NCBI RefSeq assembly: GCF_011745145.1
Contig: NZ_CP050191.1
Location: 1,710,381 to 1,774,380 of the forward strand
Direction: 5' to 3'
Length of the DNA: 64,000 bases
From: Mycobacterium sp. DL440
GTDB taxonomy: Bacteria > Actinomycetota > Actinomycetes > Mycobacteriales > Mycobacteriaceae
This document shows positions 1 to 64,000 of this stretch, in pieces. Both the position numbers and the translations under genes were made by a program. The notes under the pieces were generated by a model that worked only from the letters and a program-made list of their open reading frames with translations, had not been told where the DNA came from and did no database searches. Position 1 is the stretch's first letter; every line of letters starts with the position of its first letter.

Positions 1-39
1 ATACTCGCACAAAGTGAAACGTGTTACAGCCGGATGGGG
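1..39. other. window edge, no gene seen
   Basis: This is the short stretch 3' of the first gene. I see no gene or clear signal in it. Confidence 0.5.
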
Positions 40-465
40 TCAGGACACCCAGGGACCGACGCCGCCGACTTTGTCGATCCGGATACGGGTGAGCCAACCG
101 GGCGGTGCGTCCTTGGGCGGGAACGGAACGTCCGGGGCGGCCAGGGTCTGCGCCAGTTCTTTGAGGAGTTCCGGTGCGCCACCCTCGACGATGCGGGCGG
201 TGCCGGCGATCGACAGGTAGGGGCGCATCGCTTCTCCCACCCGACCGGGATCGACGATCGTCAGGGCGACACGTGGATCCCGGCGGACATTGCGGATCTT
301 TTTGTGCTCGGCCAGGTGCGCGGTGACGAGCTCGTCGCCGTCCGGGGTGGATTGCAGCGCCACCCAGACCAGGGTGACCTGAGGGCTTCCGTCCGGATTC
401 AGGGTCACGAGCGTGGCGTCGGCACCTGCGCCGATGAGGTCGCGTGCGGCGTCGTTGAGTAACAC
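40..465 (-). CDS. PPOX-class flavin/F420-type oxidoreductase
   Basis: This small protein of 141 aa belongs to the split-barrel pyridoxamine-phosphate-oxidase-like superfamily. Mycobacterial members bind F420 or FMN and reduce varied small molecules. The sequence shows the family opening (ATLVTLNPDGSPQVTLVWV), a central strand (DPRVALTIVDP) and the usual length of about 140 aa. The reading frame is open far upstream with no nearby ATG, so I chose the GTG that starts VLLNDAARDLIG; this is the family's normal N-terminus. It lies 38 bases downstream of the Clp-N protein on the same strand and may be cotranscribed. Substrate and cofactor cannot be told from sequence. Confidence 0.8.
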   Translation of the reverse strand: MLLNDAARDLIGAGADATLVTLNPDGSPQVTLVWVALQSTPDGDELVTAHLAEHKKIRNVRRDPRVALTIVDPGRVGEAMRPYLSIAGTARIVEGGAPELLKELAQTLAAPDVPFPPKDAPPGWLTRIRIDKVGGVGPWVS

Positions 466-503
466 GTCAGGTTCTACGGTTGTGTGGGCGGTTTCATTCC
501 CGC

Positions 504-1250
504 TCAGTCCTCGGTGTTGTCCTGATTTGCGGGGGTGAACTGTGCCAAAGCGGCGGTCAGCTCGGACTCGAACCGGTCGGAGTCGGCGCCGAGCCGGTGT
601 AGCGGGCCGTCTTCGCCTTCGGCCTCGGCCAGGGCGAGCAGGATGTGCTCGGTGCCGATGTAGTTGTGTCCCAGCCGCAGTGCTTGGCGGAAGGTCAGTT
701 CCAGCGCCTTCTTGGCCCCCGCATTGAACGGGATCAGAGCCGGGACGGTCCCCGCGGGCGGGGGCAGTGTGATGGTGGCCTGGGCGGTTTCGGCGGTGAT
801 GCCCTGGTTCGCAAGGAGTTTGGCGGCCAGCCCGTCGGGTTCGGCGAACAATGCCAGCAGCAGGTGCTCGGGGGTGATCTCGGCGTTGCCGGCTCCGTGC
901 GCGGTGTTCTGGGAGACCACGACGACGTTGCGCGCCCGTGGGGTGAACCGGCCGAATCCGGCGTTGGGGTCGAGGGTGGACGGGTCGAAACTGGGAACCT
1001 TTGGCACAAAGCGTTTCTGGGCGGCCTGCTTGGTGACGCCCATGGCCGTGCCGATGTCGGTCCAGGATGCGCCTGAGCGGCGGGCCTGGTCGACGAAATG
1101 TCCGATGAGGTGGTCGGCGATCTCGCCGAGGGCGTCGGCGGCGATCACGGCGTCGATCAACTGCTCGAGCGGTTCGGTATGAGCCTTCTTGATCGCACCG
1201 ATGAGGTCGTCGAGGCGGACGGGGTTGGTGATGGTGACGGGTTTGCTCAT
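504..1250 (-). CDS. Clp N-terminal-repeat protein with helix-turn-helix
   Basis: This protein of 248 aa has two parts. Near residues 58-78 there is a helix-turn-helix-like stretch (SWTDIGTAMGVTKQAAQKRF). After it come two Clp-N repeats, around residues 95-150 and 180-230, with the typical EHLLLAL and EHILLAL cores. Clp-N repeats normally recruit substrates to ClpA/ClpC, but there is no AAA+ ATPase module here. The combination suggests a DNA-binding regulator or adaptor. The ATG start sits 6 bases after a -10 hexamer in a promoter covered by two identical palindromes, which fits autoregulation. PPOX follows on the same strand; a sensor kinase is divergent. The role is inferred. Confidence 0.8.
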   Translation of the reverse strand: MSKPVTITNPVRLDDLIGAIKKAHTEPLEQLIDAVIAADALGEIADHLIGHFVDQARRSGASWTDIGTAMGVTKQAAQKRFVPKVPSFDPSTLDPNAGFGRFTPRARNVVVVSQNTAHGAGNAEITPEHLLLALFAEPDGLAAKLLANQGITAETAQATITLPPPAGTVPALIPFNAGAKKALELTFRQALRLGHNYIGTEHILLALAEAEGEDGPLHRLGADSDRFESELTAALAQFTPANQDNTED

Positions 1251-1251
1251 G

Positions 1252-1298
1252 CGTCAACTGTAGGTTGACGATAGGTGATCGTCAACCGTGAGTTGACG
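1252..1298. promoter_or_regulatory. divergent promoter with twin palindromic operators
   Basis: Two 19-bp palindromes with identical arms (CGTCAAC-N5-GTTGACG) lie at 1252-1270 and 1280-1298, with centres 28 bp apart. On the minus strand they overlap a near-consensus promoter: -35 TTGACG (1280-1285), 17-bp spacer, -10 TACAGT (1257-1262), and the ATG of the Clp-N protein 6 bases later. One palindrome covers each promoter element, so the binding protein should repress. The most likely binder is the Clp-N/HTH protein itself; this is inferred. Confidence 0.75.
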
Positions 1299-1361
1299 CC
1301 GATTTCTCGGCGTCGCGGTGCTGAGGACGCCGGCCCGCGCGGATCGGGCAAGATAACGCCA

Positions 1362-2756
1362 GTGAATCTCGAAGATCGCGTACTCCAACTGCTGCGGCCC
1401 GTGCTGCGGCCGGTGATGCGCGTGTTGTCGTTGCGCACGATCGTCATCGTGGGTGCGTTGTCGGTGGTGGTCACCGTCATCACGCTCGGGACCTGGGTGT
1501 GGATCGGCGTCACCAACGATCAGTACAGCCAGCTGGACCGGCGCCTGGATTCACTGAGCAGCCTCGGTGATGTCAGCACGCTGCTCACCGCCACCAAACA
1601 GGGATCGGCGGACAAGGCCATGCCCGACGACGGCGGTCTGGTCCGTACCGCGCACATCGGCGGCGTCAGTGTCTCGGTTCCCAGCGACATCGTCCTGCCT
1701 CGGCTGGAGAACGGGTACACGAACACCACCATCGACGGGGTCGAGTACCGCGTGCGCACGTTCACGGCGGGCCCGGCGACCATCGCGCTCGGGGCGCCGC
1801 TGGCGGAGACACAGCGCCGGATCGATGAACTGCACCTGCGGGTGTTGTTGATCTGCGGCGGCGTCATCGGCAGCACCATCGTGGTGGGTTGGATGATCTC
1901 GCTGGTGATGATCACGCCGTTCCGCCTGCTGGCCCAGCAGGCCCGTGCCATCAACGCCCAGTCCAAACCCGATGAGGTGCAGGTGCGCGGTGTGCGTGAG
2001 GCCGTGGAGATCGCCGAGGCGGTCGAGGGCATGCTGGCGCGCATCGGCAACGAGCAGGAGCGCACCAAGGCCGCGCTCGAATCGGCTCGCGATTTCGCCG
2101 CGGTGGCTTCCCATGAACTACGGACCCCGCTCACTGCGATGCGCACCAATCTGGAAGTGCTGTCGACCCTGGACATGACTGACGACCAGCGCAAGGAGGT
2201 GATCGGGGACGTCATGCGCACACAGAGCCGCATCGAAGGCACCCTGACCGCCCTGGAGCGGTTGGCTCAGGGGGAGTTGACCACTGTCGAGGATTTCGTG
2301 CCGATGGATGTCACCGAGTTGCTCGACCGTGCGGCACACGACGCTCTGCGGACCTATCCGGGCTTGCGCGCCACGCTGATGCCGTCGCCGACGGTGTTGA
2401 TGCTGGGCATGCCAGCGGGTCTGCGGCTGGTGATCGACAACGCCATCGCCAACGCCGTCAAGCATGGTGGTGCCACCGAAATCCGGCTCAGCGCAGTCAG
2501 TTCGGCCGATGACGTGCAGATCGTGGTCGACGACAACGGTTCCGGGGTGCCCGAGGCCGAGCGAGCCGAGGTGTTCGAGCGGTTCGCCCGCGGATCGACG
2601 GCGTCGCGGTCGGGATCCGGGCTGGGTCTGGCTCTGGTGGCGCAGCAAGCCGAATTGCACGGTGGCACAGCTGCTTTGACGGAGAGCCCGCTGGGGGGTG
2701 CGCGGCTGCTGCTGCAGCTGCCGTTGACCCGGCGGGTGGAGGACGCCCCCTTCTGA
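1362..2756 (+). CDS. PrrB-like sensor histidine kinase
   Basis: This membrane sensor kinase of 464 aa is strikingly like mycobacterial PrrB as I recall it. Transmembrane helices lie near residues 25-50 and 158-184 and frame an extracellular sensor loop. A HAMP linker follows, then a HisKA box with the phospho-acceptor His at about 251 (ASHELRTPLTAM). The C-terminal ATPase domain has N (DNAIANAVKHGG), G1 (DDNGSG) and G2 (GSGLGLAL) boxes. The frame also opens at a GTG at 1275, but that falls inside the operator region, so I prefer the GTG at 1362. No response regulator is adjacent, unlike the prrAB operon, so this is an orphan paralogue or second copy. Confidence 0.88.
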   Translation: MNLEDRVLQLLRPVLRPVMRVLSLRTIVIVGALSVVVTVITLGTWVWIGVTNDQYSQLDRRLDSLSSLGDVSTLLTATKQGSADKAMPDDGGLVRTAHIGGVSVSVPSDIVLPRLENGYTNTTIDGVEYRVRTFTAGPATIALGAPLAETQRRIDELHLRVLLICGGVIGSTIVVGWMISLVMITPFRLLAQQARAINAQSKPDEVQVRGVREAVEIAEAVEGMLARIGNEQERTKAALESARDFAAVASHELRTPLTAMRTNLEVLSTLDMTDDQRKEVIGDVMRTQSRIEGTLTALERLAQGELTTVEDFVPMDVTELLDRAAHDALRTYPGLRATLMPSPTVLMLGMPAGLRLVIDNAIANAVKHGGATEIRLSAVSSADDVQIVVDDNGSGVPEAERAEVFERFARGSTASRSGSGLGLALVAQQAELHGGTAALTESPLGGARLLLQLPLTRRVEDAPF

Positions 2757-2758
2757 GT

Positions 2759-3493
2759 TCAGCGCTGTGCGCCGGCGACGTAGTCGGCACCGCCGATGTA
2801 GACGGTGTCGCCCGAGGTGACCGGTTCGAGCGCAGCGACGACGATCGCGCGGGCGAACTCCTCGACCGAGGGCAGCGCTCCGTGAAGCGTCCGGGCCGCC
2901 ACCGCATCCGGGTCGCGACGGGCCAGCAGTCGCACGATGATCGTGCCGTCGATCATGTCGCCGGACACCACGACGAACGACACCCCGGCGTCGTCGAAAC
3001 GGGACTGCTTCGCGCGCAGTGCGTCCTCGCCGGCGCGCTTGCTCGCGGCGATGGGCAGGTAGTCGGCGGGAACCGGCTGTTGTCCGTGGAAGTGGGCCTG
3101 GTGGCTGGTGACGAACACGATGCGGCCGCCCGGGCGCAGGAGTGGCAGCGCAAGCTCGGCCAGGCGTACCTGGGCATCGCGATTGATCCGCATCGGATAG
3201 CCCGCGTCGGCGCCGATTTCGAGACCGCCGGAAGCGTTGAGTACCAACATGTCCAGCCGGCCGAACGTATCCGCGACGTGTCGGATCAGCTCGGCCGTCG
3301 CCTCCGGATCGCTGAGGTCGGCACCCGCAACTGATCCCTGGCCGCCCGCTGCCGCGATGGCATCGACGATCGCGCTGGCCCGCTTGATTTTCTCGCGGTA
3401 GTTGACGATCACGTGCACGCCGGCCGCGCCGAGTTGGTGGGCCACCTCGGCGCCGATCCCACGTGCTGCGCCGGTGACGAGCGCGACCTTCAT
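2759..3493 (-). CDS. short-chain dehydrogenase/reductase (SDR)
   Basis: This is a classical SDR of 244 aa. The Rossmann motif is at the N-terminus (VTGAARGIGAEVA), the NAG-type motif appears as LVLNASGG near residue 85, the catalytic Ser is within FVTSHQAH, and the YxxxK pair is in DYLPIAASKRAGE, where the Tyr is followed by the usual Lys. It oxidises or reduces an unknown alcohol or ketone with NAD(P)H. A good ribosome site (GGAGGGC) precedes the ATG. It is divergent from an HxlR regulator across a short gap filled by one palindrome, so it is probably that regulator's target. Its 3' end lies 2 bases from the kinase gene. Confidence 0.88.
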   Translation of the reverse strand: MKVALVTGAARGIGAEVAHQLGAAGVHVIVNYREKIKRASAIVDAIAAAGGQGSVAGADLSDPEATAELIRHVADTFGRLDMLVLNASGGLEIGADAGYPMRINRDAQVRLAELALPLLRPGGRIVFVTSHQAHFHGQQPVPADYLPIAASKRAGEDALRAKQSRFDDAGVSFVVVSGDMIDGTIIVRLLARRDPDAVAARTLHGALPSVEEFARAIVVAALEPVTSGDTVYIGGADYVAGAQR

Positions 3494-3513
3494 GACTGCC
3501 CTCCGTGCTTCTG

Positions 3514-3541
3514 ATTTAGAACCAATATGATGGTTCTAAAT
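3514..3541. promoter_or_regulatory. HxlR operator and leaderless promoter
   Basis: A perfect inverted repeat has 11-bp arms (ATTTAGAACCA, 3514-3524, and its complement at 3531-3541) and a 6-bp spacer. It sits between the divergent SDR and HxlR genes. TATGAT (3526-3531) can serve as the -10 for a leaderless HxlR transcript starting at 3540. The operator would therefore block both promoters. Confidence 0.75.
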
Positions 3542-3884
3542 GAGAAGCGCAAGTGGGCCCGAGTTTGTTCGCCGTGGTGATGATCCGGCGAATGCGCCGA
3601 TGCTGGCGGTCATGGAGCTGCTGGGGCAGCGCTGGGTGCTCCGGGTGATCTGGGAGCTGGAGCCGGGGTCGCTGGGCTTCCTTGAACTGCGCCGACACAT
3701 GGGCAATTGCTCGTCGAGCATGTTGTCGGAACGGCTGCAACAACTCGTGGCGGCCGGACTGGTCGTCAAGAACGAAACCGGGGCATGGGAACTCACAGTC
3801 GCCGGTGCCGGGTTGGGGGCGGCGCTGTCGGGTCTGTGGGACTGGGCGGAGTCCTGGAAGGCGGGGGAGGCTCAGCAGTCCTGA
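3540..3884 (+). CDS. HxlR-family transcriptional regulator
   Basis: This is a winged-helix regulator of 114 aa. It has the HxlR signature: a helix before GQRWVLRVIWEL, the recognition region (FLELRRHMGNCSSSMLSERLQQL) split by the usual turn, and a wing (GLVVKNETGAWELT). Such proteins act as dimers and often control a divergent oxidoreductase, frequently in response to aldehydes or quinones. Here the divergent gene is an SDR and the operator overlaps this gene's start codon. The inducer is unknown. The 3' end overlaps the convergent GntR gene by 13 bases. Confidence 0.88.
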   Translation: MRSASGPEFVRRGDDPANAPMLAVMELLGQRWVLRVIWELEPGSLGFLELRRHMGNCSSSMLSERLQQLVAAGLVVKNETGAWELTVAGAGLGAALSGLWDWAESWKAGEAQQS

Positions 3885-4534
3885 GCCGGGGACCTTTCCA
3901 GTAGTTCGTCGAGGAAGCCCGCCGCCTCCTGCCCGGCACGTTCCACATCGCCGGCCGCGATCGCGTCGACCAGATCGTCGTGGGGGAACATGCCGCCGGG
4001 GCCCGCGCTTGTCGTCGCGACGCTCGCGGTGATCGCCTCAAGGAGCCCGCGGTAGATCTCGACGAGCACCGGATTGTGCGACGCCCGCACGACGGCCAGG
4101 TGGAATTCGGTGTCGGACTGGGTGAACTGTGCGTGGTCGGTGGTGTCCGCATGCGCCAGGTGAGTGCGGAGTTCGGCGAGGTCCGCCTCGGTGCGCGCGA
4201 CGGCGGCCAGGCGGGCTCCTTCCACCTCGAGGCAGCGCCGGACCTGCAGCACATCGCGCAGTTCGGACCCGCACAGTCGGCGCAGGGCTGCCGATACCTC
4301 GCTGGTGGCGCGCACGTAGGTGCCGTCGCCCTGGCGTACTTCGAAGATGCCGTTGTGTGCCAGGGCGCGGATCGCCTCGCGCACAGTGTTGCGCCCCACG
4401 CCGAGGGCTTCGACCAGCGCAGGCTCGGTGGGAATCCGGCTGTCGACCGGCCATTCGCCCGAGGTGACCAGCGTGCGCAGTTGCTCGATCACCTGGTCGA
4501 CCAGGCCCGTGCGTCGCGTTGTGGCGAGCGGCAC
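3872..4534 (-). CDS. GntR-family (FadR subfamily) regulator
   Basis: This regulator has 220 aa. The N-terminal winged helix (residues 10-75) includes RIPTEPALVEALGVGRNTVREAIRAL with the usual break before the wing (GDGTYV). The C-terminal all-helical FCD ligand domain (about 90-210) has the acidic and His residues that bind metal and a carboxylate ligand (DTEFHLAVVRASHN). FadR-type proteins typically repress a neighbouring catabolic or transport gene and release DNA on binding an organic acid. The divergent neighbour is a CynX/NimT-type MFS transporter, the probable target. The ligand is unknown. Confidence 0.88.
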   Translation of the reverse strand: MPLATTRRTGLVDQVIEQLRTLVTSGEWPVDSRIPTEPALVEALGVGRNTVREAIRALAHNGIFEVRQGDGTYVRATSEVSAALRRLCGSELRDVLQVRRCLEVEGARLAAVARTEADLAELRTHLAHADTTDHAQFTQSDTEFHLAVVRASHNPVLVEIYRGLLEAITASVATTSAGPGGMFPHDDLVDAIAAGDVERAGQEAAGFLDELLERSPAQDC

Positions 4535-4548
4535 TCTAAAGTCCTTTC

Positions 4549-4573
4549 ATCCAATCATGGGATGTATGGCATC
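4549..4573. promoter_or_regulatory. candidate GntR operator
   Basis: Two overlapping palindromes fill the gap between the divergent GntR and MFS genes: ATCC-N7-GGAT (4549-4563) and GATG-N5-CATC (4561-4573). Their position fits a FadR-type operator controlling both genes. The arms are only four bases, so the assignment is tentative. Confidence 0.4.
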
Positions 4574-4581
4574 ATAGCCGG

Positions 4582-5835
4582 GTGAGTAGGACCCTGCGCA
4601 ATAAAACCCTGAACAGCTACGAGCACGATCTGGAGCTCGAGCTCGATGGTGCCGTAGAGGTCCGCCCCGCACAGATGGCGGCGGGCGGCGCCCTGCTGGT
4701 CGTGGCGGTGATCCTGACCGCGCTGAACCTGCGCCCGGCGATCACCAGCATCGGACCGGTCCTCGGGGAGATGCGCGAGTCGCTCGGTGCCTCCGCTGTC
4801 TGGGCCGGGCTGCTGACCACCCTGCCCGGGCTGTGCTTCGCGGCAGCGGGGCTGACCGCGCCGTGGCTGGCCCGCCGGATCGGGTTGGGGCGGGCGATCT
4901 CGGTCGCCCTGGTGATTCTGAGCATCGGCCTGGTCGTCCGAGTGCTGGACGGGCCGTACGTGGTGGTCGGCGGAACGCTGGTGGCCACCGGCGGTATTGC
5001 GCTGGTCAACGTGCTCATCCCGGTCGTGATCAAGGGTTCATTCCCCGCTCAGGTAGGTCTGATGACCGGTGTCTACACCGCGGCCCTGCAGGGCGGCGGG
5101 GCCCTGGGATCTGCGGTCACCCCGCCGCTGGAACCCCTGCTCGGTGGCTGGCGGGGGGCATTGGGCTCCTGGGCCTTGGTGGCCATCGTCGCGCTGCTGT
5201 TCTGGCTGGTGGGCGCGAGGGGAATCAGCACGGCCCGCACTGAAGCAGCTTCGTCGGGAACGGCCGGCCGGTCGCTGCTGCGGAGCCCGTTGGCCTGGAC
5301 GATCACGTTGTTCTTCGGCTGCCAGTCGTTCCTGGCCTATATCGTCATGGGCTGGCTGCCCGAGGTGTTCATCGACAGCGGGGTCAGCAAGACCGACGCC
5401 GGCCTGCTGCTCGGGTTGGTGTCCATCCTGGCCGTCCCGATCAGCCTGATCGTTCCGCCGCTGGCGGCCAAGCAGAAGAACCAGAGTGGCTGGATCGTGG
5501 GACTCGGCGTGGTCGGGATGATCGGCATGATCGGACTGCTTGTCAATCCTGGTGCGGCGCCGCTGCTGTGGAGCTTCTTCGTGGGCATCGGGATGAGCGT
5601 GTTCTCGTTGGCGCTCACGGTGATTGCGTTGCGCGCGCGCAACGCCGAGGACACCGCGCGGCTCTCCGGGATGGCGCAGGGCTTCGGCTACCTGCTGGCC
5701 GGTGTGGGTCCGTTCTCGTTCGGGCTGCTTCACGACATGACCGCGGGCTGGACGGCGCCGTTTGCCATGGTGCTCATCATCTATCTGGTGCAGATGGTGG
5801 CGGGTGCGCTGGCCGGCCGGAACCGATACGTCTGA
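4582..5835 (+). CDS. CynX/NimT-type MFS transporter
   Basis: This is a major facilitator protein of 417 aa with about 12 hydrophobic segments. The first loop region reads LNLRPAITSIGPVLGEMRE, typical of the CynX/NimT (cyanate or 2-nitroimidazole transport) branch, where the LRP and SIGP elements are conserved. It resides in the inner membrane. The GTG start follows the operator region shared with the divergent FadR-type regulator, which suggests induction by the transported or a derived carboxylate. The true substrate of this branch is rarely known; cyanate should not be assumed, since no cyanase gene is nearby. Confidence 0.85.
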   Translation: MSRTLRNKTLNSYEHDLELELDGAVEVRPAQMAAGGALLVVAVILTALNLRPAITSIGPVLGEMRESLGASAVWAGLLTTLPGLCFAAAGLTAPWLARRIGLGRAISVALVILSIGLVVRVLDGPYVVVGGTLVATGGIALVNVLIPVVIKGSFPAQVGLMTGVYTAALQGGGALGSAVTPPLEPLLGGWRGALGSWALVAIVALLFWLVGARGISTARTEAASSGTAGRSLLRSPLAWTITLFFGCQSFLAYIVMGWLPEVFIDSGVSKTDAGLLLGLVSILAVPISLIVPPLAAKQKNQSGWIVGLGVVGMIGMIGLLVNPGAAPLLWSFFVGIGMSVFSLALTVIALRARNAEDTARLSGMAQGFGYLLAGVGPFSFGLLHDMTAGWTAPFAMVLIIYLVQMVAGALAGRNRYV

Positions 5836-5837
5836 GC

Positions 5838-5854
5838 CACAAGCTCGGTTTGTG
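5838..5854. promoter_or_regulatory. LysR-type operator upstream of TDT transporter
   Basis: The 17-bp palindrome CACAA-N7-TTGTG lies 58 bases before the transporter start, followed by a further CACAA half-site at 5859-5863. The same CACAA-N7-TTGTG arrangement recurs at 8009-8025 before the LysR gene. It is not the textbook T-N11-A spacing, but the exact recurrence at the two promoters is telling. Confidence 0.65.
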
Positions 5855-5911
5855 ATGCCACAACATTGGGGTGCCTACCGGTGATCGGCGGCAGCCACCA
5901 GCATTGGTGAG

Positions 5912-7048
5912 GTGACCACCTACGCAGCCGCCTACACAGCGGAGAGGCCGTTCCACACCGCCTTGCTGGCCGAATTGGACAGTGCGGGTTCGCTCTTCCG
6001 CCACATCACGCCGAACTGGTTCGCCTCGGTGATGGGGACCGGAATCGTCGCGACGGCCGCGGCCACCCTGCCGCTGCACCTGCCGGGACTACACGAATTC
6101 GCCACTGCGGTATGGATGCTCGCCGCCACTGTGCTGGTAATCCTGACCGCAGCGTTCGCCACGCACTGGATCCGGCATCGGGAACAGGCGAAAGCCTATG
6201 CCGCACATCAGGTGGTGGGACAGTTCTACGGCGCGCCGGCGATGGCGCTGCTCACGGTCGGAGCGGGCGCGTTGCTGCTCGGGCCCGGGGTCATCGGCCC
6301 GTCCGCGGCGCTGGCCCTCGACGTGGCGCTGTGGATCGTCGGCACGGCGCTGGGATTGGTTGTCAGCCTGTGGCTTCCGTTCGCGATGATCACCCGCGAG
6401 GATCACACCGATGTGGAGGCGGTGCCGGCCTGGATGATGCCGGTGGTTTCGCCCATGGTCTCGGCCTCCACTGGCGCCCTGCTGCTGTCGCACCTCGGGC
6501 CGGGGCAGGCGGGGATGACCTTGCTGGTGGCCTGTTACGCGATGTTCGGCTTGAGCCTGCTGGCCGGCCTGATCACCACCACCATGGTGTACTCGCGGCT
6601 CATGCACGGCGGCTTCAGCCAGGTGCAGGCGATTCCCACGGTGTGGATCGTGCTCGGCGTTGTCGGACAGTCGATCACCGCGGCCAATCTGCTGGCCTCC
6701 CATGCCGGGTCGGTACTGACCGATGCGGCCACAGTGTCGGCGCTGCATGCCTTCGGCATCGTGTACGGCCTGGTGATGGGCGGTTTCGGAGCGTTCGTGT
6801 TCTGCCTTGCGACGGCGCTCACGGTGCACGCCGCGCGGCGCGGATTGTCGTTCAGCCTGACCTGGTGGAGCTTCACCTTCCCGGTGGGCACCTGCGTGAC
6901 GGGTGCGACCGCGCTGGGTGCCGCCACCGGTGCGGCGGCCATTTCCTGGCTGGCTGTCGCGCTGTACATGTTGCTGCTGGGTGCGTGGGCAACGGTGGGT
7001 GCCAACACCGCTCGTGGGTTGCGGTCCGGCCGGTTACTGGGCCGCTGA
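5912..7048 (+). CDS. TDT-family anion/dicarboxylate transporter
   Basis: This membrane protein of 378 aa has about ten helices and belongs to the tellurite-resistance/dicarboxylate transporter (TDT) family, relatives of TehA, fungal sulfite pump Ssu1 and plant SLAC1. The N-terminal family motif is present (HITPNWFASVMGTGIVA), as is the conserved mid-protein stretch PAWMMPVVSPMVSA. Such proteins are anion channels or exporters; sulfite, malate or tellurite would be candidate substrates. Start: GTG at 5912. It converges on a LysR gene, and both promoters share the same palindrome, so LysR control is likely. Confidence 0.85.
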   Translation: MTTYAAAYTAERPFHTALLAELDSAGSLFRHITPNWFASVMGTGIVATAAATLPLHLPGLHEFATAVWMLAATVLVILTAAFATHWIRHREQAKAYAAHQVVGQFYGAPAMALLTVGAGALLLGPGVIGPSAALALDVALWIVGTALGLVVSLWLPFAMITREDHTDVEAVPAWMMPVVSPMVSASTGALLLSHLGPGQAGMTLLVACYAMFGLSLLAGLITTTMVYSRLMHGGFSQVQAIPTVWIVLGVVGQSITAANLLASHAGSVLTDAATVSALHAFGIVYGLVMGGFGAFVFCLATALTVHAARRGLSFSLTWWSFTFPVGTCVTGATALGAATGAAAISWLAVALYMLLLGAWATVGANTARGLRSGRLLGR

Positions 7049-7050
7049 CG

Positions 7051-7986
7051 TCAACGCGTCGAGGCGATGTGGCTGAGCAGGTCGCGCACCGCGCCGGCCG
7101 GCGGGGTGCGGCCTCCCGACCAGATGGCACGCAACTCGCGACGCAGATCCAGCCCGGCGATGGGCACCTCGCGCAGCCGGCCGAGCGTGAGGTCGTCATC
7201 GACGGCCAACCGGCTCATCACGGCCGGTCCGGCACCGGCCAGCACCGCGGCGCGCATCGCTGCCGCCGAGGACAATTCGATCGCGGGATCGGCCTGCCGG
7301 CTCGACGGGCCCAATGCGGAGCGCAGCGCGGAACTGAGCGCTTCCCTTGTGCCCGAACCGGTTTCTCGTGACACCAGCGCCGTGTCGTTGAGTTCGGCGG
7401 GACTGACCGGGGCCGATCGGCGGGCCCACTTGTGATCCGGGGGCACCACGGCGACCAGCTCGTCATGGGCGATCACCCGGCTGCGCAAACCGGCAGGCGT
7501 ACCCGGGGATTCGATGAAGCCGAGGTCGGCCGAACCGTCGTGCACCGCGGCGATCACCTGGTCGCTGTTGGCGGCGGTGAGGATGACCTGTGGTGCCGTG
7601 GCGTTACGGCGCGCGGCATCGGCCTGTAGCGACACCAACCACCGCGGCATGAGTTGCTCGGCGATGGTCAGGCTGGCCGCGACGGTGATTCGGCTGTGGC
7701 TTTCGCTGCGCATCGCGGCCAACCCGGCGTCCACCCGCCCGGCGACGTCGAGCAATTGGTCGGCCCACTCGGCGACGACCGCACCGGCCGCGGTCAGCTG
7801 CGACCCACGGGGGCTGCGCTGCACCAGCCGCACTCCGGTCTGCGATTCGATCGAGGCCAGCCGCGCGGACACCGCCTGCTGAGTGAGACCCAGCTCACGC
7901 CCCGCGGCTCCGAGGCTGCCGGTACGTGCGATCGCCAGCAGCACTTCGAACGCTGCGAGCTCGGGCATCCGGGGGCTGAGCGGCAT
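7051..7986 (-). CDS. LysR-family transcriptional regulator
   Basis: This is an LTTR of 311 aa. The N-terminal helix-turn-helix (residues 12-65) includes GSLGAAGRELGLTQQAVSAR. The periplasmic-binding-like effector domain (about 95-300) includes the hinge region VILTAANSDQVIAAVHDGSADLGFIES. It lies tail-to-tail with the TDT transporter, 2 bases apart. The unusual tail-to-tail layout is bridged by identical operators in front of each gene, so it probably activates the transporter and represses itself. The effector could be the transported anion, as in CysB- or CbbR-like proteins; this is an inference. Confidence 0.9.
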   Translation of the reverse strand: MPLSPRMPELAAFEVLLAIARTGSLGAAGRELGLTQQAVSARLASIESQTGVRLVQRSPRGSQLTAAGAVVAEWADQLLDVAGRVDAGLAAMRSESHSRITVAASLTIAEQLMPRWLVSLQADAARRNATAPQVILTAANSDQVIAAVHDGSADLGFIESPGTPAGLRSRVIAHDELVAVVPPDHKWARRSAPVSPAELNDTALVSRETGSGTREALSSALRSALGPSSRQADPAIELSSAAAMRAAVLAGAGPAVMSRLAVDDDLTLGRLREVPIAGLDLRRELRAIWSGGRTPPAGAVRDLLSHIASTR

Positions 7987-8008
7987 GCCCAGGATCGTAG
8001 GGCGTGGT

Positions 8009-8025
8009 CACAAATCGCGGTTGTG
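8009..8025. promoter_or_regulatory. LysR autoregulatory operator
   Basis: CACAA-N7-TTGTG, centred about 31 bases before the LysR ATG, with another TTGTG half-site at 8036-8040. It matches the site at 5838-5854 in both arms and spacer length. Confidence 0.65.
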
Positions 8026-8060
8026 ATTGCAGCGGTTGTGGCGCTGAACGGGACGTGGTG

Positions 8061-8066
8061 TAGCCT
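8061..8066 (+). promoter_or_regulatory. -10 hexamer of the aromatic attenuator transcript
   Basis: TAGCCT fits the mycobacterial TANNNT -10 and ends 7 bases before the GTG of the leader peptide, so the leader mRNA is probably leaderless. Confidence 0.6.
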
Positions 8067-8073
8067 GACCGAC

Positions 8074-8148
8074 GTGACTATCGGTGTGTGTGCCAGCTAT
8101 TGGCGCTTTATCGAGGCTCCGGGCGGAGCCGATAAAGCGCAGCACTAA
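8074..8148 (+). CDS. aromatic amino-acid leader peptide
   Basis: This is a 24-codon reading frame from GTG 8074 to TAA 8146. Its centre encodes Ser-Tyr-Trp-Arg-Phe (codons 8095-8109), placing one codon for each aromatic amino acid almost side by side. It is followed by a strong hairpin that begins inside these codons, a second alternative pairing and a terminator stem, all before a DAHP synthase gene. This is the layout of ribosome-mediated attenuation: stalling at Tyr, Trp or Phe codons would change the RNA fold. The peptide itself needs no function. The start is supported by the -10 element just upstream. Confidence 0.75.
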   Translation: MTIGVCASYWRFIEAPGGADKAQH

Positions 8149-8168
8149 GCACGCATCCACCCGGAGCC
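8103..8168 (+). promoter_or_regulatory. attenuator alternative RNA stems
   Basis: Stem A pairs 8103-8120 with 8125-8140 (GCGCTTTATCG...CGATAAAGCGC plus GGCTCC/GGAGCC, 2-nt bulge, GGGC loop) and overlaps the Trp, Arg and Phe codons. Stem B uses part of the same strand: GGCTCCGGG (8114-8122) is a perfect complement of CCCGGAGCC (8160-8168), which abuts the terminator. The two stems exclude each other, so ribosome position can select between them. The exact switching logic is inferred. Confidence 0.65.
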
Positions 8169-8170
8169 CA

Positions 8171-8203
8171 GGCAGTGACCATCGGTCGCTGCCTTTCGTC
8201 ATT
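8171..8203 (+). terminator. attenuation terminator hairpin
   Basis: GGCAGTGACC (8171-8180) and GGTCGCTGCC (8184-8193) form a 10-bp stem with a single U-G wobble and a 3-base loop, followed by TTTCGTCATT. It sits between the leader peptide and the DAHP synthase gene. The stem also resembles the leader's own start (GTGACNATCGGT occurs in both), hinting at a local duplication. Confidence 0.65.
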
Positions 8204-8255
8204 ACAGGGCGCCGGAACCTTTGCCAGGTGCCCACCACCAGGAAGGCATCTGAAG

Positions 8256-9311
8256 ATGAACTTGGCGCAGATCGCCAACGCCCCCGCCACATCGGACCGT
8301 CGGGTCCGCAGTTTCAGCGCGATTCCCAGCCCGCACGATGTGCTGACCGAATTCCCGCTGGGGGAGCGCCGTGCGGAGCGGGTGGCCCGCGACCGAGATG
8401 AGATCGCCGACATCCTGGCCGGTCGTGACGACCGCCTGCTGGTCGTCGTCGGCCCGTGTTCGGTGCACGATCCCGCGGCCGCGCTGGAGTACGCCAGCCG
8501 TCTGGTCAAGGTGGCCGATGACCTGAAAGATCAGCTCAAGATCGTGATGCGGGTGTACTTCGAGAAGCCGCGCACCACCACCGGTTGGAAGGGTTTGATC
8601 AACGACCCCGGCATGGACGGCACTTACGATGTCGCGCGTGGCCTCCGGGTGGCCCGTCAGCTTCTGCTCGACATCATCGACATCGGCCTACCCGTCGGGT
8701 GTGAGTTCCTGGAACCGACCAGCCCGCAGTACATCGCCGATGCCGTGGCGTGGGGCGCGATCGGCGCCAGGACCACCGAGTCGCAGGTGCACCGCCAGCT
8801 GGCATCGGGGCTGTCGATGCCGGTCGGGTTCAAGAACGGCACCGACGGCAACATCCAGGTCGCGGTCGACGGTGTGAAAGCCGCTGCCGCCGAGCATGTC
8901 TTCTTCGGTATGGACGATATGGGCCGCGGCGCCGTGGTGAGCACCGCAGGCAATGAGGACTGCCACGTGATCCTGCGCGGCGGGACCGACGGACCGAACT
9001 ACGGAGCCGACGCGGTGGCCGACGCCGCAGCCAAGCTGACCGGTGCCGGACTGCCCGCTCGTGTCGTGATCGATTGCAGCCACGCCAATTCCGGCAAGGA
9101 CCATGTTCGCCAGGCGTCGGTGGCCGCGGAGGTGGCCCAGCTGGTTCGGGACGGGCTGCCGATCAGCGGTGTGATGCTGGAGAGCTTCCTGGTCGCCGGT
9201 GCGCAGGCGCCCGAGGCGCGCCCGCTCACCTACGGACAGTCGGTCACCGACAAGTGCATGGATTGGGAAGTAACCGATCTGGTGCTCCGGGAGCTCGCCC
9301 GCCCGAGCTAG
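8256..9311 (+). CDS. type I DAHP synthase (3-deoxy-7-phosphoheptulonate synthase)
   Basis: This enzyme of 351 aa condenses phosphoenolpyruvate and erythrose-4-phosphate, the first step of the shikimate pathway. It is of the AroF/G/H (type I) family: GPCSVHD near residue 68, the PRTTTGWKGLINDP substrate loop near 108, and metal/substrate residues in VIDCSHANSGK near 270. The start is ATG 8256, preceded by AGGAAGG; an upstream in-frame GTG at 8175 falls inside the terminator and is rejected. Most mycobacteria rely on a type II enzyme (Rv2178c-like), so this is probably a second isozyme. Control by the upstream Tyr/Trp/Phe attenuator is expected, besides any allosteric control. Confidence 0.93.
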   Translation: MNLAQIANAPATSDRRVRSFSAIPSPHDVLTEFPLGERRAERVARDRDEIADILAGRDDRLLVVVGPCSVHDPAAALEYASRLVKVADDLKDQLKIVMRVYFEKPRTTTGWKGLINDPGMDGTYDVARGLRVARQLLLDIIDIGLPVGCEFLEPTSPQYIADAVAWGAIGARTTESQVHRQLASGLSMPVGFKNGTDGNIQVAVDGVKAAAAEHVFFGMDDMGRGAVVSTAGNEDCHVILRGGTDGPNYGADAVADAAAKLTGAGLPARVVIDCSHANSGKDHVRQASVAAEVAQLVRDGLPISGVMLESFLVAGAQAPEARPLTYGQSVTDKCMDWEVTDLVLRELARPS

Positions 9312-9323
9312 GATCTCTCACGC

Positions 9324-9455
9324 TTACCCGGCCTCGCCGCCTCCAGCGGGAACCTTGCGCCACACCGAGATGTGCTTGGGTGACTGCGAACTGAACGGCG
9401 TCCCGTCCCAATCTGCGACTCGACGTTCGAGTACGAGGCCGGCAATGTGTGCCAT
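9324..9455 (-). pseudogene. C-terminal remnant of a SAM methyltransferase
   Basis: This 43-codon frame encodes what looks like only the tail of a class I methyltransferase: a typical penultimate strand (ADWDGTPFSSQSPKHISVWRK) truncated here to its recognisable core SPKHISVWRK. It has AGGAG 8 bases before an ATG, and in-frame coding continues a few codons upstream to a stop right after the intact methyltransferase gene. It is probably the leftover of a duplicated or replaced methyltransferase, although a small expressed peptide cannot be excluded. Confidence 0.4.
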
Positions 9456-9479
9456 CAGGTCGAGCTCCTACGTCGACGC

Positions 9480-10133
9480 TCAGGCGCGCAGCGCGGTGTA
9501 TATCGAGATGGAGCCACTGATGGTCCGCACCACTTCCGCCTCGCGGACGTGTTCGAACCCAGCCTCGGTGATCAGTTGGGGCAGCACGCCATCGGCGTTG
9601 GGCTGGGTGTCGGCGAACCCATCGGCAAGTTGCACGCCCCGGAAGGCCAGTCGCATGAGGGTACTTCGCTGCCAGCCGTAGTCCGCCAGCACCAACCGCC
9701 CGCCAGGCCGCAACACGGTGAACATGGAAGCCAGTATCGCCCTCTTCATGGACATCGGGCACTGATGCAGTACCAGGCTGGACACTGCCGCCGTTGCCGA
9801 GCCGCGATCTACAACCTGGGTTAAGTTGTCGCCCACGGCGACTCGCCAGTCCAAATCGGCACCCGCAGCCTCGGCCTTGCGTCGCGCCTGCTCCAGCATC
9901 TGGAGATCCGGGTCCGTTCCGATGATGTGGGCCTGCGGCTGCACGCGGTGCAGCAACAGCGCCAGCGATCCGGTACCACAACCCACATCGACGATCACGT
10001 CGTCGGTCCGCGGTGCGATATGCATACCGACCAGACTGCGCCACAGGCGTTCTCGCATCAGTGCTGCCACTGAATCGTAGAAGCGGTTGGGTGCGAACCG
10101 TCCCATGGCGGGCGTGAAGGATTTTTGTGTCAT
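9480..10133 (-). CDS. class I SAM-dependent methyltransferase
   Basis: This protein of 217 aa has the SAM-binding motif I (VIVDVGCGTGSLALLL, around residue 50), the acidic motif II (GTDPDLQMLEQAR) and a motif IV region (SSLVLHQCP). It resembles Methyltransf_25/UbiE-like enzymes acting on small or lipid substrates. The ATG at 10133 overlaps the cyclase stop codon as ATGA, so it is translationally coupled as the last gene of a hydroxylase-cyclase-methyltransferase operon. The substrate may be the product of the hydroxylase; this is inferred from gene order only. Confidence 0.88.
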   Translation of the reverse strand: MTQKSFTPAMGRFAPNRFYDSVAALMRERLWRSLVGMHIAPRTDDVIVDVGCGTGSLALLLHRVQPQAHIIGTDPDLQMLEQARRKAEAAGADLDWRVAVGDNLTQVVDRGSATAAVSSLVLHQCPMSMKRAILASMFTVLRPGGRLVLADYGWQRSTLMRLAFRGVQLADGFADTQPNADGVLPQLITEAGFEHVREAEVVRTISGSISIYTALRA

Positions 10134-11047
10134 ATCGTCACCTGGGAACACCGCACCGGCTCGAAGGCCTTGGTGATTCCGAGTCCTTTCAGATCGATCG
10201 GCGGCACCGGGGTGAGCCTTGTCCTGTCGGGATCCACCCGAAGTGCCAGTGATTCGTCAACCAGGATCTGGTTGGGCTCGGCTGCCCCGGCCAGGCGGTT
10301 CGCGAGATTCACTGCGGGACCGAAATAGTCGCCGGCGTGGGTCACAGCCGGCCCGAAGGCGAGCCCCGTTCTCATGGGCGGCCGCGACCATTCGGTGTGG
10401 GCGCTGATCGCCTGTGCAGCGTCCAACAGTGCCGACGGGGAATCGGCAACATACATGACCGCGTCACCGATCAGTTTGACTGCCCGGGCGCCCGATTCGG
10501 TGATGGTGTCAAATGTGTGAGATTGGAAATCGGTGATGAGATCGACCAGTTGGTCTTGGCCGACCGTGGTGGTGAAATCTGTGAACCCGACCAGATCGGT
10601 GAATCCTACTGCCAGGTCAGGATTGTCGGCGCAGGCGCGGGATGGGCGTCGACGGAAGGTATCCAGGTGCCGCCGCAGTATGTAGGCGACCAGCCAGTCG
10701 AGGTTGGAATCGAGCGTCCCGCGCTGCGGTCCTATGCCGTGTCCGATGAGCTCGAACTCCCGGTGGAAGCCGATCTCCGCCTCGGCGATCTCCGCGAGAA
10801 GAAGACTGAAGGTACGTGCCTGTTGCACGATGAGCTTGACCGCCTTGGCTTGATCAGGTGGCGACAGGGCGGCCAGGCCCTGCGTCGCGAGCTTGAGCGC
10901 ACACACATCGTCATCGGAGAATGCCGCGTCGGAGTCATCCACGTTGACGTGGCCGAGTGCGCGCCATAACTGGTCGGCGATGTGGTGTGGAACTCTGGCC
11001 AAATCGGCGACCGCGTGCCCGTTGTGCCGCGGAGTGTTGAGTGTCAT
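10130..11047 (-). CDS. class III adenylate/guanylate cyclase
   Basis: This cyclase has 305 aa. The N-terminal half (about 1-150) is helical and probably regulatory, recalling Rv1264-type mycobacterial cyclases. The C-terminal half is a class III catalytic domain: metal-binding Asp in FTDLVGFTDF, substrate Lys and second Asp in KLIGDAVMYV, and the transition-state Asn/Arg pair in VNLANRLAG. All key residues are present, so it should be active as a homodimer, making cAMP. Both ends overlap their neighbours by 4 bases (ATGA), so it is locked into the operon with the hydroxylase and methyltransferase. Confidence 0.9.
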   Translation of the reverse strand: MTLNTPRHNGHAVADLARVPHHIADQLWRALGHVNVDDSDAAFSDDDVCALKLATQGLAALSPPDQAKAVKLIVQQARTFSLLLAEIAEAEIGFHREFELIGHGIGPQRGTLDSNLDWLVAYILRRHLDTFRRRPSRACADNPDLAVGFTDLVGFTDFTTTVGQDQLVDLITDFQSHTFDTITESGARAVKLIGDAVMYVADSPSALLDAAQAISAHTEWSRPPMRTGLAFGPAVTHAGDYFGPAVNLANRLAGAAEPNQILVDESLALRVDPDRTRLTPVPPIDLKGLGITKAFEPVRCSQVTI

Positions 11048-11949
11048 GACATCGCTGCTCGCTGATCGGGGGCCTCATCGGTGCTGTCTTGATCGAAATG
11101 GCAAGCACCACTGGCGTGGAAGGGTTCGGCCAGCTGCTGCAGATAAGGAGCGGGGTAGTTCGGCTTGGCCGCCATTCCGAGATCGTCGGAGGTGAATTGG
11201 CGGTCACGGTCGAAGGAGTAGGTGCGGTACAGGTGATCCCAGATCAACGTGAACAGGCCGAAGTTCACGTCACCGATGCCAGCCCATTTCAGGTGGTGGA
11301 ATCGATGCCCCTCATTAAGGGCGAGGACCGAGCGCAGCGGACCGACCCGGTAGTCGACATTGGCGTGCTGGAGCATCAACTGAACGGCGACGCAGACGGC
11401 CAGCGCAGAACCGACCTGCACGGTCATACCCATGATGACCAGTGGCAACACGCTGCCGATCATCTCGACTGTCTGGTGCAGGGGGTGCTTCATCAACCCG
11501 TTGAGCCCGTAGAACCGCTTGACGCTGTGGTGGACTGCGTGCAGGCGCCACAACCAACCGATCCGGTGGCTGGCCAGGTGGATGGTCGTGGTCCCGAAGT
11601 CGGCGATCACGATCGCGATGAGCAACTGGACGACGAACGGCAGCGAACTGGGCCACCACTGGTGAAACGGCGTGATAGCAGCGAGGATCGGGATAACTGC
11701 GACGCTGGAAAGAATGAGGGTTTCGTTGACGACTGCGTGGGCGGTATCGCGGTGGGCGTCGTCGTGGGAGGTGTTCCAGTCGGCGCGGTAGGGCAATATG
11801 CGTTCGGCGGCAAACGAACTGGCGACGCCGATGGCGATGATGCCCACCAGCCACAACTCTGACGCGCTACGGGAGGCGAGATATGCGGCGGCACCGTTGA
11901 GCCCGAGAAGCATGAACGGCACATAGCCGTAACGGATTAACTTGGTCAT
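11044..11949 (-). CDS. fatty acid hydroxylase/sterol desaturase family protein
   Basis: This integral-membrane di-iron oxygenase has 301 aa with four or more hydrophobic segments. The His clusters that hold the iron pair are visible: HRDTAH, HLASH, HAVHH and HRFHH. Relatives hydroxylate or desaturate sterols and fatty acyl chains. I chose ATG 11949 (MTKLIRYGYVPFML) because it opens directly into the first membrane helix; in-frame starts exist at 11976 and further upstream, giving up to 346 aa. It heads the operon with the cyclase and methyltransferase. The substrate is unknown; a membrane lipid or carotenoid-like compound is possible. Confidence 0.85.
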   Translation of the reverse strand: MTKLIRYGYVPFMLLGLNGAAAYLASRSASELWLVGIIAIGVASSFAAERILPYRADWNTSHDDAHRDTAHAVVNETLILSSVAVIPILAAITPFHQWWPSSLPFVVQLLIAIVIADFGTTTIHLASHRIGWLWRLHAVHHSVKRFYGLNGLMKHPLHQTVEMIGSVLPLVIMGMTVQVGSALAVCVAVQLMLQHANVDYRVGPLRSVLALNEGHRFHHLKWAGIGDVNFGLFTLIWDHLYRTYSFDRDRQFTSDDLGMAAKPNYPAPYLQQLAEPFHASGACHFDQDSTDEAPDQRAAMS

Positions 11950-12156
11950 GGTTCCAGCATCGCCGGTGATGGCCATCGGGTACTTGTACGAATCCGTCGT
12001 GCTCGGCGGCGGTCTCGAGGGTCTACTTGCTGTCTGTTGCGGGATAGGCGGTGCGCACAGCATCACGATCCACCGGCTGCGCATGCTCGATCAGGTCACG
12101 GACGATAGTTCTGAACTTGTTGCACTACAGACGCTGCGGGGCAAGATCGCCACCAT

Positions 12157-12966
12157 CTAATTGCCGCTTGGCTTGCGGTAGCGGCCGCTGGGATCGCGAT
12201 CCAACTTGGGCGGGTCGGTGGGGTCGAGTTCGATGAGGACGTCGTCGCCCGTGTCGTGTGGCGCACTGAAGACGACTACGCGTGCCCCCGCCAGCGGAAC
12301 CCGGGAGTGATGGGCGACCATGTTGGCCCTCACCACCCGGCGCCCGGTTGGGGCCTCGAAGGCGACGGTCACGGTGAACTGGGGATCGTCTGCGGTCCAG
12401 CGCTTCCGGAACTCCACGTTGCGCAGCTCGCCCGGTGAGCGCACACCGTGCCGGCGCAAGGCCGTGAACCGGTCTTGGCGTCGACGGGTGTAGCGCACGC
12501 CGCGCCACGCCGCAACGGTGGCCAGCGCCGCGCTGGTCGAGCACAGCACACTGACCAGCGCCAGCACCCCACCGGTGAAATCTCTGAACCAGACGGCGGC
12601 GCCGAGCAATCCGACTGCGACACCAGACAGTGCAGGTATCAGCGCGATCCAGTTGCCGGTCCTGCGTTGCCCGAACGTGTCGCGGGCCTCGTCGGCGACG
12701 ATGCTCGCGAGGAAGGCGGGCAGGTAGGAACCCATGATCGCCGCAATGCCCAGCCAGGTCGACGGTTCGTGGGACGGCATGCTGTGAATCCAGAATGCTG
12801 CTCCGGCGGCGATCGGTATCGACAGCAGGAAGGTGAGCACGGCGAAGAATCGCAGTGTTTCCGATGGTTGGGTGACCGGCACGGTGATGCGGCCGTGCTT
12901 CTCGACGGTGGAGAAGCACGGGAGCGTGCTCTCCCACGTGGAGGACTCGGTGGTGTCACTGGCCAC
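12157..12966 (-). CDS. conserved membrane protein of unknown function
   Basis: This protein has 269 aa. After a short N-terminal segment come four hydrophobic helices (about residues 40-140: FFAVLTFLLSIPIAAGAAFW, then AIMGSYLPAFLASIV, IALIPALSGVAVGLLGAAVW and VLALVSVLCSTSAALATVAAW). The C-terminal part (about 170-269) looks like a small beta-rich domain, with FTVTVAFEAPTGRRVVRANM and GARVVVFSAPHDTGDDVLIEL. I do not recognise the family; DUF3592-like proteins share this general layout. It lies between the PPE gene and the hydroxylase operon, all on the same strand, but with gaps of 100 to 200 bases. Confidence 0.7.
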   Translation of the reverse strand: MASDTTESSTWESTLPCFSTVEKHGRITVPVTQPSETLRFFAVLTFLLSIPIAAGAAFWIHSMPSHEPSTWLGIAAIMGSYLPAFLASIVADEARDTFGQRRTGNWIALIPALSGVAVGLLGAAVWFRDFTGGVLALVSVLCSTSAALATVAAWRGVRYTRRRQDRFTALRRHGVRSPGELRNVEFRKRWTADDPQFTVTVAFEAPTGRRVVRANMVAHHSRVPLAGARVVVFSAPHDTGDDVLIELDPTDPPKLDRDPSGRYRKPSGN

Positions 12967-13085
12967 GCGGTGCTCCCTAACTTCCCGGAATCACCAGTAT
13001 TGTCATGAGTTCGCGGGTGGCGCCACCTACGGCCGGCCGATCCCTTGGGTTCTCACGAATTACTCACCGCCTCAACACGGATCGG

Positions 13086-14684
13086 TTAGGTATCGCCCTG
13101 GCGGTCTGCGCCGAGCGGGGTGTCGGTGTCGACCCGCCAGCTTCCCGGCATCAACGGGACCGTCGCGCCGTTTCCGAAGGTGTCGTCAACCAACGAGGTC
13201 ATGCCGGCCGGTCCGGCGACGGTGGCATCCGTTGCAGTGCCGGTGAATCCGAGGTTTCCGGCGCCGCTGTCGGAGGTGCTCGTGGTGACGGCTTGCTCGG
13301 GCGGCGGTGCGGCGACACCGTCGGCCGTCATGAACTCATAGCGGTAACCGCGGTCCTTGGCGGTTCCGCCGCGTCGCTTGCGGGCCTGCGACCGTCGTTT
13401 GTTGATCGCGGCGGCCGTCGCAGCGGCCGCGGCAGACGCCCCGACGGAGTCGGAAGCCTTCGCTGTGGCGCTGTATTTCGACGTCGAGCCGAATCCGAAT
13501 CCTGAACCCCCGCCCGGCACCGCATAGAGGGCGTTCTCGGCCCCGGCCGGCATCGGAGCGGGAGTTGAGGGTGCAGGGGCCGCGGGCGCGGAGGCGGGTG
13601 CCGTCGTAGGGGCGGCGCCGGCAGCGACCGAGGCCGGTGCCGGGGAGCCGGGCAACGCGGCAGCCGCGGGCTGCTCGGCGCGCGGGGTGATCTCCTCGGC
13701 CGGCGCCTCGATCGGAATGTCGTAGGCATTCGCCATCCCGACGATCCCGAGCAGTCCGAGCATGGCAGGGGAGGCCGCCGCGACCGCAGCCGCGTACAGC
13801 GGGGTGCCCAGCACCGCGAAAGTTGCCGCGTACGCACCCAGGAAGAAGACATTGATATAGGTGCTGAACAACAAGGACGGATCGGCAATGATCTCACCGA
13901 GGACCTGCGGAATCTTCCAGGGCTCGAGAATGAATTCCCTGAGCTGGTCGTACATCCCGTAGAAGTGCTCAGATTGACCGGCCAGCCAGTTCCCGATCGG
14001 GTCGTTTGCCTTGATCCACTCGATGAACTCCTCGTACGAACTGATCACGTCGCTCAAGCTGAGGGAAGAGCCCGATTCGCCGGCCCGGGCCACAGCGGCA
14101 GACTGCATCATCGTGGCCGACCCGGCACCTGCTTCCCCAACCCCCGGCGTCAGCAGTACCGGTGCCGCCGTGGACGGCGGTGCGGTCGCCACCGCAACCT
14201 CGGTGGATGCCTGGTAGACCGTCATGGTGGTCGCCGCCTGGATCCACATCCGGACGTAGTCGGCCTCATTGACCGCGATGGGGACGGTGTTGATCCCGAA
14301 GAAGTTGGTGGCCACCAGCACACCGAGGGTCGTGCGGTTGGCCGCCAGTTCGGCCAGCGTCGGCATGGCCGCCAGGGCGGCGGTGTACGAGGCCGCCGCG
14401 GTCTCGATCTGGGCGGCCACCCGTGCGCTACTCGCGCTCGTGGCGCCCAGCCAGGCCAGGTAGGACAGGTGTGCCGCCGCGTACCGCTCGGCGCTGGGCC
14501 CCTCCCACGCCCCGGCCTGCACCGTGCCCATCAGAGTGGTCAGTTCGGTTGCAGCCGAGGAGTATTCGGTACTCAGCGAGGTCCATGCTCCCGCCGCCGC
14601 CAGCAGTGGCCCGGCGCCCGGACCACTGCTGAGCAGAGCTGAATGCACCTCGGGCGGCAGCGCCATCCACACCGGGGCGGTCAT
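13086..14684 (-). CDS. PPE-family protein, PPW-type C-terminus
   Basis: This protein has 532 aa. Residues 1-180 form the PPE domain: the LPPEVHS motif near residue 9 and the WxG turn (GAWEGPS) near 58. A hydrophobic middle (about 280-330) and a long Ala/Pro-rich linker follow. The last 100 residues carry the PPE-PPW signatures GFTGT and PLMPGSW. PPE proteins are ESX-secreted cell-envelope proteins, several implicated in heme or siderophore iron uptake. The context fits: an IdeR-box-like element lies upstream and a heme oxygenase gene follows on that side. No PE partner is seen next to it. A 23-codon frame upstream overlaps its start as ATGA. Confidence 0.92.
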
Positions 14685-14752
14685 CGCTGACCACCGAAGA
14701 CGGGCGAAGTGGCGTCGTTTGCCGACGCGAGGCTGGGGGTGCAGATGGTCAT
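14681..14752 (-). CDS. possible coupled upstream peptide
   Basis: This 23-codon frame runs from ATG 14752, and its stop overlaps the PPE start as ATGA. The same frame is open further upstream through a Cys-containing stretch (ACTRC) near an AGGAG sequence, without a good ATG or GTG. The PPE start itself has only a weak ribosome site, so coupled translation is plausible. No family is recognised. Confidence 0.35.
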
Positions 14753-14826
14753 CGCGTTGTCCGGGATGCAGCGCGTGCAGGCGGCCCGGTTCTCCTCTCG
14801 ATCGCTTTGCTCCCCCAGTGGCTAAG

Positions 14827-14850
14827 TATGGTTAGCATAAGCTAACTTTT
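14827..14850. promoter_or_regulatory. IdeR-box-like element / inverted repeat
   Basis: GTTAGC-ATAA-GCTAAC (14831-14846) is a perfect inverted repeat. Aligned at 14827-14845 it agrees with the mycobacterial iron box TTAGGTTAGGCTAACCTAA at 14 of 19 positions (consensus from memory). It lies about 145 bases before the PPE gene and 3' of the heme oxygenase gene, so the PPE unit is the likely target. Confidence 0.5.
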
Positions 14851-14911
14851 GCCGATTTGGGGTATGAACTTCCTATGTATTTGGCGCAAACGTCAATTTG
14901 GGCGGGTGGGA

Positions 14912-15565
14912 TCAGCGGCGGTAGTCGGCCAGGTTGGCAGTGAGTTCGTCGAACAGCGCCTGGTTCAGTGCGAAGGCCACCTTGACCTCGTCGACGACGC
15001 GGTCGATGTCGTCCTGATCGAGGTCGAGGCCGTCGAGTCGGGCCCGGTAAGCGTCCTTGTACGGCTTGGGACGCATCGGGAATTCGTAGAACGACAGGCC
15101 GGCGCCGTCCAGGTCGAAGGACCGGTCGAGCACCCGACCGATGGCCTGGCCGCCGGACAGGTCACCGAGGTAGCGGGTGTAGTGGTGAGCCAGAAGGGCT
15201 CCACCCCAGGCGGATTCGGCGATCCGGGTGCAATAGGCCCGGGCGGCAGGGGAGTCGACCTCGCGTGTGGAGTTCGGGGCCCAATGGTCGAGGTCGGCCT
15301 CGATGGTGGCCAACCGTTCGAGCATCGGGTCGTGGAACGCGCCGACGACCGGGTCGGTCCGTCGGGCCCTGACCGTGTCTTCCAACGTGCGATAGACCGC
15401 GCGTAGTCGCAGCAGGTAATCGACGTAGCCCTGGTCATTGACCCGTCCGCTGAGCAACTCCGACATGAACGACGACTGCTCGGCGGCCTCGTGCTCGCTT
15501 CGTGAGTCCTCGCGCATGGCGACGGACAGCGATCGGACGGTCTCGGGGGCAATGGCGCTCGGCAT
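14912..15565 (-). CDS. heme oxygenase (HO-1/HmuO type)
   Basis: This protein of 217 aa opens heme to biliverdin, iron and CO. It has the canonical helical HO fold: a proximal-His region (SRSEHEAAEQSSF) near residue 25 and the distal-helix glycine motif (LGDLSGGQAIGR) near 130, followed by FYEFP. It differs from the unrelated small mycobacterial enzyme MhuD. The ATG at 15565 lies 91 bases downstream of a TetR gene on the same strand, with two palindromes between them, so it probably has its own TetR-controlled promoter. With the PPE gene it suggests a heme-iron use locus. Confidence 0.93.
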   Translation of the reverse strand: MPSAIAPETVRSLSVAMREDSRSEHEAAEQSSFMSELLSGRVNDQGYVDYLLRLRAVYRTLEDTVRARRTDPVVGAFHDPMLERLATIEADLDHWAPNSTREVDSPAARAYCTRIAESAWGGALLAHHYTRYLGDLSGGQAIGRVLDRSFDLDGAGLSFYEFPMRPKPYKDAYRARLDGLDLDQDDIDRVVDEVKVAFALNQALFDELTANLADYRR

Positions 15566-15588
15566 ACTCTGACTCCAGGTGTTTTAAC

Positions 15589-15621
15589 GACAGGTTGTCA
15601 ACATCATGCCGACAATCTGTC
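15589..15621. promoter_or_regulatory. twin TetR operators before heme oxygenase
   Basis: Two GACA-N3-TGTC palindromes lie at 15589-15599 and 15611-15621, centres 22 bp (two helical turns) apart. They fill the gap between the TetR gene and the heme oxygenase. On the minus strand the TTGACA formed at the inner edge could be a -35 box. Same-face spacing suits a pair of TetR dimers. Confidence 0.7.
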
Positions 15622-15656
15622 AGGAAACCTAGCACCGGGTCGCGTGCCGTGGGGAT

Positions 15657-16223
15657 CTACGTTTTTGCGGACAGTCCGCGCAGGACAAACTGCTCGATGG
15701 CTGCCACCGGAAGATGGCGTGGCGCCAGGCACGCATGGATCAGCGACATCGTGGCGGCCTCGTCGTCGACGTTGAACTGCCCGTCGGCCACACCCTGCGC
15801 GAGGATCTCGCGCAGCACGTTCTCCACCGCCACCACGTGATCGCGGATGGCCAGCATGGTCTCGTTCGACAAGGCGCCATAGAGCTGCATGCCCATGCCC
15901 ATGTGGAATTCCTGCCCGGCTTCGAGCTGGTGCCGGATGTAAACCCTCAGTCGCCCAACGGGATCGTCCACCTCGGACAGGGCGTCGCGCAGCCCGTCGA
16001 GGTAGCGACTCGTCTCATGGGACGCGAATGCGATCACCACCGACTCTTTGTCCGGGAAGTGGTGATAGATCGCGGTCCGCCCGATGCCGGCCTCGGCCGC
16101 GAGCTTGGCCATCGTGATCGCGTCGAAGCTGTGCTCGGTCATCAGGGCGGCGAATGCCTCGAAGATGCGCTGCTGGATCTGCTCGCGGTGTTCTTCGACC
16201 GATGAGGCGCTGATCCTGGGCAC
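15657..16223 (-). CDS. TetR-family regulator
   Basis: This repressor has 188 aa. The N-terminal HTH (residues 15-60) ends in AAEAGIGRTAIYHHFPDKESV, typical of TetR. The C-terminal helical domain (about 75-185) is a ligand pocket; it has a Met-rich stretch (FHMGMGMQLYG) and an invariant-looking His pair near the end (HLPVAAIEQ). The start is GTG 16223, 5 bases after TAGACT. It lies upstream of the heme oxygenase with operators between the two genes, so it is likely to repress heme oxygenase, perhaps in response to heme. The ligand is inferred from the neighbour only. Confidence 0.9.
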   Translation of the reverse strand: MPRISASSVEEHREQIQQRIFEAFAALMTEHSFDAITMAKLAAEAGIGRTAIYHHFPDKESVVIAFASHETSRYLDGLRDALSEVDDPVGRLRVYIRHQLEAGQEFHMGMGMQLYGALSNETMLAIRDHVVAVENVLREILAQGVADGQFNVDDEAATMSLIHACLAPRHLPVAAIEQFVLRGLSAKT

Positions 16224-16340
16224 GCTCGAGTCTAACGCCCGCCCTGCCTGCGAATTCTGTTAGTCCAGCCTTAGCCGGCAGGTGGAGAACCCGCCGTCCA
16301 CTACAGTCTCGATACCCAACTGACTGAAGGGCGGTACTTC

Positions 16341-18008
16341 GTGGTGCGAGCCTTGCGGGACTTACCCATCCCGGCGCGCGTGACGTCCGCGGCACGCACC
16401 CTGCATCCGGTCGGATTGGCCGTCGCGCTGCTGTTCTTCGCCTGGTCGATGAGCCCGTCTCTGTTACCGCGCGCGTGGTATCTGCAGGGGGTCGCAACGG
16501 GTATCAGTGTCGGGATCGGATACGGGCTGGGGTGCGCGACGGCGTGGGTCGTGCGGCGTTGCGGCCTCCGTCCGCAATGGTCCTCGCGCACCCGGCGGAT
16601 CGGGTGGTGGACGCTGGCCGGTGCTGCCGCCGTGGTTGTCCCGACGTTCCTGATGCTCGGGTCATGGTGGCAGCAGATCCTGCGCGACCTGATCGGCATG
16701 CCACGTGCCGAGCGGTCCTTCTACCTCCTGGTCTTCTTGATCGCGGTGGCCATCGCATTGGCGCTTGTCGCAATCGGGCGTGGATTACGCTGGGCCACCG
16801 CTCGTTTGACCGATATCGGCGGCCGGGTCGTGCCCGGCCCGGTGGCGCGGCTGGCCGCGGTGGTGATCGTGGTGGCCCTTGTGGTGATGGGGCTCGATGG
16901 TGCCTTGCACCGCGGCCTGCTGAGCATGGCCGAACGTTCGGCGAAGGTGGCCGACAAGAGCACGGCCGAGGGCGTGACCCAGCCGAGCGCACCCGAACGC
17001 TCCGGTTCGTCGGCGTCGGCGCAGGCGTGGGACACCCTCGGCGCCGAAGGTCGGAGTTTCGTGGCCGGTGGCCCGAGCGCCGAACAGATCTCGAAGATCA
17101 CCGGCGCCGCGGCGCTCACCCCGATCCGGGTGTACGCCGGACGCACCTCCGCCGACAGTATCGAAGGCATCGCCGAGCAGGTGGTCGCCGAGCTGCGTCG
17201 CACCCACGCCTTCGAGCGCAAGGTGCTGGCCGTGGTGACCACCACCGGGCGGGGTTGGGTGAACCCGAACGTGGCGGCCGCCCTCGAATACGTCAACGGC
17301 GGGAACACTGCGATCGCATCGATGCAGTATTCGTTCCTGCCCAGCGCACTGTCCTTCATCGCCGACCGGGAGACTCCGCCATTGGCGGGGCAGGCATTGT
17401 TCGAAGCGGTGCACCGGGTTTGGGCAGAATTGCCGGAGGCCACGCGACCGAAGCTGGTGGTGTTCGGGGAGAGCCTGGGTTCCTTCGGCGGACAGTCGGC
17501 GTTTGCCTCCGGCGCGGATATCGTCGCCCGTACCGACGGCGCGCTGTTGGTCGGAACGCCGAACTTCGCCCAACCCTGGGGGAGGCTCACCGCCAATCGG
17601 GATCCCGGCTCGCTGGAACGTCTACCCGTGATCGAGGGAGGGCGCCACATCCGCTTCGCCTCCCGGACCTCCGATTTGAATCTCGCTGGGCCCTGGGGGT
17701 TTCCGCGCGTGGTGTTCTGGCAGCATGCCAGCGATCCGATCACGTGGTGGTCGTTCGATCTGCTGCTGCACCGTCCGGACTGGTTGCGGGAACCGCTGGG
17801 GCCCGATGTGGACCCGGGGATGCGCTGGCTGCCGTTGGTCACCTTCTGGCAGGTGACGCTCGACATGATCTTCTCCGCCGACGTGCCCTACGGTTACGGG
17901 CATGCGTTCGGCCCGGATGCCGCTGACCTGTGGGTCGACATCCTGGCGCCGCGGGGATGGGATCCCGCTTTGACCCAGCGGATCCAGGACGCGATTGCCG
18001 CGGGCTGA
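16341..18008 (+). CDS. Abhydrolase_9-family membrane alpha/beta hydrolase
   Basis: This protein has 555 aa. The N-terminal 195 residues carry five or so membrane helices; the remainder is the alpha/beta-hydrolase domain of the actinobacterial Abhydrolase_9 family. The nucleophile elbow is GESLGS near residue 377, and a downstream His lies within GYGHAFG near 520. Members are uncharacterised membrane-anchored serine hydrolases, presumably acting on lipids or envelope substrates. The start is GTG 16341, followed by a second GTG. The ribosome site GAAGGGCGG lies upstream. It is divergent from the TetR gene. Confidence 0.87.
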   Translation: MVRALRDLPIPARVTSAARTLHPVGLAVALLFFAWSMSPSLLPRAWYLQGVATGISVGIGYGLGCATAWVVRRCGLRPQWSSRTRRIGWWTLAGAAAVVVPTFLMLGSWWQQILRDLIGMPRAERSFYLLVFLIAVAIALALVAIGRGLRWATARLTDIGGRVVPGPVARLAAVVIVVALVVMGLDGALHRGLLSMAERSAKVADKSTAEGVTQPSAPERSGSSASAQAWDTLGAEGRSFVAGGPSAEQISKITGAAALTPIRVYAGRTSADSIEGIAEQVVAELRRTHAFERKVLAVVTTTGRGWVNPNVAAALEYVNGGNTAIASMQYSFLPSALSFIADRETPPLAGQALFEAVHRVWAELPEATRPKLVVFGESLGSFGGQSAFASGADIVARTDGALLVGTPNFAQPWGRLTANRDPGSLERLPVIEGGRHIRFASRTSDLNLAGPWGFPRVVFWQHASDPITWWSFDLLLHRPDWLREPLGPDVDPGMRWLPLVTFWQVTLDMIFSADVPYGYGHAFGPDAADLWVDILAPRGWDPALTQRIQDAIAAG

Positions 18009-18058
18009 GCTGCCCGAGTCACCGAATACACGGCGGCCTTCGCATAGGCTGCGCGTTT

Positions 18059-18511
18059 GTGGGCGGACTGTTCGGGTGGGTCATCGGTGTGCTGTTGTTG
18101 TTCGGGCCGGTCTTGCTCGCGATCGGTGCCGTCGCGTGGCGCAACGAAGTGCTCGCCAAGCGGATCGGTGCGCATCAGGCTGAGCTCAAGTTCCTCTTGG
18201 GACAGGCTATGGAGGAGGCGGCGCGCGGACGCGCACTGGGTGCGGAGAAATCCTTCGTCGCGTGGCGCGTCGAATGGGCCCGAGACGGTGTCATGCGAGT
18301 GGAGAACACTGGGAGTGACAAGGCTCGCTCGGTCACCGCCAAGGCGTGGAACGCGTCTGGATCGGCCGAAAAGACCGTGAGTTCGGTCGAACCGGGCGCC
18401 TCGGTAAACCTGGGTGTTGTGCTGGCCGCCGCGGACGACACCGAGGTCGAGCTCACCTGGCGCACAGAGTTGGGCCGCTGGACGACCGAACGGTACGTGG
18501 CCAAACGCTGA
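18059..18511 (+). CDS. small membrane-anchored protein of unknown function
   Basis: This protein of 150 aa has one N-terminal hydrophobic helix (WVIGVLLLFGPVLLAIGAVAW) and a soluble C-terminal beta-rich domain that may face the cytoplasm or wall. I do not recognise the family. The GTG at 18059 lies 8 bases after TAGGCT, so the transcript is probably leaderless; longer frames upstream overlap the hydrolase gene and are unlikely. It ends 7 bases before the direct repeat that carries tRNA-Gly. Confidence 0.65.
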   Translation: MGGLFGWVIGVLLLFGPVLLAIGAVAWRNEVLAKRIGAHQAELKFLLGQAMEEAARGRALGAEKSFVAWRVEWARDGVMRVENTGSDKARSVTAKAWNASGSAEKTVSSVEPGASVNLGVVLAAADDTEVELTWRTELGRWTTERYVAKR

Positions 18512-18518
18512 TCGGCTC

Positions 18519-18674
18519 AATCGCACCTTCGAGCGGATGACGGGATTCGAACCCGCGACCCTCACCTTGGCAAGGTGATGCGCTACCAACTGCGCTACAT
18601 CCGCGCGCCACGAGCGAGATCGTCGCCCGTCGCGAAGCTGAACAGTAGTCGACCGAAGCGCACAGACACAAATC
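18519..18674. repeat. direct repeat, left copy (tRNA-Gly with promoter)
   Basis: Bases 18519-18635 are identical to 31573-31689 (117 bp), and the following 39 bases match 31690-31728 with about six mismatches. The repeat holds the whole tRNA-Gly gene and its -35/-10 region (TTGTGT ... TACTGT on the minus strand). The two copies are 13,054 bases apart and in the same orientation, bracketing an accessory block. Confidence 0.9.
18532..18604 (-). tRNA. tRNA-Gly (GCC)
   Basis: 73-base cloverleaf with acceptor stem GCGGATG/CATCCGC, anticodon loop CTTGCCAAG (anticodon GCC), T-loop GGTTCGAATCC and discriminator T; CCA is not encoded. A second identical gene lies at 31586-31658. Confidence 0.95.
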
Positions 18675-18739
18675 CATCGTTCTGATTTGCATTGTGGGGC
18701 AACATATACGGCGAGGCGGTCAGCTCGTAGGATTCCTGG

Positions 18740-20446
18740 ATGCCGCTCAACGTCGATGAGACGTTCTCCGTGTTCAGGATCATTCGACCGCTGGGGTCGG
18801 GCGCGACGGGGGAGGTCTACCTCGCTCAGCATCCCCGGCGTCGTGGCCGAGATGCGCTGACGGTGCTGCCCGACGATTGGTCCACTGAGCCCGAGTACCG
18901 GGAGCGGTTTTGCCGTGAAGCTGATTTGGCTGCCACGTTGTGGCATCCCAGCATTGCCAGGGTCCATGGTCGCGGGGAACGCGACGGTCGGCTCTGGATG
19001 TCGACGGACTTCGTCGAGGGCACGGATCTCGCTGGTCTCCTGGAACAGCGGTACCCCAACGGACTACCGCGCGAACAGGTTTTCCGCATCATCATCGCGG
19101 TTGCCGGTGCGCTCGACTACGCACACAAGCACGGTTCGCTACATCGCGACGTCAGACCGGCCAACATCATCCTCACCGACGTCGGCGGTGATGCGGAGCC
19201 GCACGCCGTTCTGGTCGACCTGGGTATCGCCCGCAACATCGGCGCCGTGGACAGGCCCGGCTATGGCGCACCCGAACAACTGATGGGGGAGGACGTCGAC
19301 GGCCGCGCAGACCAGTACGCCCTGGCCTGCACCGCCTACCACCTCTTGACCGGGATGCAGCTGTTCGCGCACGCCAATCCCGCTGTCGTGGTCAGTCGTC
19401 ACGTCAACTCCAAACCGCCGGCGTTGGCCGAAATGCGGCCCGAGCTGGCCGACCTCGACCCGGTGCTGGCGAAAGCCCTCGCCAAGAACCCGGCAGACCG
19501 ATTCATCAGCTGCGGTACTTTCGCGCACGCCCTGGCCGATGAAACCCCGTTACCCGCGCTGACTTTGGCGCAGGCACCGGCCGCGCCGGTGCACACGACC
19601 GGGTTTCGGTTACCCGACAAGCCAGGTTGGGTGCCCATAGCGGCGACCGCCGCCGTCTGCGTCATTGCCGGCGTCGGCATGTGGCAGCTGTGGCCATCCG
19701 CTGACGCCGCAGCGGGTGAGCAGCCGAGTCCACCGCCGAGCACAGCCGTTGCGAGCGCCACCAACGCCGCGGCCATCCCAGCGCCCAGCGGCCCGACCTT
19801 CGACGGCCTCTACCGCCTCGACTACGACAACCCCCACGCCACCCTCAACGGCAACCCCTGGCCCGCGGCCGGCAACCAAATCGCAAGCTACTGGTGGGCA
19901 TTCCGATCGACCTGTAAGCCCTCGGGATGTGTTTCGACGTCTACGCGCATGGACAGCATCAACCATGCCGTGCCCTACCTCGAGGGTGGCGGCATGACGG
20001 CCGTGTTCCGCTTCCTCAACAATGCTTGGCAGGGTGATCCCGGGAAAGGCTCACTTCCGTGCGAGGCGCCGAACGCCGGGCAAGCACAGGCAACGGACAC
20101 GGCATTGGCTTTGACGCCGCAGCCGGACGGCGGGCTGGCCGGCGCTCAAACCACCACCATCCAATCCAACGAGTGCGGGCTGCAAGGTGCGGTGATCACC
20201 GTGCCAGTTCTCGCCACGCGGCTCGAAGACGTCCCACCGGGTAACCCGGTCGCCGACCCTGCCGCGGTCGCTGAGCCGCTGACACCCGCTCCGCAATTGC
20301 CCCCGCCGGTACCGGTTGGCCCGCCGCCACTCGCGCCGCCTCCGCCACCGGTGTCGCCCGCCCCTCCAGTGGCGCCACCGCCGGCGATCGGCGCCATCAT
20401 CCCCAACCCCGTTCCGCCCGCCGCTCCGCCCCTCCCACCGGCATAG
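18740..20446 (+). CDS. receptor-type Ser/Thr kinase homologue, likely pseudokinase
   Basis: This protein has 568 aa. Residues 10-270 have the PknB-type kinase fold: Gly-loop LGSGATGEV, catalytic loop HRDVRPAN, then a DLG in place of DFG, and APE as GYGAPEQ. The beta-3 lysine that should stand in ALKVLP is Thr (ALTVLP), and the activation loop is short, without the usual TxT. A transmembrane helix (about 290-315) leads to an extracellular domain with paired cysteines (STCKPSGC, ECGLQG) and a Pro-rich tail. Mycobacterial receptor kinases with this outer domain sense envelope cues. TAGGAT 6 bases before ATG supports the start. Catalysis is probably impaired. Confidence 0.88.
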   Translation: MPLNVDETFSVFRIIRPLGSGATGEVYLAQHPRRRGRDALTVLPDDWSTEPEYRERFCREADLAATLWHPSIARVHGRGERDGRLWMSTDFVEGTDLAGLLEQRYPNGLPREQVFRIIIAVAGALDYAHKHGSLHRDVRPANIILTDVGGDAEPHAVLVDLGIARNIGAVDRPGYGAPEQLMGEDVDGRADQYALACTAYHLLTGMQLFAHANPAVVVSRHVNSKPPALAEMRPELADLDPVLAKALAKNPADRFISCGTFAHALADETPLPALTLAQAPAAPVHTTGFRLPDKPGWVPIAATAAVCVIAGVGMWQLWPSADAAAGEQPSPPPSTAVASATNAAAIPAPSGPTFDGLYRLDYDNPHATLNGNPWPAAGNQIASYWWAFRSTCKPSGCVSTSTRMDSINHAVPYLEGGGMTAVFRFLNNAWQGDPGKGSLPCEAPNAGQAQATDTALALTPQPDGGLAGAQTTTIQSNECGLQGAVITVPVLATRLEDVPPGNPVADPAAVAEPLTPAPQLPPPVPVGPPPLAPPPPPVSPAPPVAPPPAIGAIIPNPVPPAAPPLPPA

Positions 20447-20482
20447 TTGCCGACTCCGGTCGGCAACCGTATCTCAGCAGCT

Positions 20483-20923
20483 TCATTGAGAAGTGCCGCC
20501 CGGTAGCCACTTGCGCGACCTTCGACATCTGGACGGCGCAATGGCCGCGCAGACGCGAGACCGCGATCTTTCGTGCTCGTGCTCGTGATCGTCTTCCTGC
20601 GATGCGACTGTCACGTCATCAGCGCCGAGCGTCGAGGTGGGTTCGCGAGACGTGGAGTCTTTGTCGGTGATATGCGTCCACGCCCACCACGCTCCGAGGG
20701 CGGCGATGAGGGGAATGGAGACGAACCAGAACGACAACATGAATACCGGAGCCAGGTCCCACATCAGAAGGCCGACGTATTTGTTCGAGGACTGCGTCTC
20801 GACACCGCTACCGGGTGAGAGCGCCACGGCATAAACAACGATCACGGTCGCTACATAGATCACGAATGCTGTCCCGACAGTTGACCAGAACCATCGCCAC
20901 GCTGACGGCTTATTGAATCGCAT
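20483..20923 (-). CDS. small membrane protein, possible immunity protein
   Basis: This protein of 146 aa has two or three hydrophobic segments (FVIYVATVIVVYAVAL and FWFVSIPLIAALGAWWAW) and a charged His/Glu/Arg-rich tail. It resembles the next gene (21053-21385) in layout and in the ending of the last helix (IPLIAALGAWWAWTH versus VPLVAGITALVAYTH). It follows the EspC-like/WXG-like genes on the same strand after a gap of about 130 bases. A second immunity or accessory membrane protein is the best guess; no family is recognised. Confidence 0.6.
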   Translation of the reverse strand: MRFNKPSAWRWFWSTVGTAFVIYVATVIVVYAVALSPGSGVETQSSNKYVGLLMWDLAPVFMLSFWFVSIPLIAALGAWWAWTHITDKDSTSREPTSTLGADDVTVASQEDDHEHEHERSRSRVCAAIAPSRCRRSRKWLPGGTSQ

Positions 20924-21052
20924 CGTCTTGTACCTACAGTGGGGATACCGCTCCGAAACGCATCGGTGTGCACCCGCCAGTCCTAGGGCGCGCGGTTGCG
21001 GCTTGTCGGCGGCGATTAGTCGATAGCTTCACATTCAGGCCCCGGGAGTGGG

Positions 21053-21385
21053 CTACTGCTCGGGATTGTCTTCTGGCAAGGTGACTTTCGGGTCAACGGG
21101 CAGTGCGACTTCGTCGACGCCTACGTGGGTATAGGCGACCAGGGCTGTGATGCCGGCGACGAGTGGAACGCTCAGCGGCCAGGCGATGACGAGGTACATC
21201 GGTCCCCATAGCGTCAGACTAAGCAGCGCCAGGCGCACATATTCACCGCCCGATACCGGTTCGCCCTCGTGGTTGACAATAAACCCGATGCAGACCGCGA
21301 TACCAGTCAGTACGCAGCTCGCTAGCACCACAGCCACCAGTGACCGAAAAACGCGCCGCTTGGTCGGCTTGGAGAATGTGATCAT
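21053..21385 (-). CDS. small membrane protein, candidate immunity protein
   Basis: This protein of 110 aa has helices near residues 14-34 (SLVAVVLASCVLTGIAVCIG) and 50-85 and a short acidic tail. Its ATG overlaps the stop codon of the WXG-like gene as ATGA, so it is coupled to it. A small membrane protein directly after a Type VII effector candidate is the classic place for an immunity protein. It is a diverged paralogue of the downstream 146-aa protein. Confidence 0.7.
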   Translation of the reverse strand: MITFSKPTKRRVFRSLVAVVLASCVLTGIAVCIGFIVNHEGEPVSGGEYVRLALLSLTLWGPMYLVIAWPLSVPLVAGITALVAYTHVGVDEVALPVDPKVTLPEDNPEQ

Positions 21386-22767
21386 CGTCCCTCACTTACA
21401 TTGGGAATCAGGCCTTCTGAGGGATCAGTGAGCTTCGTGGTGTGCTGGTTGAACGGGTCCGGCGCGAACGGAATCGCGTTCTCTAGCTGCCACCGCCAGT
21501 CCGGGATATCGGGGCGCACGGGCGGGAGTGTGGCGTCGCCGATCCAGTGATGGCGCATCAGGCTGGTTGCCGGGCCAAGGTCACTGCCCGAGTTCGCTGG
21601 AGTCCATTGCAGCACCTCTGGCGGTATCCCTTCGCGATACTGGTACGTCTCCATGCTCGGGTAGATCGTTGTGTTACCGCCCAGGTTGACTGTGCCATTG
21701 TCTTGCGGGTCCAGAGTGATCCGACCGTTGACCGTCAAATCTAGCGCCACGCCTCCGGAAAATTCGTAGGCATCCCAGGTGTTGTAGTCGATCGTCATTC
21801 GTCCGTCAGGGGCTTCGACCACGTGGATCTGTGGTGGTGCGGTGTCGGCGCCGCCGCGTGCCCCGTCGACAGTGGTGGTGGGATTCTGCCGGATGGCGAC
21901 AACACCGTTCTCGTAATCCACGAAAAGTGATACACGAGAGTGTTCGGGATCGATGGTGGCACTTGGGCCACGATTGTCCCCGAAATTCTTCGGAAGCAGC
22001 CTCAAGTCGACTAGGTCCTGCAAGTCCTTTGGCATATTTTGTACCTCGGCCGCGGGGATGAACCAGTTGCTGCGGACCACGCCTTTGCCCGGCTGTGGGG
22101 TGAATCGGCCCGCGACGATCTCGGCAGGTTTTCCATGGTTCTTCGGGTTGTAGCTGTGGGGGTCCAGGCCGGCGGCCATCCGCCAATCGTTGGCAGTGAC
22201 CGGATCGCGACCGTAGATTTTCTTGAACGCTTCGATCTGATAGCGCGACCGCTCGTCGTTCTGGTTGATCGGGATGGTGGGCGGATTGCCCGGTTCATCG
22301 GTGCCGTCGAGCAGGTTGAGGCCGTGCGCCAGTTCGCGGTCGATCATTTCGGCAGAGGCTAAAAGCTGCTTGAGCGTCGTGGTGATGTAGTCGAGGTCGT
22401 CCTGGTTGACGTCATCAGTCAGCGGCGTCACCGTTCCGGTTTCGAGGTTGATATCGAACTTGCCGCGCGCCATTTCCTGCACGTTCTGCAGGAACGATTT
22501 GAGGCCGTCGATCTCATCGGCGGCCTTGGAGATGACCTTCGATGCCTCCTGGCGGGCAGCGACGTGGTTCGACAGATAGGTGCCGAGTTTGTCGAGGCTG
22601 TCGTTTGCAGCGTCTGCGGCCTGGCCGCTCCAGGTGCCGAGGATCGGGAGACCCCGGAGACCGTCCTTGACTCCGTCCATCGAACTGGAGCTGGTGTCTA
22701 GCGCTGTCGACACTTCCCGGACCTGTCCCGCATTCCACCGTTCGACGTCGGCGAGCGTCAGAGACAT
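21382..22767 (-). CDS. ESX-type (WXG/LXG-like) large effector candidate
   Basis: This protein has 461 aa. Residues 1-100 form a helical hairpin of the Type VII substrate kind (start MSLTLADVERWN, turn TWSGQAADAAN near residue 46), followed by another helical stretch (about 120-155). The C-terminal 290 residues form a globular domain (for example NDWRMAAGLDPHSYNPKNHG and VVRSNWFIPAAEVQN) that I cannot assign. Large mycobacterial proteins with this head are thought to be ESX-secreted. TGATG coupling to the EspC-like gene and ATGA coupling to a membrane protein give a partner-effector-immunity order. Toxicity is inferred, not shown. Confidence 0.75.
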   Translation of the reverse strand: MSLTLADVERWNAGQVREVSTALDTSSSSMDGVKDGLRGLPILGTWSGQAADAANDSLDKLGTYLSNHVAARQEASKVISKAADEIDGLKSFLQNVQEMARGKFDINLETGTVTPLTDDVNQDDLDYITTTLKQLLASAEMIDRELAHGLNLLDGTDEPGNPPTIPINQNDERSRYQIEAFKKIYGRDPVTANDWRMAAGLDPHSYNPKNHGKPAEIVAGRFTPQPGKGVVRSNWFIPAAEVQNMPKDLQDLVDLRLLPKNFGDNRGPSATIDPEHSRVSLFVDYENGVVAIRQNPTTTVDGARGGADTAPPQIHVVEAPDGRMTIDYNTWDAYEFSGGVALDLTVNGRITLDPQDNGTVNLGGNTTIYPSMETYQYREGIPPEVLQWTPANSGSDLGPATSLMRHHWIGDATLPPVRPDIPDWRWQLENAIPFAPDPFNQHTTKLTDPSEGLIPNVSEGR

Positions 22768-23075
22768 CAGAGGTTCTGGCGGATGCGGAGCAAGTCGACC
22801 GCTGCGTCCTGGTCGATGGTCTCGTACTTGTTGCCGATATGGCGGAACGCGTCACGATGATGGGTCAGTTCGCTGCTGATGTGATCGGCGACGGTCTGAA
22901 GATGGCTCAATTTGCCCTTGAGCACGTCACCCGATGATCCGACCCATCCCGAGCCGGCAGCTGCGATGTCGGCGTTTGCCGACTGCTGCGCCTGGGCGTG
23001 GTCGGCCTCGTGCATATCGAGGTGATCAGCGGACATGAACAGGTGCGTCGGATCGACTTTCAGCGACTGCGACAT
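22767..23075 (-). CDS. EspC/DUF2580-like ESX partner protein
   Basis: This helical protein of 102 aa matches the EspC/DUF2580 type of Type VII secretion target: the opening MSQSLKVDP, a central Trp-Gly turn (GSGWVGSSGDVLKGKL) near residue 45 and amphipathic helices on each side. Such proteins pair with a larger substrate for export. A strong ribosome site (GAGGGGGAAGC) precedes the ATG, and its stop overlaps the next start (TGATG). It heads the module described for the next genes. Confidence 0.8.
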   Translation of the reverse strand: MSQSLKVDPTHLFMSADHLDMHEADHAQAQQSANADIAAAGSGWVGSSGDVLKGKLSHLQTVADHISSELTHHRDAFRHIGNKYETIDQDAAVDLLRIRQNL

Positions 23076-23231
23076 TGCTTCCCCCTCAGTAAGCAGTGTT
23101 AGCTAAGTGCTTAGGCTACCTGGCTGCGGGTACCACGCTTCCCGCGGATTCCCGATCAAACGCAAAAGACGCCCCAGAGGGCTCAAGCCGACGGATAGTC
23201 ACGCACCGCAGACGGTTCGCGCAGGAGTGAC

Positions 23232-23476
23232 TGTGAAGTTTCACGAACGAGCCGAAGCCACGGCAGCTTAGTGATTCAGGGGTTACGTACTCCTGCACGA
23301 CGGAACCCGATGGCATCCTGGTCGTGACCGCGAAGATCCACGCTGGCGAATGGCGCGAGCGGTACAGCCCGACCGCACGGGAGTGGTACGAAGTGTTCAC
23401 ACCGAGTGCTGACGCCGAGCACTCCAGGCCCTGGCTGGCGTTCGGTCTCCACTCCTTTAGTCCGCCAAGGGACTAG
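23232..23476 (+). pseudogene. possible coding remnant within an otherwise gene-free gap
   Basis: The stretch 23076-23572 has no complete gene. Within it, one forward frame is open for about 80 codons to TAG 23476 and reads like protein (HAGEWRERYSPTAREWYEVF), but it has no upstream start and follows a stop. It may be the 3' remnant of a lost gene. The rest of the gap holds the EspC-like promoter region, including TTAGCTAA near 23100. Confidence 0.25.
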
Positions 23477-23572
23477 CACCGCCGCGTGTCCCGGATGCGT
23501 GTGAGAAACGTGCGGTGCGTTGATGTTCGGCCGGGGAGAATTAGGGTCGGTTCACTTCGGTTCGCGATCTCG

Positions 23573-24433
23573 CTACGCGCTCGCCGCATCATCGCGACCG
23601 TTCGGTGGATGATCCCGGGTTGATTCCGCATCGTGCTCTGAAAGCTGTCGAGCAACCCACGTTCGATACCGAGCGACCTCTTCATCGAACTCCGTGTGGC
23701 GCTGGTTGAGCGGGCTTGAAGGCCCTGGCAATCCGGCTAGCTCACGCAGTATTGGCTGGAAGTCCGGGACGAGTCCCTTGTGGCAGGTGCCGCAGAGAGT
23801 AACGAGATTTTCTTCTGCTGTCGGACCGTCCATTCGCCGTGGAATGAGGTGATGGACATGCAATTCCAGATCGATGTGATCCTTTGCCCTGCGGCCGCAT
23901 ATCACGCACCGGTAGTTGTCGCGTTTGAGCACCCGCATGCGCAGGGTGCGGTTGGGGGCACGACGCTCGATCGCTTGGTCCGAGAAATGATCAGTCCCAA
24001 GGAAGCCAAATCCACCGACCTCTACGGCACCGTCGTGCATGCACTCGTAGGGACCGATCACGTCTGGCAGGTGAGCCTCGGCGTATCCCTTTTCGACCAG
24101 TGCGTGTCCGCCCTGTCGGAGGAAGAGGGCAAAGGCTAGATCGTCATGTATGACGATCCAGTCCTGCTTCTGGTCCGTCCATAACCATATGAACCAGCTT
24201 GCATCGACGAGGCTGGCTTCCCGAATTTCCCAGCGAGGGTTTCGCTTGGACCAACCGACAAAGTGCGTGTGTTTTCCCCAGAAGGGGTTTCCCCGACGAT
24301 CCGCTCCCAGCCTGAGAGCAAAGTACTTCTCGTCAGGACGATTGGTTTTCAGATCTCGAACCCACACAACATCATCAGCTTCTCCAAGCGACCCGTCCTT
24401 CATATGGGCCAGTGTTCCACTGAGCGCCGACAC
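23573..24433 (-). CDS. HNH endonuclease-domain protein
   Basis: This protein has 286 aa. The C-terminal third carries a complete HNH nuclease: CVICGRRAKDH, then ELHVHHLIPRRMDGP, ENLVTLCGTCHKG, giving two CxxC pairs and the HH catalytic region. The N-terminal 170 residues are unlike any family I know and may recognise substrate or signal. HNH modules of this form occur in restriction, toxin and homing contexts. It lies next to a SEFIR/TIR protein on the same strand (193-base gap), inside the accessory block, so a defence role is possible. The start may be ATG 24433 or the ATG 10 codons later. Confidence 0.8.
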   Translation of the reverse strand: MSALSGTLAHMKDGSLGEADDVVWVRDLKTNRPDEKYFALRLGADRRGNPFWGKHTHFVGWSKRNPRWEIREASLVDASWFIWLWTDQKQDWIVIHDDLAFALFLRQGGHALVEKGYAEAHLPDVIGPYECMHDGAVEVGGFGFLGTDHFSDQAIERRAPNRTLRMRVLKRDNYRCVICGRRAKDHIDLELHVHHLIPRRMDGPTAEENLVTLCGTCHKGLVPDFQPILRELAGLPGPSSPLNQRHTEFDEEVARYRTWVARQLSEHDAESTRDHPPNGRDDAASA

Positions 24434-24626
24434 AGTTGATCAGCTACGTGCACTGCTGCTGCTAATTCGACACGCAGAAACCGACCAAAGCGGAGCTACT
24501 TCGACTGAGGTAGTTCGACAAACTGGGGTTGCGGAAGTACTGCATCTGATCGCCCCCTTCCGTTGTTCTCCAAATACCTCAGGTTTGTCCCTCGGAGAAT
24601 GCAGGTCAGCTGCCGCGTTCCGCGAT

Positions 24627-25604
24627 TCAGGTTGTCGACGCACTGCCCGGGAAAGCGAAGTCGCTTAGGTCCGGTTTTCGGTTGGGTTGGATCGCGTAGC
24701 GGAACTCGACGATATCCTCGCGATTGAGGGGTCCCTGGCGCTGGTAGAGCTTGTCGATGTAGACGAGCGCCCAGAACCCTTTGTGGTTGTGAAGCACAAA
24801 GGCATCTCCGACGTTGGCGTAGACGACCCGGTTACTGGTCTCGAACTGAGACACGTCCGCCAGCAGTTCGGTATGTTCCCGCATTTTGTTGAAGGCGGCT
24901 ACGTGGGCGATGTCGGCAGGATCGCGATATATGCGGAGACCGCTGAGGCCGAGCCAGTCGATGTCCAGGGTGAATTGCGAATCGCCTGACCCGATCTTGT
25001 AGTGCCCGCTGTTTTGTGAACACACAAATTCGACGTCGCCGTGAAACGCAGGGTTGTGCCAGCGGCTCGGCGAGTTCCTGATGGCAAGCGTCGCTTCGAC
25101 GGAGGTGCGTCCCTCAAATGGATTGGTACCGAGTGGCGGTACGGCGTCGACGGGCACACCGTGGATATTGCGCAGGAGGCGTTCGTACGCGGACTCCTCG
25201 ATGCTGTCGTTGCGGAAGTCTTCCCAGAGCTGGCCGCTGAGGAATGCTGGCAGTTCGGCCTGTGGGTTGTTTCTGAGTATGGGGATGATCGCGTTGGACG
25301 CGTTGGTACCCATTTGGCTGTACAACCGGGATGAGAGCATTTGCGCCTCGACGCCGGCGCCGCCGCTGCGGTCGTCACATTTGCGGGTGTAGTTTTCGGA
25401 TACCACGGCGATTACGCGGTAGTCGTCGCTGGCAGCGCGTTCCATGAAGAGCGAAAGGTTGCCGCCCAGGGTGACGTCCCATCTGTCGAGGCAGACGTCA
25501 ACCCCGTTCCCGCGCAGTCTGGTGGCGAGCTTCAAAACCCAGTCCGCATGCTCCTCGTCGTCGTGCGAATAGGACATGAACACGCGAGGCGCAACGGAGG
25601 TCAC
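24627..25604 (-). CDS. SEFIR/TIR-domain protein
   Basis: This protein has 325 aa. Residues 1-150 form a SEFIR/TIR domain: RVFMSYSHDDEEHADWVLKL, then VDVCLDRWDVTLGGNL and VIAVVSENYTRK. Bacterial TIR domains often cleave NAD+ or signal with cyclic ADP-ribose in anti-phage systems. The C-terminal 170 residues are a separate domain of unknown type (WALVYIDKLYQRQG near the end). I chose the GTG at 25604 (VTSVAPRVF) because it opens right at the domain and has a CAGAAT -10-like hexamer 7 bases before it. It is divergent from a helical protein across a perfect palindrome. Confidence 0.82.
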   Translation of the reverse strand: MTSVAPRVFMSYSHDDEEHADWVLKLATRLRGNGVDVCLDRWDVTLGGNLSLFMERAASDDYRVIAVVSENYTRKCDDRSGGAGVEAQMLSSRLYSQMGTNASNAIIPILRNNPQAELPAFLSGQLWEDFRNDSIEESAYERLLRNIHGVPVDAVPPLGTNPFEGRTSVEATLAIRNSPSRWHNPAFHGDVEFVCSQNSGHYKIGSGDSQFTLDIDWLGLSGLRIYRDPADIAHVAAFNKMREHTELLADVSQFETSNRVVYANVGDAFVLHNHKGFWALVYIDKLYQRQGPLNREDIVEFRYAIQPNRKPDLSDFAFPGSASTT

Positions 25605-25666
25605 GCAGCCTATTCTGCGGCATAGCCGTCGGGCGCTTGAGAGATCCCCCGAGGTCTCGTCATGAC

Positions 25667-25694
25667 CCCATGCACGCGAATTCGCGTGCATGGG
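25667..25694. repeat. perfect 28-bp palindrome in divergent promoter
   Basis: CCCATGCACGCGAA (25667-25680) is followed directly, with no spacer, by its exact reverse complement (25681-25694). It sits between the divergent SEFIR/TIR gene and the 176-aa gene. A spacer-free palindrome of this size is suited to a dimeric DNA-binding protein or a cruciform rather than to an RNA terminator. Confidence 0.85.
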
Positions 25695-25793
25695 CGACCT
25701 GCACATTCTCTATGAGGTACGTGTCCAGAGTTGCGTCCATCATGAACGTGACCTGGCGTAACGTGTCGGTGCCTTCCGATACCGTGCTGCGGC

Positions 25794-26324
25794 ATGACTG
25801 ACAACGACGTCCTGAATGCCGAATACCGCGCGTTCGTGCGACAACTCCATGAGCAGACCATCGCGATTGTTGCCGAGGCCGATCGCTATTGGAACCGGGA
25901 GCTGTTTCGCGAGGTAGCCATGTTCACGGCTGGTGTATTCGACCGCGAATACGACGAAGCCCAGCAGAAAGAGGTCTGGGACCGTGCCATGGAGCTCCAG
26001 GACCGATTGCAGAACGACATCCAGCCGAAGCTAAACATCCTGGCGTTTGGGCATCCCGATCCTGATGTGCGGCGTGCGGCCGACATCTTCAGCCGGCGGC
26101 TGCAGGGAGTGGTTTTCTATCACGACGTCATCCATGCGCGACGTCGTGAGGGTGAACATGCGACGACAGCAATCCAGTTGGCGCACCGGGGATTGACAGA
26201 ACTTCGGCGGGCTGCCTATCACGCACCGTTCCAAGTTGAACGTCCTCAACCTGAGTACGACGGGAATTCGGTGCACGAGCCGATGGCGAGTCAGCTGACT
26301 GACGTTCCGCCCGAGGAGTGGTGA
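25794..26324 (+). CDS. helical protein of unknown function
   Basis: This protein of 176 aa is almost wholly charged alpha-helix, with no signal or membrane segment. I recognise no family. A TACCGT -10 lies 8 bases before the ATG. It is divergent from the SEFIR/TIR gene, and the shared 28-bp palindrome suggests co-control, so it could be a partner or regulator of that protein. Confidence 0.65.
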   Translation: MTDNDVLNAEYRAFVRQLHEQTIAIVAEADRYWNRELFREVAMFTAGVFDREYDEAQQKEVWDRAMELQDRLQNDIQPKLNILAFGHPDPDVRRAADIFSRRLQGVVFYHDVIHARRREGEHATTAIQLAHRGLTELRRAAYHAPFQVERPQPEYDGNSVHEPMASQLTDVPPEEW

Positions 26325-26404
26325 ACCGGGGCAGTTGCAGGGCGCATTTACCTCCCGGCCCTGAGCTGGGACAATGAAGTGACTCCGACCGAAGGGCGGG
26401 TGTG

Positions 26405-26570
26405 ATGCGGTACTTCACCGATGGCGCCGGCCACATTGCCCGGGTGCATACCGATGCGCCCTTCGGGCCGGAATTCTCAGAGGCGAAGGCTGCAGACCTA
26501 CAACGCCAAGCGTGACCGCTGGGTCGACGCACCTGGGCTGACCACAGAGCTGCGATTCACCGGCATCTAG
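26405..26570 (+). pseudogene. frameshifted small gene
   Basis: The first frame from ATG 26405 (GTG at 26402 also possible) encodes MRYFTDGAGHIARVHTDAPF... and stops early at about 26515. A second frame continues smoothly with YNAKRDRWVDAPGL and ends at TAG 26570. Together they make one plausible small protein of about 55 aa, so a frameshift near 26480-26490 has broken it, or the sequence has an indel error. Function unknown. Confidence 0.55.
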
Positions 26571-26629
26571 GATCCGTCGGAATGATGTTCAAAGGTGCAG
26601 GTCAGGGGGGCAGGGTTACGCTTTCGTGC

Positions 26630-26848
26630 GTGAAGTACTGGATGGAGCAGTTTGGGCAAGGTGCCTTGCTGATTCGTGCTGCCTCCGACCCGCTGGAGAA
26701 CTTTGACCTCGTTCCGCAGATCTGGGACTGGGATCGGCGGCAGTGGGTCGATGACGACGATGTCGTGGACGAGATGCAGTGGGATCCGAACATCCGGTCG
26801 GTGTCGGAGGATCAGGTCCTGGCCGTGCTCGGGGAACGCGTACGGTGA
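26630..26848 (+). CDS. small acidic protein of unknown function
   Basis: This acidic protein has 72 aa (for example QIWDWDRRQWVDDDDVVDE). TACGCT 7 bases before GTG 26630 supports this start over an in-frame ATG at 26582. The motif DRRQWVDD echoes KRDRWVDAP in the broken gene just upstream, so the two may be distant relatives. Its stop overlaps the next start as GTGA. No family recognised. Confidence 0.55.
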   Translation: MKYWMEQFGQGALLIRAASDPLENFDLVPQIWDWDRRQWVDDDDVVDEMQWDPNIRSVSEDQVLAVLGERVR

Positions 26849-26988
26849 TCGACGACGAGTTGTCTCCGCGGTCGGTGCCTCTCACTTATGAGGGGCTGGT
26901 AGCCCGCAAGCGGGATGCGGAGCGGTTGCTGGGCGTCAAGCTGCCGGTGTCGAACTACGAGCAGCGACTACGGGACTCAGCCCAGTAG
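26845..26988 (+). CDS. 47-aa protein coupled to the preceding gene
   Basis: This frame runs from GTG 26845 to TAG 26988 and overlaps the preceding stop as GTGA. The product is a mostly charged helix (VARKRDAERLLGVKLPVSNY). Two tiny coupled genes could form a toxin-antitoxin-like or partner pair, but nothing in the sequence proves it. Confidence 0.5.
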   Translation: MIDDELSPRSVPLTYEGLVARKRDAERLLGVKLPVSNYEQRLRDSAQ

Positions 26989-27357
26989 GTGGCCGAAGCC
27001 TTGGTCTCGTAGCGAGTACTCCGTCATCGGCGCTGGCGGATGGGTGGCGAGCCAGTCACAGATGCCGGTCTCCTGGTCGGCTGCACTGGCGTCATCCAGG
27101 TGAAGGTGCCTCAGGATCGCACGTACGGGTCGAGAGTGGACCAGCGATGAAGGCCTACCCTGGCGCGCGTGCCGCAGGAGAACACTCGTCGGGATGAGTA
27201 TGCGTCGCCGTGCTCGCTATGACCGGGTGTCGGACCTCGCCGATAGCCTTTGCGATCGAATAGCGTTGCGGCGATCTGCAACAACACGGTTGGCGATCCT
27301 GACGTGATCACCAATCGCAGTGACCTAGGGTGAACGCAACGGACTTCGAGGTGATGC
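26989..27357. other. intergenic stretch, no gene seen
   Basis: I find no convincing gene on either strand here. The last 15 bases include GAGGTG, the probable ribosome site of the three-Cys gene. Confidence 0.5.
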
Positions 27358-28104
27358 ATGGCTGACCGATCGGCGATCGAATGGACCGAAGCCACCTGGA
27401 ACCCCGTCACCGGCTGTGACCGCGTTTCCGCGGGCTGCGACCACTGTTACGCCATGACGTTGGCAAAACGGTTGAAGGCCATGGGATCCGCAAAGTATCA
27501 GAATGACGGTGACCCGCGCACGTCGGGACCGGGCTTCGGCGTCACCGTCCATCCGCAAGCACTCGATGAGCCGCGCCGCTGGCGCCAACCGCGCGTTGTA
27601 TTCGTGAACTCGATGTCGGACCTGTTCCACGCGCGCGTGCCGATCGGCTTTATCCGGGACGTTTTCGACGTGTGCCGCGACACGCCTCAGCACACCTATC
27701 AGGTGCTGACCAAGCGCAGCTTGCGGCTGCGCCGACTCGGCGAAAGTCTCGACTGGCCAAGCAATCTGTGGATGGGCGTGTCGGTCGAAAACTCGGATGC
27801 GTTGCCGCGCGTCGACCATCTTCGCGACGTTCCCGCGGCCGTCCGATTCTTGTCGTGTGAGCCACTGATAGGACCTCTCGACGGACTCAACCTCGACGGG
27901 ATTCACTGGGTAATCGCCGGGGGCGAGTCCGGCGTGAATCATCGCCCGCTCGATGGCGAATGGGTACGCGGCATCCGGGACGACTGCCGAGACGCAGGAG
28001 TCGCGTTCTTCTTCAAGCAGTGGGGCGGGCGGACTCCAAAGGCTGAAGGCCGGGAACTAGACGGACGGTTGTGGGACGAGATGCCATTACGCGCCGCTAT
28101 CTGA
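27358..28104 (+). CDS. three-Cys-motif protein (Gp37/Gp68, DUF5131 family)
   Basis: This protein of 248 aa belongs to the phage Gp37/Gp68-like family. Near residue 20 it has the three-cysteine motif TGCDRVSAGCDHCYA, resembling a radical-SAM or iron-sulfur binding site. Family landmarks follow: VVFVNSMSDLFH, YQVLTKR, MGVSVEN, LSCEPLIGPL and VIAGGESG. The biochemical activity is not known. Its 3' end overlaps by 8 bases the convergent gene for TcmP, the partner that recurs beside this family in many bacteria, so the two probably form one system. Confidence 0.88.
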   Translation: MADRSAIEWTEATWNPVTGCDRVSAGCDHCYAMTLAKRLKAMGSAKYQNDGDPRTSGPGFGVTVHPQALDEPRRWRQPRVVFVNSMSDLFHARVPIGFIRDVFDVCRDTPQHTYQVLTKRSLRLRRLGESLDWPSNLWMGVSVENSDALPRVDHLRDVPAAVRFLSCEPLIGPLDGLNLDGIHWVIAGGESGVNHRPLDGEWVRGIRDDCRDAGVAFFFKQWGGRTPKAEGRELDGRLWDEMPLRAAI

Positions 28105-29215
28105 GCGGCGGGAACGTGATCTTGACGCGATCGGGGAAGGTTCCCGCCCGCGATTGACCCTCGCACGAGATTCTTCCGGCCGCTTGGAGCGGTATTAGGC
28201 CATGTCTGCGCATCATGCTTGGTGGATAGTCGGTACTGACGAGGACAAAGTTCTTGATATCGGGTGCGCTGACGGTGGTCCCTGCAAACCTGCGCATGAT
28301 CAGGTCTTGCAGATTCTGCGCGTGAAACGTGCTCGGGTCGAACAACGTATCTAAATCGGCAGTGAGGTCGGAGAACATTCGGCCGTTGTCGGCATCGACC
28401 TTCCACATGGCTTCCTTCATGAGTTCCAGACCCCTCACATGACGGGTGCCGTAAAAGAGGAAGTAGCTGGTTCGGTTCTTGGCGTTGACCATTTCGAAGT
28501 CCAACACGTACGGGAAGTTGCAGACATCACGGATCTGTCGCGCGTAGAGGTCGCGCAGGAACTCCTTTCGTCCCGATCCGAGTGGGGCTTGCTCGAATTC
28601 GGTCGTACCAAAAAGTTCGGTTAAAGAGTGACGGGTGCCCTCGAAGGTCGTCCAGCGCTGAATTGCGTTGTAAGAGAACAGAACAAACAACTCACAACCA
28701 GGGTCTTGGAGAAGGTCGCGCAACGTCGCGAGAGGCAGACCAGTCCATCCGAACGGGTCAACAAAGGCAAAGATCGGAGCCAGTCGGCGTCCGGCCTCTT
28801 TGGACATCGTGATCAGATGCTGAGCGGTGTCGTCGAAACTGCCGCATGACACGTTGGGCTCTGCAATGTGCGCAGGCCACTTGCCGCCGCGAGAGTCTTT
28901 CTCGACGGCCAAAACTCGGGTGAGCTGGTCCGTGCGTGCTTCATTGTCATCGTTGAACAGAAAAAGGAACTGCTTGCCGGACATGTTCTTGCCGTAAGTG
29001 TGATCGAGCAGCGTCCTGAGCGCGATGAGGGGGGACCCCGGCTCCCCGTCTTCGTAGGTGCCTGGGCCACAATAGCCGTCAAGGTAGATGACTTTTTGGT
29101 GGTAGCTGGTCATGATCGGAAACCAGCCGCCGAGGTAGCGCCGGAGCAACTCATGCTTCGCGAGGGTGTGCGGTTCCGCTGCCCACACCGTGTCGTAGTT
29201 ATCGCCCGCCACCAA
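28097..29215 (-). CDS. tcmP: three-Cys-motif partner protein TcmP
   Basis: This protein of 372 aa matches TcmP: LAKHELLRRYL near the start, a Rossmann/methyltransferase-like glycine stretch (YLDGYCGPGTYEDG) near residue 45, FAFVDPFGWTGLP near 150, and an FVLFSYNAIQRW region. The DPFG element recalls a methyltransferase or nuclease active site, but the activity is unproven. It is convergent with the three-Cys-motif gene (8-base overlap), instead of the more usual same-strand order. It lies inside the accessory block, which fits a mobile defence or modification pair. Confidence 0.85.
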   Translation of the reverse strand: MVAGDNYDTVWAAEPHTLAKHELLRRYLGGWFPIMTSYHQKVIYLDGYCGPGTYEDGEPGSPLIALRTLLDHTYGKNMSGKQFLFLFNDDNEARTDQLTRVLAVEKDSRGGKWPAHIAEPNVSCGSFDDTAQHLITMSKEAGRRLAPIFAFVDPFGWTGLPLATLRDLLQDPGCELFVLFSYNAIQRWTTFEGTRHSLTELFGTTEFEQAPLGSGRKEFLRDLYARQIRDVCNFPYVLDFEMVNAKNRTSYFLFYGTRHVRGLELMKEAMWKVDADNGRMFSDLTADLDTLFDPSTFHAQNLQDLIMRRFAGTTVSAPDIKNFVLVSTDYPPSMMRRHGLIPLQAAGRISCEGQSRAGTFPDRVKITFPPLR

Positions 29216-29368
29216 CCAACCCCCGACTCCTCGAATGTCCGCTGCGATCGTAATTGGCGACGTCGACGAGGTCGCGCATCACGCGCCCAGAACCGGGCAA
29301 ATCGCTTTAGTACACAGTCTTGAGATGTCGGATTCGAAGTATCCTAATTCGGTGCTCGGAGAGTGCCT

Positions 29369-30562
29369 ATGACACCCGAAGTCTGGAAGCCGGTGGTTGT
29401 CGGCTGGGACAGTCTCTACGAAGTGTCTTCGCATGGGCGGCTTCGGTCGTTAGACCGAGTGGTCTCAGGACGAGCAGGTTCTCAAAACATTCGCCGAGGG
29501 AAGATCCTGAAGCCCAAGCGGCACCGCACCGGGCACGAATCGTATGGACTATCGAGGGAAGGTAATTCGACCTTCCGGTTTATTCACGCACTGGTGCTGG
29601 AAGCGTTTGTAGAGCCACGCCCCGCTGGCTTCTTGGGTTGCCATAACGATGGCGACCCGTCCAACAACCGGATTGAGAACCTGCGCTGGGACACTCCACA
29701 GAGTAATTCGTTGGACGCTGTCAAGCATGGGACGCAGCGATCTCAGAAAGGCCCGCGCGAATTTGAGTACGAGTACGAGAGCATTGCGGGCGAGGAGTGG
29801 CGCCCGGTCGTAGGCTACGAGAGCCTATACGAGGTGTCCTCCCACGGCCGCGTGAGGATCCTGGGCCGAATTGTCAACGGCAGGGGCGGTTCACGTTATT
29901 TTCGCCGCGGTCATCTCAAGAGCCTTGCCATCAGTTCGTATGGATACCAGACAGTCCATTTGGCAAAGGACGGCCAGAAGGCATCGCCGCCCGTCCACAC
30001 CATCGTGCTGGAAGCGTTTGTCGGTCCGCGCCCTGACGGAATGGTGGGTTGCCATAACGATGGCGACCCGTCCAACAATCGGTTCGACAACCTCCGTTGG
30101 GACACTCCGGAAAACAACGCTCGCGACACCGTAGTGCATGGCACTCATCCGATGTCCAGTAAGACCCATTGCAAGCACGGCCATGAGTTCACCGTCGAGA
30201 ACGTGATGATTAATCGCAACGGCCACCGTGCATGCCGTGCATGTTCCGCCGCAGCGGTGCTCCGCCGCCGACCGCTATCCCCCCGCGGCCACATGAGGGA
30301 TAGAACTCACTGTCCGCGCGGGCATGAGTACACGCCGGACAACACGATAATCGACGTGTCTGGATCAAAGCGGTCACGTTCGTGCAGGACATGCCGGAAT
30401 GACCGCAAACGTCAAAAGACTGCCGTAAGCCGTCAAGCTATCACTCCCCGGCCGTGCGAACAGTGCGGGAAATTGATGGAAGCAAAGCGTTCCGACGCTC
30501 GCACCTGCAGCCACGCCTGCCGCGCGGCCGCCCGTCGCGAGCGCCTCGCGTCAGGCAAATGA
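29369..30562 (+). CDS. tandem NUMOD4-HNH homing-type endonuclease
   Basis: This protein has 397 aa and two copies of a NUMOD4 + HNH_3 unit. Copy 1 (about residues 4-120) and copy 2 (140-258) both contain LYEVSSHGR and GCHNDGDPSNNR ... NLRWDTP. The C-terminal part has three Cys/His zinc-finger-like modules (HCKHGHEF ... CRAC; HCPRGHEY ... CRTC; CEQCGK ... CSHACR). Single-unit relatives are HNH homing endonucleases of phages and introns. The repeat is visible in DNA too: a 32-base run starting at 29635 recurs 411 bases on. GGAGAG before ATG 29369 favours this start over GTG 29363. Confidence 0.85.
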   Translation: MTPEVWKPVVVGWDSLYEVSSHGRLRSLDRVVSGRAGSQNIRRGKILKPKRHRTGHESYGLSREGNSTFRFIHALVLEAFVEPRPAGFLGCHNDGDPSNNRIENLRWDTPQSNSLDAVKHGTQRSQKGPREFEYEYESIAGEEWRPVVGYESLYEVSSHGRVRILGRIVNGRGGSRYFRRGHLKSLAISSYGYQTVHLAKDGQKASPPVHTIVLEAFVGPRPDGMVGCHNDGDPSNNRFDNLRWDTPENNARDTVVHGTHPMSSKTHCKHGHEFTVENVMINRNGHRACRACSAAAVLRRRPLSPRGHMRDRTHCPRGHEYTPDNTIIDVSGSKRSRSCRTCRNDRKRQKTAVSRQAITPRPCEQCGKLMEAKRSDARTCSHACRAAARRERLASGK

Positions 30563-30650
30563 AAGCGATCTTTGACGGGTCGAGGACACGGCCGATGCGA
30601 TGCTTCGCGCCTCGCCGCGGTCTGGAAACCGGAAGTTCTAATCTGGCCCT

Positions 30651-31220
30651 ATGAAGCTTGAGCAGGTGCGGATCCGCGCCGCCTACCACGAGGCAGGGCA
30701 CGCCGTGGCATCGATGCGGCGCGGCGGATACGTGACATACATCAATCTGACGGACCCGGCGAAGCACTTGCAGGAGACCTCCACTGACGATCAAGCCGCC
30801 GACCAGGCGTTCAAAGTCTGGGCAGGTCCCTGGACTCGGGCGCGGTGGGAGGCCAACCCGACGACGCAACGAGTAGTGGAGATCTTCCAGACGCAGAGTT
30901 TCTTCGACTGGAAATTCTATGAGAAGCGCTTCGGTAACGATGTCGACGCGTGGGTGGATGCGGCGGAAGATGCTCTTAAGTCGGGGCTACCCATGCCCGC
31001 GGACCCGCCATCGGTTACGCCGCCTTGCCCTGGCTGGGCGTCGGAGCTTGAACAAGCCTGGCCCGAAATAGAGGAGCTAGCCAAGAAATTGATTCGCCGC
31101 AAACAACGCATCGAGCTGAGCAACGGTCGGATCCTCTCGAAGGACGGCCTGCACAACCAGTGGGCGGACTTCGACCACCCGAAGATCGTCGACGACTCCA
31201 GCCTGCCCGCCGTCAGGTGA
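30651..31220 (+). CDS. small HEAGH-motif putative metalloprotease
   Basis: This protein of 189 aa opens with AAYHEAGHAVASM, an HExxH zinc site of the FtsH/M41-like type, at residues 10-20. The remainder is helical, without an AAA+ ATPase, and lacks an obvious third-ligand motif I can name. TAATCT ends 6 bases before ATG 30651. Such free-standing peptidase-like proteins occur in defence and phage-related islands. Catalytic activity and substrate are unknown. Confidence 0.65.
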   Translation: MKLEQVRIRAAYHEAGHAVASMRRGGYVTYINLTDPAKHLQETSTDDQAADQAFKVWAGPWTRARWEANPTTQRVVEIFQTQSFFDWKFYEKRFGNDVDAWVDAAEDALKSGLPMPADPPSVTPPCPGWASELEQAWPEIEELAKKLIRRKQRIELSNGRILSKDGLHNQWADFDHPKIVDDSSLPAVR

Positions 31221-31386
31221 ACCGGGCAAACGCGCCGGGTTGCTAGGGCCACCGCTCATTCGATGGTGCCGGGCGCCGATGCACGGTAAGCCTCTCAAGC
31301 ACGCGCCCAGCCTCGAAGATGCTCCGGAGTATTGGGCACACACTCTCGGACAAGTCTGCGAAAGCGGCTTTGAACAGGTAAAACTC
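31221..31386. other. intergenic stretch before the tRNA cluster
   Basis: No gene is seen. It is the 3' flank of tRNA-Val and the end of the accessory block; no integrase or attachment core stands out. Confidence 0.4.
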
Positions 31387-31461
31387 TGGTGCGCGATACT
31401 GGGATTGAACCAGTGACCTCTTCCGTGTCAGGGAAGCGCTCTCCCGCTGAGCTAATCGCGC
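31387..31461 (-). tRNA. tRNA-Val (GAC)
   Basis: 75 bases including encoded CCA; acceptor GCGCGAT/ATCGCGC, anticodon loop with GAC, T-loop GGTTCAATCC. Last of a Gly-Cys-Val series on the minus strand. Confidence 0.95.
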
Positions 31462-31478
31462 GGGTTGAAACTCTTTCT

Positions 31479-31552
31479 TGGAGGTGGAGACGGGAATCGA
31501 ACCCGTGTGCACGGCTTTGCAGGCCGTTGCCTCACCACTCGGCCACTCCACC
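31479..31552 (-). tRNA. tRNA-Cys (GCA)
   Basis: 74 bases with encoded CCA; acceptor GGTGGAG/CTCCACC, anticodon loop CTGCAAA (GCA), T-loop GGTTCGATTCC. It lies between tRNA-Gly and tRNA-Val. Confidence 0.95.
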
Positions 31553-31572
31553 ACTGGGGTTTTGATGCCACA

Positions 31573-31728
31573 AATCGCACCTTCGAGCGGATGACGGGAT
31601 TCGAACCCGCGACCCTCACCTTGGCAAGGTGATGCGCTACCAACTGCGCTACATCCGCGCGCCACGAGCGAGATCGTCGCCCGTCGCGATGCAGAACATT
31701 AGTCCACCGATGCGCGCAGACACAAATC
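31573..31728. repeat. direct repeat, right copy (tRNA-Gly with promoter)
   Basis: Second copy of the 156-bp repeat (117 bp identical to 18519-18635, then 39 bp diverged at about six positions). Its -10 reads TAATGT with -35 TTGTGT 18 bases upstream on the minus strand, driving the Gly-Cys-Val tRNA series. Confidence 0.9.
31586..31658 (-). tRNA. tRNA-Gly (GCC), second copy
   Basis: Identical in sequence to 18532-18604; anticodon GCC. It heads the Gly-Cys-Val series, which resembles the mycobacterial glyV-cysU-valV group, so this is probably the ancestral copy. Confidence 0.95.
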
Positions 31729-31767
31729 CCCATTACGAGCGGGCAACGCGCGGCCAAAGACGGTGTT

Positions 31768-32271
31768 TCAGAAAAGGTGATAGGCCGTGCGCGAGAGGGT
31801 GAATCCGCGACGGGTTTTGGTGTCGAGACATGTGATGCCCGTCCCGGCGCTCTCGCAGCGGAGCGTCCCGGCGGTGACCGAGTCCCGGTACCCCAGTTGG
31901 ACACCCGCACTCGGCGTGGTGCCGCCGGCGCAGACGAATTGCGCGGGCCGGCCCGGGCTGAGGGTGATCCCGTGGCCGTAGTCGACCGCACAACTGGCCG
32001 GTCGCAGTGGTGGGGCCCAGTTACGTTCGGCGATGTCGCAGCGCGCAGTCGTGGCGTCGAGCTGGCACCGCACGTTGCCCGAGGGTGAGCTGAAGCCGGT
32101 CGGCCCCGTGACCTGCCGGTTCACCAGGTCTGCGACGCTCTGGATGTTCGGCGTTACGGCCGAGCCTCGATCTGTCATGGGGGCCGGGGTGCTGTGGCAG
32201 CCTGAAAATAGTGCACTAGCAGCAAAAACCGCGCCGCCGACGCCTCGCCAGCGGACCCGCAGGTGAACCAT
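31768..32271 (-). CDS. DUF6636-type lipoprotein
   Basis: This protein of 167 aa has an N-terminal signal and lipobox-like end (AASALFSGC), so it is likely to be lipid-anchored outside the membrane. The mature part has the family pattern FSSPSGNVRCQ ... RCDIAERNW and further Cys pairs, probably disulfides. I chose ATG 32271 because it places a short basic N-region before the hydrophobic core; the frame also opens further upstream. Function is unknown. Confidence 0.75.
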   Translation of the reverse strand: MVHLRVRWRGVGGAVFAASALFSGCHSTPAPMTDRGSAVTPNIQSVADLVNRQVTGPTGFSSPSGNVRCQLDATTARCDIAERNWAPPLRPASCAVDYGHGITLSPGRPAQFVCAGGTTPSAGVQLGYRDSVTAGTLRCESAGTGITCLDTKTRRGFTLSRTAYHLF

Positions 32272-32389
32272 GACGGGTGACCATACGCCCACGTCGGCGT
32301 GCATATTTGGCAAATCAAACAAGTCAATCGGGCGGATACCGATTCGGGCCGGACCGCGGATGCGTGCTAGTGTTCGACGTCGTTCCCAC

Positions 32390-32464
32390 GGTCTCGTAGC
32401 TCAGTGGGAGAGCGTCCGCCTCACACGCGGAAGGTCGCTGGTTCGAACCCAGCCGGGACCACCA
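32390..32464 (+). tRNA. tRNA-Val (CAC)
   Basis: 75 bases with encoded CCA; acceptor GGTCTCG/CGGGACC (one G-T pair), anticodon loop CTCACAC (CAC), T-loop GGTTCGAACCC. Confidence 0.95.
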
Positions 32465-32569
32465 TTACCTCAGGCGGCTTCGGAGAAATCCGGGGCCGTT
32501 TTTTCGTGGCCGAACACACACGCCGGCGTGACGGAGTGTTGTCCGTCCGATTCGGTAGGGTCCTCCGAC

Positions 32570-34969
32570 GTGACTCAGAGCGTGACCGTCGGAACCATCA
32601 AATCCGTAACTGCCCGTCTGGCCGAGGAACTCGCCGTGCGCGAAGGGCAGGTCGTCGCCACGGTGGCCCTGCTGGACGAGGGCGCGACAGTGCCGTTCAT
32701 CGCCCGGTACCGCAAGGAGGTCACCGGCAGCCTCGACGACGGCCAGCTGCGCACCCTGGAGGAGCGCCTGGGTTACCTGCGCGAGCTCGACCAGCGTCGT
32801 GAAGCCGTCCTGGCCTCCATCGAGGAGCAGGGCAAGCTCACCGATGAATTGAGGGCTGCGCTCATAATGGCCGACACCAAGGCCCGGGTCGAGGACATCT
32901 ACCTGCCCTACAAGCCCAAACGGCGCACCAAGGCCCAGATCGCGAAGGAAGCCGGCCTGGAGCCGCTGGCGGAGCGGCTGCTGGCCGATCCGACGCTGGT
33001 GCCCGACGAGGTTGCCGGCGAGTTTCTCAACGACGACATCGCCGACGCGTCGGCGGCGCTCGAAGGTGCCCGCCACATCATCATCGAGCGGGCCTCCGAG
33101 GACGCCGAGCTGGTCGGCGCGACCCGCGAGAAATTCTGGGCCGATGGCTCACTGCGTACCGGCCCGTGGTCCGAGGAGGCAGCGAAAAGCCCCGCCGCAC
33201 AGAAATTCCGGGACTACTTCGAGTTCTCCGAGCCGCTGGAGAACATGCCGTCGCACCGGGTGCTCGCCGTGCTGCGCGGCGAGAAGGAACAGGCGCTGTC
33301 CCTGAACTTCGACGGCGGCGAGGACGACCTGTACCAGGCGATGATCGCGCAATCGCTCGGCATCGACATGGCCGCAAAGTCCCCGGCCACCCCGTGGTTG
33401 ACCACCACCGTGCGGCTGGCCTGGCGCGCCAAGCTGATGATCTCGGCTGCTGTGGACGCCCGCATCCGGCTGCGTCAGCGCGCCGAAGAGGAGGCGGTGG
33501 CGGTATTCGCCCGCAACCTCAAGGACCTGCTGCTGGCCGCACCGGCCGGCACCCGCGCAACTCTGGGTCTGGACCCGGGATTCCGCACCGGGGTCAAGGT
33601 CGCCGTCGTCGACGCCACCGGCAAGGTCGTGGACACGTGCGCGATCTTCCCGCACCAGCCGCAGAAGCAGTGGGACCAGTCGAAAGCCGTCCTGGCGGCC
33701 CTGATCGCCCGGCACAACGTCGATCTGATCGCCGTCGGCAACGGAACCGCCTCACGCGAGACTGATGCCCTGGCCAGTGAGCTGATCGCCGACATCCGGT
33801 CGGCCGGGGCGAAAGCGCCGGTGACGGCCATGGTCAGCGAGGCCGGTGCCTCGGTGTACTCGGCGTCGGAATATGCGGCTCGGGAGATGCCCAACCTCGA
33901 CGTGACGCTGCGCGGCGCGGTCTCGATCGCCCGTCGCCTGCAGGACCCGCTGGCCGAGCTGGTCAAGATCGACCCGAAGTCGATCGGGGTGGGGCAGTAC
34001 CAGCACGACGTGACGCCGGGCTCGCTGGCGCGCAGCCTCAATGCCGTCGTCGAAGACGCGGTGAACGCGGTGGGTGTGGATCTCAACACCGCTTCGGTGC
34101 CGCTGCTGGCCCGGGTGTCCGGGGTTACCGAATCCTTGGCCGAGGCCATCGTGGCGCACCGCGAGAGCGCCGGCGCCTTCCGCAGCCGCAAGGCGCTGCT
34201 GGATGTTCCGCGCCTGGGCCCCAAGGCCTTCGAACAGTGCGCGGGCTTCCTGCGGATCCGCGACGGTGAGGACCCGCTGGACGCCTCCGGGGTGCACCCC
34301 GAGTCCTACCCCGTGGTGCGACGCATCCTGGATCGCTCAGGCGTGACGCTGGCCGAGCTGATCGGTGACGAGCGCACCTTGCGCGGGCTCAAGCCCGCCG
34401 ACTTCGCCGATGAACGGTTCGGCGTTCCGACCGTGACCGACATCCTGGCCGAGCTGGAGAAGCCGGGACGCGACCCACGGCCCGCCTTCTCCACGGCCAC
34501 CTTTGCCGCCGGTGTCGAGAAGGTCGGCGACCTCAAGCCCGGCATGGTGCTGGAGGGCGTGGTGACCAATGTCGCGGCCTTCGGCGCCTTTGTGGACGTG
34601 GGTGTACACCAGGACGGTCTCGTGCACGTCTCGGCGATGGCCGACCGGTTCATCTCCGACCCGCACGAGGTGGTGAAGTCCGGACAGGTGGTCAAGGTCA
34701 AGGTCGTCGACGTCGACGTGGAGCGACAGCGCATCGGCCTGACCCTGAGGCTCAACGACACTCCGCAGCAGGGCAAGCGGCCCGACCGGGGCGGCCAGGG
34801 CGGCCCGAACCGTCGCGACGGTGGCGGCAACCCGGGTGGTGGGGGCAACCAGGGCCGCGGCGGGGACCGGCGAAACCAGAACCGCGGCAACAACTCCGGT
34901 CGCCGCGAGTCGAATCAGCCGACGGGCTCGATGGCTGATGCGCTGCGCAACGCAGGTTTCGGAAAGTAG
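32570..34969 (+). CDS. tex: Tex-family S1 RNA-binding protein
   Basis: This protein of 799 aa is a Tex homologue, a conserved nucleic-acid-binding accessory factor of transcription. The N-terminal Tex domain starts VREGQVVATVALLDEGATVPFIARYRKE (here recognisable by ATVPFIARYRKE), then an YqgF/RNase H-like region (LGLDPGFRTGVKVAVVD), helix-hairpin-helix repeats near residue 510 and an S1 domain at about 650-730 (GVVTNVAAFGAFVDVGVH). A Gly/Arg/Asn-rich tail follows. TAGGGT ends 8 bases before GTG 32570. A longer reading frame runs back through tRNA-Val and is not the gene. Confidence 0.95.
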   Translation: MTQSVTVGTIKSVTARLAEELAVREGQVVATVALLDEGATVPFIARYRKEVTGSLDDGQLRTLEERLGYLRELDQRREAVLASIEEQGKLTDELRAALIMADTKARVEDIYLPYKPKRRTKAQIAKEAGLEPLAERLLADPTLVPDEVAGEFLNDDIADASAALEGARHIIIERASEDAELVGATREKFWADGSLRTGPWSEEAAKSPAAQKFRDYFEFSEPLENMPSHRVLAVLRGEKEQALSLNFDGGEDDLYQAMIAQSLGIDMAAKSPATPWLTTTVRLAWRAKLMISAAVDARIRLRQRAEEEAVAVFARNLKDLLLAAPAGTRATLGLDPGFRTGVKVAVVDATGKVVDTCAIFPHQPQKQWDQSKAVLAALIARHNVDLIAVGNGTASRETDALASELIADIRSAGAKAPVTAMVSEAGASVYSASEYAAREMPNLDVTLRGAVSIARRLQDPLAELVKIDPKSIGVGQYQHDVTPGSLARSLNAVVEDAVNAVGVDLNTASVPLLARVSGVTESLAEAIVAHRESAGAFRSRKALLDVPRLGPKAFEQCAGFLRIRDGEDPLDASGVHPESYPVVRRILDRSGVTLAELIGDERTLRGLKPADFADERFGVPTVTDILAELEKPGRDPRPAFSTATFAAGVEKVGDLKPGMVLEGVVTNVAAFGAFVDVGVHQDGLVHVSAMADRFISDPHEVVKSGQVVKVKVVDVDVERQRIGLTLRLNDTPQQGKRPDRGGQGGPNRRDGGGNPGGGGNQGRGGDRRNQNRGNNSGRRESNQPTGSMADALRNAGFGK

Positions 34970-34972
34970 CGG

Positions 34973-35689
34973 CTACGAGGTTTGCTCCGGGGCCTGATCG
35001 GCCTCGGAGTGGTGACGGCGCCAGGACCGGTAGCCGCGGTGGGCTGCGAACGCCCCGGCGATCGCCGTCACGCACCACACCCCGATCGCCGTATAGGCCA
35101 GCGGGGCCGAGAGATCGCCGATCGACGCGCCAAGGGCGGTGTAGACGAACGCGCGCGGCACCGAGCCGATGAACGCCCCGGCCGCCATCTGCCACAAGGG
35201 CACACCGAACGCGCCGAAGGCGTACGACGCCAGTGCGTCGGATAGTCCGGGCACGAAACGCTGCCCGACCACCGCCCACAGGCCGCCCCGCTGGATCTGG
35301 TGGTCCAGTCGGTCGGCCCGTTGCGCCCCGAGCAGGGCCCGGGCACTGTCCCGTCCGGCGCGCCGGCCGATCAGGCTGGCCACCACGGCCGTGCCCACCG
35401 TCGCGCCCAAGGTCACGAAGGTGCCCAGCACCGGCCCGAACAGCACACCGCTGCCCGCGGCCAGGATCGGACCGGGCACGAACAGCGCGCCGAGGCAGGC
35501 CGACACCACGACATAGGCCAGCGGCGCGGCGGGTCCTGTCGAGGCGACGAGGGCCCGGATGTCGTCGACATCGATGACGCGGGCGATGGCCACCAGATAG
35601 AACAGGCCGAAGAGAAACACCGCGAAGGCGAGGAGCCGCAGTATGTGCGGTCGCCGGTTGATGGCGGGGGGATTGTCGTCGTCAGTCAT
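34973..35689 (-). CDS. TVP38/TMEM64 (DedA-like) membrane protein
   Basis: This protein of 238 aa has about six helices and the SNARE-associated/VTT domain: FVPGPILAAGSGVLFGP near residue 70 and the re-entrant glycine motif GQRFVPGLSDALASYAFG near 140. Relatives act as lipid scramblase-like or transport proteins in the membrane. Start ATG 35689 (MTDDDN) is preferred to one 3 codons upstream. It lies downstream of the MerR gene on the same strand. Confidence 0.85.
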   Translation of the reverse strand: MTDDDNPPAINRRPHILRLLAFAVFLFGLFYLVAIARVIDVDDIRALVASTGPAAPLAYVVVSACLGALFVPGPILAAGSGVLFGPVLGTFVTLGATVGTAVVASLIGRRAGRDSARALLGAQRADRLDHQIQRGGLWAVVGQRFVPGLSDALASYAFGAFGVPLWQMAAGAFIGSVPRAFVYTALGASIGDLSAPLAYTAIGVWCVTAIAGAFAAHRGYRSWRRHHSEADQAPEQTS

Positions 35690-35717
35690 CGCGCACACGA
35701 TTGTTCCGCATCGTGCG

Positions 35718-36074
35718 TCACCCCGACGCCGCGTCGATCACCCCGTCGAGAATCTCGCGTGACGTCGACAAGTCCCGGATCGCCTGCTCGAGCCGGTGGC
35801 GTTCGGCGGAAAGCTCGCTGAGCAGGCGGGGTGTGGCCTGCGGGGCAGGTCCGCCGTCGGCATCGCGCATACAGGGCAGCAGCGACGAGATGGTGCGGCT
35901 GTGCAGCCCGGCGGCAAAGAGCTCCTGGATGCGGATCACCCGGTCGACGGCCTTCTCCGGATACTCGCGTTGCCCGCCCGGGGTGCGGTCGGACACCAAC
36001 AGGCCCTGCTCTTCGTAATAGCGCAGCGACCGTTGGCTGACCCCGGTGCGGCGTGCGAGTTCGCCTATACGCAT
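35718..36074 (-). CDS. MerR-family regulator
   Basis: This protein of 118 aa has the MerR winged helix at the N-terminus (MRIGELARRTGVSQRSLRYY then EEQGLL) and a coiled-coil dimer helix at residues 75-110. A single Cys (LLPCMRDAD) lies near residue 67, too little for a metal or [2Fe-2S] site, so the signal is likely organic or absent. It is divergent from a polysaccharide deacetylase with a MerR-style promoter between them. Confidence 0.88.
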   Translation of the reverse strand: MRIGELARRTGVSQRSLRYYEEQGLLVSDRTPGGQREYPEKAVDRVIRIQELFAAGLHSRTISSLLPCMRDADGGPAPQATPRLLSELSAERHRLEQAIRDLSTSREILDGVIDAASG

Positions 36075-36096
36075 ATGCCAGTTATACCGACGCGAC

Positions 36097-36128
36097 TTGA
36101 CCCTGACATCGGTGTCAGCTCGTACCGT
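36097..36128 (+). promoter_or_regulatory. MerR-type overlong-spacer promoter
   Basis: -35 TTGACC (36097-36102), a palindrome CTGACA-TCGG-TGTCAG (36103-36118) in the spacer, and -10 TACCGT (36123-36128). The 20-bp spacer and central palindrome are the hallmarks of MerR activation. The deacetylase ATG follows 5 bases later, so the mRNA is leaderless. Confidence 0.7.
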
Positions 36129-36133
36129 TCGTC

Positions 36134-37030
36134 ATGACCACGTTGCAACCGCCTTTCACCTACAGCCCGATCATCGAACGTGCACCCATCAGCTGGCCCG
36201 GCGGCGCACGCGTCGCGGTCTACATCGGACTCAACGTCGAACACTTCCTCGCCGACCGGCCCTCGACGAGTATCTGGCCCGGTACCGCGGAGCTGACCCC
36301 CGATGCGCTCAATTACGGCTGGCGGGATTACGGGGCCCGGGTGGGGATCTGGCGCACGATCGACGCCTTCGACAGGCACGGCATCCGTCCCAGCGTGCTG
36401 CTGAATTCGGCTGTCATCGAGCATCATCCGCAGATCGTGGCCGCCGGCGTGGAACGGAACTGGACGTGGCTGGCGCACGGGCAGACCAACTCGATTCTGC
36501 ACACCGGGCTGGCCGTCGGCGAGGAGCGTCGGATTCTCGCCACGATCGCCGCCGATATCGCCGATGCGACGGGCAGGCGCCCGCGCGGCTGGATGGGGCC
36601 GGGCCTGACCGAAACCGCTCACACTCCGGAATTGTTGGCTGAACTCGGTTTTCACTATGTCCTTGACTGGACCAACGATGACCAGCCCTACCCGCTGACA
36701 GTCCCAGGCATGTTCAGCGTGCCGTACTCGGTGGAACTCAACGATCTTCTGATCTTCGGAAAAGGCTTCACCGGGCCAGAGTTCGTGCAAATGGTGATCG
36801 ATCAGTACGAGCAGCTGCACGCGGACTCTGCTACCAGTGGCCGGGTGATGGCATTGGCGCTGCACCCCTTCGTGATCGGGCAACCCTTCCGGCACAAGTA
36901 CCTCGAGCAGGTTCTGGAGTACCTAGCCGCGCAACCTGACGCGTGGTTGACGACCAGCGATGAGATCGCGGCAATCCGCCGGAATGATTGCGAACGCGTC
37001 GTTCTTCATCCTGTTGACGGCCGCCGGTAA
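36134..37030 (+). CDS. polysaccharide deacetylase-like protein (PuuE/allantoinase-like)
   Basis: This protein of 298 aa belongs to the NodB/polysaccharide-deacetylase superfamily, on the PuuE-like branch: VAVYIGLNVEHF at the start, WRDYGARVGIWRTID near residue 62, AHGQTNS, and MALALHPFVIGQP near 236, where a catalytic His is expected. It probably hydrolyses a C-N bond (amide or N-acetyl). Its last 15 or so codons are read out of frame through a cytochrome P450 relic, so the natural C-terminus has been replaced. The MerR promoter upstream suggests inducible expression. Confidence 0.85.
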   Translation: MTTLQPPFTYSPIIERAPISWPGGARVAVYIGLNVEHFLADRPSTSIWPGTAELTPDALNYGWRDYGARVGIWRTIDAFDRHGIRPSVLLNSAVIEHHPQIVAAGVERNWTWLAHGQTNSILHTGLAVGEERRILATIAADIADATGRRPRGWMGPGLTETAHTPELLAELGFHYVLDWTNDDQPYPLTVPGMFSVPYSVELNDLLIFGKGFTGPEFVQMVIDQYEQLHADSATSGRVMALALHPFVIGQPFRHKYLEQVLEYLAAQPDAWLTTSDEIAAIRRNDCERVVLHPVDGRR

Positions 37031-37196
37031 CGATACGACCCGCAACGCGATCAGTCATGGCATGGTGGCGCTGAGCCGTTATCCCGACGAACGTGCCACA
37101 TGGTGGAACGACTTCGACGAGGTATCGCCGACGGCAGTGGAAGAGATCGTGCACGGCGTCAAACACCTGCGCGCCGCGTGGACCTCGGCTGCCTAG
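36987..37196 (+). pseudogene. cytochrome P450 relic
   Basis: From about 36987 a second frame encodes FFILLTAAGNDTTRNAISHG and continues with SRYPDERATWWNDF and PTAVEEIV. This is the I-helix (AGNDTTR) and following helix of a CYP125/142-type P450. Neither the N-terminal half nor the heme-binding Cys region is present. The frame ends at TAG 37196. It overlaps the deacetylase end by about 44 bases. Confidence 0.8.
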
Positions 37197-38215
37197 AGCG
37201 ACGCGACTGGAATGTCGTGGAGGCGCGGCGGAATCGTGGCGGCCCCGAGTTTCTTGAGTGCGGCGGCCGCGTCGAGTGAACGCACCGGACGTCCCACCCG
37301 GGCATGGTCAGCGGTGACCCGCTGGATCAGCTCGTTGACAGGTGCGCGCAGACCGTGCAGGCGGGCCTGAAACACGATTTCGCCGTTGAACCAGTCGGTT
37401 TCGACCTGAGTGTGGCCTCGGGCCACGCTCTGCCAGGTGGAGCTCAAGTAGTCACCGTTGACCCGGCCTTGCAGCAGATCCCCGCGGCGTCGTGCATCCT
37501 GTTCGGCGGTGACCAAGGGAATCCCGGCGGCCGTGAGCACATGTTCGGCCTCCGTGTGGGCGCGGGCGACCAATTCGTTGGCGTCGGGTCCCGGACGGTA
37601 CACCGCGATCACCCCGTTACCGAGATTGGCGATCAGCTTGCGGTGTTTCCACGCCACGATGTCATCGCGCACCAGCGAATGGAATCCGGCCTCGCGCAGC
37701 GTGGCCGCGGTCTGTTCGGCCAGCCTGTCCTGGCCGGTGGGGTAGCGGCCGAGATCGAGGATCCCCGCCACCGGATGGCTCTGTTGGATGACCACGCCGG
37801 GTTCGAGGTGAGCGGCCGGGAGCATCACCGTGACGCCGTACACGTTGGCGAACATCCGGAGGGCGGCAGCCTCGTTGGTGACACCGTTCTGAGCGATGAA
37901 CACCGGTGTGTCCGACCGTGCGTGCGCGCTGAGATCGGCTAGAGCCGAGGCAGTTTGGTGGCTCTTGACCGCCAGTATCACCACCGGGTCAGCCGACCAG
38001 TCGACCTCGCCGGCGCCTGCCGCGGTCGGCAGTGCCACGGTGTCGGTCCCGGTCTGTGTCACCAGGGTGAGGCCGCGGGAGCGGATTGCGTCGAGGTGTT
38101 CGCCGCGGGCGACGGCAGTAACGTCGAACCCGGCCAGCCGCAGTCGGGCGGCAATCACACCGCCGATCGCGCCGACTCCGTACACCACGAACGGTCGGGT
38201 GAAAGTTCTCGCCAT
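37193..38215 (-). CDS. ketopantoate reductase (ApbA/PanE)-family protein
   Basis: This protein of 340 aa has the Rossmann nucleotide motif VVYGVGAIGGVIAARL, the family's VKSHQTASAL and FIAQNGVTNE, and a C-terminal helical domain with KLIANLGNGV. It reduces a 2-keto acid or related carbonyl with NADPH; it may not be the real PanE, since it lacks pantothenate neighbours. The ATG at 38215 gives the usual length; a GTG at 38266 that overlaps the LysR stop as GTGA would add 17 aa. It follows the LysR gene in the same direction. Confidence 0.85.
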   Translation of the reverse strand: MARTFTRPFVVYGVGAIGGVIAARLRLAGFDVTAVARGEHLDAIRSRGLTLVTQTGTDTVALPTAAGAGEVDWSADPVVILAVKSHQTASALADLSAHARSDTPVFIAQNGVTNEAAALRMFANVYGVTVMLPAAHLEPGVVIQQSHPVAGILDLGRYPTGQDRLAEQTAATLREAGFHSLVRDDIVAWKHRKLIANLGNGVIAVYRPGPDANELVARAHTEAEHVLTAAGIPLVTAEQDARRRGDLLQGRVNGDYLSSTWQSVARGHTQVETDWFNGEIVFQARLHGLRAPVNELIQRVTADHARVGRPVRSLDAAAALKKLGAATIPPRLHDIPVASL

Positions 38216-38262
38216 CGCAGGTCGCCTCGATTCTTCGGTGTTGAGGACACGATCGCGGCGTA

Positions 38263-39195
38263 TCACGATGCGACGCCGAGTGGCTCGGAGGACTGCGTGG
38301 GCAGTGCCTCATCTGCGATCGTCCGCAACGTACGCAGGATGAGCGCGAGGTTCGGATCGCGCTGCCTGCCGGCGCGGACGACGGCACTGATGGCGCGACC
38401 GCCGAGGGCGAGGTCTCCGACGATCAGACCTTCCAGGTTGCCCGGCACCGACAACCGGGGCACGATGGCCGACGCTACCTCGGTGGCCGCCAGCTCGCAG
38501 ATGTTCTGCGCGCCGATCAGCCGGTGCTTGACCTGCGGGGTGAAACCGGCGCTCTCGCAGGCATGTACGGCGGCGGTTCCCAGACCGGAATTCTGCGGTC
38601 CGGTCACCCAGAACCCTTCGGCCAGGGCGGACAGGCCCTGTTTGCGGATCCTCAGATGTGACTCTGTGGGGGCCAACAGCACCAGCGGTTCGAACAACAA
38701 CGGCGTGGTGGTCAGGCCGCCTGTCGGGTCTGGGCCGAGGAAGTCGTACTGGCACGTGATCGCGACATCGACCTCGCCCTGGCGCAGCAGCCGCAGCGCG
38801 GCAGCGCTCGTATCCTGCTGGACCTGCACGCGAAGATCCGGTGCTTCGCTGCTGAGGCGATGCATCAGGGGAACGGCCAGCGTGGGAATCCCCATGTTGA
38901 ACGTGGCGATGGCGACCTGCCCGGCCACCCGGTCCCGGGTTTCGGCCACTGCGCTCATGGCCTCGTCGACGGCGACCAGGACGCGACGGACGTGCTCGGC
39001 GAGCACCTGACCGCTGCGGGTCAGCCCAAGGGTGCGCCCGTCGCGACGGAACAGTACTGCTCCGGCTTCCTCTTCCAGCACGCGAAGCTGTTGGGAAACT
39101 GCAGAACTCGTGATGTTGCGATGCGCGGCCACCGCGGTGACCGATCCGAGGTCGGCCAGATCCGCCAGCAGCATCATCCGACGTAGGTCCAGCAA
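38263..39195 (-). CDS. LysR-family transcriptional regulator
   Basis: This LTTR has 310 aa. The HTH includes GSVTAVAAHRNITSSAVSQQ and QLRVLEEEAG; the effector domain is at about 90-300. I chose TTG 39195 (LLDLRRMMLLADL) because AGGGGGTGGG lies just before it and family members start at this point; an ATG 6 codons later is possible. It precedes the ketopantoate reductase-like gene on the same strand and is divergent, after a long gap, from the TauD-led cluster; it may control either. Confidence 0.87.
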   Translation of the reverse strand: MLDLRRMMLLADLADLGSVTAVAAHRNITSSAVSQQLRVLEEEAGAVLFRRDGRTLGLTRSGQVLAEHVRRVLVAVDEAMSAVAETRDRVAGQVAIATFNMGIPTLAVPLMHRLSSEAPDLRVQVQQDTSAAALRLLRQGEVDVAITCQYDFLGPDPTGGLTTTPLLFEPLVLLAPTESHLRIRKQGLSALAEGFWVTGPQNSGLGTAAVHACESAGFTPQVKHRLIGAQNICELAATEVASAIVPRLSVPGNLEGLIVGDLALGGRAISAVVRAGRQRDPNLALILRTLRTIADEALPTQSSEPLGVAS

Positions 39196-39540
39196 CGCCC
39201 ACCCCCTGGGAGGTGACGGGGCACGCCGTCGACGCGCGTGAGTTCGGCGCGGAGGCAAGTGGTGAAGTCCGTCGGATTCACGGTCGCCAGAATGACAGAA
39301 CTGTCGGGCGAGCGCAGCGAAATGATACTCGGTGTTGTGCCAGCACTCCGCTCTGAACAGGGCTTTTCGGCGTGCAGCGTCAGGAATCACCGAAATTGTA
39401 ATTCTCGTGTCATCCAGGCTTCACGCGAGATTAAGGCGCGCTGAAGGGTTCCGGTAGCAAAAGACTGTTGTTCGTCGCCCTCGGCGCACCGACTCTGGCC
39501 ACAGCAGTCCGACACCGAGTCAAGACAAGGGAGCCCGCGC
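39196..39540. promoter_or_regulatory. 345-bp gap between LysR and TauD genes
   Basis: No gene is convincing here. It should hold the promoters for both divergent units. A weak AT-rich inverted repeat (GAAATTGTAATTC, 39392-39404) is the only operator-like element I see. Confidence 0.35.
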
Positions 39541-40494
39541 ATGACCGACATCACCGAAAAACTCAGGGAAAACAGCACTCTCACCGACACCGGTCTGGAC
39601 GTCGTGCCCGTCGCCGGGTACATCGGCGCCGAGATCCGCGGGGTCGACCTGCGCGGCGAGCTGGAGAGCAGCGTCGTCGAGGAGATCCGCAGTGCGCTGC
39701 ACACCTACAAGGTGATCTTCTTCCGCGATCAGGAGATCGGGCATGCCGAACAGGTCGCGTTCGCGCGGAAGTTCGGCAAGGTGACCCCGGCCCATCCTCA
39801 TGAGGAGGAAGCGCCCGACGGGTTCCCTGAGATCCTGCCGATCGACAGCCGGCGCTACGAGCGTCATCTGGGCCGCAAGCGCACCTCGTACGACAGCAGC
39901 TGGCATACCGACGTCACCGCACTGGTGAACCCGCCCGCGGCCTCGATTCTGCGCGCACACATCCTGCCGCCCTACGGCGGTGACACCGCGTGGACCAACC
40001 TCGTTGCGGCGTATGAGAACCTGCCCAAGGATCTGCGGGACTTTGCCGACAAGCTCGACATCAGGCACCAGTTCAATGCGCGCGCGGTGGCCGGCAGCCA
40101 GCGGGACCGGAAGGTGCGTGAGGCGAACTTGGTGACCTATCATCCCGCGGTCCGCGTGCACCCGGTCACGGGGGAGCGCGCACTGTTCGTCAGTCCCGGC
40201 TTCACCCGTGGTACCCGCGAGATCCGGGGTTACTCACCGACGCAGAGTGAGGCGATCCTGAAGCTGCTGTGGGATGAGGCGACGCGCACCGAGTACACGG
40301 TCCGGTTCCGCTGGGCGCCGGGCAGCATCGCGTTCTGGGACAACCGGGCCACCGCACACCTGGCGATCGCCGATGCCGGCCACCTCGACTACGACCGCGT
40401 GCTCTACCGCGTCACCCTCGAAGGAGATGTGCCCCAGGGTGTCGACGGCCGCACGTCCGACTCGGTCTCCGGCGACGCCTTCTACGGTTCCTGA
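39541..40494 (+). CDS. TauD/TfdA-family dioxygenase
   Basis: This Fe(II)/2-oxoglutarate dioxygenase has 317 aa. Ligands of the facial triad are visible: HTD in SSWHTDVTALV near residue 120, and the distal His near WDNRATAHLAIAD, followed by the oxoglutarate-binding Arg (YRVTLEGD). It resembles alkylsulfatase/taurine dioxygenases (AtsK, Rv3406), which release sulfite or sulfate from organosulfur compounds. It heads a run with aldo/keto reductase and nitroreductase genes on the same strand. Confidence 0.9.
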   Translation: MTDITEKLRENSTLTDTGLDVVPVAGYIGAEIRGVDLRGELESSVVEEIRSALHTYKVIFFRDQEIGHAEQVAFARKFGKVTPAHPHEEEAPDGFPEILPIDSRRYERHLGRKRTSYDSSWHTDVTALVNPPAASILRAHILPPYGGDTAWTNLVAAYENLPKDLRDFADKLDIRHQFNARAVAGSQRDRKVREANLVTYHPAVRVHPVTGERALFVSPGFTRGTREIRGYSPTQSEAILKLLWDEATRTEYTVRFRWAPGSIAFWDNRATAHLAIADAGHLDYDRVLYRVTLEGDVPQGVDGRTSDSVSGDAFYGS

Positions 40495-40527
40495 TCAAGC
40501 ACGACCACAACTAGAAAGCAGGCAAGT

Positions 40528-41543
<1,016 letters not shown>

Positions 41544-41547
<4 letters not shown>

Positions 41548-42341
41548 CCGTCATCGCCCGTTACGGCGACATTGACGCGGCGCTGGCGGTGCACAGCGAG
41601 ACGCTGGCACTGCAACTGGCGCACCGGTCGGTGCGGAAGTTCACCGCCCAGTCGGTGACCGATGAGCAACTTTCGGCGCTGGTCGCCGCCGCCCAGTCGG
41701 CGGCGACCAGCTCGAATCTCCAGCCGTGGAGCGTGATCGCCATCCGCGATCCGCAGCGCAAGACCCGGCTGGCTGCACTGGCCAACAATCAGCAGTTCAT
41801 CAACGAGGCACCGCTGTTCCTGGTTTGGGTGGCTGATCTGGGGCGGGCGCGTCGGTTGGCGCAACGGTCCGGGGTCGCGCTGGATGGTGCGGATTATCTG
41901 GAGACCACGATCATCGGATTTGTCGACACCGCACTGGCCGCGCAGAATGCGGTGGTGGCCGCCGAATCATTGGGGCTGGGCACGGTTTTCGTCGGAGCCA
42001 TCCGCAACCACCCCGAAGAGGTGGCAGCCGAGCTAGGACTGCCGCCACACGCCGTCGCGACGTTCGGCCTCGCTGTCGGCACCCCGGACCCGACGGAAAA
42101 CGCCGGAATCAAACCGCGGTTGCCCCGGGATGCGGTGCTGCACCGCGAGCAGTATGACGCGCAGGCGGCGGATTCGCATCTGCCTGCCTATGACGATCGC
42201 CTGGCGGTGTACAACAATCGCTACGGTCTGTCGGGCAGCTGGAGTGAGCGGGTGCTGAGCCGGTTGGCGGGCCCGCATTCGTTGTCCGGGCGACACCGGC
42301 TGCGTGAGCAACTGGACCGCCTGGGCCTGCCTTCGCGCTGA
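41544..42341 (+). CDS. NfsA/FRP-like NADPH-dependent nitroreductase
   Basis: This FMN reductase has 265 aa: RSVRKFTAQSVTDEQL near residue 25, SAATSSNLQPWSVIAI and ESLGLGTVFVGAIRNHPEE. These match the NfsA/FRP branch. In sulfur clusters such enzymes may supply reduced flavin to two-component monooxygenases, and three candidate monooxygenases lie within 10 kb. GTG start overlaps the preceding stop. A strong inverted repeat follows the gene. Confidence 0.88.
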
Positions 42342-42345
42342 GGGT

Positions 42346-42395
42346 TTGTCACGCCAGCGTGGCTCTCGGCCGCGGGAGCCACGCTGGCGTGACAA
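42346..42395. terminator. bidirectional terminator with 20-bp perfect stem
   Basis: Arms at 42346-42365 (begins TTGTCACGCCAGCG) and 42376-42395 are exact reverse complements around a 10-base loop. It lies between convergent genes (nitroreductase and the DszC-like gene) and lacks a T-tract on either side, as is common for mycobacterial stem-only terminators. Confidence 0.75.
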
Positions 42396-42408
42396 GCAGG
42401 AGCAGGCG

Positions 42409-43623
42409 CTAGAAGAATCCCGAATCAGGCAGCGTCGCTCCGTTGACTGCGGCATCGCCGAGCACCCGTGCCTTGTAGATGGTCGGGTTGTGGGAGAACA
42501 GGGTACGTAGATTGCGCCAGTGCCGGTCCAGATGCGATGCCGACCGCACCGACGAGGCGCCGCCGGCATCGAAGACCCGTGAGGCGGCCCGCAGGGCGGG
42601 CTGTTCGATGGCCACTTTGACCCGGGCGGCGGCCACTGCGCCCTGATCCTCCAGACGGGCGTCGATCCCGCTGATTCGGGCGGTATCGAGGGCCGGGGCC
42701 AACTCGGTCGCCGCCCGCAGCACCAACGCCTCAGCCGCGTAGGCCACCGCGTCGATCTCGCCGACGATCTCCAGTAGCTGTGGGTCGGACGAGGGGGTGT
42801 CGGTGGTGGCGAAGGTGTAGGTGCGGTGACGATCACGTACCAGCGTGGCCGCCTCGGCGGTCAGGGTCCGCAGGATTCCGGCCGCGATCGCGTGCAGGTA
42901 CAGCTGCACCAACGCGCCGCGGGCCCGGTCCACGCCCACCTTCGTACCGACCGCCAGCACCTCGTCATCGTGTACCGCGACGTTCTCGAATATGGTTGTC
43001 CCACTGCCGGTATGACGCTGTCCGATGCCGTCCCAGTCGTCGGCGTGGATGATGCCGGCCCGGTCGGCCGGCACCACCGCGGCGACCGGCGTCCCGTCTT
43101 CGTTCTCGGCGGTGGCACGCACGTAATCGGAGAACTGGGCGCCCGTGCTGTAGAACTTGCGGCCGTTCAGTCGGAGCCCGTCGGCAGAGCGCACCAGCTT
43201 CGTGTCATAGGCCTGGCCGCCCACCCGGGCACTGGTCAGCTCAGAGCTCACCCCGCCGATGAGGTGACCTTGGGCCACCACCGACAGCCACCGGTCCTTG
43301 ACCGGGCTACCCGGGAGGCGTTGCAGTTCCTCGACTGTCGCGTAGTGCACCCGCAGGATGTGGGTCAGGTCGGGGTCGGCCTGGGCCAACCTGATCACCA
43401 GTTCGAAGAACTCGGGCACGGTGAACTCACCGCCGCCGAGTTCGCCCGCCAGTCGTGCCGCGCCCAGCCGATGCTCACGCACCAGGGTCAGACCGTGCCC
43501 GGGTGGTTCCTGTCCGCCTTCGTCGAGGCGCCTGCGGTAGTCGGTGGCGATCGCGTCCAACACCCCCTGTAGCTGTTGTCCTCGTGGAACGGCACGCGCC
43601 GTCAGTACCGAGTCGGTGCTCAT
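42409..43623 (-). CDS. DszC/SfnB-like acyl-CoA dehydrogenase-fold flavoprotein
   Basis: This protein of 404 aa has the acyl-CoA dehydrogenase fold: N-terminal helical domain, middle beta domain (GGVSSELTSARVG, LNGRKFYSTGAQFSDYV) and C-terminal helical bundle ending NPTIYKARVLGDAAVNG. The loss of the dehydrogenase Glu region and this overall pattern fit FMNH2-dependent monooxygenases such as DszC or SfnB, which attack sulfur compounds. ATG 43623 is preferred to an upstream TTG. It is the last gene of the ABC transporter operon (5-base gap). Confidence 0.83.
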   Translation of the reverse strand: MSTDSVLTARAVPRGQQLQGVLDAIATDYRRRLDEGGQEPPGHGLTLVREHRLGAARLAGELGGGEFTVPEFFELVIRLAQADPDLTHILRVHYATVEELQRLPGSPVKDRWLSVVAQGHLIGGVSSELTSARVGGQAYDTKLVRSADGLRLNGRKFYSTGAQFSDYVRATAENEDGTPVAAVVPADRAGIIHADDWDGIGQRHTGSGTTIFENVAVHDDEVLAVGTKVGVDRARGALVQLYLHAIAAGILRTLTAEAATLVRDRHRTYTFATTDTPSSDPQLLEIVGEIDAVAYAAEALVLRAATELAPALDTARISGIDARLEDQGAVAAARVKVAIEQPALRAASRVFDAGGASSVRSASHLDRHWRNLRTLFSHNPTIYKARVLGDAAVNGATLPDSGFF

Positions 43624-43628
43624 CGGTG

Positions 43629-45272
43629 TCAATCCTTTCCGGTGGTTGCGGCCGAGGTGTCGTCGATCCAGGCGTTGTAAAACCAGGGCACCGAGTTGGC
43701 CGCGTTTGTGAATCCCCGCACCCGTGGGGCGACGGCGAAAATCTGGGTGTCTTCGAGCAGCGGGATGGAGTACGCATTGTCGATGACGTAGTTGTTGTAC
43801 TCCTCAAGCACTTTCAGTCGCTGGGCCGGGTCGGTGGCTTCGATCTGCGCATGCAGCAAGCGGTCGATCGCGGGGTTCGCGCCGTCGAGGGCGTACAGAT
43901 CGCCGCCCTTGCTGTCATAGTTCTGCCACAGCCGCACCGGGTCGGCGGTGGGCCAGCCGTTGCGCCGCAGGCCCACCGAATCCTCGACGCTGGCGGTGGG
44001 ATAGTTGGCGAAGTCTGTCTGGCGGATGACCAGCCTGATGCCGAGGCGTCGCAACTGCCGCTGGATCAGTTCGTACATCGGTTTGGCGGTGTGGTCGTAG
44101 ACGTCCACATAGATCTTCACGGCCAACTCCTGGCCGTCCTTGACCCGGTAGCCGTCGGGGTTGACGTGGGTCCATCCGGAGGTTTCCAGCCGCCGTGCCG
44201 CCTCGTCCGGGTCGAAGCGGACGGCGTCGCTGCGGTCGGTGTAGCCGGGGAAGTTCTCGGTGACGATGTTGTGGGCGGGCTTCCAGTTGTCGGTGTAAAG
44301 GGTGTGCAGGATCTCGTTGCGGTCGATTCCGAAGCCGATCGCCTTGCGCACGTTGATATCCCGCATAAACGGAGCGGTCTGCCGGACGTCGAGCGTGTTG
44401 GCAAGGCCGGGGGTGCGCAGCCCGCGCACGTCGAAGCCTTCCCGCGACAGCAGGCGCTCATCCGGGGGCTGGGAGTAGCGGATGGCGTCGGCCTGCCCGG
44501 CCCGCAGCGCCCCCACCCGGACACTGTCCTCGGTCACCGGGATGACGGTGACAGTGTCCAGATACGCCTCACCCTGGTGCGGTGCGGTCGCCGGCGCCCA
44601 GTTGTAGCCCCGGCGTTTGGACAGCACGATCTGCTTGTCCGGGATCTCCGAGGTGGCGACGAACGGCCCGGACCCGATCAGGTTGGTGACGACAGACTGC
44701 TGTTCCTTACTGGCGTCGATCGTGGCGTCGGCGACCAGACCGGAGGTGTTCAACGACAGCACCGCGATGAACGGCGCGTACGGCTTGCGGAGCGTGACGC
44801 GAACCGTGCGGCGCGCGGGGTCGGCCGTGATCGAGTCGACCTCCGGGAAATAGGTGTTGCGCGTGATGCCTTTGGCTTTGTCTCCGTTGGCTTCCCATTC
44901 CAGGTTGCGGCGTACCGACTCGGCGTCGACCGGTTGGCCGTTGCTGTAGCTGGCTCCGTCGCGGATGGTGAATTCGTAGATGCGCTTGGACGGGTCGACG
45001 GTCCACTTCTGTGCGATCCACGGCACGAAATCGAAGGTCTTGGGGTCCTGGTAGACCAGGCGGTCCAGCATCTGGTCCTTGAGCAGGCTGTTCTGCCAGT
45101 AGCTGACCTGGATCTGCAGAGAGGCCGGTGCCTCGGCGTCCAGGTAGGTCAGGTCGCCACCCCGGGCGCCGGGAGACCCGATGTGCGTGTGTTCGGTGGC
45201 GCTGCAAGCGCTCACGCCTCCGGTGCCGACCAGCACTGTGGCCAGCAGGGTGACCGCGTGCCGGATCATCAC
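43629..45272 (-). CDS. ABC transporter substrate-binding lipoprotein (SBP family 5)
   Basis: This protein of 547 aa has a lipoprotein signal (LLATVLVGTGGVSAC) and the DppA/OppA fold: YEFTIRDGASYSNGQPVDAESV, LSLNTSGL, ALRAGQADAIRYSQPP, VRKAIGFGIDRNEI. It captures dipeptides, oligopeptides or other organic solutes outside the membrane for the permeases upstream. GTG start overlaps the ATPase stop as GTGA. The flanking monooxygenases suggest an organosulfur or similar solute. Confidence 0.9.
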   Translation of the reverse strand: MMIRHAVTLLATVLVGTGGVSACSATEHTHIGSPGARGGDLTYLDAEAPASLQIQVSYWQNSLLKDQMLDRLVYQDPKTFDFVPWIAQKWTVDPSKRIYEFTIRDGASYSNGQPVDAESVRRNLEWEANGDKAKGITRNTYFPEVDSITADPARRTVRVTLRKPYAPFIAVLSLNTSGLVADATIDASKEQQSVVTNLIGSGPFVATSEIPDKQIVLSKRRGYNWAPATAPHQGEAYLDTVTVIPVTEDSVRVGALRAGQADAIRYSQPPDERLLSREGFDVRGLRTPGLANTLDVRQTAPFMRDINVRKAIGFGIDRNEILHTLYTDNWKPAHNIVTENFPGYTDRSDAVRFDPDEAARRLETSGWTHVNPDGYRVKDGQELAVKIYVDVYDHTAKPMYELIQRQLRRLGIRLVIRQTDFANYPTASVEDSVGLRRNGWPTADPVRLWQNYDSKGGDLYALDGANPAIDRLLHAQIEATDPAQRLKVLEEYNNYVIDNAYSIPLLEDTQIFAVAPRVRGFTNAANSVPWFYNAWIDDTSAATTGKD

Positions 45273-46891
45273 GCCGCACGCGCCGGTACGCCGGGGACCG
45301 CGTCGAGCAGGCGACGGGTGTACGCCGCCGAGGGCGCGACGAAAACGTCCGCTGTGGCGCCGGTTTCGACCAGTCGGCCGTGTTCGAGCACGCTCACATG
45401 GTCGGCGATCTGGCGGACCAGGCTGAGGTCGTGGGAGATGAACAGGTAGGTCAGTGCCAGTTCCTGTTGCAGGTCGATCAGCAGGTCCACCACCTGTGCC
45501 TGCACGTGGACGTCCAGCGCGGAGGTCGGCTCGTCGAGCACCAGGATCGCCGGATGCAGCACCAGGGCGCGGGCCAACCCCACCCGCTGGCGTTGCCCGC
45601 CGGAGATCTCTCGCGGCTTGCGGTCGGCCAGGCCGGCAGACAGCCCGACGCGGTTGAGTACCTCGGTAACCTCATGGCGGCGCTGAGCTGGGGAGCCGAT
45701 GCGGTTGATCCGCAACGGCTCGGCGATCGCCTCGCCGATGGTGATCCGTGGATCGAGGGCGGCGAGTGGATTCTGGTGTACCAACTGCAGTATCCGGGCC
45801 TGCGCGCGCTGCTGTGCGGCGCGCAGCGGAGATTGCGCGGTCCGCACGGCTCCGTTGACCTGTACCTCGCCCGAGTCGAAGTCGGTGAGTCCCGCCAGCA
45901 CTCTCGCCGCAGTGGTCTTGCCCGAGCCGGATTCGCCCACCAGGGCATGGATCGACCCGGGACGGACATCGAACGATACGGCGTCGAGTGCACGGGTCTC
46001 GCCATAGCGCTTCACCAGCCGGTCCACCCGCAGGATCGGTTCGGCGGCCGTGGCCGCCGTTGGCAGGTGTGCGTACTTGTCCGGCGACAGCGCCGGTGCC
46101 GCGGCGATCAGCTGGCGGGTGTACTCGTCCTTCGGTGCGGCGAGCACGCCTGCGGTGGAGCCGGTTTCGCGCACCTCGCCGTCGCGCAACACCACCACGG
46201 TGTCGCTGTGCTGCTCGGCCAGCGCGAGGTCATGGGTGATGAACAGGACGCCGAGTCCGTGCTCGACGCGCAACTCGTCGAGCAGCTCGAGGATTCGCCG
46301 CTGCACGGTGACATCGAGTGCGGAGGTGGGCTCGTCGGCGATCAGCAGCCGGGGTTCGCCGGCAATGGCGATCGCGATGAGCACGCGCTGCAGCTGCCCG
46401 CCGGAGAGCTGATGAGGGTAGTCGCCGGCCCGGCGGCCCGCCTCGGCGATACCGACGTGCTCGAGCAGCTCGATGGCCCGCCGGCGGGCACCGGCTCGAT
46501 CGGCGATCCGGTGCACCCGCAGCACTTCGGCGATCTGGTCGCCGACCGGTTTGAGGGGATCCAGTGAGCCCAGCGGGTCCTGTGGGACGAAACCGATGGT
46601 GCTGCCGCGAAGCTCGCGCCACCGTCGTTGCGGCAGCTGCGTGACCACGCGACCCTCGACGAGGATGTCTCCCGCGGTGACCCGGCCGTTGGTGGGCAGC
46701 AGGCCCTGCGCTGCGCGCGCGATGGTGGACTTGCCCGATCCGGACTGACCGACAAGGGCCACCGCCTCGCCGGCTCCGACATCGAACGAGGCCTCGCGGA
46801 CCACCTCGCCGCGGTCGGACCCGGCGTCACGGGAGCCCAGCGCATACTCGATGGTCAGACCGGAAAGCGACAGCAGTGCAGGGGAGTTCAT
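45269..46891 (-). CDS. fused dual ABC ATPase (DppD-DppF type)
   Basis: This protein of 540 aa has two complete nucleotide-binding domains. The first has Walker A GQSGSGKST and signature LSGGQLQR; the second has GESGSGKTT and SGGQRQRVGLARAL; both have DEPTSALD. Dipeptide-type importers usually use two separate ATPases, so here the two are fused in one chain, as in YejF or GsiA. ATG 46891 is the start; the reading frame is open much further upstream through the permease region, but that is out-of-frame overlap. Confidence 0.92.
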   Translation of the reverse strand: MNSPALLSLSGLTIEYALGSRDAGSDRGEVVREASFDVGAGEAVALVGQSGSGKSTIARAAQGLLPTNGRVTAGDILVEGRVVTQLPQRRWRELRGSTIGFVPQDPLGSLDPLKPVGDQIAEVLRVHRIADRAGARRRAIELLEHVGIAEAGRRAGDYPHQLSGGQLQRVLIAIAIAGEPRLLIADEPTSALDVTVQRRILELLDELRVEHGLGVLFITHDLALAEQHSDTVVVLRDGEVRETGSTAGVLAAPKDEYTRQLIAAAPALSPDKYAHLPTAATAAEPILRVDRLVKRYGETRALDAVSFDVRPGSIHALVGESGSGKTTAARVLAGLTDFDSGEVQVNGAVRTAQSPLRAAQQRAQARILQLVHQNPLAALDPRITIGEAIAEPLRINRIGSPAQRRHEVTEVLNRVGLSAGLADRKPREISGGQRQRVGLARALVLHPAILVLDEPTSALDVHVQAQVVDLLIDLQQELALTYLFISHDLSLVRQIADHVSVLEHGRLVETGATADVFVAPSAAYTRRLLDAVPGVPARAA

Positions 46892-46893
46892 TT

Positions 46894-47742
46894 TCAGCCG
46901 ACCTTCTCTCGGATGATGTGGGCGAGCCGCGACAGGCTCATCACGGTGAACACGATCGCCAGTGCCGGGAAGAACACCAGGCCCGGTGCGGAGTTGATGT
47001 AGTTGCGTCCCTCGGAGATCAGCAGTCCCCATTCGGGTTCGGGCGGCTGTGCTCCATAGCCCAGGAAGCTCAGCGACGCGATCGCCAGGATCGCGGCGCC
47101 GAACTGCAGGGCCGCCAAGGCCAGCACGGCGGAGTAGGAATTCGGCAGGATGTGCCGGAACAGCAGGGTGAGATGGCCGGCGCCCAAGTGTGCACTGGCT
47201 TCCACGAAAGGCAGGTTCCGCACCGCCAGCACCTCGGATCGGGCCAGCCGGGCGAACACGGCGATGGACGAGATACCCACTGCGATCGCGGCATTCACCG
47301 TGCCGAAGCCGAGGGCCACGATGATGGTTATCGACAGCAGCAGCGTCGGGATCGACAGCAGCACATCGATGATCCGGCCGACGACGCTGTCGGTGATCCG
47401 GCCGAAGTAGGCCGCCAGCAGCCCGAGAATCGTTCCCACCAGCAGTCCGATCACCACGGCGATGAACGACCCGGCGATGGTGGTGCCGGTGCCGGCGATC
47501 ACCCGGCTGAGCAGGTCGCGGCCGATGTAGTCCGTGCCGAACGGGTGCGCGAGGCTCGGACCGGCGAGCGGAAGATTCGGATTCTCCTGCAGCGGATCGT
47601 AGGGTGCGATGGCCGATGGCGCGACGATCATTGCGGCGACCAGCAGCAACAACAACATCGGTGGGACGTCCCAAGGATTGATTCTGACCCGGTGGGCCAG
47701 CCTGGGAACAGGTATCGCAGACAGTCTGTCGGTCAGGATCAT
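46894..47742 (-). CDS. ABC permease, DppC type
   Basis: This permease of 282 aa has six helices and the N-terminal OppC region (NPWDVPPMLLLLLVAAMIV), FGTDYIGRDLLSRVIAGTGT and the EAA loop (SEVLAVRNLPFVEASAHLGA). It forms the channel with the DppB-type permease. It overlaps that gene by 4 bases at its start and ends 2 bases before the ATPase. Confidence 0.92.
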   Translation of the reverse strand: MILTDRLSAIPVPRLAHRVRINPWDVPPMLLLLLVAAMIVAPSAIAPYDPLQENPNLPLAGPSLAHPFGTDYIGRDLLSRVIAGTGTTIAGSFIAVVIGLLVGTILGLLAAYFGRITDSVVGRIIDVLLSIPTLLLSITIIVALGFGTVNAAIAVGISSIAVFARLARSEVLAVRNLPFVEASAHLGAGHLTLLFRHILPNSYSAVLALAALQFGAAILAIASLSFLGYGAQPPEPEWGLLISEGRNYINSAPGLVFFPALAIVFTVMSLSRLAHIIREKVG

Positions 47743-48698
47743 GCGGGCACCAGCGCGCCTCTCGGAGTGGTAGATCTCTCGATGCGTGGGTCGATCAGGG
47801 GGTAGATGACATCCACCACGAGATTGACCAGGACAAACGTGACCGACACGGTGATGACCACCGCCTGGATGATCGGTGTGTCCTGGTTGCGGACTGCCGT
47901 CTCGGTGAGATAGCCGATCCCGGTGCGGTTGAAGATCGTTTCGGTGATCACTGATCCGGCCAGCAGTTCACCGACCGCGATGGCCACGATCGTGACGGTG
48001 GGAATCGAGCCATTCTTGACCAGATGGCCGAAGATGATTCGCCCGTCGTCAAGCCCTTTGGCTCGCAGCACTTCCACGTACGGCTGGGCGGCCGCATTGC
48101 TGAGTCCTTGGATCAACACCTGGGCGATCGGCGCGGCCACCGGCAGTGCCAGTGGCAGCGCGGCCAGGACCGTCGACCGCAACCCCTCGTCGCGTACGGC
48201 CGATACCCATCCGAGGCTGAACGACAACCATTGCAGTGCCACGAGTCCGGTGACGAACACGGGAATGGACAGGAAAGCCGGCGGCAGTATCCGCGCGAAC
48301 TCGCGGACCGGTGACCATGGTGCGAACACCGCGGCAAGAGCGACGACGAAGCCGAGCAGTGCGGCCAGGATGAACGCCACACCGGCCAATGCCAGCGTCG
48401 AGGGCAGTGCGTGCGCCATCAGTCGCGCTACGGATTGCCCGCTGTTGAGCGAGTATCCGAGATCCCCGGTGAACAACCGCTGTACCGATACGCCGAACTG
48501 CACGATCGCCGGTTCGCTGAGCCGGTAATAATCGCGCAGGACCTGCGCATCCTGATCGGAGATCGGGTTCTCCGGATTGGAGATCTGCGTCTCGATCGGA
48601 TCGCCCGGCAGCACGTTGAGAACGAAAAACACTGCAGTGTAAGCCAATACGATCACGATGATCGACTGGCCGATCCGCCGCAGGGTGAAGTTCAACAC
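47739..48698 (-). CDS. ABC permease, DppB type
   Basis: This permease of 319 aa opens with LRRIGQSIIVIVLAYTAVFF and has the DppB landmarks VLPGDPIE, GDLGYSLNSGQSVARLM and the EAA loop (YVEVLRAKGLDDGRIIFGHL). It is the first gene of the operon DppB-DppC-ATPase-SBP-DszC-like. GTG 48698 is supported by TAGCGT 7 bases upstream; a longer frame begins at 48734. Confidence 0.9.
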   Translation of the reverse strand: MLNFTLRRIGQSIIVIVLAYTAVFFVLNVLPGDPIETQISNPENPISDQDAQVLRDYYRLSEPAIVQFGVSVQRLFTGDLGYSLNSGQSVARLMAHALPSTLALAGVAFILAALLGFVVALAAVFAPWSPVREFARILPPAFLSIPVFVTGLVALQWLSFSLGWVSAVRDEGLRSTVLAALPLALPVAAPIAQVLIQGLSNAAAQPYVEVLRAKGLDDGRIIFGHLVKNGSIPTVTIVAIAVGELLAGSVITETIFNRTGIGYLTETAVRNQDTPIIQAVVITVSVTFVLVNLVVDVIYPLIDPRIERSTTPRGALVPA

Positions 48699-48763
48699 CG
48701 CTCGAACGCTAAGGGGGCGCCGCGGGTGCAGCAATCATTCGCAGCTTTAGGAACTTTAAGCCG

Positions 48764-48786
48764 ACAGTTCAGTTCAGCTTAACTGT
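48764..48786. promoter_or_regulatory. candidate operator between ABC operon and LLM genes
   Basis: ACAGTT-N11-AACTGT lies in the divergent promoter region, next to a second overlapping pair TTAAG/CTTAA. It could be an operator for a sulfur or nutrient regulator, but no regulator is adjacent. Confidence 0.35.
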
Positions 48787-48861
48787 TGCCTCCGTGGGCA
48801 ATTGGAGTATCCGTGATCCCAACCGTTGTCCTGGGCGGGATGTTGGAACACGGTGGTGCGC

Positions 48862-49803
48862 ATGGGGTTACCACTCACCGTTGGAGTTGAGGTGACCGGC
48901 GACGGTCTCGAAGCCGGCATCGCGGGCCTGGCCGGGCGGCTGGAGGCGGCCGGGGTGTCGTACTGGGTGATCGGTGCCGAGCGCGGTGAGGCCACCGGTC
49001 TCACGACCGAAGGCCTCGACCCGTCGCTGGTCGCCACCGTCGCGGCGCGGCACACCAGCCGTCTGGGGCTGGTTGTCGCGGCCGCGGCGCATCGGGATCA
49101 CCCGTACAACCTGGCCCGCAGGCTGGTTTCGGTGGATCACGCCGCACACGGCCGGGTCGGCTGGCTGGCGCTGGACTTCGACCACAGCATCGCGCTCAAC
49201 GCATCCACCGACACCTGGACCGGTGCCGACCTCGGCGCGGCGCACACCGACGACGCCATCGTCGCGGTGCGGACACTGTGGCGAACCTGGCCCCTGGGCT
49301 CGGTGGTGGGGGATCTGGATAACGGAGTGTTCTCCGATGTGTCGAGAATCCGTCGGGCCGACGTGCACAACACGTATGACATCGCCGGCCCGCTCAACGT
49401 GCCCGGATCGGTGCAGGGCGATCTTCCGGTGTGGCGGCAGGCCGGATGCGATGGCGACACCGGCGCAGGCGCCGCCGATTACCTGATCGTCGAGGACGGT
49501 GACCCGATCCCGGCAGCCGCCAGGGCCGTGGTGCGGCTGAGATCAGCCGATTCGATCGAGGCCGCGCTCGAGCGGATCGCCGGTCACCCCGAGGTATCGG
49601 GAGTGCTGCTGAGGATCGACCCGTCCGATTTGGACCAGGTACTACACGAGGTCCTGCCAGCTGTCCGCAAGCGGGAACTGTTGAGCAACAGGGGGACCGG
49701 GACATTGCGTGAACAGTTGGGTGTCCCCGCGCCCGCGGAGCCCGACCTGACCGGCAATCCGACGGTGTTCGAGACCGTACCCAACCCGGGAGGACGACTG
49801 TGA
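48862..49803 (+). CDS. luciferase-like monooxygenase-fold protein
   Basis: This protein of 313 aa has the TIM-barrel luciferase-like (LLM) pattern: LPLTVGVEVTGDGL at strand 1, DPSLVATVAARHTSRLGLVV and the NLARRLVSVDHAAHGRVGWL repeat of the family. The last 100 residues are shorter and less typical than in the neighbour, and the usual flavin-site residues are hard to place, so it may be a subunit or diverged enzyme. ATG 48862 is likely; GTG 48853 is possible. It overlaps the next gene as GTGA. Confidence 0.75.
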   Translation: MGLPLTVGVEVTGDGLEAGIAGLAGRLEAAGVSYWVIGAERGEATGLTTEGLDPSLVATVAARHTSRLGLVVAAAAHRDHPYNLARRLVSVDHAAHGRVGWLALDFDHSIALNASTDTWTGADLGAAHTDDAIVAVRTLWRTWPLGSVVGDLDNGVFSDVSRIRRADVHNTYDIAGPLNVPGSVQGDLPVWRQAGCDGDTGAGAADYLIVEDGDPIPAAARAVVRLRSADSIEAALERIAGHPEVSGVLLRIDPSDLDQVLHEVLPAVRKRELLSNRGTGTLREQLGVPAPAEPDLTGNPTVFETVPNPGGRL

Positions 49804-51110
49804 CTCAATCAGGCCAACTGATCCTGAACGTGAACGTGCTCAATCTCGGTATCCACACCGGCGCGTGGCGGCGGACCAGCGAACCGGCGACCGCATTCGC
49901 CGACCCCGGTTACTACGTGCGGATGGCGAAGCTTGCCGAGCGCGGAAAGCTGGACGCGCTGTTTTTGGCCGACGGGCCGGCGTTGCGCGAGCATCCCGCG
50001 CTACGTCCGTCGCAGGCACTGGAGCCGAGCGTCATCCTGGCATCGGTGGCCGCCGAGACAGAACACCTGGGCCTGATCGGGACGTTGTCGTCCACATTCA
50101 ACGATCCCGTCGAGCTGGCACATCGGCTGCTCACCCTCGACCAACTTTCCGGTGGTCGCCTGGCCTGGAACGTCGTCACGACGTACTCGGTGCCCGCCGG
50201 TGCCAACTTCGGTGTCGCCGACTACCCGGACCGACACGTCAGGTACCGGCGGGCCGCCGAATTCGTCGACGTGGTCCGTGCGCTGTGGCGCGACGCCGCC
50301 GACCCCAGCGGCCGCGGAATCGACCACCAGGGAGAGGCTTTCACCGTGGTTGGCGCATTGCCGCAGGGACCGTCGCCGCAGGGGTATCCACTTTTGGTGC
50401 AGGCTGGTGGATCACCGCAGGGGCGTGAACTCGCCGGTCGTGTCGCCGATGCGGTGTTCAGCGCCGAGCTCGACCTGGGTGCCGGAATCGACCACTACCG
50501 CTACGTGAAGGACGTTGCGGTGGCCTACGGTCGCCGGCGTAGCGACGTCAAGATCCTGCCCGGGCTGATCACCACGATCGGCAGCACCGAGGCCGAGGCC
50601 GAGCGCCGGTTCTCCGACCAGAACGGCCTGCTGCCGCCCGGCCACGACCTGGAGCGGCTGTCTCAGGCGCTCGGAGAGGATCTTTCTGACCATCCGCTGG
50701 ATGGACCGGTGCCGGCACACTTACTCGGCGACGTCGACGATCCGGCGAAATTCGGTGCCTCCCTGGGGTTCCGGGAATCGGTGGTGCGCTTGATCGAAAG
50801 CCGTGACCTCACGCTGCGGCAGGCCGTCCGTGAGTTCAGCGGGGCCGGCCACCGGGTGATTGTCGGATCGCCGGTCGATGTCGCCGACACCATCGAACGG
50901 TGGTTCCTGGCCGGCGCCGCGGACGGGTTCAACCTGATGCCCGACGTGTTTCCCGATGGCCTGGAGATCTTCGTCGACGAGGTGGTGCCACTGCTGCAGG
51001 AGCGCGGACTGTTCCGTACCGAGTACGCCGAGTCGACCTTGCGTGAGAGGTTCACGGGACAGCCACATCCAGTCGGTGCGCTGAGCCTCGTACCGGGGAG
51101 GTTGGCGTAA
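49800..51110 (+). CDS. NtaA/SnaA/DszA-family FMNH2-dependent monooxygenase
   Basis: This protein of 436 aa matches the NtaA/SnaA/DszA branch of bacterial luciferase-like enzymes: GAWRRTSEP, KLDALFLADGPA, LDQLSGGRLAWNVVTTY and LVQAGGSPQGRELAGRVADAVFSA. It oxidises a small organic compound, often sulfur-containing, with reduced FMN from a partner reductase. It is coupled to the preceding LLM-fold gene by GTGA. The cluster's nitroreductase may supply FMNH2. Confidence 0.9.
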   Translation: MTQSGQLILNVNVLNLGIHTGAWRRTSEPATAFADPGYYVRMAKLAERGKLDALFLADGPALREHPALRPSQALEPSVILASVAAETEHLGLIGTLSSTFNDPVELAHRLLTLDQLSGGRLAWNVVTTYSVPAGANFGVADYPDRHVRYRRAAEFVDVVRALWRDAADPSGRGIDHQGEAFTVVGALPQGPSPQGYPLLVQAGGSPQGRELAGRVADAVFSAELDLGAGIDHYRYVKDVAVAYGRRRSDVKILPGLITTIGSTEAEAERRFSDQNGLLPPGHDLERLSQALGEDLSDHPLDGPVPAHLLGDVDDPAKFGASLGFRESVVRLIESRDLTLRQAVREFSGAGHRVIVGSPVDVADTIERWFLAGAADGFNLMPDVFPDGLEIFVDEVVPLLQERGLFRTEYAESTLRERFTGQPHPVGALSLVPGRLA

Positions 51111-51128
51111 CGCCGTAGGTTGGTAGCC

Positions 51129-51929
51129 GTGGATACCCCGATCGCTGTCGTCACCGGGGCGAGCCGCGGCGCAGGCCGTGGGATTGCCGCGGCCCTGCTC
51201 GCCTCCGGCTGGCGGGTTTACGTCACTGGGCGCACGGTGACCGATCCAGGGAAGGGCGGCATCGCGGTACAGCTCGACCACTCCGACGACGCGGCCGTGG
51301 GTGCGCTGTTCGAGCGGATCGGCGAGCAGGAGGGCCGGCTGGACCTCCTGGTCAACAACGCCGCGGCGATCCACGACGATCTGGTCAACCCGAAGCCTTT
51401 CTGGGAGAAGCCGATCGAGCTGGCCGAGGTACTGGATGTGGGGTTGCGCTCGGCCTACGTGGCATCCTGGCACGCGGCACCGCTGCTGCTGGCTGGTGAG
51501 CGTGGCCTGATCGCGTTCACCTCGTCACCCGGCTCGGTCTGTTACATGCACGGCCCGGCGTACGGCGCGCAGAAGGCAGGCATAGACAAGCTGGCCGCCG
51601 ACATGGCCGTCGACTTCGCCGACACCGGGGTGTCGACGGTGTCGATCTGGATGGGCATCCTGCTCACCGAGAAACTGAAATCCGCGTTCACCGGGCACCC
51701 CGATGCCCTCGCCAAGACCGCCGAACATGCCGAAACCCCGGAGTTCACCGGCTATCTCATCGATGCGCTGTACCGCGACCCGGAGCTGCAGCAGCTGTCC
51801 GGGCACACCGTGATCGGTGCCGAACTCGCGACCCGCTACGGGATCACCGACGAGTGCGGCCGGGTCCCGCCGTCACACCGGGACCTACTGGGTGCGCCAC
51901 GGGAACCCAGCGCCGTGGTGTTGCGCTGA
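51129..51929 (+). CDS. short-chain dehydrogenase/reductase
   Basis: This SDR of 266 aa has VVTGASRGAGRGIAAAL at the cofactor site, LLVNNAAAIHDD, a catalytic Ser in FTSSPGSV and YxxxK in PAYGAQKAGIDK, with a longer C-terminal tail. TAGGTT lies 7 bases before GTG 51129, so this start is favoured over an upstream TTG. It follows the monooxygenase by 18 bases but seems to have its own promoter. Confidence 0.88.
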   Translation: MDTPIAVVTGASRGAGRGIAAALLASGWRVYVTGRTVTDPGKGGIAVQLDHSDDAAVGALFERIGEQEGRLDLLVNNAAAIHDDLVNPKPFWEKPIELAEVLDVGLRSAYVASWHAAPLLLAGERGLIAFTSSPGSVCYMHGPAYGAQKAGIDKLAADMAVDFADTGVSTVSIWMGILLTEKLKSAFTGHPDALAKTAEHAETPEFTGYLIDALYRDPELQQLSGHTVIGAELATRYGITDECGRVPPSHRDLLGAPREPSAVVLR

Positions 51930-52035
51930 CCTGGAGTTTGATTCATTTCGAACACAACCCGCGTCAAGCCTCTACCGTTGGTGCTTGGCTGATGTCGAGA
52001 CGTGAGATCGAGGTGGAGCGGGTGGAGATTCGCCA

Positions 52036-52683
52036 GTGACAGCATTGTGGGACTACGTCACCGCCCACCACGCACAGCTGCTTTTCGACTCCTATCAGCA
52101 TGTCAGCGCCGTGGTGCAGAGTGTGCTGATCGCAGCGCTGATCGGCGTGACCGTCGGAGTGCTCACCTACCGCAATCCGCTGGCGGCCAGCCTGGCGACG
52201 ACCACCTCCAGCGTCATCCTCACCGTTCCGGCTTTCGCCCTGCTGGGTCTGTTGATCCCGTTGTTCGGCCTCGGGGTTGCCACCAGCATCTCCGCGCTGG
52301 TCCTGTACTCGCTGCTGCCGATCATCCGCAACACCATCGTCGGACTGAACGCCGTGGACCCGGCCCTGATCGATGCCGCGCGGGGAATCGGCATGGGACG
52401 GCTCGCGACACTGGGCCGGGTGGAACTGCGGCTGGTGTGGCCGTCGATCCTGTCCGCCATCCGGATCAGCACTCAGATGTCGATGGGTGTGCTGGCCATC
52501 GCCGCCTACGTCAAAGGGCCGGGCCTGGGCAACCTGATCTTTTCCGGGTTGGCCCGCGTCGGCAGCCCCACCGCCCTCCCGATGGCACTGACCGGAACTC
52601 TGTTGATCGTCATCCTCGCGCTCGTCCTCGACGCGCTGCTCGTCCTGATCGGACGGCTCACCACATCGAAAGGCATTCGATGA
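52036..52683 (+). CDS. osmoprotectant ABC permease (OpuCB/ProW type)
   Basis: This permease has 215 aa, with five or six helices and the BPD region LIDAARGIGMGRLATLGRVELRL (EAA-type loop) plus TSISALVLYSLLPIIRNT. It is one of two permeases of a glycine betaine/choline-type importer. GTG 52036 is preceded by a GGTGGAG ribosome site. Its stop overlaps the ATPase start (ATGA). Confidence 0.9.
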   Translation: MTALWDYVTAHHAQLLFDSYQHVSAVVQSVLIAALIGVTVGVLTYRNPLAASLATTTSSVILTVPAFALLGLLIPLFGLGVATSISALVLYSLLPIIRNTIVGLNAVDPALIDAARGIGMGRLATLGRVELRLVWPSILSAIRISTQMSMGVLAIAAYVKGPGLGNLIFSGLARVGSPTALPMALTGTLLIVILALVLDALLVLIGRLTTSKGIR

Positions 52684-53834
52684 CCACCGCAGTTACCGGC
52701 GCACGCATCGTGCTCGACCATGTGTCGAAGGTGTATCCGGGGGCCGACCAGCCTGCCGTCGACGACGCGTCGTTGGACATCCCGGCCGGCGAGGTGGTGG
52801 TGTTCGTCGGCCCGTCGGGATGCGGAAAGACCACCATGATGCGGATGATCAACCGGCTCAGCGAACCCAGCTCCGGTCGCATCATGATCGGCGACCAGGA
52901 TGCGCTGTCGATCAAGCCGACCCAACTGCGCCGGTCGATCGGATACTCCATCCAGCAGGCCGGGCTGTTCCCGCACATGACCATCCGGCAGAACGTCGGC
53001 CTGGTGCCTGGGCTGCTGCGCTGGGACCGCAAGCGGATCAACGAGCGGGTCGACGAGCTGCTCGACATGGTCGGGCTGGCGCCGGGGGAGTACGCCGACC
53101 GCTTCCCCCGTCAGCTGTCTGGTGGACAGCAACAGCGGGTGGGAGTGGCACGTGCACTCGCCGCCGACCCACCGGTGCTGTTGATGGACGAACCGTTCGG
53201 GGCTGTTGATCCCATCACCCGCAGCGCGCTGCAGGATGAATTACTGCGGCTACAGACCGAATTGCACAAGACCATCGTATTCGTCACTCACGATTTCGGT
53301 GAGGCCGTCAAACTCGGCGACCGCATCGCGGTGCTCGGGCAGCGGTCGAAGGTGCTCCAATACGACACGCCCCAAACGATTCTGGCCAGCCCCGCCGACG
53401 ACACCGTCGCCGGTTTCGTGGGTTCGGGGGCTTCGCTGCGTCAACTCGGGTTGCAACGGGTCAAGGACGTTCAGTTACAGGAGCATGTGGCTGTGCGGGC
53501 CGACGACACCGTGGAGTACGTGCGGAACCAGTTGGCCGCCGGCGAATTCGACTGGGCAGTGGTGCTCGACGATCTGGACCGACCGGTCAGCTGGGTGCGG
53601 GCCGGCAAGCTGACCGACGCACACACACTCGCCGACGTGGTCGAGCCGCTCGACGTGGTCAGCACGCAGTCCACCCTCGAAGATGCACTGGAAGCCATTC
53701 TCGCCGAACAACATGCCTCGGCAGTCGTCACCGGGGCAGGGAACCGGTACGCCGGCGTGGTCACCCTGGACACCCTGATCGACACCATCACCAGGTTGCG
53801 GTCGCAGGCAAACGAAGAGAACCGCTCTTCGTGA
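52680..53834 (+). CDS. osmoprotectant ABC ATPase with CBS domains (OpuCA type)
   Basis: This ATPase has 384 aa. The nucleotide-binding domain (1-240) has Walker A GPSGCGKTT, Q-loop SIQQAGLFPHMT, signature SGGQQQRVGVARAL and Walker B LLMDEPFGAVD. The C-terminal 130 residues carry paired CBS domains, which in OpuA sense ionic strength. It drives the importer with the permeases on each side; both junctions overlap by 4 bases. Confidence 0.93.
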   Translation: MTTAVTGARIVLDHVSKVYPGADQPAVDDASLDIPAGEVVVFVGPSGCGKTTMMRMINRLSEPSSGRIMIGDQDALSIKPTQLRRSIGYSIQQAGLFPHMTIRQNVGLVPGLLRWDRKRINERVDELLDMVGLAPGEYADRFPRQLSGGQQQRVGVARALAADPPVLLMDEPFGAVDPITRSALQDELLRLQTELHKTIVFVTHDFGEAVKLGDRIAVLGQRSKVLQYDTPQTILASPADDTVAGFVGSGASLRQLGLQRVKDVQLQEHVAVRADDTVEYVRNQLAAGEFDWAVVLDDLDRPVSWVRAGKLTDAHTLADVVEPLDVVSTQSTLEDALEAILAEQHASAVVTGAGNRYAGVVTLDTLIDTITRLRSQANEENRSS

Positions 53835-54598
53835 CCACCACCACCGAACGTTCCGCCGCGACCACAGGCCGTGCCGAACGGCTGCGGCTGCTGTTCCAGC
53901 CGGCGCTGGTGCTGGTGGTGGGTGCCGTGGTGGTGTTCTGGGCATTCAACCGGGATCTGACCGACACGCAGAAGGAGAACATCAACCCGGGCAATGTGGC
54001 GTCGTTGATCTGGCAGCACCTCTTGATCACCTTCACGGTCACCGCCATCGTGCTCGCGGTCGGAGTACCGCTCGGTGTGCTGGTCACCCGGCCCGGCGCA
54101 AAATTGTTGCGGCCCTTGTTCATCGGCGTGGCCAACATCGGTCAGGCCGCACCGGCGATCGGTCTGCTGGTGCTGCTGTTCCTGTGGACGGCCGACACCG
54201 GTTTCTGGATCGGTGTGCTGCCGATCGCGTTGTACTCGCTGCTCCCGGTGTTGGCCAGCACGATCCTTGGCATCGATCAGGTGAACAAGGCACTGATCGA
54301 CGCCGGTCGCGGTCAGGGGATGTCGCGAGAGTCCATTTTGCTGCGGGTCGAACTGCCACTGGCCGTGCCCTACATTCTGGCTGGGCTGCGAACCTCGCTC
54401 GTGCTCGCGGTGGGTACCGCGACGTTGTCGTTCCTCGTCAATGCGGGTGGCCTGGGGATCCTCATCGACACCGGTTACAAACTGCAGGACAACGTGACCT
54501 TGATCCTGGGCAGCGTGCTCGCGGTGTGCCTGGCGCTGCTGGTCGACTGGCTCGGCGGGCTGGCCGAGTACTTTCTCAACCCCAAGGGCCTTCGATGA
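53831..54598 (+). CDS. osmoprotectant ABC permease (OpuCD/YehY type)
   Basis: This permease of 255 aa has a longer N-terminus than the first, then VGVPLGVLVTRPGAK, ANIGQAAPAIGLLVL and the EAA-type loop LIDAGRGQGMSRESILLRVELPL. Start GTG overlaps the ATPase stop (GTGA), and its own stop overlaps the binding protein start (ATGA). Confidence 0.9.
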   Translation: MTTTTERSAATTGRAERLRLLFQPALVLVVGAVVVFWAFNRDLTDTQKENINPGNVASLIWQHLLITFTVTAIVLAVGVPLGVLVTRPGAKLLRPLFIGVANIGQAAPAIGLLVLLFLWTADTGFWIGVLPIALYSLLPVLASTILGIDQVNKALIDAGRGQGMSRESILLRVELPLAVPYILAGLRTSLVLAVGTATLSFLVNAGGLGILIDTGYKLQDNVTLILGSVLAVCLALLVDWLGGLAEYFLNPKGLR

Positions 54599-55569
54599 GG
54601 TGGGCACCGCGCGTGCTGGCGGCAGTGGTGTGCGTACTGGTACTGGCCAGCTGCGGCCTTGGCTCCGGCGGCACGGTTCCGTTGCAGGTAGGGCCGGGGT
54701 CGATCACACCCCACCCCGCGTTGGAAGGCGTGAAGATCACCGTCGGGTCCAAGGAGTACACCGAGCAGGTCATCATGGGTTACATCCTGGAATACACGCT
54801 GGCCGCCGCGGGCGCCGACGTGCGCGATCTGACCGGCATCGTCGGTTCACGCAGTACCAGGGAGGCACAGCTTTCCGGGCAGATCGACGTGGCCTACGAG
54901 TTCACCGGCAACGCCTGGATCAACTATCTCAGGCATGAGAAGCCGATACCCGACAGTCGGGCGCAATTCGACGCGGTCCGCGACGAGGACCTGGCCCGCA
55001 ACGACATGGTCTGGCTACCGCCGGGACCGATGGACGACACGTATGCGCTCGCGGCGAGCAAGCGTGTGGTCGAAAAGACCGGCGTGCGTACGTTGTCCGA
55101 GTACGCCGAACTGGTCCGGACCAACCCGGCGGCGGCGAAAACCTGTGTGGACACCGAATTCCGGGCCCGGCAGGACGGCTTTCCGGGGATGGCGGCCGCC
55201 TACGGTTTCGACCCGGCCCGGGCGCAGACGCCGATCCTTCAAGTCGGGATTATCTACCAGGCCACCGCGGACGGCACGCAGTGCGATTTCGGCGAGGTGT
55301 TCACCACCGACGGCCGCATCGCCGCACTGGGTCTCGAGGTACTCATCGACGACAAGCAGTTCTTCGCGCACTACAACCCGTCTGTCACGATGAAACGCGA
55401 GTTCTACGAGGCGCATCCGCAGATCGCCGAGGTCACCGCGCCGGTGACCGCAGCGCTCACCAACGACGTCATCATCGAACTCAACAAACAGGTCGACGTG
55501 GACGGTCGGGATCCGAGTGTCGTCGCGCGCGACTGGATGGTGGACCGAGGTTTCATCACCGCCCGTTAG
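54595..55569 (+). CDS. glycine betaine/osmoprotectant-binding lipoprotein (ProX/OsmF)
   Basis: This protein of 324 aa has a lipoprotein signal ending in LVLASCG. The OpuAC/ProX fold follows: ITVGSKEYTEQVIMGYILEY, SGQIDVAYEFTGNAW, and CDFGEVFTTDGRIAALGL. It captures betaine, choline or a related solute for the importer. It is the last gene of the four-gene operon, and its stop codon overlaps that of the convergent DUF1990 gene. Confidence 0.93.
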   Translation: MRWAPRVLAAVVCVLVLASCGLGSGGTVPLQVGPGSITPHPALEGVKITVGSKEYTEQVIMGYILEYTLAAAGADVRDLTGIVGSRSTREAQLSGQIDVAYEFTGNAWINYLRHEKPIPDSRAQFDAVRDEDLARNDMVWLPPGPMDDTYALAASKRVVEKTGVRTLSEYAELVRTNPAAAKTCVDTEFRARQDGFPGMAAAYGFDPARAQTPILQVGIIYQATADGTQCDFGEVFTTDGRIAALGLEVLIDDKQFFAHYNPSVTMKREFYEAHPQIAEVTAPVTAALTNDVIIELNKQVDVDGRDPSVVARDWMVDRGFITAR

Positions 55570-56063
55570 ATGCCGGTGAGATAGCGGCGCGTCACCACCC
55601 GCTGGAGCAGGCGCGTCACCGGTCCGCCCAACCGGCTCCACCACGTGGCCGGCCGGGAGAAGGCGGCCACCTCGGCGTGCACCGTGTCGGTCGCCGGGTC
55701 GTAGCGAACCGAGAACAACTCCTCACCCGACTCGGGATGCCCGGCCAGGGTGCCGTAGGCGAAGCCCCGCCGGTCTGGTTCGTCGAGCACATAGACCACC
55801 CGGCACGGTGCGGGCACCGGACCAAGCCGGACCAGCAACTCGGTGCCCACCGCGGCGGCGTCGGTGGTGGCCTGCACCCGCAGGCCCGCGCCGCGCTGCA
55901 TGCCCCAGCGCAACACCTCCGCGCCGGCCCGCTCGAAGCGGTCGCGGCCGGTGCCGATGATCGCCGACGCCCGGATGTGGCGGTAGCCCGCGGGCAGCTC
56001 GCCGGCGGTGGCGCCCACCTCCGGATAGGTCAATGACAGCTGCGCCAGCTCGTGCAGTTTCAC
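55566..56063 (-). CDS. DUF1990-family protein
   Basis: This protein of 165 aa has the DUF1990 pattern: GYRHIRASAIIGTGRDRFERA, VVYVLDEPDRRGFAYGTLAGHPESGEE and a basic end. The molecular function of the family is unknown. GTG 56063 (VKLHELAQ) is chosen as the domain starts there; the open frame continues upstream into the thioesterase promoter. It is divergent from the PaaI-type gene with a 31-base gap. Confidence 0.82.
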   Translation of the reverse strand: MKLHELAQLSLTYPEVGATAGELPAGYRHIRASAIIGTGRDRFERAGAEVLRWGMQRGAGLRVQATTDAAAVGTELLVRLGPVPAPCRVVYVLDEPDRRGFAYGTLAGHPESGEELFSVRYDPATDTVHAEVAAFSRPATWWSRLGGPVTRLLQRVVTRRYLTGI

Positions 56064-56094
56064 GTCACCACCATGGCACCAATACGGTGGTTTC

Positions 56095-56727
56095 GTGGCC
56101 CCAGAAATCGACACCGCCAGCGCGCACCCCGGCGGAGGGTTCAATCCGCCCGATCCCACCGATCGCGGCGGCCCGGATTACGGCCGGTTCATCGAGGCGG
56201 TGCGCACCCTGCAGGACCACGCCCGAAGCGTCGACGCTCCGGACGAGGTCATCACCGAGGCCGCCGACCTGATCGAGAAGGTGTCGGTGCTGCTCGCACC
56301 CTACGAAGCCGACGAATGGAATTCCCCGTCCGGTCGGCGCATGGACCTGCCCAACCGTGGCAACGTCAACAACGTGCCGGTGCATCTGGAGCGCACTGTC
56401 GACAACCGGATCGCCGGGACGGCCCGATTCCGGCGCTTTCACCTCGGCCGCAACGGCGCGGCGCACGGCGGCTCACTGGCGTTGCTGTTCGATTCACTGC
56501 TCGGCTACACCGCGGCCAAACTGACCGGCAGTATGTATCAGCGCACCGCATATCTGCATGTCAACTACCGCAGGATCGTCCCGATCGAGAAGGACCTCCA
56601 GGTGGATGCCGGCATCACCCGAATCGAGGGACGCAAGATCTTCGTCGAGGGGCGGCTGCTCGATGGTCAGGATGTGCTCACCGACGCCGAGGCGTTGTTC
56701 GTCCGGCTGAAGCCGGGACAGCCATGA
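56095..56727 (+). CDS. PaaI/hotdog-fold thioesterase
   Basis: This protein of 210 aa has an N-terminal helical extension (1-110) and a hotdog domain: NGAAHGGSLALLFDSLLGYTA (core GAAHGGSLALLFD, with the catalytic Asp), AYLHVNYRRIVPIEKDL. It hydrolyses an acyl-CoA or similar thioester. TACGGT ends 6 bases before GTG 56095. It overlaps the next gene by 4 bases. Confidence 0.88.
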   Translation: MAPEIDTASAHPGGGFNPPDPTDRGGPDYGRFIEAVRTLQDHARSVDAPDEVITEAADLIEKVSVLLAPYEADEWNSPSGRRMDLPNRGNVNNVPVHLERTVDNRIAGTARFRRFHLGRNGAAHGGSLALLFDSLLGYTAAKLTGSMYQRTAYLHVNYRRIVPIEKDLQVDAGITRIEGRKIFVEGRLLDGQDVLTDAEALFVRLKPGQP

Positions 56728-57155
56728 GCGTCGCCGAAAACCTGGCCGAGGCCAAGCGGCGCTGGACGGCGTGGCGGGACCGGCTGCGTGCACGTCCGGC
56801 CGTCGAGTTCACCTACCGGATCGCGGTCGGTGTCGTCGGCACGCTCGTGCTGGCGGTCGGCATCGTGGCGATCCCGTACCCGGGTCCTGGTTGGGCCATC
56901 GTGTTTCTCGGCTTGGCGATCCTGGCCAGCGAATTCGACTTCGCGAAGCGGGCGCTGCGCTACGTCCGGGCCCGCTACGACGCCGTGATGGCGTGGTTCG
57001 ATCGCCAGCACATCGCGGTCAAGGGGATCAGCGCGGCGTTCACCGGACTGTTCGTGGTGGGCACGCTGTGGCTGTTCGGTGTCGTCGGCTGGAGCGCCGG
57101 ACTGGTCGGACTGGAGCAGCAGTGGCTCAAGAGCCCTATCGGGCTGGGGTCCTGA
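56724..57155 (+). CDS. TIGR02611-family membrane protein
   Basis: This protein of 143 aa is a small membrane protein of the actinobacterial TIGR02611 family: a basic N-terminus, a first helix pair around the invariant YPGPGWAIVFLGLAILASEF and a last helix (FTGLFVVGTLWLFGVVGW). Function unknown. ATG overlaps the thioesterase stop. It precedes thrS in the same direction, as in other mycobacteria. Confidence 0.85.
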   Translation: MSVAENLAEAKRRWTAWRDRLRARPAVEFTYRIAVGVVGTLVLAVGIVAIPYPGPGWAIVFLGLAILASEFDFAKRALRYVRARYDAVMAWFDRQHIAVKGISAAFTGLFVVGTLWLFGVVGWSAGLVGLEQQWLKSPIGLGS

Positions 57156-57216
57156 TCAGGCCCACCGATAGCATGACAGCGTTCGCACTAGCCCTCGCAT
57201 GGTAGGAGACTCCCCG

Positions 57217-59271
57217 ATGAGCGCCGCCCCCAGCCCAGCCCCCGCTGCCCCGATCCGGGTCGCGGCCGGGACTACCGCCGGCGCGGCGGTGCGCGAGGCG
57301 GATCTGCCCAGTCGTGGGACCCCGGATGCGATCGTGGTGGTGCGTGACGGCGAGGGGCGCCTGCGTGATCTTTCTTGGACCCCGGACACCGATGTCGAGG
57401 TGACGCCGGTGGCCGCCAACACCGATGACGGCCGCAGCGTGATCCGGCATTCGTGCGCCCATGTGCTGGCTCAGGCCGTACAGGACCTCTTCCCGCAGGC
57501 CAAGTTGGGTATCGGGCCGCCGATCATCGACGGTTTCTACTACGACTTCGACGTCGCCGAGCCGTTCACGCCCGAGGACCTGGACAAGCTCGAGAAGCGG
57601 ATGCAGAAGATCGTCAAGGACGGTCAGCTGTTCGCCCGCCGGGTGTACGAATCCAAGGATCAGGCCCGCGAGGAACTGGCCAACGAGCCCTACAAGCTCG
57701 AGCTGGTCGACGACAAGTCCGGCGACCCGGATGTGATGGAGGTGGGCGGCGACGAGCTCACCGCCTACGACAACCTCAACGCCCGCACCAAGGAGCGGGT
57801 CTGGGGTGATCTGTGCCGTGGCCCGCACATCCCGACCACCAAGTACATCCCGGCGTTCAAACTGACTCGCAGCAGCGCCGCGTACTGGCGCGGCGACCAG
57901 AACAACGCCAGCCTGCAGCGCGTCTACGGCACCGCCTGGGAGTCGCAGGAGGCCCTCGACCGTCACCTGGAGCTCATCGAGGAGGCGCAGCGCCGCGACC
58001 ACCGCAAGCTCGGTGTCGAACTGGACCTGTTCAGTTTCCCCGACGAGCTCGGCTCCGGTCTGCCGGTGTTCCATCCCAAGGGCGGTGTGATCCGTAAGGA
58101 GCTGGAGGACTACTCGCGGCGCAAGCATTCCGAAGCCGGCTACGAGTTCGTCAACACCCCGCACATCACCAAGGAACACCTCTACATCACGTCGGGCCAC
58201 CTGGAGTGGTACGCCGACGGCATGTACCCACCGATGCACATCGACGCGGAGTACAACGACGACGGCACGGTGCGCAAGCCCGGGCAGGACTATTACCTCA
58301 AGCCGATGAACTGCCCCATGCACCATCTGATCTACCGGGCGCGGGGCCGCTCGTACCGCGAACTTCCGTTGCGGCTCTTCGAATTCGGGTCGGTGTACCG
58401 GTACGAGAAGTCCGGCGTGGTGCACGGGCTGACCCGGGTGCGCGGCATGACGCAGGATGACGCGCACATCTACACCACGCGTGAGCAGATGCGCGACGAG
58501 CTGATCTCGCTGCTGCAGTTCGTGCTCGACCTGCTCTCGGACTACGGCCTGGACGACTACTACCTGGAGCTGTCCACCAAGGATCCCGACAAGTACGTGG
58601 GCTCCGACGAGATGTGGGACGAGGCCACCGAGACCCTGCGCTCGGTGGCCGAGGCCTCGGGCCTGGACCTGGTGCCCGATCCGGGCGGCGCGGCGTTCTA
58701 CGGCCCCAAGATCTCGGTTCAGGTCAAGGACGCGCTGGGTCGCAACTGGCAGATGTCGACCATCCAGCTGGATTTCAACATGCCCGACAGATTCGAGCTC
58801 GAGTACACCGCCGCCGACGGCAGCCGGCAGCGTCCGGTGCTGATCCACCGGGCCCTGTTCGGCTCGATCGAACGGTTCTTCGGGGTGCTCACCGAGCACT
58901 ACGCGGGCGCGTTCCCGGCCTGGCTGGCGCCGGTGCAGGTGGTCGGTATCCCGGTCGCCGATGCCCACCTGGACTACCTGTATGACGTTGCCGCCCAGCT
59001 GAAGTCGCGCGGTGTGCGGGTCGAGGTCGACAGCAGCGACGACCGGATGGCGAAGAAGATCGTCAACCACACCAACCAGAAGATTCCGTTCATGCTGCTG
59101 GCCGGCGGCAAGGACCTTGAAGCCGGCGCCGTCAGCTTCCGGTTCGGTGACCGCACCCAGATCAACGGTGTACCTCGCGACGAGGCCGTGGACGCGATCG
59201 TGAAATGGATCGCCGACCGCAACAATGCGGTGCCGACGGCCGATCTGGTCAAAGTAGGAACCAGCCAGTGA
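57217..59271 (+). CDS. thrS: threonyl-tRNA synthetase
   Basis: This class II synthetase of 684 aa has a TGS domain at the N-terminus, the HxxxH editing domain ([13 protein letters not shown]), the catalytic core with motif 2 ([20 protein letters not shown] shortened: VYRYEKSG) and zinc ligands (Cys in MNCPMHH; His in later motifs), and motif 3 ([17 protein letters not shown]). It charges tRNA-Thr. TAGGAGA precedes ATG 57217; an in-frame ATG 6 codons upstream is less well placed. It overlaps the HIT gene by 4 bases (GTGA). Confidence 0.97.
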
Positions 59272-59840
59272 CCGACGAAAAGCGGTCGATCGTCGACCAT
59301 GGCGTGGGTGAACCCGACCACCTGCAGCGGTTGTGGACCCCGCACCGGATGAGCTACATCGTCAATGCGGTGAAGGGGGCCGGCTCCGAGGATTCTGCCG
59401 GGTCGGCCTCATCCTCCCAGCCGTTCACCGACATCCCCGAGATGTCCGACGAGGACGGGCTCATGGTGGCCCGCGGCGAACTGGTGTACGCGGTGCTCAA
59501 CCTCTACCCGTACAACCCGGGCCACCTCATGGTGGTGCCGTACCGGCGGGTGTCGGAACTGGAGGACCTCACGGAGGCCGAGAGCGCTGAGCTGATGGCG
59601 TTCACGCAGAAGGCGATCCGCGTCATGAAGGCCGTCTCGCGCCCCCACGGATTCAACGTCGGACTGAACCTGGGCATCTCGGCCGGGGGATCGCTGGCCG
59701 AGCACCTCCACATGCACGTGGTGCCGCGCTGGGGTGGCGACGCGAACTTCATCACGATCATCGGCGGCGCCAAGGTCATTCCGCAGCTGCTGAGCGAGAC
59801 CCGGGAGCTGCTCGCCACGGAATGGGCCCGCCAGCCGTGA
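59268..59840 (+). CDS. HIT-family AP4A phosphorylase-like protein
   Basis: This protein of 190 aa has the histidine triad HLHMHVVPR near residue 148 and the HIT-domain strand [16 protein letters not shown]. Its orthologue next to thrS in M. tuberculosis (Rv2613c) is known as a diadenosine tetraphosphate phosphorylase, so the same role is likely. GTG 59268 overlaps the thrS stop, and its stop overlaps pgsA. Confidence 0.92.
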
Positions 59841-60523
59841 GCAATCTGTTCCTGATGAGCCGGGCGGCCTACGCCAAGCTGTCGCGGCCGGTGGCCAAGG
59901 CGGCGTTGCGCGCGGGCCTCACCCCCGACATCGTCACGATCGTCGGCACCGCCGGGTCGGTCACCGCCGCGCTGACCCTGTTTCCGATGGGCCAGTTGTG
60001 GTGGGGCGCTTTCGCGGTGTTCGTCTTCGTCCTCGCGGACATGCTCGACGGGGCGATGGCCCGCGAACGCGGCGGCGGCACCCGGTTCGGCGCCGTGCTG
60101 GACGCGACGTGTGACCGGATAGCCGACGGCGCGGTGTTCGCCGGCCTGCTGTGGTGGGCGGCATTCGGCCTCCGCAGCGCGACACTGGTGGTGGCGATCC
60201 TCATCTGCCTGGTCACCTCACAGGTGATCTCCTACATCAAGGCGCGAGCCGAGGCCAGCGGACTGCGCGGTGACGGCGGGATCATCGAGCGCCCGGAGCG
60301 GCTGGTGATCGTGCTGGTCGGTGCCGGGCTGTCGGGTGTGCCGATCCTGCATGTGCCGTGGCTGCTGCACGTCGCCGCCTGGCTGCTGGCCGTGGCCAGC
60401 GTCATCACCGTGGCGCAGCGGCTGCACTCGGTGCGCACTTCGGCGGGTGCCATGGACCCGCTGCAACCACTGCAGTCCTCAGAGCCCGAGGGCGGCGACA
60501 CAACGGATCCGGGAGCCTCGTGA
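59837..60523 (+). CDS. pgsA: phosphatidylinositol phosphate synthase (CDP-alcohol phosphotransferase)
   Basis: This membrane enzyme of 228 aa has the CDP-alcohol signature D-x2-D-G-x2-A-R-x8-G-x3-D-x3-D, seen as DMLDGAMARERGGG and FGAVLDATCD. In mycobacteria this gene, placed before patA and pimA, makes phosphatidylinositol phosphate, the base of PIMs and lipoarabinomannan. GTG 59837 overlaps the HIT stop; a GTG-to-GTGA link continues to patA. Confidence 0.94.
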   Translation: MSNLFLMSRAAYAKLSRPVAKAALRAGLTPDIVTIVGTAGSVTAALTLFPMGQLWWGAFAVFVFVLADMLDGAMARERGGGTRFGAVLDATCDRIADGAVFAGLLWWAAFGLRSATLVVAILICLVTSQVISYIKARAEASGLRGDGGIIERPERLVIVLVGAGLSGVPILHVPWLLHVAAWLLAVASVITVAQRLHSVRTSAGAMDPLQPLQSSEPEGGDTTDPGAS

Positions 60524-61431
60524 ACATTCCGCTGTCCGGGCAGGTGACCGATCTGGGTTATGCCGCAGGTTGGCAGCTGGTCCGCGCGATGCCGGAGATC
60601 GTGGCGCGCAACGTGTTCGACGCGGGCGCCCTCTACGCCTCCCGTGGTGGTGGTCCGAAGCAGCTGCGCAAGAACCTGGCGCGGGTGATCGGGGTGCCCC
60701 CGGCCGAGGTGCCGGAGGAGCTGATGCGTGCTGCACTGGCCTCCTACGCCCGGTACTGGCGGGAGGCGTTCCGGTTGCCGTCGATGGACCTGACCGCTGT
60801 GGCCAAGCGACTCGACGAGGTGTTCGTCGGCGCGGACAAGCTGCGGGCCGACAAGGAGGCCGGTCTGGGTGGCGTGCTGGCGCTGCCCCACAGCGGCAAC
60901 TGGGACATGGCCGGGGTGTGGCTGGCCCAGCAGTTCGGACCGTTCGCCACCGTCGCCGAACGGCTCAAACCCGAGTCGCTGTACCGGCGCTTCATCGATT
61001 ACCGGGAGAGCCTCGGATTCGAGGTCTTCCCGCTCTCCGGTGGGGAGCGTCCGCCGTTCGAGGTGCTTTCGGAACGGTTGCGGGACAACATGTTCGTCTG
61101 CCTGATGGCCGATCGGGACCTCACCCGCAGCGGTGTGGAGGTCGAGTTCTTCGGCGAGCCCACCCGGATGCCCGCCGGGCCGGCCAAGTTGGCGATCGAA
61201 ACCGGCGCGCCGCTGCATCCGGCGCATGTCCACTACGACGGGGACGATTGTGTGGTCGAGATTTTCGACGCGATCGACACCTCCTCGGGGAACGTCTCCA
61301 TGGTGATCCAGCAGTTGGCCAACCAGTTCGAGGAGAACATCGCGGCGCATCCCGCCGACTGGCACATGCTGCAGCCGCAGTGGCTGGCCGATCTGTCCGA
61401 CGAACGTCGTGCCCGACTGGGTACCACCTGA
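60520..61431 (+). CDS. patA: phosphatidylinositol mannoside acyltransferase
   Basis: This protein of 303 aa belongs to the LpxL/HtrB-like acyltransferases. The catalytic HxxxxD is in LPHSGNWDMAG near residue 124, with the downstream Glu region (VAERLKPESLYRRF). It transfers palmitate to the mannose of PIM1/PIM2 on the inner face of the plasma membrane. GTG overlaps the pgsA stop; pimA follows 34 bases on. Confidence 0.94.
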   Translation: MNIPLSGQVTDLGYAAGWQLVRAMPEIVARNVFDAGALYASRGGGPKQLRKNLARVIGVPPAEVPEELMRAALASYARYWREAFRLPSMDLTAVAKRLDEVFVGADKLRADKEAGLGGVLALPHSGNWDMAGVWLAQQFGPFATVAERLKPESLYRRFIDYRESLGFEVFPLSGGERPPFEVLSERLRDNMFVCLMADRDLTRSGVEVEFFGEPTRMPAGPAKLAIETGAPLHPAHVHYDGDDCVVEIFDAIDTSSGNVSMVIQQLANQFEENIAAHPADWHMLQPQWLADLSDERRARLGTT

Positions 61432-61465
61432 TGAGCGCTTGCGCGAAGAGGCGACGGAGCTAGCC

Positions 61466-62590
61466 ATGCGTATCGGGATGGTCTGCCCGTACTCGTTCGA
61501 TGTGCCGGGCGGTGTGCAATCCCATGTGCTGCAACTGGCCGAGGTGATGCGCGCCGGCGGACACTACGTCAGCGTCCTTGCGCCGTCGTCGCCGCATGTG
61601 AAGCTGCCCGACTACGTGGTGTCGGGCGGCAAGGCCGTCCCGATCCCGTACAACGGTTCGGTAGCCCGCCTGCGGTTCGGACCGGCCACCCACCGCAGGG
61701 TCAAGAAGTGGATTGCCGAGGGCGACTTCGACGTACTGCACCTGCACGAGCCCAATGCACCCAGCCTGTCCATGCTGGCACTACAGGCCGCCGAGGGGCC
61801 GATCGTGGCGACCTTTCACACCTCGACGACAAAATCGTTGACGCTCAGCGTGTTTCAGGGGATCCTGCGCCCGTTCCACGAGAAGATCGTCGGCCGCATC
61901 GCGGTGTCGGACCTGGCCCGCCGTTGGCAGATGGAGGCGCTCGGCTCGGACGCGGTCGAGATCCCCAACGGTGTCGATGTGCCGTCGTTCGCGAATGCGC
62001 CTCGGCTGGAGGGGTATCCGCGGCCCGGCCGCAGCGTGCTGTTCCTCGGGCGCTTCGACGAACCCCGAAAGGGCATGCCGGTGCTGCTGGGTGCCCTGCC
62101 GAAACTGGTCCGGCGGTTCGCCGACATCGAGATCCTGGTCGTGGGCCGCGGTGACGAGGACACGTTGCGTGAGGAGGCCGGTGAGCTCGCCGGGCACCTG
62201 CATTTCCTGGGGCAGGTCGACGACGACGCGAAGGCCGCGGCCATGCGCAGCGCCGATGTCTACTGCGCGCCCAACCTCGGCGGCGAGAGTTTCGGCATCG
62301 TGTTGGTCGAGGCGATGGCGGCCCGCACAGCCGTGGTGGCCAGTGAACTGGACGCCTTCGCCCGCGTTCTCGATCAGGGCGAGGCCGGTCGCCTGGTCCC
62401 GGTCGGCGATGCCGACGCCCTGGCCGACGCGCTGATCGAGGTCCTCGGTGATGATGCGCTGCGCGAGCGGTACATCGAGGCGGCCACCGACAGGGTTGCG
62501 CGGTACGACTGGTCGGTGGTGGCCGGCCAGATCATGCGGGTGTACGAGACTGTGGCAAGCCCCGGGGTGAAAGTGCAGGTGGGCGACTAA
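61466..62590 (+). CDS. pimA: phosphatidylinositol alpha-mannosyltransferase
   Basis: This GT-B/GT4 glycosyltransferase has 374 aa: N-terminal MRIGMVCPYSFDVPGGVQSH with the acceptor loop, LHLHEPNAPS, the domain linker, GRFDEPRKGMP and the EX7E motif (ESFGIVLVEAM) binding GDP-mannose. It adds the first mannose to phosphatidylinositol. The ATG at 61466 is the family start. It lies between patA and the Nudix gene in one direction. Confidence 0.97.
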   Translation: MRIGMVCPYSFDVPGGVQSHVLQLAEVMRAGGHYVSVLAPSSPHVKLPDYVVSGGKAVPIPYNGSVARLRFGPATHRRVKKWIAEGDFDVLHLHEPNAPSLSMLALQAAEGPIVATFHTSTTKSLTLSVFQGILRPFHEKIVGRIAVSDLARRWQMEALGSDAVEIPNGVDVPSFANAPRLEGYPRPGRSVLFLGRFDEPRKGMPVLLGALPKLVRRFADIEILVVGRGDEDTLREEAGELAGHLHFLGQVDDDAKAAAMRSADVYCAPNLGGESFGIVLVEAMAARTAVVASELDAFARVLDQGEAGRLVPVGDADALADALIEVLGDDALRERYIEAATDRVARYDWSVVAGQIMRVYETVASPGVKVQVGD

Positions 62591-62592
62591 TC

Positions 62593-63663
62593 ATGTCGAC
62601 CTGGATAGTGATCGCGGCGCTGGCCTTGCTGGTGGTCCTGCTGCTCGTCGGAGGATGGGCGTATCAGACCGCCAACCGGCTCGACCGGCTCCACGTGCGC
62701 TACGACCTCTCATGGCAGGCGCTGGACGGCGTACTGGCCCGCCGGGCGGTCGTGGCCCGTGCTGTCGCCGTCGATGCCTACGCCGGCGCTCCCGAGGGCA
62801 AACGTCTGGCGAAGCTGGCGGATGCCGCCGAGCGGGCCCCGCGTACGGCGCGTGAGGCCGCCGAGAACGATCTGTCGGCCGCACTGGCCGTGGTCGACCC
62901 GGCCGAGCTGCCGGTGGCGCTGGTCGCCGAACTCGCCGATGCCGAAGCCCGGGTGCTGCTGGCCCGGCGCTTCCACAACGACGCCGTCCGCGACACCTTG
63001 GCGTTGCGGGAGCGCCCGATGGTGCGCGCGCTTCGACTCGGTGGAACCGCCGCGTTGCCAACCTATTTCGAGATCGTGGAGAGTCCCGACGCCCAGGCTG
63101 CGCCCAATGTGGGGGTGAACCCGGTGAGCCGTCGGACCTCCGCACGTGTGGTGCTGCTCGACGAGACCGGCGCGGTGTTGCTGCTGCACGGCAGCGACCC
63201 TGCTCTCGACGACCCGGACAAACCGGCGCCGCGGTGGTGGTTCACCGTCGGCGGCGCTGTCCGTCCCGACGAGGACATGGCGGCCGCGGCGGTGCGTGAG
63301 CTGGCCGAGGAGACCGGGTTGCAGGCGAAGCCGGCCGAGCTGGTCGGGCCGGTGTGGCGGCGCGAGGCCGTCATCGACTTCAACGCCTCGGTGATCCGCA
63401 GTGAGGAGTACTTCTTCATCCTCCGGACCACCCGGTTCGAACCGTCGGCGACGGGGCGCACGACGCTGGAACGGCACTACATTCACGGGCACCGCTGGTG
63501 CGATGCAAGAATGATCGCCGAGTTGGTTGCCGGCGGGGAGGCCGTGTATCCGCTTCAACTGGGTGAGCTGCTGGCTCAGGCCAATGAACTGGCCGAGCAG
63601 CCCGCAGCGACGCTGGCGAATACGCAGGGATCTGCGAATCGCGAGCTGCAAGCCATCCGGTGA
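62593..63663 (+). CDS. membrane-anchored Nudix hydrolase
   Basis: This protein of 356 aa has an N-terminal membrane helix (IVIAALALLVVLLLVGGWAY), a helical linker region (45-150) and a Nudix domain with the box G-x5-E-x7-REUxEExGU, seen as AVRPDEDMAAA then VRELAEETGL. It hydrolyses a nucleoside-diphosphate-linked compound. It is the Rv2609c-type gene that follows pimA in mycobacteria; a role in PIM metabolism is suggested by position only. It starts 2 bases after the pimA stop. Confidence 0.92.
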   Translation: MSTWIVIAALALLVVLLLVGGWAYQTANRLDRLHVRYDLSWQALDGVLARRAVVARAVAVDAYAGAPEGKRLAKLADAAERAPRTAREAAENDLSAALAVVDPAELPVALVAELADAEARVLLARRFHNDAVRDTLALRERPMVRALRLGGTAALPTYFEIVESPDAQAAPNVGVNPVSRRTSARVVLLDETGAVLLLHGSDPALDDPDKPAPRWWFTVGGAVRPDEDMAAAAVRELAEETGLQAKPAELVGPVWRREAVIDFNASVIRSEEYFFILRTTRFEPSATGRTTLERHYIHGHRWCDARMIAELVAGGEAVYPLQLGELLAQANELAEQPAATLANTQGSANRELQAIR

Positions 63664-63727
63664 TGCGGATTTAATGGATTTGGCGGCTCTACTAGACTGA
63701 ATCAGTAGGACTTTGGAGGAGATTGCA
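63664..63727. promoter_or_regulatory. pdxS promoter region
   Basis: Short gap with a strong ribosome site, GGAGGAG (about 63714-63721), before the pdxS GTG, and a TAGACT element at about 63692. Confidence 0.55.
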
Positions 63728-64000
63728 GTGGATACCGCGGCGCAGAACGGTTCGAGCAACCAGACCGGTACCGCGCGGGTGAAGCGTGGGATGGCTGAGA
63801 TGCTCAAGGGCGGCGTGATCATGGACGTTGTCACCGCCGAGCAGGCCAAGATTGCCGAAGGTGCGGGAGCCGTCGCCGTGATGGCGCTGGAGCGCGTTCC
63901 TGCTGATATCCGTGCCCAGGGCGGGGTGTCGCGGATGAGCGATCCGGACATGATCGAGGGCATCATCTCCGCGGTCACGATCCCGGTGATGGCCAAGGCG
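63728..64000 (+). CDS. pdxS: pyridoxal 5'-phosphate synthase subunit PdxS (5' part)
   Basis: The gene starts at GTG 63728 and runs off the window with 91 codons visible. The product shows the PdxS/SnzP N-terminus: [40 protein letters not shown] and the downstream RMSDPDMI, near-invariant in this enzyme. With glutaminase PdxT it makes PLP from ribose-5-phosphate, glyceraldehyde-3-phosphate and glutamine. It follows the PIM cluster as in M. tuberculosis (Rv2606c). Confidence 0.96.

Follow-up and report, generated by a model that had tools for sequence, protein, structure and literature searches.

Likely remains of a locked-in insertion carrying defence genes at a tRNA-Val site in a rapidly growing mycobacterium

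The tRNA operons of mycobacteria are known homes of integrated elements. In the description available, phiRv2 of M. tuberculosis is a PICI-like element that lies in valU of the Gly-Cys-Val operon with a 28-nt duplication (PMC3861185). Candidate PICIs of Mycobacterium are presented as small islands with an integrase and a capsid at tRNA genes, and PEST (ESX-secreted toxin) prophages as carrying ESX-type modules near their integration functions; where the same source names attB sites for prophages of the fortuitum-smegmatis group, they are at tRNA-Lys or tmRNA, not at tRNA-Val (PMC10654092). For the defence family bSEFIR, the relevant accounts describe phage-triggered NAD+ depletion (PMC12774641, PMC12322248). 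Here, we analyzed a 64,000-nt stretch of the Mycobacterium sp. DL440 genome (the window), where a block of accessory genes lies at the tRNA operon, and beside the tRNA-Val 3' end, into which phiRv2 is inserted. The block differs from phiRv2 in lacking an integrase, a capsid and attL. It resembles the candidate PICIs and PEST prophages in carrying a WXG module and differs from them in having few phage-related ORFs among those scanned.

An earlier sequence-only reading had described a block bracketed by a duplicated tRNA-Gly. Alignment confirmed a direct repeat of 157 nt with 96% identity (18519-18675 and 31573-31729, both on the minus strand) at a spacing of 13,054 bp. The repeat contains a 117-nt identical run, and each run holds a complete tRNA-Gly(gcc) gene, the two genes being identical (18531-18604 and 31585-31658, minus strand). 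The left copy comprises tRNA-Gly and its upstream region, and the right copy holds the first gene of a Gly-Cys-Val cluster that continues with tRNA-Cys(gca) (31479-31552, minus strand) and tRNA-Val(gac) (31387-31461, minus strand). Searching the genome with the repeat returned nine matches, the remaining seven of which were weak and lay at other tRNA genes. The suggested comparison of G+C and codon use with the flanks gave lower values inside: 0.57-0.63 G+C in 1-kb bins from 21 to 32 kb, against mostly 0.64-0.71 outside (a few bins at 0.61-0.63), and a GC3 of 0.62-0.78 in 11 ORFs (20.5-31.2 kb) versus 0.82-0.88 in five flank genes. The low-G+C accessory DNA begins only at about 20.5-21 kb, not at the left repeat. 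The claim that the interval is unlike its flanks therefore holds from there on and not for the Ser/Thr protein kinase gene (18740-20446, plus strand; Pfam PF00069; G+C 0.678), which is common to the clade and lies between both tRNA-Gly copies; because a kinase is present at this place in 13 close-kinase loci, it cannot be called foreign in the way the remainder can.

Relatives show which DNA varies at this locus. The collections compared hold one genome per species, and the named loci of the Mycolicibacterium fortuitum group were found via the kinase, so that loss of the whole interval would escape. The kinase adjoins the left tRNA-Gly in 13/13 close-kinase loci, with both Gly copies in reach in 10 of the 13. 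Sites empty of the block do exist, which agrees with the proposal that accessory DNA was added at a tRNA locus, and the expectation that they would have a single tRNA-Gly failed: all four (L049, L054, L055 and L059) retain both copies, 2.2-2.4 kb apart. The spacing grows to 14.1 kb in G049 and 14.5 kb in G128. Both copies thus flank the kinase with or without other DNA between them. The sequence-only reading had set its proposal against the case of relatives all having the same genes between two tRNA-Gly copies, or of two separate ancient Gly genes, and this is largely what we found, since both copies bracket the kinase across relatives. In the genus sample, a close kinase occurs in 9/148 genomes, the window's own included, and all nine have two Gly copies. 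Two whole Gly-Cys-Val clusters are kept in L049 (repeat of 379 bp, 95%) and L054 (338 bp, 99%), which argues that the repeat is a remnant of an old cluster duplication. A single Val-Cys-Gly cluster was present in 21/21 non-clade loci examined (L016-L037 minus L021; 2-3 kb each), and the flanking gene abh had no DNA match in these 2-3 kb stretches. In G044, a genome lacking a close kinase, two full clusters lie on separate contigs; either the assembly is mixed or duplication may be feasible without the kinase. These sequence comparisons show that the Gly-Cys-Val cluster is duplicated around the kinase gene in the M. fortuitum group. One ancestral duplication would have been followed in most members by loss of the left Cys and Val genes, with the left Gly retained. 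Aligned left copies have an unchanged tRNA-Gly body in 11/11 cases, and some changes are common to left copies. At position 18636, the base of the window's left copy recurs in five other left copies and also in one right and one outgroup copy; at position 18645, it recurs in two other left copies and in none of the right copies.

The variable DNA is bounded by the kinase on one side and by the tRNA-Val(gac) 3' end on the other, and in some members this space holds a whole or partial WXG100/ESX-type module. The last 22-23 nt of the tRNA (31387-31409 in the window) are the integration core in relatives. The 22-nt end is present in 126/148 genus genomes and in at least two copies in 32/148, G119 counting among the 32 through a full tRNA duplication. 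When loci were selected for two copies of the end on one contig, 19 of the 20 (19 genomes) encoded a related integrase. Elements at the site carry the 22-23-nt tRNA end on both sides, as in G049, where an element with an integrase separates the kinase from tRNA-Val and has the 23-nt core at each end; sister genomes likewise have integrase genes at tRNA-Val, and the 21-nt phiRv2 repeat printed in PMC3986857 is present in the element of G140. By sequence, the tRNA-Val(gac) 3' end is an insertion hotspot for phiRv2-like (PICI-like) tyrosine-integrase elements, the recombination itself being deduced from these arrangements.

In the window, the low-G+C DNA opens with a WXG module. Two small membrane-like proteins, probably immunity-like, are encoded on the minus strand at 20483-20923 (58% to a relative in G128) and 21053-21385 (88% in M. 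porcinum L053); they are paralogues (31% identity, E 8e-12), and the second adjoins the gene for a 461-aa protein with a WXG-type, ESX-secreted-protein-like N-terminus (21382-22767, minus strand; weak WXG100 match, below cut-off; 89-94% in L082 and L053). A WXG100 protein follows (22767-23075, minus strand; PF06013 above cut-off). Beyond it lie an HNH endonuclease (23573-24433, minus strand; PF01844) and a bSEFIR-type defence protein (24627-25706, minus strand; PADLOC bSEFIR PDLC03957, 6.1e-63). The latter fits the family model and has SEFIR and TIR_2 domains; its match runs from position 36 to position 264 of the 412-position model, and its activity is predicted. Its database entry from the same genome has 325 aa, i.e. 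an internal start, and its top homologues mostly have 307-338 aa. An ORF with no Pfam, PADLOC or NCBIfam match (25794-26324, plus strand; weak phrog_16904) and about 1 kb without a clear gene (~26.3-27.3 kb) precede a DUF5131 (phage Gp37/Gp68) protein (27358-28104, plus strand; PDC-M41B/M30B; PF07505, 4e-101; PADLOC), whose gene has ~76% DNA identity to Gordonia phages. The three-Cys-motif partner TcmP (28097-29215, minus strand; PDC-M30A; TIGR04474, 8e-56; PADLOC) is adjacent to it and both are full length, as in the PDC-M30 candidate pair; the two genes are convergent, and their tails overlap by 8 bp. The block ends with a second HNH endonuclease of two NUMOD4-HNH units (29363-30562, plus strand; PF07463 and PF13392, two stretches each; phrog_1492), whose gene has a DNA repeat (D2, 74%), and with a 189-aa ORF (30651-31220, plus strand) that has an 80% homologue in Mycobacterium sp. 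AT1. The suspicion of defence-like genes was borne out by PADLOC, which called bSEFIR as well as the two PDC-M30 partners. That of broken genes did not hold for the ORFs compared: full-length homologues exist for the SEFIR, TcmP and HNH ORFs and for 30651-31220, and the DUF5131 protein spans the whole PF07505 model. Some decay is possible in ORFs 25794-26324 and 26582-26848 and in the gene-poor DNA at ~26.3-27.3 kb. Among the block ORFs scanned with Pfam and PHROGs, there were no phage structural genes and no major capsid or convincing packaging match, an HNH protein weakly matching a terminase small subunit family via its HNH domain; the few ORFs with phage relatives are DUF5131, the HNH types and the SEFIR domain.

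Next to tRNA-Val, and nearest to the 189-aa ORF, is an attR-like arm (31329-31386, no strand assigned). It has GTATTGGGCAC, which is shared with element arms, with TTGGGCAC beginning 55 nt from tRNA-Val. No site resembling a terminator was found in it. The TTGGGCAC motif occurs 35-65 nt before a tRNA-Val end in 15/148 genomes (reversed control, 0). Besides the window, five genomes have it at a distance of exactly 55 nt; of these, G118, G024 and G044 have an intact tRNA-Val there and G140 and G146 have partial ends. The GTATTGGGCAC match and the 55-nt distance favour an insertion of a phiRv2-like element here. The window arm lacks the unit with which the arm repeat usually begins. With a 75-nt arm profile, the window arm ranked first of 127,850 positions (score 18.8); the same profile gave two arm-less clade loci 19.0 and 18.6 and so does not discriminate. 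Hairpins beside tRNA-Val have energies of at most -14.7 kcal/mol in 8/9 arm-less clade loci (-11.1 in L059), compared with -9.4 kcal/mol in the window. This is only suggestive of loss of the native terminator in the window, and a missing terminator is weakened as a sharp mark of an element by the weak hairpin of L059 and by strong hairpins in the arms of L058, L082, L140 and L152. As the sequence-only reading had noted, no integrase is visible: tblastn with 19 element integrases found no integrase or remnant in the block, the strongest match anywhere in the window, at E 0.023, lying outside it. None of six arm-only loci of other genomes has an integrase within 16-18 kb, so integrase-less arms recur. 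No attL-like core was detected in 18676-31386, where the best candidate had 8/23 mismatches against a mean of 8.4 in 200 shuffles, and the exact tRNA-Val core is single copy in the genome.

We then asked where the cargo occurs elsewhere. No block cargo protein was found in 30 other loci (E 1e-5), save the WXG module and adjoining small proteins, which are shared with L082 and L053. None of four fetched homologues of the 30651 ORF lies at tRNA-Val, and the one fetched locus with an HNH gene homologue has it beside tRNA-Met. The idea that the block carries the usual cargo of tRNA-Val elements is unsupported by these loci and homologues. No phage or plasmid record covered 80% of the cargo; among the matches listed (best 15 of 75 and best 15 of 119 records), only single genes or the DUF5131/TcmP pair were matched, the pair also lying together on a Rhodococcus plasmid. 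The 23.25-27.3 kb stretch had no phage match, and genus searches with the cargo gave single genes only.

Taken together, we read the block, within a layered interval, as what is left of an insertion that became locked in and whose cargo comprises bSEFIR, DUF5131/TcmP and HNH genes, an explanation that is likely, not proven (probability roughly 0.7). The 8.2 kb at ~23.2-31.4 kb would be a remnant of one or more insertions at tRNA-Val, of which the attR-like arm survives; with attL and the integrase gone, the cargo would be locked in. The cargo would defend against phages, to judge by its families, bSEFIR perhaps through NAD+ depletion and abortive infection and DUF5131/TcmP by an unspecified route. 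It is possible, if doubtful, that the cargo genes instead came singly beside the tRNA cluster and that the arm was left behind by an older, unrelated element. Such piecemeal arrival suits the fetched cargo relatives located elsewhere in other genomes, the block's want of an integrase and a second core, and the differing distributions of the WXG module and the cargo; the low G+C throughout the stretch and the gap of only ~110 nt between the arm and the final cargo ORF argue against it. The first proposal, in which homologous recombination moves or excises a block whose ends are the two tRNA-Gly copies, is highly improbable. Recombination between identical 117-nt stretches separated by 13 kb is feasible, but among relatives found via the kinase both copies persist where the block is lacking, the left tRNA gene is unchanged in all 11 left copies, and recombination would be costly because the deletion would take out the only tRNA-Val(gac) gene found. 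Of the two genes predicted to be co-excised, tRNA-Cys has a second, diverged copy in the genome, which rules out loss of a sole tRNA-Cys, so the cost concerns tRNA-Val(gac). Gly x Gly recombination probably had no part in the history of the block.

The cluster duplication has a tentative origin of its own that is compatible with a locked-in insertion: an element may have picked up the tRNA operon adjoining its attB site, bringing the kinase and a second cluster. The integration edge, at the 3' end of tRNA-Val, lies 1 nt from the start of the duplicated stretch in L054, and the two Gly copies in every close-kinase genome fit this origin. Against it, the L049 duplication extends 39 nt beyond the integration edge, tblastn on the matching G119 stretch found no integrase at L049, and G044 has its two clusters without a close kinase. 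In a fuller scenario that we consider rather unlikely, a phage satellite took the whole operon and kinase and gave the M. fortuitum-group ancestor a second working tRNA operon; the spare copy would have eased the cost of insertion, and the site would have become a trap where satellites lose their integrase, fixing defence and ESX cargo.

These results assign the defence-gene island of this rapidly growing mycobacterium to the tRNA operon in which M. tuberculosis carries phiRv2, a site occupied by related-integrase elements in many genomes of the genus sample. They also correct a tempting misreading, as repeats flanking an island need not be its ends. The tRNA-Val site offers a defined address for seeking new mycobacterial anti-phage genes.

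We examined the direct repeat that brackets the accessory DNA. It spans 157 nt (18519–18675 and 31573–31729, both on the minus strand; 96% identity, identical run of 117 nt, spacing 13,054 bp), and tRNA-Gly(gcc) is whole in both copies, confirming the repeat reported in the sequence-only reading. The right copy is the start of the Gly-Cys-Val tRNA cluster on the minus strand, while the left is an isolated tRNA-Gly back to back with a Ser/Thr protein kinase gene (18740–20446, plus strand). Searching the 6.38-Mb single-contig genome with the repeat returned nine hits, seven of them weak and at other tRNA genes. The kinase gene has a G+C of 0.678 and lies ahead of a drop to 0.57–0.63 that runs from 21 kb onward.

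A protein scan of named genomes, from which the window's own genome records were possibly omitted, gave 30 kinase-bearing loci. Thirteen of these (L049–L061, best-segment identity 70–85%) carry a close kinase and come from M. peregrinum, porcinum, senegalense, septicum, setense, frederiksbergense, fortunisiensis and further strains (the clade below); the remaining 17 are distant or short matches. tRNA-Gly adjoins the close kinase in 13/13 loci and was absent from all 14 of the 17 distant or short matches scanned for tRNAs. Both Gly copies lie inside the fetched 21 kb in 10/13; L052, L056 and L060 showed the left copy only, and for the latter two the right copy was read in the presumably matching sampled genomes G128 and G049, respectively. 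Gly-to-Gly spacing is 14.1–14.5 kb in G049 and G128 and 2.2–2.4 kb in L049, L054, L055 and L059, and this persistence of both copies at short spacing argues against their having been the block's excisable ends, as first proposed. Two complete Gly-Cys-Val clusters are retained in L049 (repeat of 379 bp, 95%) and L054 (338 bp, 99%); all 21 non-clade loci examined have a single cluster within their 2–3 kb. The genome of one of these, G044, holds two full clusters on separate contigs (C32 and C120; L127 and L024), each with its own tRNA-Val(cac), in an assembly that lacks a close kinase; either the assembly is mixed or the cluster was duplicated separately.

The tRNA-Gly body is unchanged in 11/11 left, 11/11 right and 5/5 single copies, and mean similarity is 97.8% for right copies and 91.1% for left. 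The window's two repeat copies differ at six positions; the one at 18636 also occurs in five of the other left copies, in one right copy and in one from the outgroup, and the one at 18645 in two of the other left copies and in none of the right ones. Together, the clade-wide Gly copies, the double clusters, the conserved tRNA body and the shared left changes make the bracket look like an old cluster duplication that has since decayed. The Gly copies would then be older than the block, and the left tRNA-Gly looks like a working extra gene. In L081 (M. fortunisiensis, G049) part of the right tRNA-Gly region recurs around a stretch of Ns (~15944–16195), so the assembly is uncertain there.

Recombination between the Gly copies would take out the kinase, the block, tRNA-Val and tRNA-Cys. 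Of the 48 tRNA matches that Rfam gave for the genome, five are in the window, and anticodons were read for the other 43, minus one weak match (L230) giving none. Val(gac) occurs once among the anticodons read; Val(cac) lies at 32390, outside the Gly-Gly interval, and Val(tac) elsewhere in the genome. A low-scoring second tRNA-Cys(gca), 84% identical over 61 nt, lies far from the cluster (G000:C1:2436894–2436964, L221). The predicted loss of tRNA-Cys and tRNA-Val thus holds in that both are inside the interval, but a second gene was found for Cys(gca) and none for Val(gac). Gly-Gly excision is unlikely because the sole Val(gac) gene found would go, a loss presumably lethal or very costly.

The variable DNA is bordered by the kinase on one side and by the 3' end of tRNA-Val(gac) (31387–31461, minus strand) on the other. 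M. fortunisiensis (L060/L081) has the final 23 nt of tRNA-Val twice, 11.9 kb apart, and just inside the kinase-side copy of this core lies a tyrosine integrase with ~38% identity to listed mycobacteriophage integrases and 49.6% to a single unclassified phage record. The 22-nt tRNA-Val end occurs without mismatch in 126/148 sampled genus genomes, including the window's, and by our count from the search table at least twice in 32/148; G119 owes this to a pair of full tRNA-Val genes, and some assemblies split the copies across contigs. From 19 of the 32 we fetched 20 loci with two copies on one contig; 19/20 encode a related integrase (exception L153; in L150 the integrase end alone was within reach). 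Among 150 ORFs from 17 two-copy loci there were 23 integrase matches, 11–12 capsid proteins and a few tape-measure, prohead protease and terminase family matches. PADLOC on two-copy-locus ORFs reported 28 defence families, with one protein each for the 25 shown. One locus (L138/L139, G146:C1:976452–1009151) has four tRNA-Val-end copies in 33 kb of which the first three are each followed closely by an integrase, so that three elements seem to be stacked at a single site.

Beside the window's tRNA-Val is a candidate attR-like arm (31329–31386). The sequence adjoining the gene is GTATTGGGCAC, and TTGGGCAC starts 55 nt from it. A pattern search for TTGGGCAC at 35–65 nt from a tRNA-Val end matched 15/148 genomes and its reversed control none; precisely 55 nt separate the two in the window, G118, G024 and G044 (intact tRNA-Val) and in G140 and G146 (partial ends). 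None of six fetched 16–18 kb stretches, from six other genomes with the arm and one tRNA-Val end, had an integrase, so integrase-less arms recur. Next to tRNA-Val the window yielded no terminator-like site; one is present in M. porcinum. Hairpin energy by tRNA-Val is ≤−14.7 in 8/9 arm-less clade loci (excluding L135, a second copy of L049), compared with −11.1 for L059 and −9.4 for the window, but strong hairpins also occur in four element or arm loci. Setting the 55-nt match against the lack of a second core or integrase remnant in the window block, one missing unit of the usual arm and a whole-arm profile on which two arm-less loci could not be told from arms, we regard the feature as a likely but unproven attR-like arm left by a decayed insertion.

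Beside the kinase, 20,563–20,958 and 20,991–23,194 hold ESX-type content (small membrane-like proteins, a WXG100 protein and a 461-aa WXG-type protein) and are common, partly or wholly, to G128, M. porcinum or M. peregrinum at 77–92% identity. This occurrence in relatives indicates that the module predates the rest of the block or travels separately. Downstream of the WXG-type gene, 20483–20923 and 21053–21385 encode paralogous small membrane-like proteins (31% identity); the 21053 type is found in M. porcinum, the 20483 type in G128 and both in the window, a pair reminiscent of immunity genes stacked within a polymorphic ESX module.

The cargo at 23.2–31.4 kb gave no DNA match at E 1e-4 when compared with 15 clade loci. 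Its genes specify a bSEFIR-type protein, a DUF5131/TcmP pair, one HNH protein and another with a double NUMOD4-HNH unit; further ORFs have no family assignment. The SEFIR and TcmP proteins are full length against relatives of up to 82% and 93% identity, respectively, the DUF5131 gene has ~76% DNA identity to Gordonia phage genes, and the HNH region contains short stretches similar to HNH genes of mycobacteriophages. The bSEFIR-type protein is a putative defence protein; SEFIR systems reportedly act via NAD+ depletion (PMC12774641, PMC12322248). TcmP appears in PMC12445080 in a table line that makes no functional claim. The DUF5131 and TcmP genes (27358–29215) are convergent with an 8-bp tail overlap, and 29363–30562 is a single ORF whose two NUMOD4-HNH units reflect a 152-nt internal repeat (74% identical at the DNA level). 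A 73–74% relative of the window's HNH gene directly adjoins tRNA-Met in G064 (L183, 7474–8608), suggesting another tRNA-linked island.

Insertion of the phiRv2 type at tRNA-Val, PICIs and the defence families are already known. The portions of the literature searched described neither a defence island at the tRNA-Val site in the M. fortuitum group, although the supplementary PICI/phiRv-like lists of PMC10654092 may include some elements, nor a duplication of the Gly-Cys-Val cluster. For prophages of the fortuitum-smegmatis group, the predicted attB sites in that paper are tRNA-Lys and tmRNA, and it terms phiRv2 of M. tuberculosis PICI-like. The G140 element contains the reverse complement of a 21-nt phiRv2 repeat given in PMC3986857. 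PMC3861185 locates phiRv2 in valU, within the same Gly-Cys-Val operon that borders the window's block, and reports a duplication of 28 nt from the tRNA end.
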